Assembly (NCBI RefSeq): GCF_002007105.1 | Contig: NZ_MVBC01000004.1 | Coordinates: forward strand, 124,001 to 188,000 | Source: Hymenobacter sp. CRA2 | GTDB taxonomy: Bacteria > Bacteroidota > Bacteroidia > Cytophagales > Hymenobacteraceae | Length of the DNA stretch: 64,000 nt | Reading direction: 5' to 3' | Shown here: piece by piece, positions 1 to 64,000 of the stretch | Numbering within the stretch: the stretch's first letter is position 1 | How the letters are laid out: each line of letters starts with the position of its first letter | Program-made: the position numbers and the translations under genes | Notes under the pieces: model-generated | The model's database searches: none | The model's input: only the letters and a program-made list of their open reading frames with translations | What the model was told of the DNA's origin: nothing

Positions 1-1
1 G

Positions 2-379
2 CAGGGCCTGCCGCGGCCCATGCCCCGCGCCAATGCCCTGCTGCTCGACCTCGTCGACGGCCGCCTGCTCACGCGCTTTCACCTCGGTGCCAGCCGCACC
101 GGCTACCAGGATGGCCGGGCCGTCAATTACCAGTACCTGGCCCCGACGCGCACGCATTACTTCTTCAGCCCCGACGACGAAACACTGGTGCTCATTCCGC
201 GCGAGAAGCCCACCGCCCTGCGCCGCCTGCGGCTGGGTGCGCTGCCGAAGTTTCGCCTGCCCCAGCGCCCCGCCGAAGTCCGTTTTCGCTTGCCGGCGGG
301 TGTGGGCCAGCATCTGGCCCTGTTTGCTGATACCGTGACCGGTACCCTGCGCTATCAGCTGCTCAAGCCGGTACAGTAA
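2..379 (+). CDS. C-terminal part of an unrecognised protein (5' end outside window)
   Basis: The frame is open from the first bases of the window and ends with TAA at 377-379. An internal ATG at 20 exists, but the frame continues upstream of it, so this is most likely the tail of a longer gene. The visible 125 residues are rich in Arg, Leu and Pro and have alternating hydrophobic and charged stretches that suggest beta structure. They contain no motif I can name and no membrane segment. Function unknown. The next 314 bases hold no convincing gene. Confidence 0.5.
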   Translation, partial: QGLPRPMPRANALLLDLVDGRLLTRFHLGASRTGYQDGRAVNYQYLAPTRTHYFFSPDDETLVLIPREKPTALRRLRLGALPKFRLPQRPAEVRFRLPAGVGQHLALFADTVTGTLRYQLLKPVQ

Positions 380-693
380 GCCAGGCAGGCGCCGGAAAAT
401 CAACGCTGACAAGCGACGCCGCCGCATTACGCAATTGGTATGCTATCCTACCGGTAGCAGTGCTGGTGCTCAGTGAAAACGTGATAAAAATCGGACGCGG
501 AAACTTGTATGCTGGAACCGTGGGCCACAGCGCCGAAACGCTGACGAAAACCATGCAGGCCGTGGTCGTCATGCAGATTTTAGGACTGCCCTTACCTCCG
601 TTGGCTCCTTTCGAGAAATCATTATTTGCTGAATGCTACGGCTGGGGCAATCGGGTAGACCGTGCCTTTTTTGTCCAAGTATAAAGCCAAGAC
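380..693. other. Intergenic stretch without a convincing gene
   Basis: This stretch lies between the first gene and the stop of the large helicase on the minus strand. Short ORFs of 69-74 codons exist on both strands (for example 460-684 plus) but show no recognisable domain or start context. It is somewhat less GC-rich than its neighbours. I see no strong terminator or promoter. Confidence 0.4.
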
Positions 694-3600
694 TCAGCAC
701 CCAAACTCCACCACTTCCTCCTTCTCGAAGTAGTACACCAGCCCGCGCACATCGGTGTAGCCCAGGCGCTTGAACAGCTGTCCGTACTGGCGTAGCATCC
801 CCTGGTGCCGGTCCTCGGGCGGGGGCACGCGGAAGTCGATGAGCGTCACGCGGCCCGGGCCCAGGCCCGCGGTGGGTTCGAACACCACCCGGTCGGGCTT
901 GTAGTCCTCGCGGGGGGCCCCGCCGACGAGGATTTCCCGCTCGGTTTCGGCAATGACGTCGGGTCGGAAGTAAGGGGCCAGCTGCGCATTGGTCACCACC
1001 TGTCGCAGCCGCTGCAGCAGCTCGGGCTGCTCGCGGCGGCTCACCAGGCCCTCGGCCGTGAGCTGGCCAGCCACGCGGTCTACATCGGCGGCCGTGATGA
1101 CGCGGCGCAGGGCGAAGTGCAGCTTGCGGTTCCAGTCGCGCTGCTGCTGCTGCTCCGAGAAGTCGAACACCGTGCTGGCGTGCCGCCGCAGCCGCAGGCG
1201 CTGCTCCCAGTCGGCGGTGGCCAAGTTGCGCAGGGGCAGCAGCCGGTCTGTCACCTCCTCATTCTGCCTTCTTGCTTCCTCGTTTTCAATTGGGGCCGGG
1301 GCACCTTCGCTGAGCACGTAAGTCAGTTGCTCCTCGTTCCACTGACCCAGATCCACGAGGTAGCGGTGCAGCAGCTGGGCCACGTTGCTGGCCGGGGCGG
1401 AGGTATCTTCCTTGGCGGCGCGGGCCGCGTCGGGGCGGCGGGTGAGGATGTAGAGGCGGTGGCGCGGGCGGGTGAAGGCCACGTAAAGCAGGTTCAGCGC
1501 CTCCACGAAGGTTTTTTCGCGCTCCTCGGCGTACTGCTCGGCCAGCACCGTCTGCTGCAGCTCCTTGCGCTGCTTCACCACGGCCACCGGCGGCATGTCG
1601 GCTACGGGCTTGTCCTCTTCGCCGAGGCGGCCCCAGAGGTAGGAGCCCCCGAAAGCCGAGGTCGGCTCCAGGCTCCAGTCAGCCCAGGGCACGATGACCA
1701 CGCCGTAGGCCAACCCCTTGGCTTTGTGAACGGTAGTAATGGTCACGGCCCCGCCGCGGCCCGCCGGCGCGTTGATGCTCAGGTTGCTCTTGCGCTGGTC
1801 CCAGTAGGCGAGGAAGTTGCCGAGGTTGTTGCCGAAGCGCAGGGAGTATTCCAGCGTCAGGTCGAGGAAGCGGAAGAGGTACTCGCTTTCCTCGCGGCGG
1901 TGCAGCAGCCCAAACAGGCCCATGAGCTTCTCGCTCAGCTCGTACAAGTCGAGGTTGCCGGTTTGTCGTTCCTGCACGTCGTAGCCCAAGCGGCGCAGCT
2001 CGTCGAAGAAGGGCAGGCTGCGTCCTTCCTTGGCAATTTCGCTGATGCGCCGGGCCCGCGTGGGCGTGGGCGGTACGCCGCGCACCACCTTGTCCACCAG
2101 CAGCAGGGCTTCCACCCGGGCCAGCATATCGGCGGGTTGGTGCAGCACCCGCAGAATGGCTACCAGCAGGTTCACCACCTCCGCGAATTCCAACGACAGC
2201 GAATCGGCCGAAATAATGTCGTAGCCGCGCTCCTTCAGAAACTTAGCCACCCGCCGCGACTGGTCGCGGCGACGGCAGAGCACGGCAATGTCTTCCAGAT
2301 GGAAGCCGTCGGAAAGGGCCTGCTCCACCAGCGCCAGCGTGAGGTAGAGGGTGCTTTCGTCGTAGTCGAGCACTTCCGCGCCGGTATGGCCGGGCAGGGG
2401 CTCCTCCGAGTAGCGTCCCTCGGCCGGGCGGTACAGCCGGGCCGGCGCGTCACTTTGCGTCAGCAGGATTTCGACGTGGCTGGGCGGGCCGCCCAGCGCC
2501 GCCGTGGGCGCTTCCTGCCCGAAGTGCGCGTCGTAGATGCTGCGCACCAGCTCCATCTGCGGGTGGCCGAGGCTGACGTGGGCGAAGAAGTCGTTGTTGA
2601 ACTGGATGATCTGCGGGCCGGAGCGGTAGTTGGTCTGCAGCGAAGCCGGCTCCAGGGCGCCTTCCAGACCGATGTAGCGGGCTTCCAGAATGTCGCGCGT
2701 TTCCTCGTCCTGGGCGCGGTTGACCAGCGGGGCGGTGTAGCCCTGGTATAGGCGCAGAATCTGCTCCATCTCGCCCCCGCGCCAGCGGTAAATGGCCTGC
2801 TTGGCGTCGCCCACGGCCAGCGAGAGGTTGCCGTTGGCCACGGCGTTTTCCACCAGCGGCAGCAGGTTGTTCCACTGCAGCTCCGAGGTGTCCTGAAACT
2901 CGTCGATGAGCAGATGCTGGTACCGCTCGCCTAGCCGCTCGTAGAGGAAAGGCACCGGCTCGCGCAGCACGATGCCCGCGAGGCGACGGTTGAACTCGCC
3001 GATAAGCACCACGTTGCGCTCCTGGCTGACTTGCTGCACCGCCTTGCTCAGCTCGCTCAGCAAGGACACGTGAAACAGCTGCGGCAGCAGCCCCTCGATG
3101 AGCAAATACTGGCTCAGGTACCGGTCGCGCAGCAGCTCCAGCTCGTTGAAGGCCTCTGTAAGCGCCGAAGCTACAGCTTCCAGCGCCGGCTTCAGCGAAC
3201 CTTTCATGGCGTCGCCGCTGCCCCACTTGCCCGATTCGGCCGCCTTGCGCGCCGTGCTCGTGGGCGTGCCGGTGGGGTCATCCAGCCAGCGCAGGGGCTT
3301 GGTGAAGTGCGAGTGCACGCCCCGGCTGCCGCCCGCCAGCTGGTCGGGCGCGAGGCCGTGCTGGGCCAGCGCGGCCACCGCCCGGTCGCCCATGGCCTGG
3401 ATTTCGGCCTGAATCTGCTCGCGCCGCTGCTTGAGCGTCTTGTGTAGCGTACGAAACTCCTTCAGCTCCATCTGCTGCAGCTGCGCCACCGCCTCGTGCA
3501 CCGATTCGTTCAGCAGAAACTTGCCGAAGCGCATGATTTCGTCGGGCAGCTGGTTCCAGCTGCGGCCCTCTTCGGCCTTGCTCAGGGCATAGTCCTGCAG

Positions 3601-4143
3601 GGTGCGCGTGAGCAGCTCGTGCTCCTGCCCGCGGTTCACCTTGTCCAGCAGCAGGGCCACCGCCGCGTGCAGCACCGATTCGTCGTCCAGCTCCACCTCG
3701 AAGGCCGCAGGCAGGCCCAGCTCCCGCGTAAAGGCCTGCACCACCCGCTGCACGAAGGAATCAATGGTGCTGACGGCGAAATCGGCGTAGTGGTAGAGCA
3801 CCATCTTAAACGTCTGCTGGGCGCGGCGGCGCAGCAGACCTTCCCGCTCCTCAGGCGTTTCCAGCACCCGCGGCAGCATGCCGTCCGCGGCCATTTCGGA
3901 GGCCAGTTCGCGCAGCAGCGCGTCAGCCTTCGGGTCGGTGCCGGGGTGGGCAAAGCCGCGCAAGGCCCCGATGATGCGCTCCTTCATTTCGGCCGCGGCG
4001 GCGTTGGTGAAGGTAATGGCCAGGATGCTCTTGTAATAATCGGCCTGCTCGGCGCCCAGGGCCAGGCGCAGGTATTCCTTGGTCAGCTGGTAGGTTTTGC
4101 CGGAGCCGGCGGAAGCGGAATAGATGCGGAAGGTGGAGGGCAT
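694..4143 (-). CDS. UvrD/RecB-like (AddA-type) helicase with degenerate C-terminal nuclease domain
   Basis: This 1149-residue superfamily 1A helicase resembles RecB and AddA subunits, which unwind broken DNA ends during recombination repair. Seen: the N-terminus carries the Walker A motif SAGSGKT (Lys16). Walker B LLIDEFQDT lies near residue 411, and motifs such as QTNYRSG and TTVHKAKGL follow. The last 80 residues align with the PD-(D/E)XK nuclease of this family (PDRVVF, then LIDFR, then a Q-containing helix), but the expected catalytic Lys of the IDYK/IDFK motif is Arg here. Bacteroidota enzymes of this type normally pair with an AddB-like subunit, and none is visible nearby. A TACCTTTA box at 4165-4172 could be its -7 element. 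Helicase role is likely; nuclease activity is doubtful. Confidence 0.9.
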   Translation of the reverse strand: MPSTFRIYSASAGSGKTYQLTKEYLRLALGAEQADYYKSILAITFTNAAAAEMKERIIGALRGFAHPGTDPKADALLRELASEMAADGMLPRVLETPEEREGLLRRRAQQTFKMVLYHYADFAVSTIDSFVQRVVQAFTRELGLPAAFEVELDDESVLHAAVALLLDKVNRGQEHELLTRTLQDYALSKAEEGRSWNQLPDEIMRFGKFLLNESVHEAVAQLQQMELKEFRTLHKTLKQRREQIQAEIQAMGDRAVAALAQHGLAPDQLAGGSRGVHSHFTKPLRWLDDPTGTPTSTARKAAESGKWGSGDAMKGSLKPALEAVASALTEAFNELELLRDRYLSQYLLIEGLLPQLFHVSLLSELSKAVQQVSQERNVVLIGEFNRRLAGIVLREPVPFLYERLGERYQHLLIDEFQDTSELQWNNLLPLVENAVANGNLSLAVGDAKQAIYRWRGGEMEQILRLYQGYTAPLVNRAQDEETRDILEARYIGLEGALEPASLQTNYRSGPQIIQFNNDFFAHVSLGHPQMELVRSIYDAHFGQEAPTAALGGPPSHVEILLTQSDAPARLYRPAEGRYSEEPLPGHTGAEVLDYDESTLYLTLALVEQALSDGFHLEDIAVLCRRRDQSRRVAKFLKERGYDIISADSLSLEFAEVVNLLVAILRVLHQPADMLARVEALLLVDKVVRGVPPTPTRARRISEIAKEGRSLPFFDELRRLGYDVQERQTGNLDLYELSEKLMGLFGLLHRREESEYLFRFLDLTLEYSLRFGNNLGNFLAYWDQRKSNLSINAPAGRGGAVTITTVHKAKGLAYGVVIVPWADWSLEPTSAFGGSYLWGRLGEEDKPVADMPPVAVVKQRKELQQTVLAEQYAEEREKTFVEALNLLYVAFTRPRHRLYILTRRPDAARAAKEDTSAPASNVAQLLHRYLVDLGQWNEEQLTYVLSEGAPAPIENEEARRQNEEVTDRLLPLRNLATADWEQRLRLRRHASTVFDFSEQQQQRDWNRKLHFALRRVITAADVDRVAGQLTAEGLVSRREQPELLQRLRQVVTNAQLAPYFRPDVIAETEREILVGGAPREDYKPDRVVFEPTAGLGPGRVTLIDFRVPPPEDRHQGMLRQYGQLFKRLGYTDVRGLVYYFEKEEVVEFGC

Positions 4144-4164
4144 GCGGGGAAGCTAAGCGGGAAA

Positions 4165-4172
4165 TAAAGGTA
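4165..4172 (-). promoter_or_regulatory. Possible -7 promoter box for the RecB-like gene
   Basis: On the minus strand this reads TACCTTTA, one base off the Bacteroidota TAnnTTTG consensus, about 20 bases upstream of the ATG at 4143. No clear -33 TTTG is visible. Confidence 0.35.
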
Positions 4173-4224
4173 GGCAGCAGGCGTTGCACTGGGGTACTAC
4201 AAACCTGATTAGTTTGCCTGCTCT

Positions 4225-5013
4225 ATGCTTAACTCACCTCGTATCCGCGGCTTGTTGATTGCAGGCTGTACCTGCTGGCTATTACTGGCCTGCGAACGGG
4301 CCGAACCGGTTGCCGGGCCTTTCGTCAAGACTACTTATAGCGAGCCGACTACGGAAATCGTCGACCACATTCTGCTCGACATGGTTGGGACCGATGTTTT
4401 CTACGAAGATTTCCAGGAATACCAGCAGCGAACGGGCAATAAAATGCCCTACGGTACTGATACCACCACTCAACAGCAATTTCTGTGGCGGTACCAGCGC
4501 GAGCGAAAGCTGCGGGCCGCTATTGATGTTACGTTGGTCGTTTGGCCGCGCCTCAGTGCCTCAAGCATCGCACCGGAGCGACGCAAGTGGGGACGGTACA
4601 ACATTGCTGGCTGGCTGTCTGACGGCAGCAACAGATTCCGGATCAATGCGCCTCGGCCGCGGTTTGACTCCATTGACAACCAACTCTACCACGTTCTGCT
4701 GGACAGTATGCGAAATGTCCGGCTGCAGGTGACTGAAATGAAAAACACGGGACGCTATACATTAATAGCGCCCAAGGCTGGACCGTCGGGCAAAATATAC
4801 CGGCCACCGTACGGATGGGTAAGTAGCGAAGGCGACTCAATGATTATCGGCCAATTTACCGTGTCCGAAGCCGTTTTCAATAGCAGCCACACCCGTGCCT
4901 GTTTTGTTCTGGAGCGTTTCTACGACTACGGTGGTGACGCTTCGTTCATTTTCGTGGAGCGCAAGAGGGGACGATGGACGATGACCAAAATATTGCCCTC
5001 TTGGATAAATTAA
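4225..5013 (+). CDS. Putative outer-membrane or periplasmic lipoprotein, function unknown
   Basis: This 262-residue protein starts with a basic tip (MLNSPRIRG), a short hydrophobic segment and a lipobox-like LLAC at about residues 20-23, so lipoprotein export is inferred. The mature part is soluble and mixed alpha/beta, with no domain I recognise. Aromatic residues cluster near the end (FYDYGGDASFIFVERKRGRW), as in small beta proteins. Its TAA (5011-5013) overlaps the stop of the convergent thioesterase gene by four bases. It is transcribed divergently from the RecB-like gene. Confidence 0.75.
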   Translation: MLNSPRIRGLLIAGCTCWLLLACERAEPVAGPFVKTTYSEPTTEIVDHILLDMVGTDVFYEDFQEYQQRTGNKMPYGTDTTTQQQFLWRYQRERKLRAAIDVTLVVWPRLSASSIAPERRKWGRYNIAGWLSDGSNRFRINAPRPRFDSIDNQLYHVLLDSMRNVRLQVTEMKNTGRYTLIAPKAGPSGKIYRPPYGWVSSEGDSMIIGQFTVSEAVFNSSHTRACFVLERFYDYGGDASFIFVERKRGRWTMTKILPSWIN

Positions 5014-5435
5014 CCCACCGGTCCCTGCATCCGCTCCACCACGCTTTGCTCGATGCGCTTCGGCCGCTGCGTCTGCGGGTCCAGCATTACCCACTTGGTT
5101 TCGGCCTCGCACAGCAGCGCCCCGTCGGCTACCCGTTCGATGCGGGTGAAGCGCTGGGAAGTAGCGCCTTTCATTTCGCCTACCCACGTCGTGAGCCGCA
5201 GCTCGTCGCCGAGCAGGGCCGACTTCAGGTAGCGGATGTGGTGCTCCAGCACCACCCACACGTACTGCTCCCGCTCGCCCACGGGGTAGGCCGTGAGCCA
5301 GTGCGCGCCGGCAATGTCCTGAATCCACTGCACGTACTGCACGTTGTTGACGTGGTGCAGCTCGTCGATGTGGCTTTCGACCACGGTGACGGGGCGCGAA
5401 AAGCGGAAGGCAGCAGAGGAGTCGGCGGTGCTCAT
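5010..5435 (-). CDS. Acyl-CoA thioesterase of the 4HBT/YbgC hot-dog family
   Basis: This 141-residue protein has the single hot-dog domain size expected for 4-hydroxybenzoyl-CoA thioesterase-like enzymes, which hydrolyse acyl-CoA thioesters in the cytoplasm. Seen: the N-terminal stretch ESHIDELHHVNNVQYVQW matches the family active-site segment, in which Asp and the following His/Asn residues hold the substrate (usually D-x-x-G-H-V-N-N; here D-E-L-H-H-V-N-N). The C-terminal half is a beta sheet with ETKWVMLD. The substrate cannot be told from sequence. It converges on the lipoprotein gene with a four-base overlap of stops. Confidence 0.85.
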   Translation of the reverse strand: MSTADSSAAFRFSRPVTVVESHIDELHHVNNVQYVQWIQDIAGAHWLTAYPVGEREQYVWVVLEHHIRYLKSALLGDELRLTTWVGEMKGATSQRFTRIERVADGALLCEAETKWVMLDPQTQRPKRIEQSVVERMQGPVG

Positions 5436-5528
5436 AAAGGGAAGGGGTAAAGGAAGCTGATGCTACGCAAAAACCTTCGCGGCGGCCCAACAGTACACAT
5501 TACCTCCAACCACTGCATCCACACAACC

Positions 5529-6251
5529 ATGCCCTACGAACAGAACTTCGATTACCGCCCCCGTAATGACCGCCGCCCCGAAGACGAGCCCCGCAACCAG
5601 CGCGGCCACGGCCGGCAGCCGCAGAACGACCCCCACGACGACTACGACCAGCGCCGCCAACGCGACGACCGGCACGGCAGCCGCTACGACCACAACTACC
5701 AGGAGCGCGGCGACCGGCACAACGACTATGACCGCTCGCAGCCCCGCGGCGACTATGGCCGCGACCAGGGCTCCTTCAGCTACGGCCGCCACTCCGAGTA
5801 CAACGAGCGGCCTCTGAACGATACCTCCTTCAGCACCTCGCGCGAGCGGCAAAACCCCAGCGCCTTCCAGGGCGGCCTCGGCCCGGGCAATGAGCGCTAC
5901 GAAGGCGACTACCGCGGCGGCCGCGGCCACTACTCCGACGAAGACAACCGCTGGCGCCGCGGCCACGACGTGGACCGCCCCCAAAACCGCGGCCGGCAGC
6001 ACGACCCATACGATGAACGCGGCCGCGGCTACGACCGGCCCTCCGGTTACGGGCAGCCCGGTGAGCAAGTCCGTCAGATCGACGACCAGTACGGCCACGA
6101 CAGCTACGACGGCAGCAGCCAGAGCGGCCGCTACCGCGAAGACAACCGGCACCGCCAGGATAACTACCCCGGTCGCGACCGGGCCCGCGACGACCGCGAC
6201 GGCCGCTACCACCACGGCGACGATGACCGCCGGGACAACCGCCGGCGCTAG
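5529..6251 (+). CDS. Disordered Arg/Asp/Gly/Tyr-rich protein
   Basis: The 240 residues consist almost entirely of R, D, G, Y, N, H, P and Q in patterns such as RGGRGHYSDEDNRW and GRGYDRPSGYGQ. There is no hydrophobic core, signal peptide or membrane segment, so it is predicted to be intrinsically disordered. An upstream ATG at 5460 would add 23 residues, but the ATG at 5529 begins a segment of matching composition (MPYEQNFDY). RG/RGG and Tyr-rich tails often bind RNA or form condensates; that role is only inferred. The same composition makes long spurious ORFs on the opposite strand. A strong hairpin terminator follows at 6278-6310. Confidence 0.65.
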   Translation: MPYEQNFDYRPRNDRRPEDEPRNQRGHGRQPQNDPHDDYDQRRQRDDRHGSRYDHNYQERGDRHNDYDRSQPRGDYGRDQGSFSYGRHSEYNERPLNDTSFSTSRERQNPSAFQGGLGPGNERYEGDYRGGRGHYSDEDNRWRRGHDVDRPQNRGRQHDPYDERGRGYDRPSGYGQPGEQVRQIDDQYGHDSYDGSSQSGRYREDNRHRQDNYPGRDRARDDRDGRYHHGDDDRRDNRRR

Positions 6252-6277
6252 GCCAGCGCATTAATCAGCGACCGGTG

Positions 6278-6310
6278 AAAAGGGCGCGGAGCATTGCTCT
6301 GCGCCCTTTT
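6278..6310 (+). terminator. Hairpin terminator after the disordered-protein gene
   Basis: AAAAGGGCGC (6278-6287) pairs perfectly with GCGCCCTTTT (6301-6310) around a 13-base loop, ending in a T run. It lies 27 bases after the stop codon. Confidence 0.8.
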
Positions 6311-6757
6311 CCTACTTACAGAGAGCATTCTGCTGGACGGAGCTTCACCAGATGCACTTGGTTTGTCTTTGGGACGACTCACGGTGCTGGCTGAAGTGGC
6401 CTCGTGTGAATGCGGCTCTCCGCGGAGTCTTTAAGCCAAAGCCGTGATGCGGGTACCCGTAGCGGGTTCAGGAGTCAGCAAAGACACGGCACCAGCCGAA
6501 AATTTCGTTGGGCGTCGTGGGTAGGGGAGGCCGGCGCTAAGCAATTGGCATTTCGGGCGTAAACGGCCGCTACAGCGCCCAGAGCTGCATTCGGGCAATT
6601 TACTTTGCTCGCACTTTTTCTTTTACGGCAAAGAATAAAACCTATATTTACCAGCGTTTAAGATAAAAAGCTTCTGTTCCACTGTGGTGCATTCAGGTGT
6701 TTACCCAGGGTTCTGGTGCGGTTTGGCTTAAATATTTTTCTTCATCACCTCCTTACC
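6311..6757 (+). other. Long intergenic region and leader of the cold-shock gene
   Basis: No gene is seen here. The first 300 bases are ordinary mixed sequence. From about 6590 it turns AT-rich and holds promoter-like boxes (TTACTTTG near 6600, TATATTTA near 6653). The last part is a likely untranslated leader of the cold-shock mRNA. It ends with ATCACCTCCTTA (6744-6755), which equals the conserved 3' tail of 16S rRNA. Confidence 0.5.
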
Positions 6758-6949
6758 ATGCAGACAGGAACGGTAAAATTCTTCAATGAGACCAAGGGCT
6801 TTGGTTTCATCAAAAACGACGCGACTGGCCAGGACATCTTCGTCCACGTAACCGGTCTGATCGACGAAATCCGCGAAAATGACAAAGTGCAGTTCGAAGT
6901 GGCCGAAGGCCGCAAAGGACTGAATGCCGTACAAGTGCGCCGCGCCTAA
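6758..6949 (+). CDS. Cold-shock protein (CspA family)
   Basis: This 63-residue single cold-shock domain is an OB fold that binds single-stranded RNA and melts its structure at low temperature. Seen: RNP1-like KGFGFIKND and RNP2-like DIFVHVTGL, in the right order, with conserved surface aromatics. The start at 6758 (MQTGTVKFF) is the family start; an upstream in-frame ATG at 6716 would add an atypical hydrophobic leader. No Shine-Dalgarno is present; instead there is an anti-SD-like sequence directly before the ATG. The DEAD helicase downstream is probably part of the same cold response. A terminator follows at 6981. Confidence 0.95.
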   Translation: MQTGTVKFFNETKGFGFIKNDATGQDIFVHVTGLIDEIRENDKVQFEVAEGRKGLNAVQVRRA

Positions 6950-6980
6950 GCGTCTGCTCTTACCACGGAATATCGTGAAC

Positions 6981-7016
6981 AAGCCGCACGCTCCTTTGGG
7001 GCGTGCGGCTTTGTTT
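6981..7016 (+). terminator. Rho-independent terminator after csp
   Basis: AAGCCGCACGC (6981-6991) pairs perfectly with GCGTGCGGCTT (7001-7011) and is followed by TGTTTT. It sits 31 bases after the csp stop. Confidence 0.85.
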
Positions 7017-7404
7017 TGGGCTATTGGCAGGCCCGGCCGTAGGGCGCTATCGTGGGCTGTATATCGGCGTCGAGGCGCAGGACGGAACTTAATTCAGGTC
7101 AATTCCGTCCAGGGTAAGCAATGAACGGAAAAGCATAGCAGCGCTCCTGTCGGAGCATTGAAAGCGCGCGTTGGGCAATCGGCAAATTGCCGCGCATCTG
7201 GCTTTTCTGCTATATTTTCCGTATCTTTGCACCCGCAATTGCAAATCGGTCCGCGTCCCGGCCGTGGCGGCTACTGTTGTTTTGCCGCTTGCCTCAAGTA
7301 AAAAAGAGTTCGTCTGCTGTCGTCGTCCGTTGTCCTGTCGTGTTGCGTAGGGAAAGGAACGCGCTGGTTTCCGATTGCTGTTCCAATCACTCCCTACAAG
7401 ACAC
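7017..7404 (+). promoter_or_regulatory. Promoter and long structured leader of the DEAD-box helicase
   Basis: TATCTTTG at 7222-7229 matches the TAnnTTTG -7 box exactly, although the -33 element is weak. Transcription from about 7236 would give a leader of about 170 bases. Near its end, GTAGGGA (7347-7353) and GGAAC (7356-7360) can pair with GTTCC (7380-7384) and TCCCTAC (7391-7397), closing a hairpin eight bases before the ATG. Long leaders that fold are usual for cold-induced genes. Upstream of 7222 nothing else is evident. Confidence 0.55.
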
Positions 7405-9318
7405 ATGGAGAAAGTAAAATTTGAAGAGCTGAACCTCTCGCAAGAGGTGCAGCGTGCCATCACGGATATGGGCTACGAGGAAGCCTCGCCCATCCAGACG
7501 GCCGCCATTCCCGTACTGCTCGAAGGCAAAGACGTTATCGGTCAGGCCCAGACGGGCACCGGCAAAACGGCTGCCTTCAGCATTCCCGCCATTGAGAAAG
7601 TCGACGCCGACTCCCGCGAGGTGCAGGTGCTCGTACTCTGCCCGACCCGCGAACTAGCGGTGCAGGTATCCGGCGAAATCCAAAAGCTCGGTAAGTACAA
7701 GCGCGGTCTGGCCACGGTGCCGATTTACGGCGGCTCGTCGTACGACCGGCAGTTTAAGGCCCTGGAGCGCGGCGTGCAGGTGGTCATCGGTACCCCCGGC
7801 CGCGTGATGGACCACCTGGAGCGCGGTACGCTCAAGCTGGACAACTGCAAGATGATCATCCTCGACGAGGCGGATGAGATGCTGGACATGGGCTTCCGCG
7901 ACGACATCGAAACGGTGCTGTCGCAGATGCCGGAGGAACGCCAGACGGTGTTCTTCTCGGCCACGATGAGCAAGCCCATCATGGAGCTGACCAAGAAGTA
8001 TCAGCGCGAGCCGCAGATCGTGAAGGTCAACCACCAGGAGATGACCGTCTCGAACATCGAGCAGATGTACTACGAGGTGCGTGGCCCGCAGAAGAAGGAT
8101 GTGCTGTCGCGCGTAATCGACATGTACAGCCTGAAGTCGGTTATCGTGTTTGCCAACACCAAACGCATGGTCGACGACATCGTGGCCGACCTGCAAGCCA
8201 AGGGCTACTTCGCCGACGGCCTGCACGGCGACATGAGCCAACAGGCGCGTCAGAACACGCTCGATAAATTCCGCAAAGGCACGCTGGAAATCCTCGTTGC
8301 CACCGACGTAGCCGCCCGCGGCATCGACGTGGACAACGTGGAAGCCGTAGTCAACTACGACCTGCCCGCCGACGAGGAATACTATGTGCACCGCATCGGC
8401 CGCACGGGCCGCGCTGGTAAGTCGGGCAAGGCCTTCACCTTCGTGTCGGGCCGCGATATCTACAAGCTGCGTGACATCATGCGCTTCACCAAAGCGCAGA
8501 TCAAGCAGGAGCGCATCCCGTCCTTCGAGGACGTATCGGAGGTGAAAACCACCGTGCTGCTCAGTCAGATCAAGGAAATCATCGAGAAGGGTAACCTGGA
8601 CAAGTACATCGGCCGCGTGCAGCGCCTGATCGACCAGGAAGAGGAGGTAACGTCGCTGGACATTGCCGCTGCCCTGCTCAAGATGGTGATGAAGGAAACC
8701 AAGCAGGCCGAAAAGGCGCTGGAATCGGACCGCCAGAAGGGCACGCCGCGCGAGGGTTACACCCGCCTGTTCGTGACCATGGGCAAGAAGGACCGCCTGC
8801 ACCCGCGCGACCTGGTCGACCTGATCGTGTCGTCCTCGAGCATCGCTCCGGGCCGCGTCGGCGACATCGAGCTGTACGACAAGTTTAGCTTCGTGGAAGT
8901 ACCCACCGAGAACGTGGAGGAAGTGGTAGAGCAGTTGGGGCGCACCTCGCTGTACGGCCGTCCGGTATCGTTCAGCCTGGCTACGCAGCGCGAAGCCGGC
9001 CAAGCAGCTGCCGAAGGCGGCGACGAGCGTCGTCCGCGCCGCACCGGCGGCTTTGGCGGCCCGCGTGAAGGCGGCTACGGCCAGCGCCGCGAAGGCGGCT
9101 ACGGCGGTGGCAACCGTGAGGGTGGTTACCAGCGCCGCGAAGGCGGTTTCGGTGGCGGTCAGCGCTCGGGCGGCTACGGCGGCGGCAACCGCGAAGGCGG
9201 CTACCGTGGTGGCAACAGCTACGGCGGTGGACAGCGTTCGGGTGGCTACGGCGGCCGTCGCGACAGCGAAGGTGGCTACAAGCCCCGCCGCGACCGGAAC
9301 GAAGGTTTCGAAGACTAA
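7405..9318 (+). CDS. DEAD-box RNA helicase with DbpA-type RNA-binding domain and Gly/Arg tail (DeaD/CsdA-like)
   Basis: This is a 637-residue ATP-dependent RNA helicase of the cold-shock/ribosome-assembly type. Seen in order: Q motif (EASPIQ), Walker [25 protein letters not shown] and HRIGRTGR. A linker follows, then a DbpA-like RNA-binding domain at about residues 450-535 (YTRLFVTMGKKDRLHPRDLV). The tail from about 540 is rich in RREGGYGGG repeats. The ATG at 7405 gives MEKVKFEEL, directly before the Q motif; an in-frame ATG at 7375 lies in the leader. Neighbourhood with csp and a structured leader suggest cold induction. DeaD is the closest known relative, but paralogues are common in the phylum, so no symbol is assigned. 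Confidence 0.95.
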   Translation: MEKVKFEELNLSQEVQRAITDMGYEEASPIQTAAIPVLLEGKDVIGQAQTGTGKTAAFSIPAIEKVDADSREVQVLVLCPTRELAVQVSGEIQKLGKYKRGLATVPIYGGSSYDRQFKALERGVQVVIGTPGRVMDHLERGTLKLDNCKMIILDEADEMLDMGFRDDIETVLSQMPEERQTVFFSATMSKPIMELTKKYQREPQIVKVNHQEMTVSNIEQMYYEVRGPQKKDVLSRVIDMYSLKSVIVFANTKRMVDDIVADLQAKGYFADGLHGDMSQQARQNTLDKFRKGTLEILVATDVAARGIDVDNVEAVVNYDLPADEEYYVHRIGRTGRAGKSGKAFTFVSGRDIYKLRDIMRFTKAQIKQERIPSFEDVSEVKTTVLLSQIKEIIEKGNLDKYIGRVQRLIDQEEEVTSLDIAAALLKMVMKETKQAEKALESDRQKGTPREGYTRLFVTMGKKDRLHPRDLVDLIVSSSSIAPGRVGDIELYDKFSFVEVPTENVEEVVEQLGRTSLYGRPVSFSLATQREAGQAAAEGGDERRPRRTGGFGGPREGGYGQRREGGYGGGNREGGYQRREGGFGGGQRSGGYGGGNREGGYRGGNSYGGGQRSGGYGGRRDSEGGYKPRRDRNEGFED

Positions 9319-9340
9319 AATCAGCAACTAGCTGACATGC

Positions 9341-9376
9341 AAAAGGCCCGCCTCAACTGAGGCGGGCCTTTTGGTT
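9341..9376. terminator. Bidirectional terminator between helicase and DUF2383 gene
   Basis: AAAAGGCCCGCC (9341-9352) pairs perfectly with GGCGGGCCTTTT (9361-9372), with T runs on both strands. It serves the two convergent genes. Confidence 0.9.
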
Positions 9377-9439
9377 TAGCGGCGGTTTGTAACTGCTGAC
9401 GGATTCGAATCGTCGGGGCCGCCGCTATAGACGTGTGGC

Positions 9440-9907
9440 TTATTTGGCCGAGTCGCGCAGGCCGCGGATGGTGTCGTGGGCTTCTTTGATGCCCTGGGCC
9501 TGCTTGTCGATGATGGCTTTGATTTCGTTCGGCAGACCCTGGGCCTGTGAAGCTTTTTCGTAAGCCTTCTTGGCGTAGTCTTCGCCCCGCTCGCACTCGT
9601 CGAGGATGGCTTTACGGTCGTTGCCGGTCACCAGGCCCTTCAGGTTGATCCAGGTGCGGTGGGCGCTGCCAATGATGGAATCCGTTTTGTCTTCGTTGGT
9701 GTCGGCCGGGTGCAAATTCAGGTTGTGCATGGCGTTTTCCAGCTCCGTGAGGTAGCCGTCGCGCTGCACCGCGTATTTCTTGAAGATATCTTTCAGGTCC
9801 TGGTCTTTGACGTCCGTCAGGGCTTCGGAATAGCCACGCTCGCCGTCTTTGAGGGTTTCTACGAGTTCGTTCAGGACCGTCTTAAGGGCAGTGTTTTCGC
9901 TGGCCAT
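9440..9907 (-). CDS. PA2169-family four-helix-bundle protein (DUF2383)
   Basis: The 155 residues are almost wholly helical and charged. They match the ferritin-like four-helix-bundle family DUF2383 (LKTVLNELVETLKDGERGYSEAL, then EDYAKKAYEKA). Members are small stress-associated cytoplasmic proteins of unknown activity, often encoded near envelope or desiccation stress genes. No metal ligands can be assigned with certainty. The start MASENTALK at 9907 is the only sensible one. It converges on the DEAD helicase gene through a shared terminator. Confidence 0.85.
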   Translation of the reverse strand: MASENTALKTVLNELVETLKDGERGYSEALTDVKDQDLKDIFKKYAVQRDGYLTELENAMHNLNLHPADTNEDKTDSIIGSAHRTWINLKGLVTGNDRKAILDECERGEDYAKKAYEKASQAQGLPNEIKAIIDKQAQGIKEAHDTIRGLRDSAK

Positions 9908-10006
9908 GGTGTTTGGAAGGTTGTGTGGAAAGAATCAGGATGGAATAGCATACTTTACTGTGGAGGCCACTAGAAGGTTGCGGCCGCAACGGTATGGTAA
10001 CCGCGT

Positions 10007-10540
10007 ATGTGGACGGATATTCGACAGGAAATCGAACGGGTACGGCGAGAGTTAGGGCTGACCGTGGAACAGTTTCGGCCGCTGGCACTGACGGAGTGGG
10101 CGGCCGTAGAACGACGAGCAACAGAAGCATTCTGCCAGCTGACACCTGAAAATCGGCAGCCTACTTGGCTCTGGAACCAGCTAAAGCCAGAGATGACCAG
10201 TGCTTTTTTTACTCTAGAAGGTTTGAGCTGGGCTTCAATAGCCAACCTATTCGTACCTATCGATGCCGTTTTTTTCTTCGCCTCCGATGGCGACAAATGG
10301 TGGTGGTACCGCGGTTCAGGATTGGCTACTTGTGCATTAGCTGCTAAACTCAGTCAGAACAGTGCACACCTAGACGAATGGGGAATAATCGACCAGCACT
10401 ACCGGTGGCTACTGTGTTTGACTCACCATGACGACTTGGTTGCCGCTGGGCAACCTATGGTCCAACGACTAGAGCAACTAGCCGCTGGATTGCTAAAGCC
10501 TCTGCGGCTTTACCCCGCCATGGCCCGTCCGGCCAGGTAA
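10007..10540 (+). CDS. Unrecognised 177-residue protein, possibly immunity-like
   Basis: The protein is soluble and Trp-rich (EGLSWASIANLFVPIDAVFFFASDGDKWWWYRGSG), with amphipathic helices at both ends and no signal peptide. Its size, acidic-aromatic pattern and single isolated gene resemble immunity or SMI1/DUF6756-like proteins, but I cannot place it in a family. Its base composition is slightly more AT-rich than the flanking genes. The last 31 bases overlap the 3' end of the convergent flavoprotein gene, and the tail (LLKPLRLYPAMARPAR) may be affected by that overlap. Confidence 0.6.
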   Translation: MWTDIRQEIERVRRELGLTVEQFRPLALTEWAAVERRATEAFCQLTPENRQPTWLWNQLKPEMTSAFFTLEGLSWASIANLFVPIDAVFFFASDGDKWWWYRGSGLATCALAAKLSQNSAHLDEWGIIDQHYRWLLCLTHHDDLVAAGQPMVQRLEQLAAGLLKPLRLYPAMARPAR

Positions 10541-11757
10541 CCCGTCGTCCAGGCGGCCTGGAAGTTGAAGCCGCCGGTGATGCCGTCGATGTCGAGCACT
10601 TCGCCGGCGAAGTGCAGGCCGGGCACGCGGCGGCTCTCCATGGTCTTCATATCGACCTCGCCGAGCGGGATGCCGCCGCAGGTTACGAACTCCTCCTTGA
10701 AGGTGGTCTTGCCGCGCACGCCCAGCGGGGTGCGTAGCAGCAGCTCGATGAGGCGGTTTTGCAGCTTGCCGGCCAGTTCACTCCAGCGCGTTTCGGCGCC
10801 GATGCTGGCCTGCTCCACTAGGGTGCGCCACAGGCGCTGCGGCAGACCGAAGAGCGGATTCGACAGCACCGTTTTCTTACCGTTGGCGGCGCGGTACTCG
10901 TGCAGCCACTGCCGCAAGGACTCTTCCTTGTGTGTGGGTACCCAGCTCACCAGCGCCGTGCCGGTGTACTGTAGCTCGCTCAGGCGGCGGGCACCCCAGG
11001 CCGAAAGCTTAAGCACGGCCGGGCCGCTTACGCCCCAGTGCGTGACCAGCAGCGGGCCCTCGTACTCCAGCTTTTCGCCGGCCAGCACCACGCGGGCGTG
11101 CGGCACACTCACGCCCATCAGCTCTTTTAGGGGCGAGTTGGGCACGTTGAAGGTAAACAGCGAAGGCACCGGCTCGCACACCGAGTGGCCTAGCTGCCGC
11201 AACCAGTCGTAGCCGCTGGGCTTGGGGTTGCCGCCGGTGGCTACCAGCAGCTTGCGCACCTGCAGGGCCTTGGCCGGGGCCTGCGTGCCGCTCAGCGCCA
11301 GGCGGAAACCACCCTCAGCCAGCGGCTCGATGTGTTCGGCTGCCACGCTGGTGAGCACGCGCACGCCGGCGCGGCGGGCGGCCTCTTCCAGGGCCTGGGC
11401 AATGGTTTCGCTGGAATCGGTGACGGGAAACATGCGGCCGTCGGGCTCGGTCTTGAGCTTGACGCCGCGGCGCTCGAACCAGTGCACCGTGTCCTGGGCG
11501 CCGAACTGCCGGAAGGGCTCCTTCAGCTGCTTGCCGCCGCGCGGGTAGTACTGGGTTAGCTCAGCGGGGGAGAAGCAGTGGTGCGTCACGTTGCAGCGGC
11601 CGCCGCCCGAGATGCGCACCTTGCTTAGCAGCTTGGTGGTTTTTTCGAGCAGCACAACGGTCAGGGCCGGGTTAGCTTCGGCGCAGGCAATGGCTCCAAA
11701 AAAGCCAGCGGCCCCGCCGCCCAGCACGGCCACGTCGGCAGAGAGCAGGTCTTTCAC
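10510..11757 (-). CDS. BaiN/HI0933-family NAD(P)/FAD-dependent oxidoreductase
   Basis: This 415-residue flavoprotein begins with a Rossmann FAD-binding motif (VAVLGGGAAGFFGAIACAE, a GxGxxG variant) and carries the family segment KVRISGGGRCNVTHHC. It ends with GGFNFQAAWTTGYLAGRA, the usual C-terminal FAD contact. Family members reduce bile-acid intermediates or act on aminoacetone-type substrates, but most are uncharacterised. The start is GTG at 11755-11757. An exact TACCTTTG -7 box ends five bases before it, so the transcript may be leaderless. The epimerase-like gene lies 30 bases upstream on the same strand. Confidence 0.9.
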   Translation of the reverse strand: MKDLLSADVAVLGGGAAGFFGAIACAEANPALTVVLLEKTTKLLSKVRISGGGRCNVTHHCFSPAELTQYYPRGGKQLKEPFRQFGAQDTVHWFERRGVKLKTEPDGRMFPVTDSSETIAQALEEAARRAGVRVLTSVAAEHIEPLAEGGFRLALSGTQAPAKALQVRKLLVATGGNPKPSGYDWLRQLGHSVCEPVPSLFTFNVPNSPLKELMGVSVPHARVVLAGEKLEYEGPLLVTHWGVSGPAVLKLSAWGARRLSELQYTGTALVSWVPTHKEESLRQWLHEYRAANGKKTVLSNPLFGLPQRLWRTLVEQASIGAETRWSELAGKLQNRLIELLLRTPLGVRGKTTFKEEFVTCGGIPLGEVDMKTMESRRVPGLHFAGEVLDIDGITGGFNFQAAWTTGYLAGRAMAG

Positions 11758-11762
11758 GCAGG

Positions 11763-11770
11763 CAAAGGTA
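11763..11770 (-). promoter_or_regulatory. -7 promoter box of the flavoprotein gene
   Basis: On the minus strand it reads TACCTTTG, an exact TAnnTTTG match. Only five bases separate it from the GTG start, so the message would start at or next to the start codon. Confidence 0.5.
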
Positions 11771-11787
11771 CGGCGCCCCGCCCAGGT

Positions 11788-12627
11788 TTAGCAGTAGGGT
11801 AGAGCCGCCAATGGGTCGGCGTAGCGGAAGGAGTAGCGCAACTGAGCGTGCAACATCTCCGTGGTGATGAGCTTGCCGCCCCGGTCATCGGGGAGAAACT
11901 GTGGGGCGGGCAGGCCGAGCTGGGCCGTGGCGGCGCGGTAAAACTCCTGCCGGGAAGGGTGCCCGGCGGCGCACACATTGAGGGTACGGCCCCACAGGTC
12001 TTGCTCGATAACGGCCCGGATGACACCCACGGCGTCATCGAGGTGCAGCATGTTGACCGGCGCCGCGGGCTGGGGCACTTCGCTGCGGCCGGCCAGGAAG
12101 CACCCGGGCGCCCGGCCGGGGCCCATCAGGCCGCCCAGGCGCAACACCGTGGTCTGCCAGGGCTGGCCAGGTTGCTGAAACAGCCATTCGGCGCGCAGCA
12201 AGTGGTTGTCGGCCTCGGCTGCGGCCCGGGCGTCGGCTTCCCGCATGGAGCGGGGAGCATCGGGGTACACGCCGGTAGAGCTGACGAATACGACGTGGCG
12301 CACGGACGAAGCCCCCAACGCGTCGATAACGGGCTGCAAGGCGGCGGCGTAGGCTGCGCGGTCGGTGGCGGTGCGCGAAGGCGGCACGCTCACGACGAGC
12401 ACCTGGGCTCCGGCCAACAGCGGCGCTACGTGTGAGGCGGAAGCGTCGGGGGCCAGGCGCAGCAGGTGCGGGCGGAGGCCGGCGGCCTCGAGTATGGTGG
12501 CTTTAGCGGGCGTGGTGGTGCTGCCGGCTACCGGGTGACCGGCCGCCACCAGGATGCGAGCCAGCGGCAGCCCCAGCCAGCCGCAACCGAGCACGGCCAC
12601 GGCCACGGGCGAAGAGAAAGATGTCAT
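11788..12627 (-). CDS. NAD(P)-binding SDR/epimerase-like protein (YeeZ-type)
   Basis: This 279-residue protein is built on a Rossmann fold with VLGCGWLGLPLA near its start, as in YeeZ-type nucleoside-diphosphate-sugar epimerase relatives. Further signatures are HVVFVSSTGVYPD in the middle, then LRLGGLMGPGR and NMLHLDDAVGVI, which match the extended-SDR pattern of cofactor and substrate contacts. The substrate is unknown. The ATG at 12627 starts directly before the nucleotide-binding strand; upstream in-frame codons to 12693 add low-complexity residues and were not used. It is upstream of the flavoprotein gene on the same strand. Confidence 0.85.
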   Translation of the reverse strand: MTSFSSPVAVAVLGCGWLGLPLARILVAAGHPVAGSTTTPAKATILEAAGLRPHLLRLAPDASASHVAPLLAGAQVLVVSVPPSRTATDRAAYAAALQPVIDALGASSVRHVVFVSSTGVYPDAPRSMREADARAAAEADNHLLRAEWLFQQPGQPWQTTVLRLGGLMGPGRAPGCFLAGRSEVPQPAAPVNMLHLDDAVGVIRAVIEQDLWGRTLNVCAAGHPSRQEFYRAATAQLGLPAPQFLPDDRGGKLITTEMLHAQLRYSFRYADPLAALPYC

Positions 12628-12723
12628 AAGTAGAAGGACTACGCGGCCACGGCCGGGCCAGACACGTCGCGGCCCCGGCGCGCGTGGCTGCACCGGGGCC
12701 GCGAAGGTCGGGAAAAAGCCGGG

Positions 12724-13413
12724 TTAGTAGGTGCTGCGCCGGAAGCCCCAGCGCTGCAACTCGGCCACGTAGGTATCGGGGAAGTTGGCTTCGAGCAGGG
12801 CCACCAGGGCTTTCAGCCCCTTGCGCACCAGCTTACGCGCCTGGTCCTTGCCCGCCTTGGCCGAGGCGGCTTGCCCCACCAGCCCGGCCGAGCTGCTCAG
12901 CAGCTGGCGGTACTCCTGCACCCGCGGTTGCCAGAAAGCGGTGCCGTACTTGCGTTCGGCGAAGGGCGCCGAGGCCAGCCGGGTCACCAGCACATCGAGA
13001 CCGAGCAGCCGCTCGCCCCGGTCGCGGGCCAGGCTGCCGCCGCGCTTGGGCACCAGGCCGAAGGCGGCGTACTGGGCCTGCGCGGCGGCCTTGCTGCCGG
13101 CGTCTTCGCGCAGGTAGTCCTTGAGAAAGCGCACCGCCTCGTTCATCTCCTCGTCCAGGTCGTGCAGGCGGGCGCTCTGGGGCGAGTGGTCGGCGGCCGC
13201 TTGCCGACGGGCAGCGGTGCTGGTTTGCAGCTGAGCCACGGCCGCCGCAAAGGCCGGCTGCGGCAGCCAGCGCAAGGTGAGCGTGGGCTCGGTGGCCCAC
13301 ACGGCGGCGCAGCTGGCGGCTACTTCGGCCAGGGCCGCGTCGCCGGTGGGGATGAGTTTTTTGGGGTTGGCAGGCGGCGCAGCCGCCAGCGCCGGGGTAA
13401 GGGCGTCAGCCAT
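12724..13413 (-). CDS. Unrecognised all-helical 229-residue protein
   Basis: Starting at the ATG at 13413 (MADALTPALAAAPPANPKK), the protein is rich in Ala, Leu, Arg and Gln. It is predicted to be almost wholly helical (LHDLDEEMNEAVRFLKDYL and similar stretches). There is no signal peptide or catalytic motif that I recognise. The frame stays open upstream to 13764, but only through a GC-rich repeat array that codes for low-complexity sequence, so that extension is rejected. The array and a small imperfect palindrome near 13446-13471 form its upstream region, and they may control it. Confidence 0.6.
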   Translation of the reverse strand: MADALTPALAAAPPANPKKLIPTGDAALAEVAASCAAVWATEPTLTLRWLPQPAFAAAVAQLQTSTAARRQAAADHSPQSARLHDLDEEMNEAVRFLKDYLREDAGSKAAAQAQYAAFGLVPKRGGSLARDRGERLLGLDVLVTRLASAPFAERKYGTAFWQPRVQEYRQLLSSSAGLVGQAASAKAGKDQARKLVRKGLKALVALLEANFPDTYVAELQRWGFRRSTY

Positions 13414-13520
13414 AAAAGGAATGCAGAGAAGATGATGAGTCACTAAGCACACACCACGCGTATTCGTGTGCACCGGCCAAGCTACGCATTCACGTGGCCC
13501 GGCACAAGCCCCCAAGTCCC

Positions 13521-13753
13521 GGGCAAGTCGCCGGAGGGCAGTGGCGGCTCGGCGGAGAGGCGGGACAAGTTGCCCCGTCGCCGAGGGCGTGCCCCCAGGG
13601 CCCGGGCAAAACTTCCCCGAGGCCGGGGGCTGGCCCTCAAGCCCCGGGCAATTTGCCCGGGCCCTGAGGGCTCGGGCCAGGGGCTGGGGCAAGTTGCCCC
13701 AGCCCCCTGGCCGGCGGGCAGTGGCGCGGGGCCGAATTTTTGGGCAACTTGCA
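13521..13753. repeat. Array of GC-rich palindromic repeats, about 41-42 base period
   Basis: Six copies of a degenerate palindromic core resembling GGGCAAGTTGCCC begin at about 13521, 13562, 13604, 13646, 13687 and 13742. The first five are spaced 41-42 bases, about four helical turns. The best copies are perfect palindromes: 13643-13661 and 13684-13702. Spacers share a GC-rich pattern with runs like CGAGGCC and GGGGGCTGGCCC. Both strands stay open through it, which only reflects composition. It lies between the helical-protein gene and the AT-rich methylase gene. Confidence 0.75.
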
Positions 13754-13762
13754 CGTTCAATC

Positions 13763-14680
13763 ATGGAGAACGTGGACCAGAGCGCAGTAAAAGAACAGCT
13801 TGCCTTGTATGGCTTAGCAAGTGATGCAGCTGTTATTCAACCTTTTTTAAAATGGGCGGGTGGCAAACGTCAGCTGCTGCCGGAAATCAAAGCTAGATTA
13901 CCTAAAAACATATATGATGTTACATATCACGAGCCCTTTGTAGGAGCAGGAGCTGTTTTATTAGATATTTTGCCTAAAAATGCGTGTATAAATGATGTTA
14001 ACAAGGAATTAGTTAATTGCTATAATGTAATTAAGAATCAAAGTGAAGCTTTGATACATGATTTGAAGAAACATGAAAATACAGAAGAATATTTTTATTA
14101 TATAAGAGAGCTTGATAGGAGTGAGGCATTTAGTTCGATGAGTGATGTGGAAAAAGCTTCTAGAATGATTTATTTGAACAAGACTTGTTTTAATGGCTTA
14201 TATCGAGTGAATAGCAAAGGTCATTTTAACGTGCCATTTGGTAACTATAAGAATCCAAAATATGCAGATTCTGCGTTGATCAAGGCTTTGAGTTTATATC
14301 TTAGGAATGCTAACGTGAATATCATGAACCATGATTTTGAGTATGCTTTATCTCTTGCTAAAGAAGGGGATTTTGTATACCTTGATCCTCCGTATGATCC
14401 GCTAAATGCTACATCTTCTTTCGTTAGTTATACAGCTGGGCAGTTTGGGCGAGACGCTCAAGAACGCTTGAAAATGTGTATTGATAACTTAGTTAACAAG
14501 GGTTGTAATATTTTAATGAGTAATGCGGATACTACATATATTGATAGTATGTATGCTGGCACTTATATAGTTGAAAGAGTTTCTGCAAATAGGAACATAA
14601 ACGCAAACGGTGCAGGGCGTGGAAAAATCAATGAAGTGCTCATACGCAACAAGTACGAGGCGTATAAAGCAAAGCCTTGA
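13763..14680 (+). CDS. DNA adenine methyltransferase, Dam/DpnIIA class (restriction-modification)
   Basis: This 305-residue D12-class N6-adenine methyltransferase carries FLKWAGGKRQLLPEI (AdoMet motif region), HEPFVGAGAVLLDI (motif I) and the catalytic DPPYDPLNATSSFVSYT (motif IV, DPPY), in the order of DpnII-type enzymes, which usually modify GATC. Its target is inferred from family only. The ATG at 13763 sits at the end of the palindromic array; the frame open upstream is repeat sequence. The gene is visibly AT-rich against GC-rich surroundings and forms a unit with the following ParB-like and endonuclease genes, so lateral transfer is likely. Confidence 0.9.
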   Translation: MENVDQSAVKEQLALYGLASDAAVIQPFLKWAGGKRQLLPEIKARLPKNIYDVTYHEPFVGAGAVLLDILPKNACINDVNKELVNCYNVIKNQSEALIHDLKKHENTEEYFYYIRELDRSEAFSSMSDVEKASRMIYLNKTCFNGLYRVNSKGHFNVPFGNYKNPKYADSALIKALSLYLRNANVNIMNHDFEYALSLAKEGDFVYLDPPYDPLNATSSFVSYTAGQFGRDAQERLKMCIDNLVNKGCNILMSNADTTYIDSMYAGTYIVERVSANRNINANGAGRGKINEVLIRNKYEAYKAKP

Positions 14681-14711
14681 GTATAATATACCATGCCAAG
14701 TGCATTGGTTT

Positions 14712-15067
14712 ATGTGGCTCCAGCACGAAGGACTCAAGCCTTATTATAAAGCTGTTCTACGTTATCCTATTGCTGATATTTGCCTCGGTATTGGTCCATT
14801 GCAAATTTGTAATGACTTAATTGTGTCGCAGGTTGAAGAAATCTTGTTTAATTTTACCACGAAGGATGGGCGTCAGTGTTTATTAGTTCAGAATCGGGTT
14901 GCCTAATAGATGGGCAACACCGGTTGACTGCTGCTAAGCGAGCTGGCTTAAAGTACATTGATGTAATAATTGAAAACGTTGATAATTCCAATAAATCGGC
15001 TGAACAATGTCTAAACAGAACAACAAGGACTTCGCGAAAACAGAAAAGGCTTGGCGGGCTATTGTAG
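14712..15067 (+). pseudogene. Frameshifted ParB-like domain gene in the R-M island
   Basis: Two frames together encode one ParB/Srx-like N-terminal domain. Frame one (14712 to about 14881) gives YPIADICLGIGPLQICNDL; frame two gives ISSESGCLIDGQHRLTAAK, the diagnostic LIDGQHR motif. Adding one T to the TTT run at 14879-14881 joins them into about 118 residues, so a single missing base is the simplest explanation (sequencing error or real mutation). A GTG at 14876 could restart the second half. The end overlaps the endonuclease start by 61 bases. ParB-like domains hydrolyse CTP or ATP or bind DNA; the role in this island is unknown. Confidence 0.6.
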
Positions 15068-16305
15068 AAGAAAGAGATATTGCTGCTATTATTTCTAGTA
15101 AAGGGCACTATGAGATATCTGCTGCTGATATAAAGACTGTCGGGAAGCGTGAGCCGCGCCTCATGGCGAAATTTGATACAGTTGAAGGTTTGCCCCCTGT
15201 ATTCAAAGAGCTTTCAATGTGTATAACAACGATAAGTAATGGGATGTATTTGTTGTATAAAGATAAAGGATACAGAAGTTACCTTGATATTGGAAAGCAA
15301 TATAAGGAAACTGAAGAACGGTTATTTGTTCCCAAGGAGGCGTTTGAATTAGAAACCCTGAAATTCGCTCCAAATTTATCTGAATCAAAAGCAATAGATT
15401 ATGCTCACCATTCTGGGCTGCTTGGGCATGTGATTGGTGATGATAATCTAAGACTTACCTCGCGAGGTCGATTCTTTTCTTCTGATTTTGAATTAAAGCT
15501 CTCTGCTTCGGGTAAGCCTTTTATAATAAACAAAGCACAGATAGAGGTTGATAGTGGTTATGAGGGTATCGACACCTTTACTTTATTTGAAGCAAAATCT
15601 GGTAAGCGCAAATCATTTAATATTAGACAACTGTATTATCCGTATTCCCACTACGTTAAATTTGTAAAAAAACCAATAAAAAACTTTTTGGTAGAATTTT
15701 CTAATGGTATTTACTATTTTACAGAAGTATGCTTTGATAGTAGTGGTATATATTATGATTACGTTCCTTTGAGGACAGTGGCCTATAAAATACATCAACC
15801 CGGGGATGTATTTTTTGACGTCGATAAGGCTTTGGGTTCACCTGTTATATCATCTGGGAGTATTCCTTTGCCTCAAGCGGATGATGTAAATAAAGTTCTG
15901 GACTTAGGTTCGTTGTTGTTGAATAAATCTATGTCAGGGCTTGATGTTGCTCTCAAGTTTGGCTTAGTATCTCGGCAGGGGGACTATTATCCAAACGCTT
16001 TAGCATACATTGGGCTTGCGGAAAGAGTAGATGGGAAGTTTGTGTTAACGCCAGTAGGAAGAAAGGTTTTTTCTATTGAGAATAGAAGGCTTAGGAATGC
16101 AATGTTCGCTAATGCGATATTAAGTACTAGGTTATTCAAGGATCTGATGAGCGTATATTTAAGATCGGGTTATGTCTTTGTGAAGCAGGAAATGTTGGAT
16201 AGGCTTAGTAAAGAAAATATAAATGGTTCAACAATAGAACGCCGTTACACTACCGCGAAAAGATGGTTGGAATGGATTAGGATATATGCAATAGAGGGTA
16301 ATTAA
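15007..16305 (+). CDS. Predicted type II restriction endonuclease, PD-(D/E)XK fold
   Basis: This 432-residue protein is encoded downstream of the Dam-type methylase in an AT-rich island. Seen: a PD-(D/E)XK-like core with E180-V-D182, then a spacer and FEAK (E195, K197), typical of metal-dependent DNA cleavage. The N-terminal 150 residues may be a DNA-recognition part. The C-terminal 120 residues look like winged-helix segments (ALAYIGLAERVDGKFVLTPVGRKVF). I do not recognise a named enzyme. If it pairs with the methylase it should cut the same site, possibly GATC, which is inference. The island ends here; GC-rich sequence resumes by 16330. Confidence 0.75.
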   Translation: MSKQNNKDFAKTEKAWRAIVEERDIAAIISSKGHYEISAADIKTVGKREPRLMAKFDTVEGLPPVFKELSMCITTISNGMYLLYKDKGYRSYLDIGKQYKETEERLFVPKEAFELETLKFAPNLSESKAIDYAHHSGLLGHVIGDDNLRLTSRGRFFSSDFELKLSASGKPFIINKAQIEVDSGYEGIDTFTLFEAKSGKRKSFNIRQLYYPYSHYVKFVKKPIKNFLVEFSNGIYYFTEVCFDSSGIYYDYVPLRTVAYKIHQPGDVFFDVDKALGSPVISSGSIPLPQADDVNKVLDLGSLLLNKSMSGLDVALKFGLVSRQGDYYPNALAYIGLAERVDGKFVLTPVGRKVFSIENRRLRNAMFANAILSTRLFKDLMSVYLRSGYVFVKQEMLDRLSKENINGSTIERRYTTAKRWLEWIRIYAIEGN

Positions 16306-16410
16306 TTTAGTTAGTCATATTTTTTGTGGCGAAGTGTTCGGCACGCCGACTATTTTCCGCCGGAATTATCGTTCTTGCTATCCAAACCCGAAACCCAACA
16401 CTTTCTGCCT

Positions 16411-17286
16411 ATGGCCTCTGCTCCCTACGCCCAACCCATGCTGCGCGACGGCGCCCTCGACGGCAAAACCATCATCGTGACCGGCGGCGGCACCGGCCTG
16501 GGCCGCGCCATGACCACGTACTTCCTGCAGCTCGGGGCCAACGTGGTCATCAGCTCGCGCAAGCTGGATGTGCTGGAAACCACCGCCAACGAGCTGCGCG
16601 AAAAGACCCACGGCAAGGTGCTGGCCGTGCAGTGCGACGTACGCAAGTACGACGAGGTAGAGCGCCTGGTGCAGCGTACCGTGGAGGAGTTCGGCCGCAT
16701 CGATGTGCTGGTGAACAACGCCGCCGGCAACTTCATCAGCCCCACCGAACGCCTGTCCAACAAGGCCTTTGACGTCATCGTGGACATCGTGCTCAAGGGC
16801 AGCTACAACTGCACCCTGGCCGTGGGCAAGCACTGGATAGCCCAGCAGCAGCCCGGCACCATCCTCAACATCGTGACCACCTACGCCTCCGTGGGCTCGG
16901 CCTTCGTGGTGCCTTCGGCCACGGCCAAAGCCGGCGTGCTGGCCCTCACGCGCTCCTTGGCCGTGGAGTGGGCCAAGTACGGCATCCGCTCAGTAGCCAT
17001 TGCGCCCGGCCCGTTCCCCACGGAAGGCGCCTGGAGCCGCCTGTTCCCCGAGCCGCTGGCCTCTAAGCTGGACCCGGCCGCCTCGGTGCCCCTCAAGCGC
17101 GTGGGCGACCATCAGGAACTGGCCAACCTGGCCGCTTTCCTCGTCTCCGACTTCGCCAGCTACATCAACGGCGAGGTTATCACCATCGACGGTGGCGAGT
17201 GGCTGAACGGCGCCGGTGAGTTCAACAAGCTGGAACTGCTGACCAGCGACATGTGGGACATGATTGAAAAGACCATGCGCCGCTAA
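16411..17286 (+). CDS. SDR oxidoreductase, 2,4-dienoyl-CoA reductase-like
   Basis: This 291-residue classical short-chain dehydrogenase has the cofactor motif TGGGTGLG, CDVRKYDEVE (NADPH-side acidic motif), VNNAAGNFISP, and SxATAKAG in place of the usual YxxxK. A catalytic Tyr is replaced in this position, as in peroxisomal and bacterial 2,4-dienoyl-CoA reductases, which the whole sequence resembles. Such enzymes remove conjugated double bases of unsaturated acyl-CoAs in beta-oxidation. The ATG at 16411 gives MASAPYAQPML, shortly before the Rossmann strand. Its stop codon (17284-17286) touches the left inverted repeat of the GxxExxY cassette. Confidence 0.9.
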   Translation: MASAPYAQPMLRDGALDGKTIIVTGGGTGLGRAMTTYFLQLGANVVISSRKLDVLETTANELREKTHGKVLAVQCDVRKYDEVERLVQRTVEEFGRIDVLVNNAAGNFISPTERLSNKAFDVIVDIVLKGSYNCTLAVGKHWIAQQQPGTILNIVTTYASVGSAFVVPSATAKAGVLALTRSLAVEWAKYGIRSVAIAPGPFPTEGAWSRLFPEPLASKLDPAASVPLKRVGDHQELANLAAFLVSDFASYINGEVITIDGGEWLNGAGEFNKLELLTSDMWDMIEKTMRR

Positions 17287-17418
17287 ATCACGGATTTAGA
17301 CGGATTCATCGGATTGCACGAATTTTGTAGACGATTGTCGGTCAGGCCAGTAGCTTTTGCTGCTGGCTTTTTTCTTATCGGGTATGCTATTTTCAGAAAA
17401 GCTATTTATCCCTTTCCG

Positions 17419-17808
17419 ATGCTGGTTGATATTAGACATAATGAGTTAACCCGCGCTATTATCGGCTGTGCCATGCGCGTGCATAATACACTGGGCAATG
17501 GGTTCCCGGAAATTGTCTATCAGCGCAGCCTAGCAGTCGAACTGAGCGAGTCCGCCCTGGAGTACCAGCAGGAAATTCACTTGCCCGTATACTACAAGTC
17601 TACTGAGGTAGGTAGCCGCCGGGTTGATTTCCTAGTAGCCAATAAAGTCCTGGTTGAGTTAAAAGCCACCCACGAGCTGACACCTGTTCACCACGCCCAA
17701 ATTATTAATTACTTGACGGCTTATCAACTGGAGGTAGGGTTGCTCATCAACTTTGGCCAAGCAAGCCTGGTCTTCAAACGCTTCCTCAAGAACCACTCAG
17801 TACAGTAG
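17419..17808 (+). CDS. GxxExxY protein
   Basis: This 129-residue protein carries the defining GFPEIVY (GxxExxY) signature after the helix RAIIGCAMRVHNTLG. It then has RRVDFLVANKVLVELKA, a D-x(9)-ExK arrangement like the PD-(D/E)XK nuclease core. The family is multicopy in Bacteroidota and its function is unknown; nuclease activity is inference. The ATG at 17419 (MLVDIRHNELTRA) fits the family length; the open frame upstream to 17314 runs through the inverted repeat. A hairpin terminator follows at once. The whole cassette is framed by inverted repeats. Confidence 0.85.
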   Translation: MLVDIRHNELTRAIIGCAMRVHNTLGNGFPEIVYQRSLAVELSESALEYQQEIHLPVYYKSTEVGSRRVDFLVANKVLVELKATHELTPVHHAQIINYLTAYQLEVGLLINFGQASLVFKRFLKNHSVQ

Positions 17809-17814
17809 ATAAAA

Positions 17815-17848
17815 AGCAGCGGAGAGGTAAATCTACCTCCCCGCTGCT
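17815..17848 (+). terminator. Hairpin terminator of the GxxExxY gene
   Basis: A 15-base arm at 17815-17829 pairs with 17834-17848 with one mismatch around a tiny loop. It begins seven bases after the stop codon. Confidence 0.75.
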
Positions 17849-17917
17849 GGGTTTGGTGAACGACAATCAATCGTCCACGAAATCCGTGCAATCCGATGAA
17901 TCCGTCTAAATCCGTGA

Positions 17918-18787
17918 TTAGAATTTGTACTCTTTGTAATCCTTGGTAAACTCTGCCGCCGGAATGGGCTGGTTGGCTACCACCTGCGAGAATTCGAACG
18001 ATTCGAACAGGCCTTTGTCATCCCACACGGCCACGGCCAGGGGCAGCATCATTTTCTGATCGACGCACAGAATGGTGCGGCTGCCGTAGGCGTTGGGCAC
18101 TTGCAGCGTTTTGCCGGCGGGCAGCACGTCCTCGTAGCCCAGGTCGTTGCGCTGGGCAATGCGGAACTCGCCGCAGCCGAAGCGTTCCGCAATCTTGGCC
18201 GCGGTTTCGCCGCCCGTGGTTTTGTAGCTTACGTACCGAAACTGCGGAAAATCGGAGCGAAGCAGGTAGCACAGGCGGCCCTGAATGGTGGTGTCGCCGG
18301 TGTAGCGGAAGGAGCGGCGGTAGGCCTCGGAGCGCTGCGGCGGAATGCGAATCAGGTCGGCAATGACGCCGTAGCCTGCGTCAAGCACCGCGTGGTGCTG
18401 GTTGCGGCGCATGATGGCCCCGTTCGGGTCGAGGCTCACCGTCACGTAGGGGAACTTGCCGGGGTACACCCAGGCGTCGCCGCCGTTCTGGCCCTGCACC
18501 CACAGCACCTCGATGCCCTTCTGGTTGCGCAGGTAAATGCGCAGGGGCGAGGCGCCGATTTTCATGAGCGTGCGGGCCTGCTGGTAGCCGTCGGCGTGCC
18601 GTTCGTTGGCCTTCACGTTGCAACGCAGGGTTTGCAGCTTGTTGATGGAGGCCGACAAGCGCGCCAGCAACGATTCGGTAGTAGGCGCGTCGGTGGGACG
18701 AGCCGGCGTGGGGGCCGCGGCGGGCGGTGCGGTGGTCGGTCCCAGCAAGCTCAGCAGGGACAGCGGCCAGAGCAACGGAGAAATCAT
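17918..18787 (-). CDS. DUF1571-family exported protein with a LysM-like insert
   Basis: This 289-residue protein has an N-terminal hydrophobic segment (LLWPLSLLSLLG), so export is likely, followed by a Pro/Ala/Thr linker. The body (about 40-180 and 232-289) resembles DUF1571, with KANERHADGYQQ, RIYLRNQKGIEVLWVQG and the closing FEFSQV. Between them, residues about 188-232 (GGETAAKIAERFG to GKTLQVPN) look like a LysM peptidoglycan-binding motif placed within the domain. Family function is unknown; a lipid- or envelope-associated role is inferred. The stop at 17918-17920 overlaps the right inverted repeat of the GxxExxY cassette. Confidence 0.75.
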   Translation of the reverse strand: MISPLLWPLSLLSLLGPTTAPPAAAPTPARPTDAPTTESLLARLSASINKLQTLRCNVKANERHADGYQQARTLMKIGASPLRIYLRNQKGIEVLWVQGQNGGDAWVYPGKFPYVTVSLDPNGAIMRRNQHHAVLDAGYGVIADLIRIPPQRSEAYRRSFRYTGDTTIQGRLCYLLRSDFPQFRYVSYKTTGGETAAKIAERFGCGEFRIAQRNDLGYEDVLPAGKTLQVPNAYGSRTILCVDQKMMLPLAVAVWDDKGLFESFEFSQVVANQPIPAAEFTKDYKEYKF

Positions 18788-18865
18788 GCGGTGAAAATCG
18801 TGTAGGGGTGGAGCGGGCAGGAATTGTGGGGCAAACGGCCCGGCGCGGCCCTGAGTTCAGGCCGG

Positions 18866-19165
18866 TTAGTTCAGACTGATTTTGGGCAGGCGCGAGGCCA
18901 CGCTGTCGAAGACAAAGAGCTCATCGATTTCGATCTGGCGCAGAAACTTATACAGCGGAAACTGCTCGACCACCACGCGCACGGCCTCGGCGGAGGCCCC
19001 GTGCATGGTTACCCAACCGCGGGAGCGGTCGGCGCTGATGGCGTACGACACGATGATGTTTTCCTCGATGAGGTTGTTGATGAACGTGCGGTGGCGGGGA
19101 ATCAGCGCGACGAATTCCTCGTCGAAATAGTCGGGTAAGCGGAGCGTCACTACGTACAAGCCCAT
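18866..19165 (-). CDS. Small YciI-like ferredoxin-fold protein, function unknown
   Basis: Starting at MGLYVVTLRLP (ATG at 19165) the 99 residues give the beta-alpha-beta-beta-alpha-beta pattern of YciI/Dabb-like small proteins (YVVTLRLPDYFDEEFVALIPRHR, then WVTMHGASAEAVRVVVEQFP). Such folds often act as small accessory or degradative enzymes, but the pocket residues are not diagnostic. The frame is open upstream to 19774 antisense to the glycosyltransferase, which I regard as spurious. Confidence 0.7.
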   Translation of the reverse strand: MGLYVVTLRLPDYFDEEFVALIPRHRTFINNLIEENIIVSYAISADRSRGWVTMHGASAEAVRVVVEQFPLYKFLRQIEIDELFVFDSVASRLPKISLN

Positions 19166-19276
19166 AAGAAAACTGCGGCAGGAAGGTTGCCCGGTAAACG
19201 CCTGGGGCTTCGGGAAGGTTGACGCCCGGCCTCTGGAAGGTAACTTTTTTTGCCCAGCGCCCGAACAAGGCCCCGT

Positions 19277-20047
19277 ATGCAATTCGCCGTAATCACTCCC
19301 ACGCACAACCGCGCGGCCTTTCTGCCCGAAGCGGTCCGAAGCGTGCGCGCCAGCGTGCTGGCCCCGCTGCCCGATGTCAGCTACCAGCACCTCATCCTTG
19401 ACAACGCCTGTACCGACAACACGGCCAGCTTCCTGCAAGAAGCCACCGGCTGGGAAGGGCCCGCCATCCGCAGTTGGCAGCACGCCGGTGCGGAGCGCCT
19501 GCTGCCCGGCCCGGCCCGCAACCAGCTCATCCGCGAAACGGCGCCCGAAGCCTGGCTGGTGCCCCTCGACGACGACGACATCCTGCTGCAGCGCTGCCTG
19601 TACCACTACGGCGCCCAGATCGAAGCCAACCCCGACAAGCAGTGGTTTGTGGCCGATTTTCTGCGCGTAGACGAGGAGCGGCGCTACCTGCCCGGCGAGG
19701 ATTACTACGCCTGGCGCTTCGAGACGCCGGCTAAGATGCTGGAAGCCATTTTCAAGGCCGAGCACTTCATCCAAGGCAACGTGTGCTACAGCCGCCGCCT
19801 GTTCGATGAGGTGGGCGGCTACGACGAAGAGTTGCGCATGGCCGAAGACCTGGACCTGTACGTGCGCTTCCTACTGGCCGGGCACCTGCCCGTTATTTGC
19901 CCGCATCTGAGCCATTTGCACCGCTTCCACCGCGCCAACGTGAGCATCGGCGTGGATGCGGCCAAACACGGGGCTGACCTGCAGGTGATTTACGACAAGT
20001 ACGCTGCGCAGCTGCAGGAGCTGGGCGTGGAGCGGCCGGGCGAGTAA
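19277..20047 (+). CDS. Family 2 (GT-A) glycosyltransferase
   Basis: This 256-residue protein opens with the nucleotide-sugar strand FAVITPTHNRAAFLPEAV and contains PLDDDDILL, a DxD-type metal-binding motif. The acceptor region has GGYDEELRMAEDLDLYVRFL, the ED motif of GT2 enzymes. It transfers an activated sugar to an unknown acceptor at the cytoplasmic side. There is no membrane segment. The ATG at 19277 is nine codons inside the longest frame and gives the canonical MQFAVITPTHN start. A structured element follows the stop at 20052. Confidence 0.9.
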   Translation: MQFAVITPTHNRAAFLPEAVRSVRASVLAPLPDVSYQHLILDNACTDNTASFLQEATGWEGPAIRSWQHAGAERLLPGPARNQLIRETAPEAWLVPLDDDDILLQRCLYHYGAQIEANPDKQWFVADFLRVDEERRYLPGEDYYAWRFETPAKMLEAIFKAEHFIQGNVCYSRRLFDEVGGYDEELRMAEDLDLYVRFLLAGHLPVICPHLSHLHRFHRANVSIGVDAAKHGADLQVIYDKYAAQLQELGVERPGE

Positions 20048-20051
20048 GTTA

Positions 20052-20118
20052 CCAGGACTTCCACCAAGAATTGGTGGCCGGCGCAGTGCTGCCAGGTGTT
20101 GCGCCGGTCCATTCCTGG
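20052..20118 (+). other. Predicted three-way-junction RNA or DNA structure
   Basis: CCAGGA (20052-20057) pairs with TCCTGG (20113-20118), enclosing two perfect hairpins: CCACCAA/TTGGTGG (20061-20067 with 20071-20077) and CCGGCGCA/TGCGCCGG (20078-20085 with 20100-20107). A further palindrome TAATCA-ggt-TGATTA lies at 20135-20149. No T run follows, so a plain terminator does not explain it. It sits between convergent genes. Confidence 0.45.
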
Positions 20119-20178
20119 AACATTATTGGCGGGCTAATCAGGTTGATTAACGCTTGCTCTTGCATGTGGATAGACTAA

Positions 20179-21468
20179 CTATAGTTGGCGTACGATCTGG
20201 CCGCCCTTCATCACCCAGCGCACCTGCCGCAGGGCTTCTACTTGCTGCGTCGGGTCGCCCGGCACGGCTACTAGGTCGGCGAGCAGGCCGGGCTTTACCT
20301 GGCCGCGGTCGGCGAGGTGAAACAGTTGGGCGTTGCCGCTCGTGGCGCCGCGCAGCACGTCCAGCGGCGTGAGGCCGTACTCGCGCACCAGCAATTCCAG
20401 CTCGCGCACGTTGTCGCCGTGGGTGAATACGCCCACGTCGCCGCCAAAGGCCAGCGTGACACCGGCCTTCCGCGCGGCCTGCACGCAGGCTTTCTTCTGT
20501 CGGATGCGTTCGGGCTCGGGGTCCTGGCCCTTGCGCCAGCCGCGGTACTGCGTGATGGCGTCGCCGGCAGCCACCGTGGGGCAGAGGGCCACGCCGCGCT
20601 GGCGCATGAGCTTGAATACTTCCGGCGTGCCGTTGTCGCCGTGCTCGATGGTTTCGACGCCGGCCAAGGTGGCGCGGCGCATGCCCTCGGGCGTGGAGGC
20701 GTGCGCTACCACCGGCCGGCCCAGGGAGCGGGCCGTGGCCACGATGAGGTTCAGCTCGTCCTGCGAAAACGTGGGCACCGAAGCCCCGCCCGCCGTCAGG
20801 CGGTAATCGGCGTACACCTTCACCACGTCGGCCCCGCGGCTGACCTGCTCGCGCACGGCGCGCACCACCTCATCGGCCCCACTGACTTCCTGCGCGCCCT
20901 GGGGCACCGATATTTCAGCCGTGAGCTTGGGGCCGTAGCAGCCGGTGGCCACCAGTGCGCGGGTAGCAACCAGCAGGCGCGGGCCGGGAATAATACCCTG
21001 GTCGATAGCTTTTTTCAGCCCGACGTCGGCGTAGTCGGCGCCTTCGGAGCCCAGGTCGCGGGCGGTGGTGAAGCCGGCCTGCAGGGTACGCTGGGCGTGC
21101 ACGGTGGCGCGGGCTACGCGCTCGGCCTGGGACTCGCGCAGCACCTGGTCGTCCCAGCTGGTTTCGTTGTAGGGGTGCAGCAGCAGGTGCGAATGGCCCT
21201 CGATCAGGCCCGGCAGCAGCGTCAGGCCGGGCAAGGCCACCGTTTGAGCCCCGGCCGGCGCGCTTAGCTCACTTGCCGGACCTACAGCTTTGATTCGGTC
21301 GCCCTCCACCAGCACGGCCCAGCCGGGGTGCAGGGTTTGGCCGTCGAACACGGCGGTGGGCTGCAGCAATTGGGTTCTGACGGGGGCAGATTGGCCGTGG
21401 ACGGAAGCAAGCGCCTGACCCCAACAGGCGGTCAGCAAAATGCCGAAGCGGAAAAAGGAGCGAAGCAT
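20179..21468 (-). CDS. Secreted amidohydrolase-family enzyme (imidazolonepropionase/prolidase-like)
   Basis: This 429-residue metal hydrolase has a signal peptide ([19 protein letters not shown]) and is therefore periplasmic or secreted. Seen: the HxH metal site in [15 protein letters not shown], a possible bridging Lys in [12 protein letters not shown], metal or substrate His residues in VVAHAST and TIEHGDNG, and the final Asp in [15 protein letters not shown]. These follow the order of amidohydrolases annotated as Xaa-Pro dipeptidases or imidazolonepropionase-related proteins. The substrate is probably a cyclic or dipeptide amide. A terminator for the upstream S46 peptidase separates the two genes. 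Confidence 0.88.
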
Positions 21469-21570
21469 AGCGCAAGCTAGGCAGCCGTTGGCACATAGCC
21501 CAAGCGACCAAAGGCAGCACCGCCTAGGTAAATAACTAAGAGACGGTCCACGTTCAGCCGGGCCAAAAGA

Positions 21571-21600
21571 AAACCCGAACCGCGTTAACGGTCCGGGTTT
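21571..21600 (-). terminator. Hairpin terminator after the S46 peptidase gene
   Basis: AAACCCGAACCG (21571-21582) pairs with CGGTCCGGGTTT (21589-21600) with one mismatch. On the minus strand it follows the S46 stop, with a T-rich tail from the AAAAGAAA at 21565. Confidence 0.7.
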
Positions 21601-21623
21601 CGGGGGTGGTTGAGTGAGGGCAA

Positions 21624-23903
21624 TTAGTTGGCTGCTGCCGTCTTTTCGCGCTTCACTTTTACCTTTTGCTTCTTTGGTTGCTGCTCCAGCGAGCCATTGG
21701 CTCTTCCGCTCAGGGGGCCGCCGACCAGGTTCATTTCCTTCACCAAGTGCGAAGCACCGGCGTATTTATCAACCACAAAGAGCATGTAGCGCACGTCCAA
21801 GGTGATGTTGCGCACGCGGTCCGGGTCGTACATGATGTCGGACATGGTGCCTTCCCAGTTGCGGTCGAAGTTGGTGCCGATCAGCTCACCGCGGCCGTTA
21901 ATCACGGGCGAGCCGCTGTTGCCGCCGGTGGTGTGGTTGGTGGCCGTGAAAGCCACCGGCACCGTACCGTCGACAGCGTAGGGCCCGTAGTCCTTCTTCT
22001 GGTACAGCTCCACCAGGCGGGCTGGCACCTCAAAGTCGGGGTTCGTGGGGTCCGCTTTTTCCATGATGCCGTCGAGGGTGGTGTAGTACTCGTACGCCAC
22101 GCCGTCGGCGGGCTGGTAGCCAGCTACCTGGCCGTAGGCCACGCGCAGGGTGGAGTTGGCATCGGGGTAGAACTTGCGCTGCGGCTGCCACTGGCGCAGC
22201 CCGGCAATGTAGGTGCGTTGCAGCAGCGTAATCTGGTCCTGCGCTTGGGTGTAAGTCGGCAGCACCTTCTGGCGGTAGGTAGCCACGATGGGCGCAATCA
22301 GCTGGTAGGCCGGGTCGGCGGTCAGGGCTGTGGCGTTACCCTTGGCCAGCTCGTCGAGCACCTGCAGGGCACTGGCCTCGGAGGTGAGGCGGCTGCGGCG
22401 GTACACGTCGGCTACGTAGCGCTGCCAGGCTTCGGGCGTGGTGTTCTGCTTCCGCAAGGCCTTGATGTTGTCGGGCAGCAACTGCTCGGGCGTGCCCTCG
22501 GCGTAGAGCGGGAGCAGGGCGGCGGCTACTTTCTGGTCGGTGGCCACGTTGACGTTGCGGAAAGAGCCGGGCGTGCCCTTGCGGGCCTTGTCGATGGCAG
22601 CCAGCAGCTCGGCCTGCGGGGCCTTGGCCTGAATCAGGTCTACCAGCTGCTGCAGGGCGTTGGCGTAGGCCAGCACCTCGATGCCCATGGCCGCTTCGGT
22701 GGTGTAGTCGCGGGCCACCACGTAGGGGCGCACCAGCTTATACTGCTGCTCCAACTGGTCCAGAATCTGGCCGTAGGCGGCTTTGCGGTTGGCGTCGCCC
22801 TGCTGCACCCACTGGCGGAACTGCTGCTCCTGCTGCTGCTTGCGCGTGACGGCGTCGAGGCGCTTGAGCCCGCGCATTTCGCCGATCCACTTCTTCCAGT
22901 AGTTGGCCAGCGAGGCGTACTTGGCCGCGTACTGAATGCGCACTTTGTCCGAGGCCTTCATGTCGGCGTCGAGGATGCGCAGCTTGGTGTCGCGGACTTT
23001 CACCCGGGCCGGGTCCGAGACGTTGAACGTCTCGTCGACGCCCCAGGAGGTGAGGTACTCGGTGGTGCGGCCGGGGAAGCCGAATACCAGCGTGAAGTCG
23101 CCGGGCTTGACGCCGCTCAGCGAGATGGGCAGCGAGTGGCGCGGACGGAAGGGCTTGTTGTCCTTGGAGTAGGGGGCCGGCTTGTTGTCGGGGCCGGCGT
23201 AGATGCGGAACATGGAGAAGTCGCCGGTGTGGCGGGGCCACATCCAGTTGTCCGTGTCGCCGCCGAATTTGCCGATGCTGCTCGGCGGAGCGCCCACGAG
23301 GCGGATGTCCTCAAATACTTCGGTCACGAACAGGTAGTACTCGCCGCCGCCGAACATGGGCCGCACGAAGGCTTTGTAGTGGGTGCCCTGCACCGCTTTC
23401 TGCGCCAGCTCGGCCGAGCGCTGCTGCACGATCCGCTCCCGGTCGGCCTCGGCAATGCCCGGCTGAATGCCCTGCAGCACCGGGGCTGTCACGTCCTCCA
23501 TGCGCACGATGAAGGTGGCCGTGAGGCCCGGGTTGGGCAGCTCCTGCTCGCGCGTCATGGCCCAGTAGCCCTTGGTGAGGTAGTCATGCTCTACCGAGGA
23601 GTGCTGCTGAATCTGACCGTAGCCGCAGTGGTGGTTGGTGAGCAGCAGGCCTTCGTTGGAGATAATCTCGCCGGTGCACCCGCCGCCAAACTGCACGATG
23701 GCATCCTTGAGCGAGCCGCGGTTGACGGAGTAAATATCTTCGGCCGTGAGCTTGAGGCCTTTTTGCTGCATGTCGGCCTCGTTGAGCTGCTTGAGGAGCA
23801 GCGGCAGCCACATGCCTTCGTCGGCGCGGGCGGCGGCCGGCAAGAGCAGCGTCAGCAGCACGGCGCACAGGCGCAGGCTGCGGGGCAGGGAAAATGACGT
23901 CAC
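21624..23903 (-). CDS. S46-family dipeptidyl-peptidase, DPP11-like
   Basis: This is a periplasmic serine exopeptidase that removes N-terminal dipeptides. Seen: a signal peptide ending AAARA, mature start [10 protein letters not shown], His site [11 protein letters not shown], Asp site [20 protein letters not shown], and Ser site [15 protein letters not shown]. Eighteen residues after the catalytic Ser stands Arg (NFDRNWEG). In the family this position is Arg in DPP11 (Asp/Glu at P1) and Gly in DPP7, so acidic specificity is predicted. I chose the GTG at 23901-23903 ([10 protein letters not shown]), which gives 759 residues and a normal signal peptide. The upstream frame to 24038 overlaps the divergent gene. 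Confidence 0.9.
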
Positions 23904-24036
23904 AATGGGGATGGTTGGTGAATGTACCACGAAATTACACCAGCCCGGCCACTCAGGCTGCGCCAGCGGGCGACTACCTTTAGGCGCCGGGCCCCGCACG
24001 CCCCGCGGTTCCGGACTTTTTGCCCCGCTTTTTCGC

Positions 24037-24846
24037 ATGCCGTTTACGTTCAGCCACCCGGCCGCCGCGCTGCCCCTGGCCCGCTGGCTGCGCTTGTCGC
24101 CGTCGGCCCTGTTCGTGGGCAGCCTCAGCCCCGATTTTATTTATTTCCTGCAGCTGCGGGCCTCCGGCGAATTTGGCCACACCCTGCCGGGGCTCTTCCT
24201 GTTCTGCCTGCCCCTGAGCCTGCTAGTGCTCTGGCTCTGGCACCGTGTGGTAAAAGGCCCGGCCGTGGCGCTGTTGCCGGCCTGGGCCGCGCGCCGGGCT
24301 GCCCAGGCCGCGGCTGAGCCATACCCGTTCGGACCCGGTCGCCGCATGCTGGCTGTGTGCACCGCCGTGCTCGTCGGGGCCGTGACGCACGACGTGTGGG
24401 ACGCTTTCACCCACCAGGATGGCTGGGTGGCCCTGCACTGGCCCGTGCTGCTGCGCGAGTTGCCCTTCCCAGGATTCGGCACCATGCCCGTGTACAAGCT
24501 GGGCCAGCTGGGAAGCACGGCCGTAGGCGGCCTGCTGCTGGCGTGGTGGAGCTGGCGGTGGCTGCGGCGCCAGCCGCCAGCACCCACGGCCCCGGCGCTG
24601 GCTGGCCGGATAGGGTGGCTGGCGACTTTGCTCATCGGGGCGGCGGTGCTGGCAGTAAGCTATGCGCGTTGGGTAGCTCCGCCGCTGGAATCGTACCTGG
24701 CACTGCGGCTGTTTGTGCTCAGCATTATCGTTGCGTTTTGCTCGGCGCTATGGGTGGGGCTGCTGTTGTTTGGCTGGTGGTACCAACAAAAAGCCGGCCC
24801 CACGGGGCCGGCTCTGGTACGCAATTCAGCGGCGGAACAAGCTTAG
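24037..24846 (+). CDS. DUF4184-family membrane protein
   Basis: This 269-residue integral membrane protein begins MPFTFSHPAAALPLARW, the family hallmark, with SPDFIYFL close after. It has about six hydrophobic helices, and HDVWDAFTHQDGW between helices carries conserved His/Asp residues that could bind metal. These features recall membrane-bound metal-dependent hydrolases, but function is unknown. The ATG at 24037 fits the family; the longer frame to 23746 is antisense to the S46 signal peptide. Its stop overlaps the stop of the YkvA-type gene by four bases, and the terminator of that gene lies inside its own 3' end. Confidence 0.85.
   Translation: MPFTFSHPAAALPLARWLRLSPSALFVGSLSPDFIYFLQLRASGEFGHTLPGLFLFCLPLSLLVLWLWHRVVKGPAVALLPAWAARRAAQAAAEPYPFGPGRRMLAVCTAVLVGAVTHDVWDAFTHQDGWVALHWPVLLRELPFPGFGTMPVYKLGQLGSTAVGGLLLAWWSWRWLRRQPPAPTAPALAGRIGWLATLLIGAAVLAVSYARWVAPPLESYLALRLFVLSIIVAFCSALWVGLLLFGWWYQQKAGPTGPALVRNSAAEQA
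24788..24813 (-). terminator. Terminator of the YkvA-type gene, inside the convergent gene
   Basis: AGCCGGCCCC (24792-24801) pairs perfectly with GGGGCCGGCT (24804-24813). Only the minus strand gives a T run (AAAAA at 24788-24792 on plus). It therefore ends transcripts of the minus-strand gene while lying in the coding region of the DUF4184 gene. Confidence 0.7.
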
Positions 24847-25355
24847 GAATGGCCCATTTCGGCCACGGCCACGGCGTTCTGCGCCGAAGAAGCCGAAGTT
24901 TCTGGAGCCAGGGCCATATCCGGTGAATCGGCCGCGGCACTGGTGGCTTCCCATTCGCGGAAGCGCTTGATTTCGCCCTGGAACTTGCCAATAAACCAGC
25001 TTACTAAGCTCAGATCATCCAGGAAGCCCAGCACCGGAATGAAATCGGGCACCAAGTCGATGGGGGACAGCACGTAGAGCAGCACGGCCAGCCCGGAAAC
25101 GACGGTGCCGGTTTCAATCTGCCGGTACGAGCCGTTGATGTAAGCGCGCAAGAGCCGCACCAGCGTCAGGGCCGCGTCGAAGAGCTGCTTGAACTTGTTA
25201 TCCTTGCTCTCCTCGCTGGCCAGCTTGTCGGCTACTTCGTTGAGCACCAGCACGACCTTAAAAGGCTTACCCAGCAGCTTGCCGGCGCGGGTGGCGAAGA
25301 GGTTAAACAGGACGTTTTTGGAAATCTGAAGGCCGCGTTCGGCGAGAGAAGCCAT
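24843..25355 (-). CDS. YkvA-family protein (DUF1232)
   Basis: The 170 residues contain the DUF1232 hallmark: a hydrophobic helix VVSGLAVLLYVLSPIDLVPDFIPVLGFLDDLSLVSWFIG, with the SPIDLVPDFIP motif and one to two membrane passes. Function of the family is unknown. The N-terminal 80 residues are amphipathic and charged; the C-terminal 35 are Ala/Ser-rich and acidic. The ATG at 25355 (MASLAERGLQISK) was preferred over upstream codons in low-complexity sequence. The stop overlaps that of the DUF4184 gene by four bases. Confidence 0.85.
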   Translation of the reverse strand: MASLAERGLQISKNVLFNLFATRAGKLLGKPFKVVLVLNEVADKLASEESKDNKFKQLFDAALTLVRLLRAYINGSYRQIETGTVVSGLAVLLYVLSPIDLVPDFIPVLGFLDDLSLVSWFIGKFQGEIKRFREWEATSAAADSPDMALAPETSASSAQNAVAVAEMGHS

Positions 25356-25479
25356 AGTAAAAGGAGTCGGAAATGAGAGGTTGGAATGCCCCCGTGTACG
25401 CGGCTGGTAGCGGGGCGTTGTGCCGTGGCTTATTTGCCCAAAACCAGCTACGTTGCGCGGCCTCCTTTCCCTAACCGCT

Positions 25480-26154
25480 ATGCGCATCACCGCCCTGCAC
25501 CTGTTTACTGCTGATTTGGCTGCGCTGCACCAATTCTACGGACATGTCTTGGGCCTGCCCGTGCGCGTCGGGCCGCAGCAAATTCTGGAAGTCACCGTGG
25601 GCTACTCTCGTTTGCGCTTTCACCCAGCGCTGCCGGGCACGGCACCGTTCTACCACTTCGCCTTTCACATTCCGCACAATCAGCTCGACGAGGCCTACGC
25701 CTGGTGCCGGGTCCGCATCCCCTTGCTGCCTTTCACGCATGGGCAGCCCATAGCGGACTTTCCCAACTGGCAGGCCCGCGCTTTTTACTTTCACGACCCT
25801 GCCGGCAACATCCTCGAATGCATTGCCCGCACGCCGCTGCCCAACGCCTCGGCCGTGCCGTTTGCCGCCACCAGCCTGCTCGGCCTGAGCGAAGCCGGAA
25901 TCGTGACATCCGATGTGCCGGCCCTGACTGAGTACCTGGCGGCAACTCACGGAATTCCCGCGTTTCACCGCGGCCCGCGCCTGCCTCATTTTGCGGCCCT
26001 CGGCGACGATGACGGGCTACTGATTCTGACCGCAGAGCAGCGCGGGTGGTTGCCGACCGGGCGCCCGGCCGCTCAGCACTGGCTCCGCGTGGAAGGCAAG
26101 CAGGCCGGCCACGAGTTCAGCTGGGAGCACCCGGCTTGGCATCGTAATCGGTAG
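25480..26154 (+). CDS. VOC-superfamily (glyoxalase-like) protein with two modules
   Basis: This 224-residue protein has a first glyoxalase module (about 1-115: MRITALHLFTADLAALHQFYGHVLGLPV to FYFHDPAGNILECIAR), with the beta-alpha-beta-beta-beta order and possible metal ligands His7 and Glu near ILE. The second module (about 130-220) is degenerate. VOC proteins act in lyase, dioxygenase or resistance reactions, and the substrate here is unknown. The ATG at 25480 begins at the first beta strand. A bidirectional terminator follows. Confidence 0.85.
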   Translation: MRITALHLFTADLAALHQFYGHVLGLPVRVGPQQILEVTVGYSRLRFHPALPGTAPFYHFAFHIPHNQLDEAYAWCRVRIPLLPFTHGQPIADFPNWQARAFYFHDPAGNILECIARTPLPNASAVPFAATSLLGLSEAGIVTSDVPALTEYLAATHGIPAFHRGPRLPHFAALGDDDGLLILTAEQRGWLPTGRPAAQHWLRVEGKQAGHEFSWEHPAWHRNR

Positions 26155-26162
26155 CCACAAAG

Positions 26163-26199
26163 AAAAAGGCCCCATCCGCGTGCGGATGGGGCCTTTTTT
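26163..26199. terminator. Bidirectional terminator between VOC and T9SS nuclease genes
   Basis: An arm at 26163-26179 (AAAAAGGCCCCATCCGC) pairs perfectly with 26182-26198, with T runs at both ends. The flanking genes converge. Confidence 0.9.
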
Positions 26200-26223
26200 A
26201 GAAGCCGGGAGGTTAACCGAAGC

Positions 26224-29200
26224 TTACTGCTTCACAAAGCGCTCCACGTAGGTGTTCTGCTGACCCACGATGCGTACCACGTACATACCGGCGTGCAGGG
26301 CACCCACTTTCTGGTTCAGCTGCTGGTTCAGTTGCTCCAGCGAGCCGGTGGTGCTAACCACGAGGCGGCCGTCGGTGGTGAGTACCTGCAGCTGCAGCGA
26401 CTGGCTGCGCTCGGGCACCTCCACGCGGATGGACTTGCTCACCGGGTTCGGGTACAGGCCCAGCTTGGCGGTGGCGGGCAGTTTGGTGCCCGTTACGCTG
26501 GTCGACAGGTCGTAGCGCGTCTGCACCGGGTAGTGGTCGGTGGTGGTGGAAGCGTAGTTGCTCACCAGGCTCGTAACGTCGGTGCGGATAGCGGCCGACG
26601 ACGGGATGAAGTACGGCGACAACTCGTTGGACACGATAACGTTGTCGATAACCGTGTTGTAGCTTACCGTCGATTGCTGGCCGGCCTGGGCCAGGGGCAG
26701 CGTCAGGGCGGTGTAGTTGGCCTGGTCGAGCATGAACGAGTTGTACGACGACACGGGCGGGGTAACGCCCGTGGCGATGGTGCCGTTCAGCACGTCGTTG
26801 TAGTCGCCCAGGATGATGATGTTGCTCGTGGCGTAGTTGGCGTCGAGTTCGGCTTTCAGTGCGTCGGCACCGGCTTTGCGGCGGGCATAGTCATCGGCCG
26901 AAGTCGCGGTCGAGTTAGCCTTGGCGTGGATCAGCACGAAGTTGATGCGCTTGGTCACGCCGTTCAGCGTCACGTCGGCCGTCATCATGTACGGGAAGCG
27001 GCCCGAAGCCCAGGCAGTGTAGGCAGCGCAGCCCTGCGTCTGGGTGCAGCGCAGCAGGCCCACCACCGATACGTTGCTCACCACGCTGGTACGGTACACG
27101 AAGGCCAGTTTCTGGGCGCTCGGGTAATCCGTATCGGTGCGGCTGTCGGCGTAAGAACCGAAGTCCGATACGCGGTAGGCGTAGCCGGGCATCTGGCTCA
27201 CGAGCGTGTTCAGGCGCGTGGTGTCCACTACTTCAGCCAGGGCAAACACGTCTGCGTTCAGGTTCGTCAGGATGGTCTTGACGTTGGCCTGCTGCTGGTT
27301 GTCGTCCGTCGGGCCCTGGGCCGTCGAGCCAAACCACTCGATGTTCCAGTTCACCACTTCCAGCGTGTTGGCCACGTCGTAGGTGTCGCCGGTCACGGCA
27401 ATGCTGCTGGCCGTAGCACCCGGCGAAGTCACCGCAATGCTGGCGTTGTAGGTCGTGGAGGCGGCAGTGGGGCGGAAGCGAACCGTCACGGTCTTGGCCG
27501 CGCCGTTGGCTTCGGCTTGCGTCAGCGTCAGGGTGCTGGCGAAGGTCGTGCCGTCTTTCGAGAGGGTGAAGGCCGGGTTCGACGAGGTCAGCGTCACGCC
27601 ACCCGTCAGGTCGTTCGACGTGATGAGGAGCTGCTTGTCGCCGTTGGTGTTAACGACTTGGTAGCCAAACGCCAGGCGGTTCTGGTCGGTGTATACCGTC
27701 GGCGCCGGAGCCGTGGCCGAGTTGGTCAGCTGGATGTCATCCAGCGTCCAGCGGGCGGCACCCTGCGTGGTCGAGGTGTAAACGAAGGCCACGTACACGC
27801 GGGCAGCCTTGAAGGCCGACAGGTTCACGTTGGGCGTCTGCGTCCAGATATCGGAGCCAGCCTGCGGGAAGCGCACGGCCAGATCGGTCCAGGTAGCCGA
27901 GCTCGGGTTACCCGTGCCGGTGTAGTTCGTCGATACGCGCAGCTTCAGGCCCGGGCCGGCAAAGGCGGTGCGGCTCCAGAAGGAGAACAGCGGGAAGTTG
28001 TAGGTGCTCAGATCGAAGGCCGGCGAAATCAGCCAGTCTTCGTTGGGCTGGTTGCCGCTGGCGAAGCCGTTGATCTGTACGCCGCTGGCGGCGCTGGCGG
28101 TCGGGTCGTTGGCGTTGCGACCAAAGTTGGTGCAGGCCCAGGTCTGCGCGCCCGTCACGCTAACCTGCGTCCAGCCGTCGGAAATGGCCGTGGTGCCGGT
28201 GCAGGTCTGAAAGTTGAATACCGTCTGGTTCGGATCGGCACCCGTACCCGTCAGGGCCAGCGTCTTGGTGGCGGCACCGGCGCTGGTGTGGGTGATGCTG
28301 CCCGTGGCGCCGCCGGTGGCGGTGGGGGCAAACTTCACGTACAGCGTCTTGGCCGCGCCCAGCTCGGCCGTGGTCAGCGTCAGGCTGCTGGTGAAGGTAG
28401 TGTTGTCCTTCGAAATGGTGAAGGGGCCGCTGGCCGTTACCGTCACGTCGCCGGTCAGGTTAGCACCCGATACGGTGTAGCTCAGCGGGGCCGAGGTCGT
28501 GTTGATGTTCTGGCTCGGGAAGGCCAGCGTGGCGGCCGACAGCGTCACGGTCGGCGCGTTCGGGTTGGCCGTGCCCCAGCTCAGCTGGAAATCATCCACC
28601 GCCATGCCGTCGTCGGAGCTGGTGGCGTTGAAGTCGTTCCAGCGAATCCAGAAGGTAGCGCCAGCGGGGATGTTCAGGCCGGTGATGGTGCTGGTAATCG
28701 TGGCCGTGTGGGCCGGCGTGCTGATGCCGTTGGTGGTTGCCCCGCCCGGGTTGGCGTAGTCCAGCGCCGTTACGTCGGTCCAGGTGCCGCTGCTCGTGCT
28801 CAGCGAGGTAGCGTCGGTGCTGTACTGAAAGGTAAGCTTGTCGGAGCGGTTGGCGGCCCCTACGCGCCAGGTTTCGCCCACGTACGAAATGGTCAGGCTG
28901 GTCAGGGGCGCACCCGTGTTGTTGATAAAGGACCCGCCCAGGATGCTCGACTGCGCGCCGCTAAGCAGGGCGCCGAAAGCCCGGTCGGTACCGTTGGTGG
29001 CACCGTAGCTGTAGGTGTTGCCGCCGTTGGCCGCGCCGTTATCCGCCGCGTACTGATCATTGGCACTGGTGCCAGTGCCGTTGACTTCCAGAAAGTCCCA
29101 GCCGGTCGGCAGGGTTGCTTTGGTATTAGTGGTGCCGCTAGTTGCCAGCCCGTCGAAGTTCTGGGTGTAAGGGCTGGTCACCAGCGGAGCCGGCGTGGCT

Positions 29201-29280
29201 TGAGCCCAGCTTTGCTGAGCGCTAACGCTGAGCAGGCCGGCGCCAAACAAGCCAAGAAGTAAAGGTGATTTCATCGACAT
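26224..29280 (-). CDS. Secreted endonuclease/exonuclease/phosphatase-family protein with T9SS sorting domain
   Basis: This 1018-residue secreted protein has a signal peptide (LLGLFGAGLLSVSAQQSWA). Two beta-sandwich or jelly-roll parts of unknown binding role follow, with repeated Ig-like stretches (TVTLSAATLAFPSQNINTTSAP). The EEP nuclease domain starts near 640: NWNIEWFG, then ALAEVVD, NFVLIHAKAN, IILGDYNDVL, and TTDHYPV at its end. The last 80 residues (LYPNPVSKSIRVEV to GMYVVRIV) are a type A T9SS C-terminal domain. It probably cleaves extracellular DNA or phosphodiesters. The promoter at 29306-29333 and a shared terminator suggest a single-gene unit. Confidence 0.92.
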   Translation of the reverse strand: MSMKSPLLLGLFGAGLLSVSAQQSWAQATPAPLVTSPYTQNFDGLATSGTTNTKATLPTGWDFLEVNGTGTSANDQYAADNGAANGGNTYSYGATNGTDRAFGALLSGAQSSILGGSFINNTGAPLTSLTISYVGETWRVGAANRSDKLTFQYSTDATSLSTSSGTWTDVTALDYANPGGATTNGISTPAHTATITSTITGLNIPAGATFWIRWNDFNATSSDDGMAVDDFQLSWGTANPNAPTVTLSAATLAFPSQNINTTSAPLSYTVSGANLTGDVTVTASGPFTISKDNTTFTSSLTLTTAELGAAKTLYVKFAPTATGGATGSITHTSAGAATKTLALTGTGADPNQTVFNFQTCTGTTAISDGWTQVSVTGAQTWACTNFGRNANDPTASAASGVQINGFASGNQPNEDWLISPAFDLSTYNFPLFSFWSRTAFAGPGLKLRVSTNYTGTGNPSSATWTDLAVRFPQAGSDIWTQTPNVNLSAFKAARVYVAFVYTSTTQGAARWTLDDIQLTNSATAPAPTVYTDQNRLAFGYQVVNTNGDKQLLITSNDLTGGVTLTSSNPAFTLSKDGTTFASTLTLTQAEANGAAKTVTVRFRPTAASTTYNASIAVTSPGATASSIAVTGDTYDVANTLEVVNWNIEWFGSTAQGPTDDNQQQANVKTILTNLNADVFALAEVVDTTRLNTLVSQMPGYAYRVSDFGSYADSRTDTDYPSAQKLAFVYRTSVVSNVSVVGLLRCTQTQGCAAYTAWASGRFPYMMTADVTLNGVTKRINFVLIHAKANSTATSADDYARRKAGADALKAELDANYATSNIIILGDYNDVLNGTIATGVTPPVSSYNSFMLDQANYTALTLPLAQAGQQSTVSYNTVIDNVIVSNELSPYFIPSSAAIRTDVTSLVSNYASTTTDHYPVQTRYDLSTSVTGTKLPATAKLGLYPNPVSKSIRVEVPERSQSLQLQVLTTDGRLVVSTTGSLEQLNQQLNQKVGALHAGMYVVRIVGQQNTYVERFVKQ

Positions 29281-29305
29281 GAAGGTCGTGTTGGTGATGG
29301 GAATG

Positions 29306-29333
29306 CAAAACTACTGGTAGGCAGGGGTTACAA
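29306..29333 (-). promoter_or_regulatory. Promoter of the T9SS nuclease gene
   Basis: On the minus strand a TTG (29331-29333) is followed after 17 bases by TAGTTTTG (29306-29313), an exact match to TAnnTTTG. It is 25 bases from the ATG at 29280. Confidence 0.6.
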
Positions 29334-29436
29334 TGTTACCCAAATGTTACGAATCCATCACCAAGTCAGCCACTAAGCTTCACAGACTGATACTCAGGGC
29401 GTGCCTGTAACTTGCGTTTTCACCTGCTGACTGCTT

Positions 29437-29970
29437 ATGTCGCTCATCGAACGGCCCGCGCCCGGTTCCTACCCCGCTTACTTCGATAACTACTTGGGTC
29501 GCGTTGCCGATCCGTGGCCTATGCTAGGCGTGCAGCCCACGGCCGTGCACCAGCTGCTGGCCGGGCTGACGGACGCACAAGCCGCATTGCGCTACGCCCC
29601 GGGCAAGTGGAGCATCAAGCAAGTAGTGCTGCACCTAGCCGACGCCGAACGGATTTTCGCCTACCGCGCCCTGTGCATTGCCCGCGGCGAAGTGCAGAGC
29701 CTGCCCGGCTTCGATGAAAATACCTACGCCGACGTATCCAGCGCCGATGAACGGACGCTGGCGAGCCTGCTGACCGAGTACGCCGCCGTGCGCCAGGCTA
29801 CGCTGGCGCTGTACCAAAGCTTCACCGCCGAGCAACTCAACCGCCACGGCCAGGCTAACGCCAACCCCGTAACGGTGCGCGCCCTGCTGTTTGTCACGGC
29901 CGGGCACGAGGCACACCACCTGCACATCCTGGCCGAGCGCTACCTACCTCTGCTTACGACCGGGGCGTAG
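29437..29970 (+). CDS. DinB-family protein
   Basis: This 177-residue four-helix bundle is of the DinB/YfiT type. Seen: YAPGKWSIKQVVLHLADAERIF, with His in the HLADAE position, and GHEAHHLHILAERYLP near the end. The three His at these sites usually bind a metal ion. Many members are bacillithiol- or mycothiol-dependent transferases, and the reaction here is unknown. The start MSLIERPAPGSYP is plausible. No terminator is evident; ACTCCTTAATAGTA follows the stop, partly like the repeat at 33067. Confidence 0.85.
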   Translation: MSLIERPAPGSYPAYFDNYLGRVADPWPMLGVQPTAVHQLLAGLTDAQAALRYAPGKWSIKQVVLHLADAERIFAYRALCIARGEVQSLPGFDENTYADVSSADERTLASLLTEYAAVRQATLALYQSFTAEQLNRHGQANANPVTVRALLFVTAGHEAHHLHILAERYLPLLTTGA

Positions 29971-30014
29971 CGCCGCAGCCACTCCTTAATAGTAAAAACA
30001 GGCAAGGAGCCGCG

Positions 30015-30659
30015 CTACGCTTTGGTGTAGTACGGCTCTTTTTCCTTGTCGTGAAAGCGCAGGTAGCCGTGCAGCACCAGCTTGATGAGCATGCGGTGCG
30101 CCCGACGCTTCGACACGTTGATGAGCTTCACGTACTGCGGCAGGGTCAGGCGCGGGTGCTGGCGCACGTAGTCGAGGGCCGCCTGCTCGTGCCGGCTTAG
30201 CGGCAGCCATTCCAGGGTGCTGCCGGGGGGCGGCTCGTTACGTAGCGTCCGCTCGGTGAGCTGACTGGTTTGCACGCTTTCGGCTCCTACGCGCACGTAA
30301 CTGCGCCAGTCGTCGGGCCCAACCAGGGCCCGGTGAGGCTTACGCGTGCTTTCCGCCACGCTCACCACCAGCACGGCGCGGGCATCGTGTTCCACCTCGT
30401 CGATGCGCAGCGTCAGGGGCGGATCGACGTAGTGCTGCGCCGCCTGCAGCAGCAGGTAGCGTTCCTCTTCCGCGTCGAGCACGCCCACGAGGCGGCCATT
30501 GTCTTCGACGCCCACCAGAATTTGTCCACCATGCGCATTGGCCAGCGAAGCCAGCGTCCGCGAAATCCGCGTGGGGTGGGTCGTACGCTTTTTAAATTCC
30601 AGCGTGCCGCTTTCGCCCTGGGCAATCAATTCGCGTACTTGGGAGAGCGTAAATGCCAT
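30015..30659 (-). CDS. AlbA_2/Schlafen-type domain protein with winged-helix tail
   Basis: The 214 residues start MAFTLSQVRELIAQGESGTLEFKKRT, the opening of the AlbA_2 domain (also called divergent AAA-4). LASLANAHGGQILVGVEDNGRLVGV is the glycine-rich strand. A C-terminal winged helix (HPRLTLPQYVKLINVSKRRAHRMLIKLVLHGYLRF) suggests DNA binding, as in transcription regulators of this family. Schlafen-like domains can also cleave RNA. Which applies is unknown. No neighbour on the same strand within 300 bases. Confidence 0.85.
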   Translation of the reverse strand: MAFTLSQVRELIAQGESGTLEFKKRTTHPTRISRTLASLANAHGGQILVGVEDNGRLVGVLDAEEERYLLLQAAQHYVDPPLTLRIDEVEHDARAVLVVSVAESTRKPHRALVGPDDWRSYVRVGAESVQTSQLTERTLRNEPPPGSTLEWLPLSRHEQAALDYVRQHPRLTLPQYVKLINVSKRRAHRMLIKLVLHGYLRFHDKEKEPYYTKA

Positions 30660-30976
30660 AATCAGCGCATCTGGAAAGGAGGGCGGGAAAAAATCCCCAA
30701 GCCCAAAAGCAAGAGTATTTTACAACTAGGAATCAGAGAAACGAGTTTCCGGCTGCGGTGCGGCACAACGTTGGCCCGGATAATTGGGTTACGCCAAATC
30801 CCCGGCAGCCTAATTGTCAGGCATGTTCCCCGATGCTTCTCACGGCATAATCAGCACAAGAGTCTGCGGTTGGTAATGAGGTGCGGCTGAAATATGTATA
30901 CACAGGTTTTTAACCTCAAAAAATAAGCCCGGCACCGCACTGGTACCGGGCTTTGCAGGCAGTAGCTATCAGGCGC
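30660..30976. other. Intergenic stretch with a terminator at its right end
   Basis: No gene is seen. A small perfect hairpin AGGTT-ttt-AACCT lies near 30905-30917, and the terminator of the AT-hook gene is at 30917-30953. The remainder is mixed sequence that may hold the promoter of the AlbA_2 gene, which I cannot place. Confidence 0.4.
30917..30953 (-). terminator. Terminator of the AT-hook-like gene
   Basis: AAGCCCGG (from 30926) pairs with CCGGGCTT around a short stem extension (ACC/GGT), and the minus strand runs into TTATTTTTTG. It lies just past the stop at 30977. Confidence 0.7.
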
Positions 30977-31237
30977 TTAGCCGTTGTTAGCAGCGTTCTT
31001 GGGCGGGCGGCCCGGGCCCCGACGACGGCCACCTTCGCCGCTTTCGGCTGTAGCAGCCGTCTTGCGGCCGGGTTTCTTGCGCTCCGTGGGCTCGTATTCG
31101 GGGTCCAGCAGTTCAGCCAACTCGTTCAGTGCCGTCTGCACCTTGCCGTGCGCACGACGGATTTCACGAACCAGGTTTTCATTACGCGTGGCATCCGTGA
31201 GGACTTTTTGCAGATGCTGGAGGTTGAGTTCGGCCAT
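30977..31237 (-). CDS. Small DNA-binding-like protein with an AT-hook tail
   Basis: The 86 residues begin MAELNLQHLQKVLTDATRN and form one long charged helix of 55 residues. A basic tail follows: ERKKPGRKT and GRRRGPGRPPKN, the latter close to the AT-hook core RGRP. A role as a nucleoid-associated or histone-like protein is inferred from this. An upstream in-frame ATG at 31264 is possible; MAEL is the more usual start. A -7-like TTCCTTTG lies about 45 bases upstream on the minus strand. Confidence 0.7.
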   Translation of the reverse strand: MAELNLQHLQKVLTDATRNENLVREIRRAHGKVQTALNELAELLDPEYEPTERKKPGRKTAATAESGEGGRRRGPGRPPKNAANNG

Positions 31238-31496
31238 TGCTATGAATTCATTAAGTGAGTGCAAATTCTGAACAAAGGAACGATAAATGGAAAATAAAGT
31301 AGCGCTAAAAGATGACTTTTTTTTCTATTATACACTACTAATCCGCTTGGCAGGGCCGGTAGAGCCGTTTTGTTTCTGGAATTACCCCTTAATGCACTCA
31401 GGCCTAAGGATTAAATAGGGGCATTAATCGCCTTAATAAATGTGTTTTTAAGTCGAACGATCTACCCGATTTTTTAAGTGCAACCTGCCCTTTGGA

Positions 31497-32378
31497 TTAC
31501 TGTCCGATACCTGTTTCTTCCGCTGAAATTCGCCACAGCCGGTGCATTTCGGCGCGGTTATCGGCGCGCCCCGAAGTGCGGGCCCGGCGGCAATTCTTGA
31601 AATAGTGGCCGTCGGCGGCGGCGGCGTCCGTAGTGGTTGCTAGGTGTACGATGGTGGCCGCAGCTTGCTCAGGTAGCTTAGCGAAAGGCGCAGCTAGCCG
31701 CATCAGTGCCCGCACCAGCAGCGGGCTGTGCGACCAAAGGTTGGAGCTGACAACGCCGGGGTGCAGGCAATGAGCAGTAATGCCCGTGAGTTCCAGGCGT
31801 TCAGATAACGCTTTGGTAAACAAAATGTTGGCTAGTTTAGAGTCGCAATACGCCGTCAGGGCGCTGCTGCGGTTGGAATCGATGCGGGCGGCAGCGGTGC
31901 TTTCGATTTCGCCCAGCCAGTGTGCGTCCGAGGCCACGGTGATGACGCGCGCGCCCGGGCCTGCAGCCTCCAGTTGGGGCAGCAAGTGGTTGGTGAGGAT
32001 AAACGGGGCCAGATGATTGGTGGCCCAGCACAGCTCGTGGCCCTCGGGCGTGGTCGTGAGACGGTTGGGCAATACCCCGGCGTTGTTAATGAGCACGTCG
32101 ACGCGCGGGTAATGCTGGCCTAGCTCCGCGCCCAGCCGGTGCACGTCGGCCAGGTTGGCCAAGTCGCAGAGGTGCAGATCCGCCTCGGGCGCGGCGGGGG
32201 CTGCCAGACGCAGGGCTGCGCGGGCTTGCTCGCCGCGCATTCGGTCGCGGCCGATGAGCACCAGCCGGGCGCCCAACTGGGCCAGCTGCCGGGCGGCAGC
32301 CAATCCGATGCCAGCTGTGGCGCCGGTAAGCACAACCGTGCGTCCCTGCAACGACCAGGAAGCAGATGCTAATTTCAT
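31497..32378 (-). CDS. SDR-family oxidoreductase, retinol-dehydrogenase-like
   Basis: This 293-residue classical SDR has TGATAGIG (cofactor), LHLCDLANLADV, INNAGV, a Ser in VITVASDAHW and the catalytic YCDSK. The pattern matches the broad retinol dehydrogenase/protochlorophyllide reductase-like group that oxidises or reduces lipophilic alcohols; the true substrate is unknown. The start MKLASASWSLQGRTVVLTG fits well. It lies downstream of the DUF3127 gene on the same strand, with a strong terminator between. Confidence 0.88.
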   Translation of the reverse strand: MKLASASWSLQGRTVVLTGATAGIGLAAARQLAQLGARLVLIGRDRMRGEQARAALRLAAPAAPEADLHLCDLANLADVHRLGAELGQHYPRVDVLINNAGVLPNRLTTTPEGHELCWATNHLAPFILTNHLLPQLEAAGPGARVITVASDAHWLGEIESTAAARIDSNRSSALTAYCDSKLANILFTKALSERLELTGITAHCLHPGVVSSNLWSHSPLLVRALMRLAAPFAKLPEQAAATIVHLATTTDAAAADGHYFKNCRRARTSGRADNRAEMHRLWRISAEETGIGQ

Positions 32379-32425
32379 GCAGTGGAGGGTGGACCGACGA
32401 CTGAGCGCCGGCGCCCGGTATACGC

Positions 32426-32462
32426 AAAAATGCCACCCCCGGCAGAAAGGGGTGGCATTTTT
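32426..32462. terminator. Hairpin terminator after the DUF3127 gene
   Basis: AAAAATGCCACCCC (32426-32439) pairs perfectly with GGGGTGGCATTTTT (32449-32462). On the minus strand it ends the DUF3127 transcript. Confidence 0.88.
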
Positions 32463-32484
32463 ATTTCAAGCTCAACGGCGTTGC

Positions 32485-32904
32485 TTAGAAGGGCAGGTCG
32501 TTGTCGTCGTCGGAGGCAATGGGAGCCGGGCGCTGCGGCTGGGCGTCGCGGCGCAGGCCGGGGTTCTGGTTGGCAGCCGGAGCGGCGTAGCCACCGCCTT
32601 GGTTACCACCGCTAGCGGCACCGCCGCTGGCCGGCTCGATGCGCCAGGCTTCCAGGTTGGTGAAGTACAGCATCTGGCCGTTCTTGTTGAAGCCGCGGCC
32701 GCGCAGGTTGAACTGCACGCGCACTTCATCACCAATTTTGTATTGATCGATCAGCGCGGTCTTGTCCTGCACCAGCTGAAACTTGATATGCTCGGGATAC
32801 TGGCCGTCGACGACTTCCAGCACGAACTCGCGCTTGCGGAATTTCTCGCTCACCTGTTGCTCGTCCATGATGTCGTGCAGGCGGCCGGTAGCTTCGTAAG
32901 CCAT
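32485..32904 (-). CDS. DUF3127-domain OB-fold protein with SSB-like acidic tail
   Basis: The 139 residues begin MAYEATGRLHDIMDEQQ and form a DUF3127 domain to about 95 (FVLEVVDGQYPEHIKFQLVQDK, then EVRVQFNLRGRGF), an OB-like fold found in Bacteroidota. A Gly/Ala/Gln-rich linker follows, and the protein ends DDDNDLPF. That ending copies the acidic tip of SSB (D-D-D-x-x-P-F), through which SSB recruits repair proteins. Single-strand DNA binding is inferred from fold and tail; known phage and plasmid relatives fit. Strong terminator follows. Confidence 0.85.
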   Translation of the reverse strand: MAYEATGRLHDIMDEQQVSEKFRKREFVLEVVDGQYPEHIKFQLVQDKTALIDQYKIGDEVRVQFNLRGRGFNKNGQMLYFTNLEAWRIEPASGGAASGGNQGGGYAAPAANQNPGLRRDAQPQRPAPIASDDDNDLPF

Positions 32905-33066
32905 AGTCAAAAAAAAGAGGGGTCTGTTGAAAATTAGTAAGCCAAATCTACGAAAAATAATTCCCCGGCCTAGGCAGAAAAGGCGCCTTTCAGCGAGCTG
33001 CAGGAGCCGACGCGGCGCTACTCAAACCGGCTCAGCAAGATAGGGGCCACCGACCGTTTTCGACTT

Positions 33067-33086
33067 CTATATATAATAAGGAGTAG
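33067..33086. repeat. Copy 1 of a 20-base repeat
   Basis: CTATATATAATAAGGAGTAG is identical to 34221-34240, and nearly the same sequence is at 37091-37109. It lies between divergent genes. Confidence 0.5.
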
Positions 33087-33159
33087 CACCGGCTGCGCGA
33101 TGGGCCCGAACCGCACGGCGTCCCAGCCGTAATGCGGCTTGCACGTCTGATCTTTGCGC

Positions 33160-34134
33160 ATGTCTCACATTGCCCTTGCCCTGCACGGCGGCGCCGGCAC
33201 CATTGCCCGCCACCTGCTCACCCCCGAAGCCGAACAAAATTACCGCCAGGCTCTGCACGATGCGTTGCTCACCGGCTACGAGCTGCTGCGCCAAGGCGCC
33301 TCGGCGCTCGACGCGGTGGAGCAAACCGTGGTACAGCTCGAAGACTGCCCGTTGTTCAACGCCGGTCGCGGTGCGGTGTTCACCCACGAAGGCCACCACG
33401 AAATGGATGCCTCCATCATGGCCGGCCACACCCGGCAGGCCGGCGCCGTAACCGGGGTGCGGGCCATTCAAAACCCCATTCAGGCCGCGCGTCTGGTGAT
33501 GGAGAAGTCGGAGCACGTGCTGCTGGCCTGGCCCGGTGCCGAGGAGTTTGCCCGGCAGCAAGGTTTGGCCATGCAGCCCCCGGCTTATTTCTTCACCGAA
33601 CATCGGTACGAGCAGTTGCAGGACGCGCTGGCCAGCGGCCGCGTGCAGCTCGACCACAGCGAAAAGCACCCGCTGCAGGAACCGCTGCCCTTCACCGAAG
33701 ACCCCAAGAAGAAAATGGGCACGGTGGGCGCCGTAGCGCTGGATCAGCACGGGCACCTGGCGGCGGCCACCAGCACCGGCGGCATGACCAACAAGCGCTT
33801 CTCCCGCGTCGGCGACTCGCCCATCATCGGGGCCGGTACCTGGGCCGACGACCGGACCTGCGCCATCAGCTGCACCGGTCACGGCGAGTATTTTATTCGC
33901 GCGGTGGTGGCCCACGATGTGGCCTGCCTCATGGAGTACCGCGGCCTGAGCCTAGCCGAGGCCTGCCGCGTGGTGGTACACGACAAGTTGGCGCCCATCG
34001 GGGGAGAGGGCGGCTTGGTGGCTGTGGATGCCGCCGGCAATATTGCCCTGCCCTTCAACTCCGAAGGCATGTACCGCGCCAGCATCAGCAGCGCTTCGCC
34101 GCTGTTCGTTGGCATCTACAAGGAAGAGCAATGA
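33160..34134 (+). CDS. Isoaspartyl peptidase / plant-type L-asparaginase (Ntn hydrolase)
   Basis: This 324-residue Ntn hydrolase is made as one chain that cuts itself before a Thr. Seen: HGGAGTIARHLL at the start, NAGRGAVFTHEG, EMDASIMAG, and KMGTVGAVALDQHGHLAAATSTGGM, where the first Thr of GTVGAV is the expected new N-terminus. Such enzymes hydrolyse beta-aspartyl dipeptides or asparagine. A cyanophycinase gene lies convergent just downstream, and together they could break beta-Asp-Arg polymers completely. The ATG at 33160 follows a GATCTTTG box by three bases, so the message may be leaderless. A perfect hairpin terminates it. Confidence 0.92.
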   Translation: MSHIALALHGGAGTIARHLLTPEAEQNYRQALHDALLTGYELLRQGASALDAVEQTVVQLEDCPLFNAGRGAVFTHEGHHEMDASIMAGHTRQAGAVTGVRAIQNPIQAARLVMEKSEHVLLAWPGAEEFARQQGLAMQPPAYFFTEHRYEQLQDALASGRVQLDHSEKHPLQEPLPFTEDPKKKMGTVGAVALDQHGHLAAATSTGGMTNKRFSRVGDSPIIGAGTWADDRTCAISCTGHGEYFIRAVVAHDVACLMEYRGLSLAEACRVVVHDKLAPIGGEGGLVAVDAAGNIALPFNSEGMYRASISSASPLFVGIYKEEQ

Positions 34135-34178
34135 GCCGGCGTTCCGACAGCCTTGCACGAAATGGCCGGTAAGTAAAA

Positions 34179-34220
34179 CACACGGGCCGGGCCGACTCTG
34201 CAGTCGGCCCGGCCCGTGTG
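34179..34220 (+). terminator. Perfect 19-base hairpin after the isoaspartyl peptidase gene
   Basis: The arms 34179-34197 and 34202-34220 are perfect reverse complements around CTGC. It is GC-rich with a short AT tract after it, and precedes copy 2 of the 20-base repeat. Confidence 0.8.
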
Positions 34221-34240
34221 CTATATATAATAAGGAGTAG
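34221..34240. repeat. Copy 2 of a 20-base repeat
   Basis: Identical to 33067-33086. It lies between the hairpin after the asparaginase gene and the stop of the cyanophycinase gene. Confidence 0.5.
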
Positions 34241-34246
34241 CCGCGC

Positions 34247-35167
34247 TTAAGGAGCCGGCGTTTCTACCGAATCGGGGTGGGGCGCCAGGGCCTCGTCGTG
34301 GGTGCGCTTATCGACGAAGAATTTCCGCTCGCCGATGTCGTACACGTTGCCCTTGGCCAGTACGTGCATGGTCATGTTCTCGATGGAGAGGGCCGTGCCC
34401 TTGGTGGCGGCCGCCGCGTTGTTGTGGCGGATGTTGTGCCCATCGACGATAATGACCAGGTTCGAGCCGATGGTTTCGATGAGGTTGCCCTCGCGGATGA
34501 GCACGCCGGTGTCTTCGCCCAACCCGATGCCGATGAGCTTGGGGTGCAGGGCTACCGCTTCGATGAGGCGCCCGAAGCGCCCGCGCTTCACGAAGTGCGA
34601 GTCGATGACCACGTTTTCAATCAGCGCCAAGCCGGTGCCCATCTTCACGGCGCCTTTCATCAGCGCATCCGGCACCGAGCCGCCGCGGATCATAATCTGC
34701 GACATGGCCATGGCCCCGGCCGAGGTGCCGGCAATGACGAAGTGCGCTTCCTGAAAGTAGCGCTCGGTGAGCAAATCCAAAAACCGGGTGCTACCGAACA
34801 TTTCCTTCAGCCGCGACTGGTCGCCGCCGGAAAACATGACGATATCAGCCTGGGCCAACCGCTCCAGGTATTCGGGCTGGTCCGTGTCCTGCGGCACGCG
34901 AATGTCGAGCACACCCACGTTCAGGCAGTTGAGCATGCCAAAGGAAGAAACGTAGATGCGGCCCACTTCCTCCGGTATCATCGAGGCTGTGGTCACCACT
35001 TCGATGCGCGGATCGGATTTGCCGCTTTCCAGGACCACGCGCTTCAGAATGCCCAACTCGAAGAAGTTGAGGTAGTATTTCTTCTGCTTGCGCGGGTTGG
35101 GATGGGTGCCTTTGTCTTCGTTGCCGCCGACGGCAATCAGCTTACCTTGAGGTTTGAGTGCGTTCAA
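34247..35167 (-). CDS. Cyanophycinase
   Basis: This 306-residue S51-type serine peptidase hydrolyses cyanophycin to beta-Asp-Arg dipeptides. Seen: KLIAVGGNEDKGTHPN, FSGGDQSRLKEMF, then VIAGTSAGAMAMS, which holds the nucleophile Ser (GTSAGA), and DSHFVKRGRFGRLIEAV with the family His/Arg residues. It has no signal peptide, so it acts in the cytoplasm. No cyanophycin synthetase (cphA) is in the window, so the polymer may be made elsewhere or taken up as peptide. Its partner, the isoaspartyl peptidase, is convergent with it. Confidence 0.92.
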   Translation of the reverse strand: MNALKPQGKLIAVGGNEDKGTHPNPRKQKKYYLNFFELGILKRVVLESGKSDPRIEVVTTASMIPEEVGRIYVSSFGMLNCLNVGVLDIRVPQDTDQPEYLERLAQADIVMFSGGDQSRLKEMFGSTRFLDLLTERYFQEAHFVIAGTSAGAMAMSQIMIRGGSVPDALMKGAVKMGTGLALIENVVIDSHFVKRGRFGRLIEAVALHPKLIGIGLGEDTGVLIREGNLIETIGSNLVIIVDGHNIRHNNAAAATKGTALSIENMTMHVLAKGNVYDIGERKFFVDKRTHDEALAPHPDSVETPAP

Positions 35168-35290
35168 CTAGTTGGGACGGGGATACTTGAGGGTGAAAAA
35201 CAACCGGAAAAGGCGTGCAATACTGGGGCCAAACTGCGCTTAGGTTGCGTAATTTTTTGATGTTCGAAGCCAGCCGAGCATAAAACCGGA

Positions 35291-37093
35291 TTACGCGGCG
35301 GAGGGTTTCCCCACTAACGTATCCAAGGTGCTGGTGGATACGGAATGGTAGTTCGAGCGGGCCCGCTGATAAATCTGCCGGGCTTGCTCCTGGCCGGTTG
35401 GCGTGGTCAGCAGCGCTTTGTATAGCGGTACCAAAAACTTGCGCCGCCCCACGCGCGTCAGGAAATCCTGCAAGGCTTCTGTTGCCGCGCCGTAGCCGGC
35501 GCGGATGGTCAGCGGGAACCAAGCCGACAAAATCTCGGCGTTGCCGGATTGGGTAAAACCAAACACCGCGTCCATGGTCTGCAGCTGTTCGGCGCTGATG
35601 TGCTCCGGCAGGCCGTGCAGAAAGTGTACCCACTCGTGGCTGCTCCACTCAGTCGTTTCGAGCGACTCGGGGACCGCGCCGTGGCGCCAGCTCTGCAGCG
35701 CTGCCTCCACGCTGGCGAAGCGCTCCGATTGCACGGGAGGGGCTACCTCCGGAATGCCCGGGGCGTTTATCCATTTGTCGAGCTGCACTTGCTCCTCGGC
35801 GCCGGATACCTGGTCTAGCAGCTCCCGGTGCAGGTAGGCTACGAAGTGAGCCGTATCCATGGACTGAAATGCGTGCTCGGCAAAATACTTCGTGATGAAA
35901 GCATCCAGCTTGTCGCGGCCGACCACGTGCTCCAGCGTCAGTAGGAGATAGTTGCCCTTCTCGTAAGCAATTTCATTCAGGCCCTCGTCGGGGTCCCGGC
36001 CAGCGAGGTCAAGGTGCAGGTGGGTGTCGATACTTTCCTTGCCTAATTCGTCCAGGGTGTGGTGCAGGCCCGTCTGGCCGAGCACCTGCAGCATATCGGC
36101 GTAGGGACGGCCGTAGAGGCGCTCCATGATGCGCCGCTCGAAGTACACTGTGAAGCCTTCGTTCAGCCAGAAGTCGTTCCAGGTGGCGTTGGTCACTAAG
36201 TTGCCCGACCACGAATGCGCTAGCTCGTGGGCCACTAGGCTGGTCAGGCTACGGTCGCCGGCTAGGATAGTCGGCGTCACAAAGGTGAGGCGCGGATTTT
36301 CCATGCCACCGAAGGGGAAGGAGGGCGGCAGTACCAGCAAGTCGTACCGCTCCCAGCGGTAGGGACCGTACAATTCCTCGGCGGCGGCCACCATGTTTTC
36401 CAGGTCCGCAAACTCGTGCGTAGCCACGGGCAGCGTGGCCGGTTCGGCGTATACGCCGGTGCGTCCGCTGAGCGGCTCGAACTGCAGGTCGCCCACGGCC
36501 AGGGCCATGAGGTAGGCCGGAATGGGCTGCGGCATGCGGAACGTATACTCGCCGCTGGCCGAGCGCGCCTGCGGGTTCTCGGCGCTCATCAGCGCCAGCA
36601 GCTCCTGCGGTCCGCGTACGGTGGCGTCGTAAGTGAAGCGCACCCCGGGCGAATCCTGGCACGGAATCCAGGTACGAGCCAAAATAGCCTGCGACTGGGT
36701 AAACAGGAAAGGGTGGATTTTACCGGCGGTCTGCTCCGGTGTCAGCCACTGCAGGGCCGCGGCCGCAGGGGTAGTACGGTAAACAATAGTCACGGCGCGC
36801 GTCTGCGAGGGCACCTGAATGCGTAGCGCCTGGCCGAGCACGGGGTCGGCATCACCCAGCTCAAAAATAGTGGAGGTTGTGCCGTCTTCCAGCGTTACCG
36901 CATCGATGACCAGGTCGCGCGTATCAAGCCACAGATCCGTTGCGCCGGGCTGCAGCTCCAGCTGCCAGGTAGCCCGGCCGCGCAGCTCGCGGGCGGTAAA
37001 GTCGACGGTCAGATCCAGCGAGAGGTGCCGAACCACTGCCTCGGCAGGGCGGGCGCAGCTATGCGGGTCGGTGGCGAGCAAGGAAGCGGCCAT
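35291..37093 (-). CDS. M1-family aminopeptidase, leukotriene A4 hydrolase-like
   Basis: This 600-residue zinc aminopeptidase (gluzincin) carries GGMENPRLTF (GAMEN-type exopeptidase motif), LVAHELAHSWSG with HExxH, and WLNEGFTVYFER with the third zinc ligand Glu. The C-terminal 140 residues are helical, as in leukotriene A4 hydrolase. It trims N-terminal residues from peptides, probably in the cytoplasm because no clear signal peptide is seen. The ATG at 37093 lies within copy 3 of the 20-base repeat; the longer frame to 37294 codes for unlikely sequence. Confidence 0.9.
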   Translation of the reverse strand: MAASLLATDPHSCARPAEAVVRHLSLDLTVDFTARELRGRATWQLELQPGATDLWLDTRDLVIDAVTLEDGTTSTIFELGDADPVLGQALRIQVPSQTRAVTIVYRTTPAAAALQWLTPEQTAGKIHPFLFTQSQAILARTWIPCQDSPGVRFTYDATVRGPQELLALMSAENPQARSASGEYTFRMPQPIPAYLMALAVGDLQFEPLSGRTGVYAEPATLPVATHEFADLENMVAAAEELYGPYRWERYDLLVLPPSFPFGGMENPRLTFVTPTILAGDRSLTSLVAHELAHSWSGNLVTNATWNDFWLNEGFTVYFERRIMERLYGRPYADMLQVLGQTGLHHTLDELGKESIDTHLHLDLAGRDPDEGLNEIAYEKGNYLLLTLEHVVGRDKLDAFITKYFAEHAFQSMDTAHFVAYLHRELLDQVSGAEEQVQLDKWINAPGIPEVAPPVQSERFASVEAALQSWRHGAVPESLETTEWSSHEWVHFLHGLPEHISAEQLQTMDAVFGFTQSGNAEILSAWFPLTIRAGYGAATEALQDFLTRVGRRKFLVPLYKALLTTPTGQEQARQIYQRARSNYHSVSTSTLDTLVGKPSAA

Positions 37094-37109
37094 ATATACT
37101 AAGGAGTAG
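37091..37109. repeat. Copy 3 (divergent) of the 20-base repeat, overlapping an ATG
   Basis: CATATATACTAAGGAGTAG differs from the other copies only near its left side. Read on the minus strand it holds the start codon of the M1 aminopeptidase gene (ATG at 37093). Confidence 0.4.
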
Positions 37110-37561
37110 GAGGATGAACGGGCAGCAAAGATAACTGCCCAAGGAGGGGCTGAGTTTGCCGCTGACCAGAGAATCACGGTAGGGCAGCAGGGGCTAATAA
37201 CCGGATTGGGGCGTGCCCGCAGTAGCCAAAAAGCTCTTTCGCTTATGGCAATATGTGCTACGTAAGCAGCAGTAAAACCACCGGGTAAGCCCATGTGCCA
37301 GACCCACGCCTTGTACGGTTGAGGCTACATAATTGGGTATGAGGACGGTGATTTATCACCTAAACAGTGGCTATATATCTGTTTAGAAATGTTTTGGCTG
37401 CCGTCCTTTTCGGTTATCTTGCGACCTGGAAAACGCAGGCGCGTGGCAACCTGCCGCGGGCCGTCGGAGTACAACGGGACAACCGCGCCCGCAGCCCGCC
37501 ATGCCAAGGGATGCCACTGCGGATGCGCGCATGTGCCGCGTTGTTTTTCCACCTTCCCTCA
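37110..37561. other. Intergenic region between divergent M1 and L,D-transpeptidase genes
   Basis: No gene is recognised. A perfect small palindrome GGTGAT-tt-ATCACC lies at 37347-37360. TTATCTTGC near 37414 with TTTTG about 20 bases before it may be a promoter for the transpeptidase gene. The in-frame ATGs before 37562 on the plus strand give no plausible protein. Confidence 0.4.
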
Positions 37562-39349
37562 ATGAAATCCTCGGTTCAGTCCGTTTTTCTTTCAACCCTC
37601 ATGCTGTGGCTGGCCGCCTGCCTGCTGCTGGTTACCAGTGCGTGTAGCCAGGAGCAGAAGGAAAAGGTCCAGGACGCAGCCGCCGGCCTGCTGCCTTCGG
37701 GCAAGCTGGGTGGGCCGCAGCCGCACATCGATACCGTGTACGTAGAGAAGTACATGGCCTCGAAGCCGGCATTCAAAGACGAAATCGAATGGGGTAAAAA
37801 GTTCTATAAGGAGCGGGACGGCCGGTTGGGCTGGTTCCGCAACCACGAACTCGTGCCCCAGACCGAGCGCATGCTCTCCGAGCTGAACAAGGCCGGCGAG
37901 AACGGCCTCGACCCCAAGAAGTACAAGGTCGTCGACTTCGATAAGCTGTTTGCGCAAATCAAAAAAGCGCCTGATACCACCGCGCGCAACGCGTTGGAAA
38001 AGGAAATAGATGTGGCCCTGTCGGCTACCTACTTCAATTGGGCCGACGACTTCTACCGCGGTATCGTGGATCCGCGCGAAGTGAAAAACATCGATTGGAA
38101 GGTCAAACGCAACAAAATCAAGTTGCACAAGGCCCTCATGACCATACTCAAGGAGCGCGAAAGTACCTATCCGTACTACGAATTCGCTCCTTTGCACCCC
38201 GAGTACGAGCGTCTGCGCAAGGCCCTGGCCAGCTACCGGGCCATGCAACGCAACGGCGGCTGGGCTCTCGTGCCCGCCGTGAAGCGTCCGCTACGCCCCG
38301 GCGATTCGTCTGCCGTGGTGCCCGCGCTGCGCCACCGCCTGCTCGGCTTCGGCCCCGACGGTACACCTAATCCGCAGCAGAGCGCGCCGCAGGTGCAAGC
38401 TGTTCCGGTGGGCAACAAGCCCGGTCAGGCGGCGCCTGTCGCCCCGCGCGAATCGCATAAATACGACCCGGAACTGGTGGCGGCCGTGAAGGACTTTCAG
38501 CAACAGACCGGGCTGCGGGCCGATGGGGTGTTGACCGCCGAAACAGTCAACATGCTCAATGTGCCGTTGCAGAAACGCATCGACCAGATCATCGTGAACA
38601 TGGAGCGGTGGCGCTGGATACCCAAGCGGTTTGAGCCGAACTACCTGCTCGTAAATATCCCCGACTACCACATGTGGGTGTACGAGAATGGCAAGCCGGC
38701 TCTGGACATGCGCGTCATCGTGGGCAAGACGCTGAACGCAACGCCGGTCTTCAGCGACAAGATGGAGTACGTGGTGCTGGCCCCGTACTGGAATGTACCC
38801 TTCAGCATCATCGACAAAGAGCTGCGCAATAAGCTGGCCGCCGACCCCAACGGTACGCTCGACCGGTTGGATATGGAAGTGGTAAAGGGCTACGGCGCTA
38901 AGGCCACTCCGGTCGACCCGACGAGCATCGACTGGGCTAACCTCACCCAGGCTACCTGGAAGTACACCCTGCGCCGTCGCCCCGGGCCGAAGAACGATCT
39001 GGGCGACGTAAAATTCCTTTTCCCCAATTCGCAGGATATCTACTTGCACGATACGCCGCACGACGAGCTGTTCAGTCAAGCCAAGCGCGGCTTTAGCCAC
39101 GGCTGCGTGCGCGTGGAGAAGCCGGTGGAACTGGCCGAGTACCTACTGCGCAACAAGCCCGGTTGGGACATGACCAAAATTCAGGAGACTATTGCGGGAG
39201 GGAAGGAGCAATACGTGTCCCTGCCGGAGAAGCTGCCGGTGTACCTGGTATACTTCACGGCCTGGGTTGATGACGCCGGCAACCTCCATTTCCGCGACGA
39301 TATTTACGGGCACGACAAGACCCTCGCGCAGGAGTACTTTAGCATCTAG
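37562..39349 (+). CDS. L,D-transpeptidase (YkuD/YcbB-like) lipoprotein
   Basis: This 595-residue peptidoglycan cross-linking enzyme has an N-terminal signal with lipobox VTSAC (Cys near residue 29), so it is a lipoprotein. A helical domain about 50-290 follows, then a peptidoglycan-binding segment (VAAVKDFQQQTGLRADGVLTAETVNMLN) at about 305-340. The YkuD catalytic domain at about 375-560 contains HDTPHDELFSQAKRGFSHGCVRVE, with the SHGCVR active-site Cys. It forms 3-3 cross-links or attaches proteins to murein. The ATG at 37562 is used; the longer frame is leader sequence. A strong hairpin follows. Confidence 0.93.
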   Translation: MKSSVQSVFLSTLMLWLAACLLLVTSACSQEQKEKVQDAAAGLLPSGKLGGPQPHIDTVYVEKYMASKPAFKDEIEWGKKFYKERDGRLGWFRNHELVPQTERMLSELNKAGENGLDPKKYKVVDFDKLFAQIKKAPDTTARNALEKEIDVALSATYFNWADDFYRGIVDPREVKNIDWKVKRNKIKLHKALMTILKERESTYPYYEFAPLHPEYERLRKALASYRAMQRNGGWALVPAVKRPLRPGDSSAVVPALRHRLLGFGPDGTPNPQQSAPQVQAVPVGNKPGQAAPVAPRESHKYDPELVAAVKDFQQQTGLRADGVLTAETVNMLNVPLQKRIDQIIVNMERWRWIPKRFEPNYLLVNIPDYHMWVYENGKPALDMRVIVGKTLNATPVFSDKMEYVVLAPYWNVPFSIIDKELRNKLAADPNGTLDRLDMEVVKGYGAKATPVDPTSIDWANLTQATWKYTLRRRPGPKNDLGDVKFLFPNSQDIYLHDTPHDELFSQAKRGFSHGCVRVEKPVELAEYLLRNKPGWDMTKIQETIAGGKEQYVSLPEKLPVYLVYFTAWVDDAGNLHFRDDIYGHDKTLAQEYFSI

Positions 39350-39423
39350 TCCCGCCTAAGGCAAGTACCTTGTTGACTTCGGTTTGATAAACACGTAGCG
39401 GCAACTCCACTTAACACCTGGCC

Positions 39424-39466
39424 ATGCCACGGCCGCCCTCTTCTTACAAGAGGGCGGCCGTGGCAT
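39424..39466 (+). terminator. Perfect 19-base hairpin after the L,D-transpeptidase gene
   Basis: Arms 39424-39442 and 39448-39466 are exact reverse complements around a five-base loop. A short T-containing tail follows. Confidence 0.8.
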
Positions 39467-39689
39467 TTATGCCTATGCCAAGACCGTAACCAAAGTATAG
39501 CAGATAAAGCTGGTCGCAGAACCAGGAACTCGCTGGGCATTGTACTCTATTTCGCGGAAGGAGTCATAAGAATACATTTGTAAAAAATATGTAAACTGAC
39601 TGTTTGTCTTTTTACTTATGTAATTCAAGTTTGCAAGCTCCATTGCATAAGTAACAAATGTATGTTTGTGCCTATTTCGGTGTGTTTTC

Positions 39690-39717
39690 TTTGTCTGGAC
39701 AAGGAATTATAGTTTTG
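39690..39717 (+). promoter_or_regulatory. Promoter of the XRE-type regulator, overlapped by an operator-like word
   Basis: TTTG (39690-39693) and TAGTTTTG (39710-39717) form a Bacteroidota promoter with a 16-base spacer. TTTGTAAAC (39714-39722) overlaps the -7 box, which would suit autorepression. Confidence 0.6.
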
Positions 39718-39736
39718 TAAACTCTTTCTGAAAGCC

Positions 39737-40324
39737 ATGCTAGACCGTATTCGCCAATTAATACAGACCCGACAGCTCAGCCCAACGCAGTTTGCTGACG
39801 CCATCGGCGTGGCACGTCCTATTATTAGCCACATCCTCAGTGGGCGAAATAAGCCCAGCTTGGAGGTTGTGCAGAGGATCATTGCTGCCTTTCCCGATGT
39901 GGCTATGCCCTGGCTGTTGACGGGGCAGGGGCCAATGCTGGCCTCTGACGCCAATAAACTAGCCTCAGAGCCTCTGGCAGCGCACCCTCCAGCGGCTGGA
40001 CCTGCAGGAGGGGCTACACGTGCTCCCAGGCCTGCTAAAAGCGTCCAGGCAAATACAGCCGAGGTAGCGCCAGCTTCTGCCAGTGCGCCTGGTGTTGAGG
40101 CACCCAGCAAGGCAGTTGATTCAGATGCCCCAATGACGTCGGTAACATCCAGCGTTGCGATGCCACCTGCAGCGTCGGCCGTGGTCGAGCCAGTAGCATC
40201 TCCTACGGGCTTCCCTGAGTTGCCTACCAGCCTTACGCTACAGCCCAAGACTATTCGCCGCGTATTGGTCTTTTATAGCGACGGCACTTTTACTGACTTC
40301 ACACCAGCACCCGGAGGGTTTTAG
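39737..40324 (+). CDS. XRE-family helix-turn-helix regulator with long Ala/Pro-rich linker
   Basis: Residues 1-65 are an XRE domain: MLDRIRQLIQTRQLSPTQFADAIGVARPIISHILSGRNKPS, with the recognition helix RPIISHILSGR. Residues about 70-165 form a low-complexity Ala/Pro/Ser/Val linker. The last 30 (PKTIRRVLVFYSDGTFTDFTP) form a small beta hairpin typical of Bacteroidota XRE proteins of this type. It probably represses its own promoter, since operator-like words overlap it. It stands in an AT-rich patch, which suggests it may be acquired. Targets are unknown. Confidence 0.88.
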   Translation: MLDRIRQLIQTRQLSPTQFADAIGVARPIISHILSGRNKPSLEVVQRIIAAFPDVAMPWLLTGQGPMLASDANKLASEPLAAHPPAAGPAGGATRAPRPAKSVQANTAEVAPASASAPGVEAPSKAVDSDAPMTSVTSSVAMPPAASAVVEPVASPTGFPELPTSLTLQPKTIRRVLVFYSDGTFTDFTPAPGGF

Positions 40325-41032
40325 CTAAAGCCTTTCTCAATGGCTTAGCATAGGCTTCAGGGCGCTGTTGGTGGTAAAATTCAAATTTATGAGTCTGTCC
40401 GGGGTAGAAAAAATCTTGACTTCTTATCAACTACTTACTTAGATCAGCGGTTCGGGCCTCCTTCTTCTAAATATTCGTTTAGGCCAACATGTCATGTTGG
40501 CGTTATTATCAGCATAATGAAAGATATGTTGTATGTATAAACAACTATAAACCAAATAATTAACTCTTATAGATTTGATTTAAAGTTGAAGTATATCGCT
40601 TCAATCATTTGATATGTTTATGTAGGTATATTTATAATTCATAAACACGAATGCTTTAGCTCTGGTTGGTGCTTTAGTCTTTGTGTGTAATGCTAAAAAT
40701 AGTATCTGGGTCAAAAAAAGGCAAAGTGATAATATGCTACTTGGGTGTTTGTGGTAATCAGGTTAGCCAGCCAGTGTTTGTATAGTTGCTGTATTCAATT
40801 GTAATCTGTTAACTGAAGGCGTGCAAGACGATTGTCAGCTCAACAAAAAACGGTCTCACTTGGCCAGGGTCAGGGCCCTGTGTTGTATACGAGCATATTT
40901 CTGTTTGTAAACAGGCATAGTGGAAGAGAGAACAGGCTTGCTGCTCTTTACTTTACTGTCCCTTGCTTTTCTGTCGCATAGTTCCTGCCAACTCACTTGC
41001 CGGAATCCGCGGGCGCTGCTTACCTTTGGGGC
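40325..41032. other. AT-rich gene-free region after the XRE regulator
   Basis: Over 700 bases show no ORF of note and are far more AT-rich than the rest. It holds a perfect small palindrome GCCAACAT-gtc-ATGTTGGC (40483-40501), and TTTGTAAAC (40914-40922) inside an imperfect palindrome near 40911-40924. The promoter of the small lipoprotein is at its end. It could carry operators, a non-coding RNA or the remnant of an element. Confidence 0.5.
40997..41028 (+). promoter_or_regulatory. Promoter of the small lipoprotein gene
   Basis: TTG (40997-40999) and the exact -7 box TACCTTTG (41021-41028) are 21 bases apart. The ATG follows after four bases, so the transcript may have no leader. Confidence 0.55.
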
Positions 41033-41206
41033 ATGAAGAAGACCTGCCTGCTCGCTTTATTTGCCTGGGTGGCCGTGCTGGCCACGTCGTGCACGCCGCC
41101 GCCCAATGCCGAACAAGACCCCAACGCTGATGCTGCTTACAAGCGCAGCCACCGGCCCGAGGGCTACCGCGAGGCGCAGAGCAGCAACCCGAACGCCATC
41201 AAGTAA
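41033..41206 (+). CDS. Small lipoprotein, 57 residues
   Basis: MKKTCLLALFAWVAVLATSC is a classical lipoprotein signal with lipobox LATSC (Cys20). The mature part of 38 residues (TPPPNAEQDPNADAAYKRSHRP) is polar and disordered. Function unknown. An upstream in-frame ATG exists at 40997, but the promoter spans that region. The gene is followed at once by a 23-base perfect hairpin. Confidence 0.75.
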   Translation: MKKTCLLALFAWVAVLATSCTPPPNAEQDPNADAAYKRSHRPEGYREAQSSNPNAIK

Positions 41207-41230
41207 GCGTACGGGCTGCTGCCCGCGCCG

Positions 41231-41279
41231 CCAAAGCAAAGCGCCCCTGCCAATTGTTGGCAGGGGCGCTTTGCTTTGG
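41231..41279. terminator. Perfect 23-base hairpin between convergent genes
   Basis: Arms 41231-41253 and 41257-41279 are exact reverse complements around TTG. The stem ends in CTTTGCTTTGG, and no long T run follows. It separates the lipoprotein gene from the convergent gene ending at 41296. Confidence 0.8.
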
Positions 41280-41295
41280 TAGGGAAAACGGCGGG

Positions 41296-41769
41296 CTACA
41301 AAACAGCTGCCAGCGCCGCAGAGTGAAGCTCTGGCAGCCGAATGCCGGCCACTAAGTGCTGCTCCAGCAGCTGCGCCCAAGTGCGCAGATACAGCACCAC
41401 GTCGTCGCGGTGGTTGTGGCGCAGGGCTTCACGCCGTTCGAAGGGAATGGCGGACCGGATAGCCGGGTCGGAGAGACGCTCCAGGTGCGCTAGGTCGGTG
41501 CGCGAGAAGCCGGCCGCCAGCATTTCGTCGATGGTCTCATCGATGGGCAGGCCGCTGGTCGGACAGTAGTCGCGCAACTGCTGGTCCCAGTCGCCGTAGC
41601 GCTGCAGGGCACGGGCGTGGATTTCGCCCTTGCTCAGGCGCGTGATGGTTTGGGCGAGGTGGCCGCAGTTGCAGCTGCCCATGTGGCCCCATTGGTAGGG
41701 AGCCTGCGTGCTCAGGCGCTGAGCCGTGGTGCGCAGCGCCTCAATAACCGAAAGCGAACAGCTAGCCAT
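41296..41769 (-). CDS. Unrecognised 157-residue protein with a CNCGH motif
   Basis: From the ATG at 41769 (MASCSLSVIEALRTTAQRLSTQ) the protein is mostly helical. It carries the striking MGSCNCGHLAQTIT near residue 30, followed by helices LERLSDPAIRSAIPFERREALRHN and DVVLYLRTWAQLLEQHL. The Cys-x-Cys-x-His pattern could hold a metal ion, which is inference. There is no signal peptide. I believe it belongs to a conserved Bacteroidota family of unknown function, but cannot name it. Upstream codons to 41874 were not used. Confidence 0.65.
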   Translation of the reverse strand: MASCSLSVIEALRTTAQRLSTQAPYQWGHMGSCNCGHLAQTITRLSKGEIHARALQRYGDWDQQLRDYCPTSGLPIDETIDEMLAAGFSRTDLAHLERLSDPAIRSAIPFERREALRHNHRDDVVLYLRTWAQLLEQHLVAGIRLPELHSAALAAVL

Positions 41770-41930
41770 AGAGTTGGAAGTGGATGGCAGATGAGCCCGG
41801 CTAACCCGCTGGGCCTGTCTGTATAAGCCTGATCCATCAAATTTTGTTCGCTTGGCAGGCATGTGGAAAGACAAAACGCCACCCGTTGAGCAACAGGCGG
41901 CGTTTTGCGCAAATGGAGCGAAGTCCAGGT

Positions 41931-43355
41931 TTACCGGTTCGGGCGCGAGTCGCGGCGCCGGCGCCGGCCCGAGCGGCCGTTGGCGCCTGCTTTGCCGGCT
42001 GCGGCCGGAGCTGCTGAGCCGGAACGCTGCGGCTGGCCTTGGCGCTCGGCTTTGGGGCGCGAGGCCGCGGTGGCCGGACGGCTCTGCTCGGCACGCGGGG
42101 CCTTGGCGGCTTTGGGCGCCGCGGCGGGGCCTCGGCCCGAGCGCGGCGGGCGGCCCGCCGAGCCCTTGGGCTTGGTGATGTTCGGTCCTTTCAGCGGCAC
42201 CGGCGCTACCTCGTTCCGGGCGTAGGAGTGGGTGTCGACGACGGGAATCTGCTGGTTGATCAGGCGCTGAATGTCCTGCAGGTAGGCGCGCTCTTCCTCG
42301 TCGCAGAACGAGAGGGCGCGGCCCTCCGCGCCGGCCCGACCCGTGCGGCCGATGCGGTGCACATAGGTTTCGGGCTCGTTGGGCAGCTCGTAGTTCACCA
42401 CGTGACTCAGCTCGTCCACGTCGATGCCCCGGGCGGCCAGGTCGGTAGCTACCAACACCCGCGTTTCGCCAGACTTGAAGTTCTGCAGGGCCCGCTGCCG
42501 GGCGTTCTGCGACTTGTTGCCGTGAATGGCTTCGGCCCCGATGCCTTTGGCGTTAAGCCCCTTGGCCACGCGGTCGGCGCCGTGCTTGGTGCGCGTAAAC
42601 ACCAGTACGCGGCGCAGCTCCGGGTCTTCCAGCACTTCCAGCAGCAGGTAGGGCTTGTCCGTCTTCTCCACCAGGTACACTACCTGCTCCACCGTTTCGG
42701 CGGTGCTCGATACGGGCGTGACGGCTACCGGCACCGGGTTGCGCAGGATGGTATCGGCCAGTTCGCGGATGGTGGGCGGCATGGTGGCCGAGAAGAACAG
42801 GCTCTGCCGCTGCTTGGGCAACAGGGGCAGGATGCGCCGGATGTCGTTGATGAAGCCCATGTCGAGCATGCGGTCGGCTTCGTCCAGCACGAAAATTTCC
42901 AGGCGCTTCAGGTCGATGAAGCCTTGGCCGATAAGGTCGAGCAGACGGCCGGGCGTGGCCACCAGCACGTCGACGCCGCGCTTGAGGGCCTGCACCTGCG
43001 GGTGCTGGCTAACGCCGCCGAAGATGACCGCGTGGCGCAGCGGCAGGTGGCTGCCGTAGCTCTCGAAGCTCTCCCCGATCTGGATGGCCAGCTCGCGGGT
43101 GGGCGTGAGGATGAGGGCGCGCACGGCGCGGGCACCGGTGGGCTGGTTGCCGGGCTTGGAAAGGTGCAGGCGCTGGAGTAGCGGCAGGGTAAAGGCGGCC
43201 GTTTTGCCGGTGCCGGTCTGAGCCACGCCCAGCAGGTCCTTGGCATCGAGCACGTGCGGAATGGCCTGCTGTTGGATGGGGGTAGGGCGCTCATAGCCCG
43301 CGGCATGCAGGGATTTCAGAATCTCCGGCAGCAGGTGAAGGTCGTCAAATGTCAA
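41931..43355 (-). CDS. DEAD-box RNA helicase, RhlE-like
   Basis: This 474-residue ATP-dependent RNA helicase has [26 protein letters not shown] (Q motif), [29 protein letters not shown] (DEAD), [14 protein letters not shown] and HRIGRTGR, then a basic Gly/Ala/Lys/Pro/Arg tail from about 380. RhlE-type enzymes act in RNA turnover and ribosome assembly. The chosen start is TTG at 43353-43355 (LTFDDLHLL), matching the usual RhlE start. An ATG at 43448 would add 31 unlikely residues and overlap the divergent NUDIX leader. Confidence 0.9.
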
Positions 43356-43456
43356 AATCGCAGAAAAAAAGAATGCGGCGGGCGCGGGTGCAAGCCAAAC
43401 ATTGGCCCGCATATTTGGCGTAAGGAACCGGGTCTGGTCCTTATCCAAAACACCCC

Positions 43457-43978
43457 ATGAAGATTACAAAGGTAGAAACGGTTTACGACGGCTTCTATAA
43501 GCTGCGCAAACTCACCGTGCAGGACGGCGACGAGCAACTGACGCGGGAGCGGTTTGAGCCCGGCCGCGCCGTCGCCGCGCTGGTATACGACACCAACAAA
43601 CAGCAATATGTTTTCGTGCGCCAGTTTCGCGTCGGGGCCGAGGGCGAGGTGGACGAAATCCCGGCCGGCATGCTCGACAAGAAAGGCGAGGCGCCGGAAG
43701 ACGCCCTACGCCGCGAAATAGAAGAGGAGCTGGGCTACGCCGATGTGCACCATTTGGAGCACATCGTGGATTTGTTTCCCTCGCCGGGCGGCAGCGCCGA
43801 GCAGATCGGGGTATACTACGCCGAGGTAAGTCAGCAAACCAGCGCCGGCGGCGGCGTCGAGGACGAAAACGAAAACATCAGCTTGGTGCGCATGAGCTGG
43901 GAAGAAATGGCAGCCCATCCGTGGCGCGATGCCAAGACGCTGGTAGCGGTGCAGTGGAAGATTCTGCAGGGACGCTAA
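43457..43978 (+). CDS. NUDIX hydrolase, probably ADP-ribose pyrophosphatase-like
   Basis: The 173 residues contain the full Nudix box: [18 protein letters not shown] (G-x5-E-x7-REUxEExGU), which binds the metal ions that cleave nucleoside diphosphates linked to another group. [11 protein letters not shown] before the box is characteristic of ADP-sugar pyrophosphatases. The start [18 protein letters not shown] is well placed. Its TAA (43976-43978) forms the beginning of a 32-base inverted repeat that lies between it and the convergent gene. Confidence 0.88.
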
Positions 43979-44052
43979 TCGTATCCAATTGAATAAACAG
44001 GCTGCCAAGCGCAATAACGCCTTGGCAGCCTGTTTATTCAATTGGATACGAT
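43978..44052. terminator. 32-base perfect inverted repeat between convergent genes
   Basis: Positions 43978-44009 and 44021-44052 are exact reverse complements around an 11-base loop. The arms overlap the NUDIX stop and end two bases before the convergent stop at 44054. The loop word CGCAATAAC (44010-44018) is also complementary to 44053-44061. It is unusually long for a bidirectional terminator. Confidence 0.85.
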
Positions 44053-44053
44053 G

Positions 44054-44614
44054 TTATTGCGTATTCACTACGTAGTCAAAGTGTTGTTTGAACCGCTCAT
44101 CAGTGATGACGACTTGAACCGGGCCGGGTTGATCTATTTTAACAAATGGTATGGTGCGGGTGCTCAAGTACAGGTCGCGGTTCCAGAAGCGGCCGGTGCC
44201 GGGCGTGAGTTGCTGGCTCATCAGCTGCTTGCCATCCTTGGTGGAGGCCGTTACGGTGAGCAGGCTGGGGTCGGCATTTTTGGCGCCTTTGCGGTGCATG
44301 GTCACCACCAGCACGCCGCCGGCCGGCAGGGCATTGAACTTGCGCTGGTAGGTCGAGTCGGCCCAGTTGTTCATTTTGCGCAGCTCGTTGATTTCCACGA
44401 GCAGTTCGGCGTAGGGACGGTAGGCCAGGCGCGTAAAGGTGCCTTCCACTTCCTGGTCCTCCTCCGTGTTTTTGGTCACGTTCTGCACGTACTGGCACTC
44501 CTCGTCTTTTTTAGGACGCAGGTACTTTTTGCGCTCGGCGCCGATCAGGTCCTGGGCGTGGGCGGCCACGGTGCCGAGTGACAGCAACGCCACGAGGGTA
44601 AACAACTTCTTCAT
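44054..44614 (-). CDS. Secreted protein of unknown function
   Basis: This 186-residue protein has a clear Sec signal (MKKLFTLVALLSLGTVAAHAQ, cut after AHA). The mature part is polar with beta-rich segments: PAGGVLVVTMHRKGAKNADPSLLTVTAS and TIPFVKIDQPGPVQVVIT. A charged linker with Glu/Asp precedes it. I recognise no domain. A TATTTTTG box at 44654-44661 on the minus strand is probably its -7 promoter element. It converges on the NUDIX gene. Confidence 0.7.
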   Translation of the reverse strand: MKKLFTLVALLSLGTVAAHAQDLIGAERKKYLRPKKDEECQYVQNVTKNTEEDQEVEGTFTRLAYRPYAELLVEINELRKMNNWADSTYQRKFNALPAGGVLVVTMHRKGAKNADPSLLTVTASTKDGKQLMSQQLTPGTGRFWNRDLYLSTRTIPFVKIDQPGPVQVVITDERFKQHFDYVVNTQ

Positions 44615-44653
44615 AGCAGGGAAACAGGGGCTTGATGCAGGCCCATCATCCGG

Positions 44654-44661
44654 CAAAAATA
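44654..44661 (-). promoter_or_regulatory. -7 box of the secreted-protein gene
   Basis: On the minus strand TATTTTTG matches TAnnTTTG exactly and lies 39 bases before the ATG at 44614. No -33 element is evident. Confidence 0.45.
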
Positions 44662-44833
44662 GGCAACTGTCTGCGGCCGGCCGCTACCAGCCGGCGCGGA
44701 AACGGCGGCATTCATCGAAAACCTGCGTCAGAACTCACTGGCCGAACCGCCGCGCCCGCAGTCCGAATACCTATCTTGCCGGGGCCCGCTGCCCTTTGCG
44801 GCGGTGCCGTGTACTATTCGCGTCGCGTTTTCG

Positions 44834-46273
44834 ATGCTGCTGACCATTACCACCACCCACCAGCCTGCCACCGACCTGGGCTACCTGCTGCACAAGAACC
44901 CCGCCCGCCTGCAGACGCTGGACGTAGCCGCGGGGCAGGCCTACATATTTTATCCTGAAGCCACGGCCGAGCGTTGCACGGTGGCCCTGCTGCTTGACAT
45001 CGACCCCATCGGGCTGGTGCGCAACCACCGCGGCCCAGCCGGCGAAGGCTTCGCGCTGGAGCAGTACGTCAACGACCGGCCCTACGTGGCGTCGTCTTTT
45101 CTGAGCACGGTACTGGCCAAGGCCTTCAATACGGCCATGAACGGCACGTGCAAGGACCATCCCGAACTGCCCGAGACCCTGCTGCCCCTGGAGGCTACCG
45201 TGGCCGTGGTGCCGGCTGCCGGTGCCGAGCAGCTGCGGCGGCTGTTCGAGCCGTTAGGCTACGACGTTGAAAGCGAAGCCCACGTGCTCGACCCCACGGT
45301 GCGGGCCTGGGGCGACAGCCGCTATTTTACGTTGCGCCTGCGCCACCCCGCGCTGCGCCTGCGCGACCTGCTAAGCCATTTGTACGTGCTCATTCCCGTG
45401 CTCGACCGCTGCGACAAGCATCACTGGATCAACCAGGCCGAAGCTGAGAAGCTGCTGCTGCGCGGCGCCGCGTGGCTGCCCCAGCACCCGGAGCGGGAGT
45501 TCATCACCCGGCGCTACCTGCGCAACCTCGCCCAGTACGTGAATCCCACGCTGGAGCGGCTGCTCGGCGGGGAAGAGGCGCGGTCGGATGACGCGCCGCT
45601 GGCCGCTTCTGACGAGCTCACGAATACTGACGCGCCAACGGCGGCAGCCCCCAATCATCCCGCGGAGAAGAAGCAGGGTCTGCACGACCTGCGGCTCGAC
45701 GAAGTGGCTGCCGAAATTCAGCGCCTAGGCGCCAAGCGCGTGCTCGACCTGGGCTGCGGCGAAGGCAAGCTGGTGCGCCGGTTGCTCAAGCTGCCGCACG
45801 TCGAGCACATTCTGGCCATGGACGTATCGTGGCAGGAGCTGCAGCGCGCCCAGGAACGGCTGCACGTGGCCGAAATGCCCCCACGCCAGCGCGAGCGGCT
45901 CACGCTCACGCAAGGCTCCTTGCTCTACCACGACCCGCGGCTTGCCGGCTACGACGCGGCGGCCGTGGTGGAAGTTATCGAACACCTCGACGAAAGTCGG
46001 CTGGCCGCGTTCGAGCAGGTCGTGTTTGCCCGCGCCCGGCCGGGCGCGGTGCTCGTCACCACGCCCAACGCCGACTACAACCAGCGGTATGGCGCCCTGT
46101 CGGCGGGTGAGTTTCGGCACGCCGACCACCGCTTTGAGTGGACGCAGGCGCAGTTTGCCGAGTGGGCCGACGGAGTGGCAGAGCGACACGGCTACCGGGT
46201 GCGCGTGGCCCCGCTGGGCCCGGTGGATGCAGAAGTGGGCGCGCCCTCGCAAATAGCCGTGTTTCAGCTGTAA
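44834..46273 (+). CDS. hen1: 3'-terminal RNA ribose 2'-O-methyltransferase Hen1
   Basis: This 479-residue bacterial Hen1 protects repaired RNA by 2'-O-methylating the 3'-terminal ribose at the break before sealing. Seen: an N-terminal Hen1-L domain of about 240 residues, a variable linker near 250-280, then the methyltransferase domain. That holds VLDLGCGEGKLVRRL (AdoMet motif), VVEVIEHLD (metal-binding ExxEH), TTPNADYNQRYG and FRHADHRFEWT. The partner enzyme Pnkp is at 51341-53941 on the same strand. In other bacteria the two are adjacent; here about 5 kb separates them. The ATG at 44834 (MLLTITTTHQ) fits the family start. Confidence 0.93.
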   Translation: MLLTITTTHQPATDLGYLLHKNPARLQTLDVAAGQAYIFYPEATAERCTVALLLDIDPIGLVRNHRGPAGEGFALEQYVNDRPYVASSFLSTVLAKAFNTAMNGTCKDHPELPETLLPLEATVAVVPAAGAEQLRRLFEPLGYDVESEAHVLDPTVRAWGDSRYFTLRLRHPALRLRDLLSHLYVLIPVLDRCDKHHWINQAEAEKLLLRGAAWLPQHPEREFITRRYLRNLAQYVNPTLERLLGGEEARSDDAPLAASDELTNTDAPTAAAPNHPAEKKQGLHDLRLDEVAAEIQRLGAKRVLDLGCGEGKLVRRLLKLPHVEHILAMDVSWQELQRAQERLHVAEMPPRQRERLTLTQGSLLYHDPRLAGYDAAAVVEVIEHLDESRLAAFEQVVFARARPGAVLVTTPNADYNQRYGALSAGEFRHADHRFEWTQAQFAEWADGVAERHGYRVRVAPLGPVDAEVGAPSQIAVFQL

Positions 46274-46294
46274 GAAACGAGCAGGGCCCGGGGC

Positions 46295-47128
46295 TTATAC
46301 CTCGCCGGTGGCCAGCGGGCGGCCGCTGCGCGACCATTCGCTCCACGAGCCCACGTAGAGCTTGGGCAGCGGCAAGCCAGCTTGCGCCATGGCCAGCAGC
46401 GTGTGGCATGCCGTGACGCCCGAGCCGCAGTGCACCACCGCTTCGGCAGCCAGTAGCGGCTGGTATTTCTGCCGTAGTTGCTCGGCGGAAAGAAAATACC
46501 CGTTGGAGTCCAGGTTTTCAGCAAATGGCACGTTTACCGCGCCCGGAATGTGCCCGGCCACGAGGTCGATGGGTTCGACTTCGCCGCGGTAGCGCCGGGC
46601 TTCGCGCGCGTCGATGACCACATTGCCCGGCGTTTGCAGCAGGCGCTGCACCTCGTCGGCCGTGGCCAGCGGGAGCTGCCACGCGGCGGCAGGGTAGGGC
46701 GCCGCGCCTAGGGCGTGTTCGGGCCCGGCAGCGGTGGGCAGCTTGGCCGCCTGGGCTGCTTGCCAGCCGCCGTTGAGTACTTGCACAGCCTCGTGGCCGA
46801 GGGCGCGGAGCATCCACCACAGGCGGGCCGCGGCGTTGGCGCCCTGCTTGTCGTCGTACACGACCACGTGCGTGGCAGGTGTGATGCCCAGCCGGCCGAG
46901 CAACTGGCCGAACTGCGCCGGCGCGGGCAAGGGGTGGCGGCCGCCGTGCGCCGGATTAGCGGTTTTTTCGGCCAGATCCGTTTCCAGGTCCACGAACTGC
47001 GCCCCGGCCAGATGGCCGGCCTCGTACTGGTGGCGGGCGTCGGGCCCGCTGCGCACATCCAGCAAGCTGACCTGGCCGCTGGTCATTAACGGCCCCAGCT
47101 CGGCGGCGGAAAGAAGAGGCTGCATCAT
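46295..47128 (-). CDS. Sulfurtransferase, rhodanese/mercaptopyruvate type
   Basis: This 277-residue protein has two rhodanese modules. The first (about 1-140: VSLLDVRSGPDARHQYEAGHLAGAQ) lacks a catalytic Cys, and the second (about 160-277) ends with HCGSGVTACHTL, whose Cys is the active site. The CGSGVTAC loop is typical of 3-mercaptopyruvate sulfurtransferase, so transfer of sulfur to thiols or cyanide in the cytoplasm is expected. The start is the first of two adjacent ATGs (MMQPLLSAAELG) at 47128. It converges on hen1. Confidence 0.9.
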   Translation of the reverse strand: MMQPLLSAAELGPLMTSGQVSLLDVRSGPDARHQYEAGHLAGAQFVDLETDLAEKTANPAHGGRHPLPAPAQFGQLLGRLGITPATHVVVYDDKQGANAAARLWWMLRALGHEAVQVLNGGWQAAQAAKLPTAAGPEHALGAAPYPAAAWQLPLATADEVQRLLQTPGNVVIDAREARRYRGEVEPIDLVAGHIPGAVNVPFAENLDSNGYFLSAEQLRQKYQPLLAAEAVVHCGSGVTACHTLLAMAQAGLPLPKLYVGSWSEWSRSGRPLATGEV

Positions 47129-47201
47129 GGACAAGGGAGCGGAGGTGCGGGCAGCAAAATAAGCTGAAATCCGCCGCCGGCGGCCGTCATTCCGACCTGG
47201 G

Positions 47202-47572
47202 TTACTGGCCTGTGAGCGAAGCCGGTAGGAAAGTGGATCGGTCGCGCACGAAGGCCACCAGCCACACCAGGGCCAGGATGACGGCCGCTGCCACCGGGCT
47301 GCGCCCGTGCGAAATGTCGGTGGCAATGGCCCCAGCGAAGTAGCAGGTGAGCAGCAGCAGCCCGAGCTTCAGGGTGCGCGGGTACACAAACAAGGCCGCG
47401 AACAGCAGCTCCATAATCCCCAATACGGGCATGTACCGGGCCATGCCGCCTGCGCAAGCCCGGCGCGGATTTCGGCCGAGCCGGTGAGCTTCATCACACC
47501 GCTGGCGACAATCAGCAGGGTGGGTATGGCTGTGGCTAGCCCGGCCACGAGGGTGTTTTTGGTAAGTACCAT
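47202..47572 (-). pseudogene. DoxX-family membrane protein gene, frameshifted
   Basis: Two minus-strand frames together encode one DoxX-like protein. MVLTKNTLVAGLATAIPTLLIVASGVMKLTG is followed, after a shift near 47455-47459, by MARYMPVLGIMELLFAALFVYPRTLK and two more membrane helices. Adding one base in the GCCGCC run restores a 123-residue frame. DoxX proteins take part in quinone or thiol redox in the membrane. The divergent HxlR regulator probably controls it. Whether the mutation is real or a sequencing error is unknown. Confidence 0.75.
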
Positions 47573-47679
47573 CGGGAGAAACGGTGGAAAGTGAACGACA
47601 TGCAGTGGGCTGTCGGTAGCTTGCTGCCAAGGCAAAAGTGCCCGCGCCGCGGTGTACTTCGGATAGCGGTTTACCAAAG

Positions 47680-47701
47680 TATACCGGTTTGCCGGGGTAT
47701 A
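47680..47701. promoter_or_regulatory. Candidate operator between DoxX and HxlR genes
   Basis: TATACC (47680-47685) and GGTATA (47696-47701) form an inverted repeat around a GC-rich centre with CCGG words, in the divergent promoter region. HxlR-type proteins bind such sites as dimers; function is inferred. Confidence 0.4.
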
Positions 47702-47730
47702 GTAGCCTGATTTGTAGTCACCTTTGCTGC

Positions 47731-48126
47731 ATGCAACTGCCCCCGCATCCTCTGACTAACCAAGAATGCACCGCCTCGATGCGCGCCGTGCGCGACGCCC
47801 TCGACCTGCTCGGCGGCAAGTGGAAGCTGCCCATCATCGTGGGGCTGGTGCACGGGCCCAAGCGCTTCAAGCAGCTGCAGCGCGAGGTGGCGGGCATCAC
47901 GGCCAAGATGCTCAGCAAGGAACTGAAAGAGCTGGAAGTAAACGGGCTGGTGACGCGCTACGTGCAGGCCGATGCCGCGCCCGTGGCCGTGACTTACGCC
48001 TTGGCCGAGCACGGCACCACGCTGTACCCGGTGATTGAGGCCCTGCAGGGCTGGGGGCAGCAGCACCGCCGCTTCATCATGCACGCCCCGGCCGTGGCGC
48101 TGGCCGAGCCGGTGCTGGTGGCCTAG
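47731..48126 (+). CDS. HxlR-family winged-helix transcription regulator
   Basis: The 131 residues start MQLPPHPLTNQECTASMRAVRDALDLLGGKWKLPII, the family hallmark. The winged-helix motif follows in VGLVHGPKRFKQLQREVAGITAKMLSKELKELEVNGLV. These are redox- or electrophile-sensing repressors in many cases; a Cys lies at residue 12 (QECT). Its divergent neighbour, a DoxX-type membrane protein, is a usual target. A CACCTTTG box ends four bases before the ATG. Confidence 0.92.
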   Translation: MQLPPHPLTNQECTASMRAVRDALDLLGGKWKLPIIVGLVHGPKRFKQLQREVAGITAKMLSKELKELEVNGLVTRYVQADAAPVAVTYALAEHGTTLYPVIEALQGWGQQHRRFIMHAPAVALAEPVLVA

Positions 48127-48251
48127 GTGTGCGCCTGCGTATCAGGTAGATAGCTCGCCAAAACGTCTGTCGGCCGGACTTTTACCCGGGCAGCTGGCAA
48201 AGGCTTCGTATTTTTGGGATACCCAGTCCGTAATGCTGGGTGCCGGGGCCG

Positions 48252-50231
48252 ATGCGAATCAAGTTGTTGCTGCTGATACTGTGGGTTGTGGGGCTGCCGC
48301 TCCGCCTGCTGGCTCAGGTGCCCGCGGCCGGCCAAGCCTACACCGACGCCCGCGCGGGCTACCGCCTCGTGTACCCGCGCGACTGGCAGGTGTACCAATC
48401 CGACACCAAACCGCCGGTCGTGAGCTTCTACGCGGGGGAAGAGTGGGCGCAGGCGCAGGCCGCCGTCAGCCTGACTATTCGGCCGGTGCCGGCGCGCCGC
48501 CTGAACCTCAACCTGCTGGCCGCCGGTCAGGCCGACTCGGTGTGGCAGGGCATCATGGCGCAGCCCCAGGCGCGGGTGCTGCGCCTGGAGCAGCACGACG
48601 CCGGCACGTACCAGGAAATCCGCTACGACTATACCTACGCGGCTACCGGCGGCGGGCGTACCCACGTGCTGGGCCGGCAGCTGTGGCGCGGGGGCTACGC
48701 GTTCGAGCTGGAATACCGCGCCGTCGCGGCGGCCGACGGCCGCCATCTGGCCGCGGGCAGGCAACTGTTGGAGTCCTTCGTCTTTGCCGGCAAGGGCCTG
48801 CCGAGCCGGCGCTACGCCGAGCAGCCCTGCGACGACAAGATGTACGGCATTGCCGCCCTGCGCTTTCACAACGGGCAGTGGGAAGACGACTGCCGCACGA
48901 TTCACGAATTCTCGGTGAGCCGCCCGAGCACCGCGCCCAAGCAGCACCGGCTGGCCTTGCCCTTCCAGTCGTACGCCCTGGCCAAGGGCTTCGACAACTG
49001 CCTGTACGCGGTGACCAAGTCGCCGACGGACGCGCCGGAGCTGGTGTACCGCTACAACCCGGCCACCCACACCGGCGAATACACCCCGTGGCGGCTGCCG
49101 CGGCAGGGCTCCGAAAACGTCTGGATTTCGGCCGCCACCGACGAGCGGGGCGACCTGTACTTCATCACCAGCAGCGCCGATCTGCTGGTGCGCGTCAGCC
49201 CCGCTACCGACTCCGTCTCCGTGGTCTGGGCCGCCGACCCGCTGCGCAAGACGCCGTATTACGCCGCCATCGGCTTTCCCGGCGCCGGTACCCACGCCAA
49301 TTTCTGCATCGACGACGACAACGCGCTCTACGAAGTCTACAGCACCGACGGCTCCCTGCTAAAGATTGACCTCACCACCCGGCGCCCTGGCACCGAGCTG
49401 ATGCAGCTCGGGGGCCTGCCGGAGCGCGGCGGCTACAGCGACCTGCTGGTGCAGCGCGACGCGGCCGGGCGGCGGCGCCTATACCTGGCCGGCCCCAAGG
49501 CGCTGTACGACGTAGACCTGAACCTGCGTCAGGCTACCCAAGTACGGAAGGGCATCTACACCGACCTGGCCGGCTGCAACGTCTTTCGCTCGCCGGCCAA
49601 GCCTGTTACCGCGCCCCGCACGCCTAGTACGGCCCTCTGGCGCGGCCGCGTGCTCGATGCCGTAACCTACCAGCCGCTGCCGCAGGCGCAGCTGCGCCTG
49701 CGCGGCACGGGCGGCCCCGAAATTACCGTGCAACTGACGCCCCAGGGCACCTTTGCCGTGGGCGGGCAGACCGGCTACCCCTACGTGACGCAGGTGCAGC
49801 TGGCCGGCTACTTGTCCGTCGACAGTCTGTATACGCTGGCGCCGGGGGCCTCGGTGCAGGACATTCTGCTGCGGCCCCTGAACGTGGGCACCACCCTGTC
49901 GCTGGATAAGGTGCAATTTGAGCAGGGGCAGGCGGCGCTGCTGTCGTCGTCGACGCCGGCGCTGGATCAGCTGGTAGTCCTGCTCACCAACAACCCCGGC
50001 ATGACCATCGAGCTGCGCGGCCACACCGACAACGTGGGCGACCCGCAGAAAAACGTGGAACTGAGCCAGCAGCGCGTGGCCGCCGTAAAGGCCTATCTGG
50101 TCAACCACGGCATTGCCGAAGGCCGCATCACCGGCATCGGGCTGGGCGGCGCCGAGCCCCGCGCCAGCAACGCGCAGGAAGCCACGCGCCAGCTGAACCG
50201 GCGGGTGGAGTTTCGGGTGACGGGGCGCTAG
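48252..50231 (+). CDS. OmpA-family exported protein with PsbP-like and carboxypeptidase-regulatory-like domains
   Basis: This 659-residue protein has a signal peptide (LLLLILWVVGLPLRLLAQ). Residues 25-185 (AGYRLVYPRDWQVYQSDT) look PsbP/DUF1795-like, and 200-465 look beta-propeller-like (ERGDLYFITSSADLLVRV). Residues about 465-535 are a carboxypeptidase-regulatory-like beta sandwich (GRVLDAVTYQPLPQAQLRLRG). The last 115 are an OmpA peptidoglycan-binding domain: LRGHTDNVGDPQKNVELSQQRAAAV-type, ending NRRVEFRV. It probably ties an outer-membrane or periplasmic function to the cell wall. The ATG at 48252 gives the signal peptide. Confidence 0.88.
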   Translation: MRIKLLLLILWVVGLPLRLLAQVPAAGQAYTDARAGYRLVYPRDWQVYQSDTKPPVVSFYAGEEWAQAQAAVSLTIRPVPARRLNLNLLAAGQADSVWQGIMAQPQARVLRLEQHDAGTYQEIRYDYTYAATGGGRTHVLGRQLWRGGYAFELEYRAVAAADGRHLAAGRQLLESFVFAGKGLPSRRYAEQPCDDKMYGIAALRFHNGQWEDDCRTIHEFSVSRPSTAPKQHRLALPFQSYALAKGFDNCLYAVTKSPTDAPELVYRYNPATHTGEYTPWRLPRQGSENVWISAATDERGDLYFITSSADLLVRVSPATDSVSVVWAADPLRKTPYYAAIGFPGAGTHANFCIDDDNALYEVYSTDGSLLKIDLTTRRPGTELMQLGGLPERGGYSDLLVQRDAAGRRRLYLAGPKALYDVDLNLRQATQVRKGIYTDLAGCNVFRSPAKPVTAPRTPSTALWRGRVLDAVTYQPLPQAQLRLRGTGGPEITVQLTPQGTFAVGGQTGYPYVTQVQLAGYLSVDSLYTLAPGASVQDILLRPLNVGTTLSLDKVQFEQGQAALLSSSTPALDQLVVLLTNNPGMTIELRGHTDNVGDPQKNVELSQQRVAAVKAYLVNHGIAEGRITGIGLGGAEPRASNAQEATRQLNRRVEFRVTGR

Positions 50232-50301
50232 GCGGGGCGGGCGGTGCAGCCAAACGAGGCGTTTGGCCGTTAGAAGAAGCTCCACCATCCCTGCCACTGC
50301 C

Positions 50302-50742
50302 ATGCTGACGTTGAGCCTGCCGTTCGCCGCCTGGGTTTCGTTATGGGTTGCCACCCCGCCGGCCGCCGGGGTGCAGAGCTGGGCCGGTTCGTACCGCTAC
50401 GAAGAGGAGCCCACCAAGGCCCTGGCCGGTTATAGCATGGCCATGATGTGGAATCTGCAACTGAAGCCGCAGGCCGGTAACCTAAGCGGCGAGCTGGCCG
50501 TGGAAGGGCAGCAGACTTTTATGAAGCTGAAAGTGCGCGCCGTCGGCACCGACCAGGATGCGCAGGTCGTTTTTGTGCAGGGGCTCGACGGCAGCGGTTA
50601 CCAGCAGCTCAAGTCCGGCGACGTGCTGTTTCGGCTGCACAAAGACCCCCAAAGCGGCCGCATCCTTACGTACTGGGGCAAGCTGCAGCCCCGCCTGACG
50701 GAGAAGTACCAGGACGGGCAGCAGTGCTTTGTGCGGAAGTAA
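50302..50742 (+). CDS. Small exported protein, DUF5991-like
   Basis: The 146 residues open with a signal-like segment (MLTLSLPFAAWVSLWVATPPAAGVQ). A compact beta domain follows: WAGSYRYEEEPTKALAGYSMAMMWNLQL, LSGELAVEGQQTFMKLKVRAVGTD, then FRLHKDPQSGRILTYWGKL. This matches what I remember of DUF5991 proteins, of unknown function. Identification is moderate. It follows the OmpA-family gene closely on the same strand. Confidence 0.65.
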   Translation: MLTLSLPFAAWVSLWVATPPAAGVQSWAGSYRYEEEPTKALAGYSMAMMWNLQLKPQAGNLSGELAVEGQQTFMKLKVRAVGTDQDAQVVFVQGLDGSGYQQLKSGDVLFRLHKDPQSGRILTYWGKLQPRLTEKYQDGQQCFVRK

Positions 50743-50747
50743 GCCCG

Positions 50748-51257
50748 TTAACCGTTGATTTTGCTGAGGCGGTAGCGCATTTCCTTGCGGATGCCTTTCC
50801 GGCCGGTTTCGGCAAACTCGCGCATAGTCTGAATGGCTTCGGGCGTACCGATATCGTGCAGGGCCCAGCTGAACCACTTGGCAATGACGCTGCGCCTGGA
50901 GCCGGAGTAGGCCAGGTAGTCAAAGTTGGTTTCGAGCGCGGCCCGGATAAAAGGCACGCTGCTGGCATGGCGCAGGCGTTGCAGCTCACGGGCAATTTGC
51001 TGATGACTCCAGTGATGCGGCACGAGCAGGAGCTGATGCAGCAGGTCGATCAAGTCCGCAGTGTCCTCGGAAAGCCACAGCAGGTCAATGGTCCTGTCCA
51101 ACTCATCGGCATCGTGTTGGGCCATGGCCGCGGTTAATTCTGCCCGAACGTATTCCTTTGTCAGCTGAAAACCGGGTGGTAGTTTGGCCAGGACTGCCGC
51201 CCGCGTACTTTTCCCGCTGGCAAATTCAATAAGCAGTTGCCTTATACTAGCTTCCAT
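50748..51257 (-). CDS. HEAT-repeat-like helical protein
   Basis: The 169 residues are paired helices: DLIDLLHQLLLVPHHWSHQQIARELQRL, SSVPFIRAALETNFDYLAYSG, and VIAKWFSWALHDIGTPEAIQTMREFAE. They resemble HEAT repeats that track pairs of antiparallel helices, often protein-binding scaffolds or immunity-like modules. There is no signal peptide or catalytic motif. It is convergent with the DUF5991-like gene and divergent from pnkp. Confidence 0.7.
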   Translation of the reverse strand: MEASIRQLLIEFASGKSTRAAVLAKLPPGFQLTKEYVRAELTAAMAQHDADELDRTIDLLWLSEDTADLIDLLHQLLLVPHHWSHQQIARELQRLRHASSVPFIRAALETNFDYLAYSGSRRSVIAKWFSWALHDIGTPEAIQTMREFAETGRKGIRKEMRYRLSKING

Positions 51258-51340
51258 AAGTACACAAGTGTCGTGCGGCTACCTACGCTTCGGCTAATAA
51301 AGGTAGACGGCATCGGCCTCTTGTTCTGATTCTCTTTTCA

Positions 51341-53941
51341 ATGCCCCTGACCTCCCTCAAGCTCCCCGAACTTTCCCTGGTGCTGCTCATCGGCACTTCG
51401 GGCGCGGGCAAGAGCACCTTTGCGCGCCGGCTGTTCCGGCCCACCGAAATTGTCTCCTCCGACCATTGCCGGGCTCTGGTTTCCGACGACGAAAACGACC
51501 AGGGTGCCACTACGGATGCCTTTGCCCTGCTGCACTACCTCGTGGGCCTGCGCCTGAAGCGCGGGCTGCTGACGGTGGTCGACGCCACCAACGTGCAGCC
51601 CGAAGCCCGCAAGAGCCTCATCGAGCTGGCCCGCAGCTACCACGTGCTGCCCGCCGCCGTGGTGCTCGACGTGCCCGACCGCCTGGCCGAGGACCGCAAC
51701 CAGCAGCGCGCCGAGCGCCAGCACCTGGGCCGCCACGTGGTGCCGCAGCAGCGCCAGCAGTTGCGCCGCTCGCTCAAAACGCTCAAGGCCGAGGGCTTCC
51801 GTCACATCTACCACCTGCGCGGCCCCGAGGAAATCGACGCGGTGCAGGCCGTGGTGCGCGACCCGCTGCACAACAACCTGCGCCACGAAACCGGCCCCTT
51901 CGACCTTATCGGCGACGTGCACGGCTGCTACCACGAGCTGGTGCAGCTGCTCACCGCGCTGGGCTACGCCGTGGAGGAGGAGCCGCGCCTCGACCCGCGC
52001 GACCTGGGCGTGCGCGTCACGGCCCCGACCGGTCGCCGCGCCGTGTTCCTGGGCGACCTGGTCGACCGCGGCCCGGCCTCCCCGGCGGTGCTGCGGCTGG
52101 TGATGCGCATGGTGCAGGACGGCACCGCCCTGTGCGTGCCTGGCAACCACGACATCAAGCTGCTGCGCCACCTCAACGGCAAGCAGGTCAACGAGAAACA
52201 CGGCTTTGCCGAAACGTTGGCCCAGCTGGCCGGCGAGTCGGATACCTTCAAAAACCAGGTGCGCCAGTTTCTCGACGGGCTGGTGAGCCACTACGTGCTC
52301 GACGACGGCCGCCTGGTGGTGGCTCACGCCGGCATGCGCGAGGAAATGCAGGGCCGCGGCTCGGGCGCCGTGCGGGCCTTTGCCCTGTTCGGCGAGACGA
52401 CGGGCGAAATCGACGAGTTCGGCCTGCCGGTGCGCTACAACTGGGCCGCCGAGTACCGCGGCCGGGCCATGGTGGTGTACGGCCACACGCCCGTGCCCGA
52501 GCCCGAATGGCTCAACAACACCATTGACATCGACACGGGCTGCGTGTTTGGCGGCCGCCTCACGGCCCTGCGCTACCCCGAGCGGGAACTGGTATCGGTG
52601 CCCGCCGCCAAGGTATACTGCGAGCCGGTGCGCCCGCTGCGGCCCGCCCAGGCCGCCGACGCCGCAGCCGAGCTCACTGCCCAGCAGCAGCACGACGACG
52701 TGCTCGACATCCGCGACGTAACGGGCAAGCAGATTGTCAGGACGCGGCTGCTGCCTTCGGTGACCATTCGGGAGGAAAACGCGGCCGCCGCGCTGGAAGT
52801 CATGTCGCGCTTCGCCCTGAACCCCAAGTGGCTGCTGTATCTGCCGCCCACCATGTCACCGTCGGAGACGTCGGCGCTGCCGGACATGCTGGAGCACCCG
52901 GCCGAGGCCTTCGACTACTTCCGCCGCCAAGGCCAGCAGCGCGTGGTGTGCGAGGAAAAGCACATGGGCAGCCGCGTGGTGGTGGTGCTGGCCCGCGACG
53001 AGGACACCGCCCGCCGCCGCTTCGGCGTGGTGAGCGAGGGGCCAGGCAAGGTGTACACCCGCACCGGGCGCAACTTCTTCACCGACGACGCGCTGGAAGC
53101 TGCTTTCCTGGCCCGCCTGCAGGATGCTCTGACCAACAGTGGCTTCTGGGAGAAGTTCCAGACCGATTGGGTGTGCCTCGATGCCGAGCTGCTGCCGTGG
53201 TCGGCCAAGGCGCAGGAGTTGATCAAGAACCAGTACGCCGCCGTGGCTGCCGCGGCCACCGCCGCCCTGCCCGAGGCGGCAGCCGTGCTCAGCCGGGCCG
53301 CCACCCGCGGCCTCGATGGCATCGAGGCGCTGCTGGCCCGCACCACGGCCCGGCAAACGGCCGCCGAGCACTACGCCGCCGCGTACCGCCGCTACTGCTG
53401 GCCGGTGGAAAGCCTGGACGATTTGCGCCTAGCACCCTTCCACCTGCTGGCCACCGAAGGCCGGACTTACTTCGACAAGGACCATGTGTGGCACATGGAA
53501 ACGCTGCGCGCCGTTTGCCTGGCCGACGAGGGCCTGCTGCGCGCCACGCCTTTCCGCGTGGTACACGTGCAGGACATTCCGGATGTGGAAGTAGCCATTC
53601 AGTGGTGGACCGACCTCACGGCGGCCGGCGGCGAAGGCATGGTGGTGAAGCCCTACGAATTTATCCCCGCTGGGCAGAAGCACCTGGTGCAGCCGGCGCT
53701 GAAGTGCCGCGGCCGCGAGTACCTGCGCATCATCTACGGCCCCGATTACCTGCTGCCCGGCAACCTGGAGCGCCTGCGCGAGCGGAACGTGAAGGCCAAG
53801 CGCAACCTGGCCCTGCGCGAATTTGCCCTCGGCGTGGAAGGGCTGGAGCGTTTCGTGGCCGGGCAGCCGCTGCGCGCGGTGCACCAGTGCGTGTTCGGGG
53901 TGCTGGCGCTGGAAAGCGAGGCTGTGGACCCGCGCCTGTAA
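51341..53941 (+). CDS. pnkp: Polynucleotide kinase-phosphatase Pnkp (RNA repair)
   Basis: This 866-residue trifunctional RNA end-healing and sealing enzyme has a kinase at about 1-170 with GTSGAGKST (Lys24). The metallophosphatase at about 187-470 shows GDVHG (191-195), GDLVDRG and GNHD. The ligase-like adenylyltransferase at about 480-866 shows KHMGSR (Lys540), EGMVVKP and LKCRGREYLRI. It phosphorylates 5' ends and removes 2',3'-cyclic phosphates; with Hen1 it repairs RNAs cut by ribotoxins. Hen1 is at 44834-46273 on the same strand. A membrane protein gene starts four bases after its stop and may be cotranscribed. Confidence 0.95.
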   Translation: MPLTSLKLPELSLVLLIGTSGAGKSTFARRLFRPTEIVSSDHCRALVSDDENDQGATTDAFALLHYLVGLRLKRGLLTVVDATNVQPEARKSLIELARSYHVLPAAVVLDVPDRLAEDRNQQRAERQHLGRHVVPQQRQQLRRSLKTLKAEGFRHIYHLRGPEEIDAVQAVVRDPLHNNLRHETGPFDLIGDVHGCYHELVQLLTALGYAVEEEPRLDPRDLGVRVTAPTGRRAVFLGDLVDRGPASPAVLRLVMRMVQDGTALCVPGNHDIKLLRHLNGKQVNEKHGFAETLAQLAGESDTFKNQVRQFLDGLVSHYVLDDGRLVVAHAGMREEMQGRGSGAVRAFALFGETTGEIDEFGLPVRYNWAAEYRGRAMVVYGHTPVPEPEWLNNTIDIDTGCVFGGRLTALRYPERELVSVPAAKVYCEPVRPLRPAQAADAAAELTAQQQHDDVLDIRDVTGKQIVRTRLLPSVTIREENAAAALEVMSRFALNPKWLLYLPPTMSPSETSALPDMLEHPAEAFDYFRRQGQQRVVCEEKHMGSRVVVVLARDEDTARRRFGVVSEGPGKVYTRTGRNFFTDDALEAAFLARLQDALTNSGFWEKFQTDWVCLDAELLPWSAKAQELIKNQYAAVAAAATAALPEAAAVLSRAATRGLDGIEALLARTTARQTAAEHYAAAYRRYCWPVESLDDLRLAPFHLLATEGRTYFDKDHVWHMETLRAVCLADEGLLRATPFRVVHVQDIPDVEVAIQWWTDLTAAGGEGMVVKPYEFIPAGQKHLVQPALKCRGREYLRIIYGPDYLLPGNLERLRERNVKAKRNLALREFALGVEGLERFVAGQPLRAVHQCVFGVLALESEAVDPRL

Positions 53942-53945
53942 GCCG

Positions 53946-55184
53946 ATGGAGAGGCCTGCTGATCCGCTGGAACCGGAATTCTCTCTTGCACACCGGTTGC
54001 TGCGTCCTCACAATCTAAGCGGCGTGCTGGCGCGCGGCTGGCTGTTGTGCGTACTGCTGAGCCTGCTGGAGTGGCTCACGCCGCTGGCCTTCAGCAACCG
54101 CGCCGTGAGCAGTGCCCTGCACTGCGGCATCTGGGTGCTTTCGCCGTTTGTGGCCCGGCGCCTGCCTGAGTTGCGGTGGCTGCCGCGGCTGCTGTGGAGC
54201 GTGTTGCTTGGGCTCTTGCCGGTGTGGCTGTTGCTCTGCCTGTGGCCCTGGGGCTTTGGGCTAATTCCCTTGTCGTATCAGTACCACTTCTTTTTCGGCA
54301 CCAACGACAGCGGCGCTACCTGGAAGACCACGTACATCTACGCCCGCCAGAACGGGGCCGTCGTAGCGCGGCAGCAGTGCGAGTACTGGAGCCTGCATAG
54401 CTCAGAAACCCGGCACAGCCGCACGGTCAAAATAGTGCCGCTCACGCCCGTGTGGCAATGGGTAACGTCGGCTGAGGACGAGCACCCCCAAGGCTGGGCC
54501 CTGGTCGACAAAGCGGCGGTGTATTTCGGCCCTGATTCTACCAAGCAATACCGCGCCGATGCCTTGAAAGCGGGGCAGCAGCGCTGCTGGCAGGAGCAAC
54601 AACGCCTCGACAGCATCCCCCAGTCGGCGCCCCGGCTGACGCTGCCGCCCGCCACGCAGCGCGGGGCCGGCACCCTGGGCTTTGAGCTGGCCGGCAAGGT
54701 GTGGCGCAACTTCGGCCACTGCTTCGACGGCCAGGCGTGCACGGATCAGTGTCCCGTGCGGGCCTCGGCGGCCCTCGAATACGTCGACCCCACCACGCGC
54801 ATCTACTCGTTCCGAATCATGACCGAGTTGCACGCGGGGCCTACCAATCGGCAGCAGCTATCCATCTGGCTGGGCCGCGTGAGCGGGCCGGGCACGTATG
54901 AGTTGGAGTCGCCCCAGGAGGCCAGCGAAAATTTTGACCTCGTACTACAAGACAAGGTCACCGACAGCCTCTACAGCCAAGCCAACGCCCTGGACCGCCG
55001 CGGACCCCGGGCGGCTACCCAAGACATCAGACCCGCCCGGGTGACCATCACCCGGCTGGATCCGGAGGCGCGGATTCTCTCCGGCACGTTCGAAGGGCAG
55101 CTGCGCGCTGACGCCCCGCGCGCTAAGCCCCTACAAGTCAGTAAAGGCCGCTTCGACGTGCACTACTTTTTGGTGCGCAACTAA
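53946..55184 (+). CDS. Membrane-anchored protein of unknown function
   Basis: From the ATG at 53946 (MERPADPLEPEFSLAH) the 412 residues have two to three hydrophobic helices (WLLCVLLSLLEWLTPLAF, IWVLSPFVA, LLGLLPVWLLLCLWPWGFGL) up to about residue 105. A soluble part with Cys pairs and beta strands follows (TWKTTYIYARQNGAVVARQQCEYW). No domain recognised. It begins four bases after pnkp, so it may share its transcript, but no link to RNA repair is evident. The longer frame upstream overlaps pnkp and was rejected. Confidence 0.7.
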   Translation: MERPADPLEPEFSLAHRLLRPHNLSGVLARGWLLCVLLSLLEWLTPLAFSNRAVSSALHCGIWVLSPFVARRLPELRWLPRLLWSVLLGLLPVWLLLCLWPWGFGLIPLSYQYHFFFGTNDSGATWKTTYIYARQNGAVVARQQCEYWSLHSSETRHSRTVKIVPLTPVWQWVTSAEDEHPQGWALVDKAAVYFGPDSTKQYRADALKAGQQRCWQEQQRLDSIPQSAPRLTLPPATQRGAGTLGFELAGKVWRNFGHCFDGQACTDQCPVRASAALEYVDPTTRIYSFRIMTELHAGPTNRQQLSIWLGRVSGPGTYELESPQEASENFDLVLQDKVTDSLYSQANALDRRGPRAATQDIRPARVTITRLDPEARILSGTFEGQLRADAPRAKPLQVSKGRFDVHYFLVRN

Positions 55185-55215
55185 GCCGCTGTCCCGGGCC
55201 GCGGCTGTAGCAGGG

Positions 55216-55947
55216 CTATTTCTGCTTCAAGGCCTGCGCCACGGCTTGCTGCAGCAGGGGCTCCATCACGCGGTAGCCGGCCAGGTTGGGGTGCACACCG
55301 TCGTCGGCGAGGGTGGCCTTCAGGCCCTGCCGCTCGTCGACCATGGCCGTGTGGTAATCCAGGTACACGAAGTGCTGCTGGCGGGCGTAGGCTTTGATCT
55401 GCTCGTTCAGGGCCACGATTTTGGGCGCGGGCTCCAGGCCTTTGCGCCACCAGAAATCAATAGCCGGCAGCACCGAGCATAGGACCACGCGCACGCCCTG
55501 GGCCCGGGCCAGCTCGGCCATGGATTTGATGTTGTTCATCGTCGCCTGCGGGCTGTAGGGACCCGTGTTCTGGGCCACGTCGTTGGTGCCGGCCGCAATG
55601 ACGGCCACGGCCGGCTTCAGCTCCAGCACGTCCTGGCGGAAGCGCACCAGCATCTGCGGCGAGGTTTGCCCGCTGATGCCCCGGCCGATGTACTCGTAGG
55701 GCTTACCGGCGAAAAACGCCGGGTCGGCTTTGGGCCAGCCTTCGGTGATGGAGTTGCCCATAAGCACTACGCGGGGCGTGCCGGCTTTGGGCGCGGGCAA
55801 CTGGACGTTGGCCGAGGCGTAGCGGGCGAGCTTGGCCCAATCGGTGCGCAGCGGGTGGTCGGGCTGGGGCTGCGTGGGCGCCTGTTGGGCGAGCAACTGG
55901 CTGCTGAACAGGAGCAAGGCCAACGTGGCGGGCAGGAAGCGGGGCAT
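55216..55947 (-). CDS. Secreted GDSL/SGNH-family esterase
   Basis: This 243-residue SGNH hydrolase has a signal peptide (FLPATLALLLFSSQLLAQ). Seen: VVLMGNSITEGWP (block I, Ser nucleophile in the GNSI form), RGISGQTSPQML (block II), VIAAGTNDVAQN (block III, Asn) and DGVHPNLAGYRVM (block V, Asp and His). It hydrolyses acetyl or acyl esters, probably of polysaccharide or phospholipid, in the periplasm. It is convergent with the membrane-anchored gene at 55184. Confidence 0.92.
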   Translation of the reverse strand: MPRFLPATLALLLFSSQLLAQQAPTQPQPDHPLRTDWAKLARYASANVQLPAPKAGTPRVVLMGNSITEGWPKADPAFFAGKPYEYIGRGISGQTSPQMLVRFRQDVLELKPAVAVIAAGTNDVAQNTGPYSPQATMNNIKSMAELARAQGVRVVLCSVLPAIDFWWRKGLEPAPKIVALNEQIKAYARQQHFVYLDYHTAMVDERQGLKATLADDGVHPNLAGYRVMEPLLQQAVAQALKQK

Positions 55948-55994
55948 GAGCAGGCGAAAGAAGTCAGTAATGAGGAAGATACGGCTGCCCGGTG

Positions 55995-56606
55995 CTAGTG
56001 CGCCGCCAGGTGCTCCGCCTGGTCTGCTTTTTTACGGTTGAGCGTGCGCTCGATGCGGCGGTCGGGAATCAGCCACATAAAGGCCACGAACACGTACACG
56101 GCCCCGGCCAGCCAGGGCTGCCAGAAGCTAACCAGAATACCCAGCAGGTACAGCGGGGGCGAGGCCTTGCCCTTCAGGTCCTTACCGATAGCGTAGGCCA
56201 GCACCGAATCGGGCCCGTCATCGGCAATGATGCGGCCCTGCAGCATCCAGTACGCCGCCCCCGACATCAGCAGCACTACCCCGTACACGGCCATGGTGGC
56301 CGAGGTGAAGCCGTTTTCGCCCATCCAGCCGGTGGCAAAGGGCACCAGCGACAACCAGAACAGCAGGTGCAGATTGGCCCACAGAATGCCGCCGCTGATG
56401 CGCCCGGCGCTGCTGAGCATGTGGTGGTGGTTGTTCCAGTAAATGCCGATGTAAATGAAGCTCAGCACGTAGCTCAGAAACACGGGCAGCAGCGGCCGCA
56501 GCGCGGCAAAGTCGTGGCCATGCGGCACCTTGATTTCCAGCACCATGATGGTGAGGATGATGGCCAGCACCCCGTCGCTGAAGGCTTCTAGGCGGTTTTT
56601 GTGCAT
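55995..56606 (-). CDS. TMEM175-family (DUF1211) potassium channel-like protein
   Basis: From the ATG at 56606 (MHKNRLEAFSDGVLAIILTIMVLEI) the 203 residues hold six hydrophobic helices. The FSDGVLAI motif of the pore helix near residue 9 defines the TMEM175 family. Bacterial members conduct potassium ions as tetramers. YWNNHHHMLSSAG joins helices two and three, a usual position for conserved His. It is followed on the same strand by the GDSL esterase gene. Confidence 0.9.
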   Translation of the reverse strand: MHKNRLEAFSDGVLAIILTIMVLEIKVPHGHDFAALRPLLPVFLSYVLSFIYIGIYWNNHHHMLSSAGRISGGILWANLHLLFWLSLVPFATGWMGENGFTSATMAVYGVVLLMSGAAYWMLQGRIIADDGPDSVLAYAIGKDLKGKASPPLYLLGILVSFWQPWLAGAVYVFVAFMWLIPDRRIERTLNRKKADQAEHLAAH

Positions 56607-56878
56607 GAAAAATGCAGGGTAACGAGGACGTGCAGGTGAGCTACCAAAGACACGGTTGCCTTTGCCGCGTAGGCGGCAGCCAACTGCATTCTCTCGAGCG
56701 TCGCCCGCAACTCCAAGGCTAAAATTTGGGCATAAACGGCAGCAAAGTAGCACGAGCGGTGCTGAACAGGAGCCGCAGCGCAAGCAAAGTAGGAAAAAGC
56801 CTGCTACTCATTCCCGGTGACGCTATGAGGCAATTAGTTATAATGCGTGCGCCGCAAACGCATCCGTAAAGACTTTCC

Positions 56879-58356
56879 ATGCCCGCCGCTGCCCGCGCCC
56901 TTCAACCCAATCTGTTACTACACGTGGCGGCGGCCGTGCTCATCGGTCTTGGCATGCGCTGGTTGGTGGGGCTGGAGCCGGTGGGGTGGCTGGCCTGGCT
57001 GATGCCGGGGTTGCTACTGGCACTGGCTTGGCGTCAGCCGCAGCCCCGCGCCCGGCTTCTGGTGCTGCTGGCTGCCCTTATCGGTACCAGCGTCAACTGG
57101 CCTTACTACCGCTTGGTGATGCCGACGGGCGCCGCGCTGGGTGCCGTAGCGGCCCAAGCCGCACTCTGGACGTTTCTGGTGCTGGCGGCCCGGCGCGTTG
57201 TGCTCCGCTACCGCGCCGCCTGGACGGTGCTGGCCTACCCGTGCTGTGGGTCGGGGCCGATACCCTGATGGCCGCGTGGCTGCCCGACGGCAACTGGGGC
57301 AGAGCGTATTCGCAGGCCCGTTGCTTACCGCTGCTGCAGCTTACGGCGTTGCTGGGCGTGCCCGGACTGTTATTCCTGCTGACGCTGGGGCAATCAGCGC
57401 TGGCTCTGGGGCTTACGTGTGGGCGCCGGCTGCCGGGCGGCGCGTGGGCTTACGCTGCCCCGGTGGTGCTGCTGGCCGCGGCGCTGGGCTACGGCACCTG
57501 GCGGCTGCGGCAGCCGCTAAACGGGTCGGTAGTAACGTTTGGGCTGGCCTCCATCGACGACGCCATCGGGCCCCGGGCCTCGGCCGAGTACGCGGCCGGC
57601 ATTCTGCGGTAGTACGAGCGGCACGTGGCGACTTTGGCCGCGCAGGGCGCGCAGGTAGTGGTGCTGCCCGAGAAAATAGGCGGGCTGCTGACGACCGCCC
57701 AGGCGCAGGCGTGGCAGCGGCAAATGAGCGGCTGGGCGGCCCGCTACCGCGTGTGGCTGGAAGCCGGCGTGGGCGTGGAGCGCACCGGCGGGCACCTGAA
57801 CGTGGCCTGGCTGTTCGCCCCCGATGGTCAGCTGCTGGATACGTATCAGAAGCACTACCTGGCGCCCCCGGAGCAAGCGTTTGCTGCGGGGCAGGCGTAT
57901 ACCGTACGCGCTGTGGCCGGGCAGCCCGTGGGGCTGGCCATCTGCAAAGACCTGCACTTTGCGGCGTTGGGTCGGGCCTACGCCCGCCGCCGGGTAGGCG
58001 CCCTGCTGGTTCCTGCCTGGGATTTTGACCCCGACGGGCAATTGGCGGAGCGCATGACGGCTACCCACGGCGTGGAAAACGGCTACTTGATCGTGCGGGC
58101 CGCCCGCAACGGCCTGCTGACGGTCAGCGACGCCTACGGCCGCGTGGTGGCCGAACGGCTCAGCCGCCGCCTGCCCGGCCAAACGCTACTGGTCCGCACC
58201 CCCGTTTCACCGCTCGTGCCCACGCTCTACACGCGCCTCGGCGACGCGCTGGGCTGGCTCTGCGTAGCCGCCGGGGCGGGGCTGCTGCTGACCAGCCGCG
58301 GGGTCTCGCGGCGCTCCGAATCCACCCCTCGGCGCGCTGGCAGCTTAGTCCGATAG
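56879..58356 (+). pseudogene. Lnt-like apolipoprotein N-acyltransferase / nitrilase gene, broken
   Basis: One protein is spread over two frames: an N-terminal membrane part (MPAAARALQPNLLLHVAAAVLIGLGM, several helices) and a C-terminal carbon-nitrogen hydrolase domain. One C missing near 57238-57240 shifts the frame (VLAYP to VLWVGADTL), and TAG at 57610-57612 stops it within ILR-YERHVAT. The catalytic triad is otherwise intact: Glu in VVLPEKIGG, Lys in YQKHYLAP and Cys in AICKDLHF. The family acylates the lipoprotein N-terminus in the membrane. With two lesions, decay is more likely here than one error. Confidence 0.75.
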
Positions 58357-58406
58357 AGGGCGGACGGTCGTGAAGGCCAATTTTCTATTCGGACCCGCGC
58401 TGGCTT

Positions 58407-59015
58407 TTACTGCTCGCTTTGCAGTTCGATCAAGCCATTTTGCTCAAACACCCAGTCAAGCACCGCCGCCAATACTTGCGCATTGTAGTCGCTGACGTAG
58501 TACAGATTGGTCCAGACATCGGAATCTTGCTGGTGATTAATCGTCAGTCGGTTGTATTTCTTTTCGTACGCCAACGCCGCCCAGGGAATGAACGCCTTTT
58601 TGCAGCTGATGCCATGCTTGCTAACCGCGCACGAGCCGATTTTGACTTCCGTGCCAGTTAATAGCTGCTCAATGGTTTCATTGACCAGTCGGACGAACGT
58701 TTCGTCCCAAATACTGTCGATTAGGCGCGTGAAGAGCTCCTGAAAATACCTCTTCGACAACCCGAAGAACATCCGTAGATGGATGGTTATGGTTTCGTTC
58801 CCGGCCCGAAGAGCCAACGTGTATTCGCGCCCGATGTAAAACATGTCGAGTTGAATCGGCTCGACTCCATACCGGATACCCGAAACAAGGTGCAGCGGAA
58901 TGGATTGCTGCCCGTAGGTTAACGTGTTGTTCTCGACTTTGAGCAGCGTACCAGCCCGTGCGAAAGAAGATGTTTTGATTATCTGGTGCACAGCCAGGGG
59001 CAGTTTTGCAGCCAA
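58407..59015 (-). CDS. Unrecognised 202-residue protein, PH-like start
   Basis: The first part (MAAKLPLAVHQIIKTSSFARAGTLLKVENNTLTYGQQSIPLHLVSGIRYGVE) is beta-rich and resembles small PH-like domains. The second (FFGLSKRYFQELFTRLIDSIWDETFVRLVNETIEQLLTG) is helical and charged. There are no membrane helices. The gene lies ten bases after the M28 peptidase stop on the same strand, so they are probably cotranscribed. Function unknown. Confidence 0.65.
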   Translation of the reverse strand: MAAKLPLAVHQIIKTSSFARAGTLLKVENNTLTYGQQSIPLHLVSGIRYGVEPIQLDMFYIGREYTLALRAGNETITIHLRMFFGLSKRYFQELFTRLIDSIWDETFVRLVNETIEQLLTGTEVKIGSCAVSKHGISCKKAFIPWAALAYEKKYNRLTINHQQDSDVWTNLYYVSDYNAQVLAAVLDWVFEQNGLIELQSEQ

Positions 59016-59025
59016 CTTACACGCA

Positions 59026-60789
59026 CTACCGGCCCATACTTATCTCCCGCGCCGCCCGAAACTCCGAGCCTTCCCGCCACTGCGGAAACGAAGTTTCGCC
59101 GGCCAGGCGCTGGCCCACGCGCAAGTACAGCTCGGCGTCCTGCGCGATGCCCGACAGGTCCCAACTCGGGTCGAACTGGTCGGCTGGCTTGTGGTACATG
59201 TCGGTGGTGTAGCGCTGGCGCTGCTCGGCAATGTAGGCCTTGCCCTGGGCGCGGCTCTCGAAGCCGCCGCTGGCGTAGAGCGAGGGCACGCCCACGTGGG
59301 CGAAGCTGAAGTGGTCGGAGCGGTAGAACATGCCGGTTTCGGGCGTCTGGTCGGGCAGCAGGTAGCGGCCCTGGGCCCGGGCGGCGGCGCGGGCGTAGTC
59401 CTCCAGCTCCGATTGGCCGTAGCCGATGACGGTGAGGTCCTTCATCTGCCCGTAGGGCCAGAGCATGTCCATGTTCAGGTCGGCCACGGTCTTCTTGAGC
59501 GGAAATGCCGGGTGCTGGGCGTAGTAGGCCGAGCCCAGCAGGCCCTGCTCTTCGCCCGTCACGGCCAGGAACACGATGCTGCGCTGGGGCTTCTGCGGGG
59601 CTTGCTGGAAGGCCTCGGCAATGCTCAGCAGGGCGGCCAGGCCGGTGCCGTCGTCCACGGCGCCGTTGTAGATGGAGTCGCCCGCAATGGCCTTGCCCAC
59701 GCCGAAATGGTCCCAGTGGGCCGAGTACACGATGTATTCATCGGCGCGCGAGGTGCCGGGCAGCACGGCCAGCACGTTCTGCGAGGTCTGGCGGCGCAGC
59801 TTGTTCTCGATGCTGCCGGTGAGCGTGAGGCCGCCTAGGGCGCGGGGGCGGAAGCCGGGCTTGTTGGCGGCGGCGTACTGTTCGTCGTAGCGCAGGCCGG
59901 CGGCCTGAAACAGCTTCTTAGCCGCGTCCAGGGTCAGCCAGCCTTCCAGGGCGCATTTGTCGGCGCCTTTGTTGGCCGTCTGGGCGCGCAGCTTGGGGCT
60001 CACGGCCCCACTCAGCACCACCGACCACGGGTAGGCGGCCGGCTTGGTATCGTGCACGATGAGCACGGCGGCGGCCCCGTGACGGGCGGCTTCCTCGTAC
60101 TTGTAGGTCCAGCGGCCGTAGTAGGTCATGGCCTTGCCGCGGAACAGAGTGGTGTCGGTGCCCGCGTTGCCGGGGTCGTTTACCAGCACCACCACGGTTT
60201 TGCCCTTCACGTCGAGGCCCTGGTAGTCGTTCCAGTTGTACTCAGGCGCCACCACGCCGTAGCCCACAAACACCAGCGGCGAATTGGCGACGGCCACCTT
60301 GGGCTGCTCGCGCTGCGTGAAGGTCACAAAATCAGTCTTGTACTGGAAGCTCAGGCTCTTGCCCGAGCCTTTCACCTGCAGAGTGGGTGAGGGCGTAGCG
60401 GTAATTTCGACCAGCGGCACAGGCTGGAAATAGCTTCCGCCCGGTGCTGGCTGTAGCCCTAGGCGCTTGAACTGCTCCGCCAGGTAGCGCGTGATGCGTG
60501 TTTCGCCCTCGGTAAACGGCTTGCGGCCCAGCATGTCGTCGGCCGACACCGCTTGCAGGTAGCGCCCAATCGTGGCGGCGTCAATGGCCGGCTCGGCGGT
60601 GCTGGGCGCCGCGTCGCCGCCCGGAGCGGCCTGATCAGCGGCTTGCGGCACAACGGCGGTCGACAGCTGTTGCAGCGCGGGCGTAATGGCCTGCGTGGTG
60701 GTAGGCTGGGCGCGGCAGCCGGCCAGTAGCAGGGCGCCCAGCAGGGCCGAAGAGAAGCCGCCTGCGCGCGGCAGAATCAAACTAGGCAT
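59026..60789 (-). CDS. M28-family metallopeptidase lipoprotein with PA domain
   Basis: This 587-residue zinc aminopeptidase has a signal with lipobox LLLAGC (about residue 20-25), so it is membrane-anchored. A PA-like insert (about 165-290) precedes the M28 peptidase domain: YSAHWDHFGVG (first zinc His), GAVDDGTGLAAL (bridging Asp), VTGEEQGLLGS (catalytic and zinc Glu), ADLNMDMLW, and FYRSDHFSFAHVGVPSLYASGG (last His). It removes N-terminal amino acids in the periplasm or at the outer membrane. The ATG at 60789 gives a standard signal. Confidence 0.93.
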   Translation of the reverse strand: MPSLILPRAGGFSSALLGALLLAGCRAQPTTTQAITPALQQLSTAVVPQAADQAAPGGDAAPSTAEPAIDAATIGRYLQAVSADDMLGRKPFTEGETRITRYLAEQFKRLGLQPAPGGSYFQPVPLVEITATPSPTLQVKGSGKSLSFQYKTDFVTFTQREQPKVAVANSPLVFVGYGVVAPEYNWNDYQGLDVKGKTVVVLVNDPGNAGTDTTLFRGKAMTYYGRWTYKYEEAARHGAAAVLIVHDTKPAAYPWSVVLSGAVSPKLRAQTANKGADKCALEGWLTLDAAKKLFQAAGLRYDEQYAAANKPGFRPRALGGLTLTGSIENKLRRQTSQNVLAVLPGTSRADEYIVYSAHWDHFGVGKAIAGDSIYNGAVDDGTGLAALLSIAEAFQQAPQKPQRSIVFLAVTGEEQGLLGSAYYAQHPAFPLKKTVADLNMDMLWPYGQMKDLTVIGYGQSELEDYARAAARAQGRYLLPDQTPETGMFYRSDHFSFAHVGVPSLYASGGFESRAQGKAYIAEQRQRYTTDMYHKPADQFDPSWDLSGIAQDAELYLRVGQRLAGETSFPQWREGSEFRAAREISMGR

Positions 60790-60870
60790 AACGGAGAGGT
60801 CAACAGCCGGGAAGAACGGCAACTTACAACGCTTGCCGCAGAAGCGGCAAGCCCGCCCTCATGCCATAGC

Positions 60871-60924
60871 GCCGGAGCGCGTCGAAACAGCCAGCTATAC
60901 CAGCTGTTTCGACGCGCTTCGGCG
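60871..60924. terminator. Hairpin between 6PGDH and M28 peptidase genes
   Basis: AGCGCGTCGAAACAGC (60876-60891) pairs perfectly with 60903-60918 around an inner CAGC/GCTG-rich loop, and the stem can extend a few bases with a mismatch. No long T run is present. Confidence 0.6.
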
Positions 60925-60937
60925 GCGTCGTTTCAGC

Positions 60938-61924
60938 TTACTTAGGGTTGTTTTCTGGCTGCTCACCCGTCTGCTCGGGCTGCTCGTACTCGCCCACGCG
61001 CCCGAACTGCCGCTCGTGCCGGATGCCTGCGTCCTCGCCGTAGGGGTGGCCGCCGAAACCGTGGCGCATCATGGCAATGGCCTTGGCCCAGGTCGGGTCC
61101 TTGTCGCGGGAGGTGAAGAGCTGCACCACCGACTGCGTAATGACCGGAATGGGCACCTCCATGTGCAGCGCGTCGGCTACCAGCCAGTTCACCTCACCGG
61201 TGTCCTCGATGTAGCTGGGCACGGTGAAGCCGCCTTCCTGGTCGTAGGTTTTGCGCATCAGCTCGATCAGCCAGGAGCGCACCACCGAGCCGTTGTTCCA
61301 CAACTGCAGGATGGCGCTGATATCCAGCTTCTCGCGGAAGTGCGTGAGCAGGCCCATGCCCTCGCCGATGGCCTGCAGCATACCGAACTCGATGCCGTTG
61401 TGCACCAGCTTCACGTAGTGACCCGAGCCGGCGGGGCCGGTGTGCAGAAAGCCGCCTGGCACGGCCGTAGCCACGAAAAAGTCCTGGAGCAGGGCCACGG
61501 CCGCGGCCTCGCCGCCCACCATGTAGCAGGCGCCCGTGCGGGCCCCGGCCGGGCCGCCGCTGGTGCCGCAGTCGATGAAGTACACGCCCTGCTGCTGCAG
61601 CCGCTTGGCCCGCCGGATGGAGTCGCCCCAGTAGGAGTTGCCGCCGTCGACGATGACGTCGCCGGGCTCCAGCACCGTCAGCAACTGCTCGATAATGCCG
61701 TCGACGGCGGCCCCGGCCGGGATGTACAGGAAAACTTTGCGCGGGCGCTCCAGGCATAAGGCCAGCTCCGGCAGCGTACCAACCACCTGAATCATGTCGG
61801 ATTCCAGATCGGGCCGGGGCCGGATGTCCATGCCCACGACGGGGAAGCCTTTTTCGGCCGCCTGCTGGGCCAGGGCCGCACCCATTTTGCCGAGGCCAAC
61901 GACCCCAATTTGCGTGTTGCTCAT
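60938..61924 (-). CDS. 6-phosphogluconate dehydrogenase (decarboxylating), short NAD type
   Basis: This 328-residue enzyme oxidatively decarboxylates 6-phosphogluconate to ribulose 5-phosphate. Seen: IGVVGLGKMGAALAQQA (cofactor), VDGGNSYWGDSIRRA, CGTSGGPAGARTGACYMVGG (substrate loop), then GPAGSGHYVKLVHNGIEFGML, whose Lys is the catalytic base. Its length fits the short GndA/YqeC-like group, which often prefers NAD, rather than the longer NADP form. The C-terminal 30 residues are polar and Gln/Glu-rich. Between it and the cyclase gene lie 8-base-period repeats. Confidence 0.92.
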   Translation of the reverse strand: MSNTQIGVVGLGKMGAALAQQAAEKGFPVVGMDIRPRPDLESDMIQVVGTLPELALCLERPRKVFLYIPAGAAVDGIIEQLLTVLEPGDVIVDGGNSYWGDSIRRAKRLQQQGVYFIDCGTSGGPAGARTGACYMVGGEAAAVALLQDFFVATAVPGGFLHTGPAGSGHYVKLVHNGIEFGMLQAIGEGMGLLTHFREKLDISAILQLWNNGSVVRSWLIELMRKTYDQEGGFTVPSYIEDTGEVNWLVADALHMEVPIPVITQSVVQLFTSRDKDPTWAKAIAMMRHGFGGHPYGEDAGIRHERQFGRVGEYEQPEQTGEQPENNPK

Positions 61925-61930
61925 CTTAAA

Positions 61931-61958
61931 GGTGAAATGGTGAGGTGGTAAGTTGAGA
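61931..61958. repeat. 8-base-period repeat, left copy
   Basis: GGTGAAAT-GGTGAGGT-GGTAAGTT-GAG reads as three degenerate 8-base units. It is the reverse complement of the start of the copy at 62056. Confidence 0.5.
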
Positions 61959-62055
61959 AGAGGGGGAAGCGAGATGCCAGGGAAGGTAAATGAATGATGA
62001 ATGAGGCCGATGCCTGACAGCCAAGCCTTTACTAGCTTCTCCGAGAAGGGCCGTT

Positions 62056-62088
62056 AACTCACCATTTCACCGCCTCACCATCTCACAT
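62056..62088. repeat. 8-base-period repeat, right copy
   Basis: Reads as units of TCACCATT, TCACCGCC, TCACCATC, TCACATTT. Bases 62057-62070 complement 61931-61944 exactly. It overlaps the last codons and stop of the cyclase gene. Confidence 0.5.
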
Positions 62089-62721
62089 TTTCCGGGCAAT
62101 GATGCGGGCCGGCGCGCCGTCGGCGCCTTCGATGAGCAGGGGCAGACAGATGATTTCGTAGCGGCCCGGCGCCACAGTCAGCAGGTTCAGTCCCTCGATG
62201 ACGGTAATGCCCGCCCCGAGCAAAATCTTGTGCGTATCCGCCGGGCCTACAGATAAGTAATCGACGCCCACGCAGGCCACTTGCCGCTCGCGCAGCCACT
62301 CGGCCGCATCGGCGCGCACCCGCACAAAATCGGGGTTGAAGGGCGCCGTGGCCCAGGGCCGGTGCGAGTTGCGGGTGCGGAAGAGCAGCCGCTCGCCGGG
62401 TTGCACGTTGGGCAGCTTCTCCAGCTCCTCGCGGGTGATGAACCGTTCGTGCTCGATTTCCACCACGCGGGCCGGGCCCATGAGCGTCTGCAGGTCGATT
62501 TGGGTCACGTCGTCGCCGTCGGCCAGGAAGTGGCGCGGGGCGTCTACATGGGTGGCGGTGTGGGCGCTCAGGCTCAGTTCCGTCACGTTGGCCGGGTCGC
62601 CCCAGTCCATGCTGCGCGTCGGGCGAATGTGCACGGGGGCGTTGTCGGGCCAGTGCAGCATCTGGTCGGTGATGGGCGTGGTCAGGTCCAGCCAGGGCGA
62701 GGAAGTGGGGGAGTCGGACAT
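62083..62721 (-). CDS. Cyclase-family protein (kynurenine formamidase-like)
   Basis: From the ATG at 62721 (MSDSPTSSPWLDLTTPITDQML) the 212 residues show HTATHVDAPRHF, the HxxTHxDxPxHF metal motif of cyclase/kynurenine formamidase-like hydrolases, and NSHRPWATAPFNPDF later. They bind zinc or manganese in the cytoplasm. Possible reactions include hydrolysis of N-formylkynurenine or isatin; the substrate here is unknown. The stop lies in the right 8-base repeat. Upstream, a large imperfect inverted repeat at 62755-62869 forms the intergenic region. Confidence 0.88.
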   Translation of the reverse strand: MSDSPTSSPWLDLTTPITDQMLHWPDNAPVHIRPTRSMDWGDPANVTELSLSAHTATHVDAPRHFLADGDDVTQIDLQTLMGPARVVEIEHERFITREELEKLPNVQPGERLLFRTRNSHRPWATAPFNPDFVRVRADAAEWLRERQVACVGVDYLSVGPADTHKILLGAGITVIEGLNLLTVAPGRYEIICLPLLIEGADGAPARIIARKM

Positions 62722-62754
62722 GTTAGGTGATGGTTGGTCAAATAATAGTCGCCC

Positions 62755-62869
62755 GTCATCCTTGATCTGGCGTACGGCGCAGGCGAAGGACCTTATCACC
62801 GAAGAACGGCCGGCAGCGTAGAGTTACCGCCTGAAGTTGTAAGGTCCTTCGCTTTAAGCTCAGGATGAC
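62755..62869. repeat. REP-like inverted repeat element
   Basis: GTCATCCTTGA (from 62755) pairs with TCAGGATGAC (to 62869), and GCGAAGGACCTTA (62783-62795) with TAAGGTCCTTCGC (62840-62852). The outer and inner arms lie in matching order around a central loop. GTCATCCTGAGC...GAAGGACC-type repeats recur in such genomes; only one is in this window. Confidence 0.65.
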
Positions 62870-62887
62870 AGGATAGGTAGCGTTGCC

Positions 62888-64000
<1,113 letters not shown>

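Follow-up and report, generated by a model that had tools for sequence, protein, structure and literature searches.

In the window, the 64,000-nucleotide stretch of DNA analysed here, a GxxExxY gene lies between two inverted repeats (arms) at the junction of an SDR gene and a convergent DUF1571 gene (Table 1). The arms are 52 nt long each, are 94% complementary and stand 530 nt apart, and their outer 39 nt agree at 38 positions, which confirms and lengthens the inverted repeat of 38 agreeing bases in 39 described in a first-pass annotation of this DNA. The left arm begins with the last base of the SDR stop codon and the right arm overlaps the minus-strand stop codon of DUF1571, and so the coordinates also bear out that gene and arms are set exactly between the two stops. 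Each arm consists of four CGGATT-like units with spacings of 10, 9 and 9 nt, as expected from the earlier description of units about one helical turn apart, and the fourth unit of the left arm reads CGAATT. A pattern of three arm units with up to three mismatches is present at two sites in the window, namely in both arms and nowhere else, with 0.04 sites expected by chance. The GxxExxY gene ends short of both arms. Two terminator-like hairpins are located between the arms, compared with 0.9 expected in shuffles of the same stretch.

Table 1. Positions in the window of the GxxExxY gene, its arms and the features around them
Feature	Position	Strand	Remark
SDR gene, flanking	16411..17286	+	DUF1571 is its convergent neighbour in each of the 30 relatives that match best
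TAA, native SDR stop codon	17284..17286	+	lines up with TGA of the complete arm tip TGTCTGAACC known from other elements
Left inverted-repeat arm	17286..17337	+	tip at SDR stop; four CGGATT-like units at 17291, 17301, 17310 and 17319
Intrinsic-terminator-like hairpin, directly inside left arm	17344..17369	+	
GxxExxY (TIGR04256 / PDDEXK_3) gene, type A, 129 aa	17419..17808	+	assigned by profile, motif and predicted fold
Intrinsic-terminator-like hairpin, directly inside right arm	17815..17848	-	
Right inverted-repeat arm	17868..17919	-	tip on stop codon of the convergent DUF1571 gene
DUF1571 gene, flanking, convergent	17918..18787	-	stop at 17918-17920

The protein encoded between the arms is a member of the GxxExxY family TIGR04256 (E 3.4e-41; 140.3 bits, curated cut-off 35) and of PF13366 PDDEXK_3 (E 1.4e-39; 135.5 bits, cut-off 22), and all 36 of its aligned homologues match PDDEXK_3 as well. 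The nuclease-like signature D-x(9)-ExK pointed out at first pass is invariant: D70-x9-E80-x-K82 followed by QxxxY (Q94 and Y98) is present in 36 of 36 aligned homologues, in which G28, E31 and Y34 are also among the invariant residues, and D70, E80 and K82 are invariant again in a second alignment of 26 type-A proteins. The motif order D...ExK...QxxxY is typical of RecB/Cas4 nucleases. The structure model of the window protein (pLDDT 91.7) has its best PDB match in 4ic1 SSO0001 (E 7e-5; TM 0.56, a moderate value), which we take to be a Cas4, followed by alkaline exonuclease, with AdnAB, the Cas4-family protein ACE1 and lambda exonuclease at lower ranks. The protein also matches the PADLOC profile Cas4b (E 8e-5). 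The catalytic domain of I-Bth0305I is a weak fold match (E 0.05) in one structure search and is absent among the 50 matches listed in another, and no sequence relative is found among solved structures at E <= 1. A Cas4 is recognised by four conserved cysteines for an Fe-S cluster. Unlike Cas4, GxxExxY proteins have no cysteine in the invariant or nearly invariant columns of the 36 homologues, and a single conserved cysteine, C17, is seen in the 26 type-A proteins and is confined to type A. None of the 36 homologues matches the Y1 (HUH) transposase family at E <= 0.01, and the presence of a transposase domain within the GxxExxY gene was rejected because domain searches, DDE included, gave none. 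By its motif and predicted fold, the GxxExxY protein is a Cas4/RecB-like PD-(D/E)XK nuclease of predicted activity.

The association of GxxExxY genes with inverted arms is family-wide. Arms were detected in a motif-free manner by alignment of the 600 nt upstream of each gene with the reverse complement of the 600 nt downstream, with a score of at least 16 as the threshold. Flanking inverted repeats are found at 62 of 70 type-A loci of the host family, these 70 being part of 97 listed places, and three of five further type-A loci reach 16 (15.0, 17.0, 9.0, 21.5 and 18.5). In a genome collection covering many phyla, 53 of 80 loci have flanking inverted repeats; 10 of these 80 are from Hymenobacter or Pontibacter and may duplicate the host-family set, and the remainder gives 43 of 70. 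The sources of this collection are Bacteroidota and metagenome bins labelled Calditrichia, Nitrospirae, Poribacteria and others, and the bins may be contaminated. Only 3 of 268 shifted control positions reach a score of 16, and the highest of 450 shuffles scores 16.0. Below the threshold are 8 of the 70 host-family loci and 27 of the 80 others. The units of the arms vary by lineage (CGGATT, CAGATT, CAGGATT, CTGATT and TGATT), and the complete arm tip is TGTCTGAAC. In a second subfamily, type B (LGPGLLESVYE), 22 of 24 loci have arms, and these are made of CGCAGAG-like units. Two simpler views were rejected accordingly: that every GxxExxY gene has CGGATT arms, since type B is without them apart from one chance-level row, and that type B may serve as an arm-free control, since it has CGCAGAG-like arms of its own. 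The first-pass question whether arms flank the gene in relatives is thus answered by most loci in the host family, in the wider collection and in type B.

The sequence of the arms goes with the sequence of the protein. In 98 of 112 elements, no right arm of the set matches the left arm better than its own partner does. Arm similarity correlates with protein similarity over all elements (Mantel r = 0.60), within type A (0.38) and within type B (0.62), as well as in the host-family and the other subset of type A (0.57 and 0.45), and p is 0.002 in each test, the minimum possible with 500 permutations. These tests and the partner matches are based on elements with scores of at least 20; repeated proteins and those having two or more stops are left out. 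Where a genome holds two or three type-A elements, 17 of 18 comparisons place the arms closer to the protein-nearest element of another genome than to the paralogue in the same genome; several of these comparisons involve pairs at the same chromosomal site and hence partly orthologues.

Arms are also dispersed through genomes. In the source genome (G000; 5.88 Mb, 45 contigs), a 17-position arm core with up to one mismatch is present at 41 places, compared with 2 for the reversed control, and an exact 18-nt arm word is present in 19 copies, two of which are at the GxxExxY gene. Several of the arm copies are arranged as inverted pairs, and the roughly 150-250 nt that separate the two members contain no GxxExxY gene. 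A simple cassette with private arms was therefore rejected, because the arm is dispersed genome-wide. G000 has two GxxExxY genes at E <= 0.001. The second one (L042/L048, G000:C11:496336-496674) is without CGGATT-type arms; weak inverted CAGAT/CGGATG units adjoin it, with a score of 15.0 that is under the threshold. At two other G000 loci, a 22-nt word, AGCTTCGCTGAACTTCGTTTCG, lies in the arms between units 2 and 3 (L031, 1018-1039; L034, 979-1000), and near-versions of it occur at L036 and L041 as well as in G002 and G036 arms, making it a small insert or repeat nested inside arms.

Among 150 host-family genomes, 89 have GxxExxY proteins, with at most five matches per genome for both subfamilies together. 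CGGATT triples are found in 69 of the 150 genomes, in genera g1, g4 and g5 only, and CAGGATT arms in 45, in genera g2 and g3 only; genes in g1, g5 and g3 commonly, but not exclusively, have arms of these types. The type of the dispersed arms follows the arm type of the resident gene. The median number of repeat matches per genome is 29 with a type-A gene (n = 36) versus 4 without (n = 30) in g5 (p = 6e-8), and 9 (n = 23) versus 4 (n = 27) in g3 (p = 0.003), where the counts are of pattern matches, so that one arm may give two, and the statistics ignore host kinship. The arms of the genes also predict where a particular repeat is abundant. Among 75 type-A loci, the arm word is located within 600 nt of the gene in G000, G145 and G146 only, and as predicted, it is abundant in these three genomes (19, 16 and 11 copies, respectively) and does not exceed 4 copies in any of the other 147. 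The three genomes span two genera. When flanking proteins within 1 kb of the arm loci are compared, 3 of 20 G000 loci share flanks with G145 (12 loci) and 1 of 20 with G146 (10 loci), and the SDR-DUF1571 locus, which bears the gene in all three genomes, is the sole arm locus common to them. Since G145 and G146 have 5 arm loci in common, their copies are partly inherited, and the three genomes of this prediction test are not fully independent. In G113, G115 and G107, the four-nucleotide spacer of the gene arm recurs among the listed dispersed copies; no such recurrence is seen among those listed for G071, where the two matching spacers are the gene's own arms. Genomes rich in CGGATT matches without a type-A gene also exist, namely G003 (74 triple-unit matches) and G028 (43), suggesting that the gene can be lost or that another agent acts. 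No GxxExxY gene was detected in G003; repeats can thus remain after the gene is lost or come from a different source.

Entire gene-less pairs recur as near-copies at unrelated sites. Two such pairs in G000, L024 and L033, share 86% identity across an alignment of 176 columns that includes both hairpins, and their flanks are unrelated; several other gene-less pairs of this genome are 72-75% alike over about 220 columns. When one gene-less pair is folded in silico as a single DNA strand, a long stem with two strong hairpins results (z -11.9). This shape is a consequence of the arms being inverted and proves nothing on a role at the RNA level. No consistent target-site duplication is found in 96 elements, whose junction repeats closely resemble those of re-paired controls apart from a slight excess of 5-nt repeats (7 of 96 versus 3% in controls).

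Arms tend to start at stop codons. In G000, the stop codon of a long reading frame lies 3-6 nt before TCACGG in 22 of 33 detected arms, and three more of the 33, which contain an insertion or deletion, start at a stop as judged by eye. Among exact arm copies, a stop is found 1-6 nt before CACGG in 15 of 19 in G000, 9 of 16 in G145 and 8 of 11 in G146. Around the GxxExxY genes themselves, 74 of 91 neighbouring 3' ends in host-family type A, 28 of 56 in other type A and 15 of 25 in type B are located from -6 to +12 nt relative to the arm boundary, and neighbouring start codons are within 15 nt of the boundary in 10 of 31, 20 of 45 and 13 of 19 cases, respectively. Type-B genes (L047, L081-L109) are mostly placed between one stop and the start of the next gene (19 of 22) rather than between convergent genes. 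The placement of arms at stop codons is a sharp and directly testable pattern.

Each of the 30 genomes examined, the best 30 of 119 matches, has the SDR and DUF1571 genes side by side and convergent. These junctions were classed by eye; the automatic label 'arms only' also catches other inverted repeats. Two of them have the gene and arms, 15 have an iteron arm on either side but no gene (counting G069 by eye, which is under the automatic threshold), one has a single arm (G003), seven have other inverted repeats or hairpins and five have none. Empty sites, which the first-pass annotation proposed to look for, are therefore present both as junctions without arms and as junctions with arms minus the gene, and two further junctions also show filled and empty states, the partner gene being out of reach in 13 of 30 and 20 of 30 genomes. 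The C-terminus of the SDR protein (IEKxMRR* or close) is kept in armed and unarmed genomes alike, in agreement with the earlier claim that the neighbour was left undamaged. The gene and arms are present together at this site in G000, G119, G145 and G146, suggesting that the window copy of the gene may be old there rather than freshly inserted. The other inverted repeats at this junction include TCATTGCGAGC... in G007 and G005 (L294 and L296) and TCATCCTG... in G101 and G111 (L305 and L311), and the junction may attract several repeat families.

The gene and arms of the window are probably one member of a widespread two-part system, a REPIN/RAYT-like partnership in which an unrelated nuclease acts in trans. 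According to this explanation, the gene for a GxxExxY nuclease lies between two inverted iteron arms, and further copies of these arms across the genome, either single or as gene-less pairs that often hold terminator hairpins, would be non-autonomous elements and targets of the nuclease in trans, in the way proposed for REPINs and RAYT transposases. The protein may bind the four helically phased units and may nick or cut the arm, or the cruciform that the pair can form, and repair or strand transfer would then copy the unit to a new site. Since the arm tip contains a stop and a terminator often follows the arm, placement at the 3' end of a gene would be harmless. The small mobile cassette proposed in the first-pass annotation is thereby retained in one part, the family-wide link between gene and arms, and is given up in the other, since it is not self-contained but one gene among many dispersed arms. 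An arm occurring mostly alone was named there as refuting the cassette. The arm does occur mostly alone, but the gene-arm link stands because the dispersed arms of a genome are of the type found at its resident gene, and the predominance of lone arms fits a trans-acting system.

In REPIN/RAYT systems (PMC3116915), repeats lie on both sides of the gene for an enzyme and are also scattered over extragenic space, frequently as inverted doublets, and the repeat type goes with the enzyme type. The GxxExxY system is alike in having a gene flanked by repeats, in the dispersal of the repeats, often as inverted doublets, and in an arm type that matches the resident enzyme by statistics that ignore kinship. 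RAYT is a Y1 transposase, whereas GxxExxY is a PD-(D/E)XK nuclease and is therefore not a REP/RAYT member. REPs are short palindromes, whereas the GxxExxY arms are rows of about four helically phased units that tend to start on stops. The short gene-less elements with inverted ends that are related to the gene-bearing element resemble the MITEs of DDE insertion sequences, but the GxxExxY elements have no DDE domain and no consistent target-site duplication. The existence of alleles without the gene at the same site is a likeness to homing endonucleases.

It is rather unlikely that the arms are instead host-useful 3'-end elements, comprising a stop, a terminator and protein-binding units, that are selected and inherited at old sites, with a GxxExxY nuclease or regulator acting on them or living between them and nothing mobile now. 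BIMEs between convergent genes offer a parallel for such elements. The start of arms at stops and the 5 arm loci common to G145 and G146 agree with this idea, as does the inheritance of the same arm spacers at one site in G113 and G091. At several sites the terminators enclosed by arms also look native, as would be expected of a long-resident sequence no less than of an insertion. However, the flanks of the G000 arm loci are mostly unshared with G145 or G146, near-identical gene-less units are found at unrelated sites, and the arm type at a single site differs among genomes while the left and right arms match each other.

A homing-like system, in which the nuclease would cut gene-less arm pairs and repair from a gene-bearing copy would insert the gene, is less probable still. 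PD-(D/E)XK homing enzymes exist, and the weak I-Bth0305I fold match as well as the single sites with arms only in some genomes and with arms plus gene in others are consistent with homing; however, homing should fill arm sites with genes, whereas arms are many in genomes with no more than five GxxExxY matches, and the near-copies of gene-less pairs would be left unexplained. Least probable of all, the arms may be moved by an unrelated transposase with GxxExxY as cargo that hitch-hikes between them via recombination, as the position of the gene well inside the arms and the persistence of repeats in G003 would allow, but arm sequence tracks GxxExxY sequence within and between subfamilies and genera, and a consistent target-site duplication of the kind left by common DDE transposases is not seen in the 96 elements.

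A further-reaching form of the two-part, trans-acting partnership is conceivable, if somewhat doubtful: GxxExxY would be the only enzyme in a class of mobile DNA that extends across phyla, in which a lone nuclease, with no transposase of a known type, recognises its own arms and copies gene-less pairs into gene junctions at stop codons while sparing the neighbours, each subfamily having evolved its own arm code. Should the nuclease mobilise the arms, it would spread repeats without belonging to any known class of transposase. GxxExxY proteins are common yet unexplained, and linking them to dispersed repeats offers a testable role for the family and a likely partner for the repeats. A literature search that left out most subscription papers and all bioRxiv preprints found only passing mentions of GxxExxY and neither a function nor a partner repeat for the TIGR04256/PF13366 family, and repeat-oriented searches at the level of titles and abstracts gave no published description of these arm repeats. 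The TAACTGA repeats of PMC4679880 are mostly upstream of start codons and differ from the GxxExxY arms. The GxxExxY gene and its dispersed arms look like partners in a poorly described kind of bacterial mobile DNA.

A low-GC island is located by the SDR gene (window positions 13811-16305), with 36-40% GC over 14000-15999. It contains genes for a type II methyltransferase (PADLOC MTase_II, E 6e-98) and for a type II restriction enzyme with DUF6997/DUF7226/DUF6996 (PADLOC REase_II, E 2e-46).
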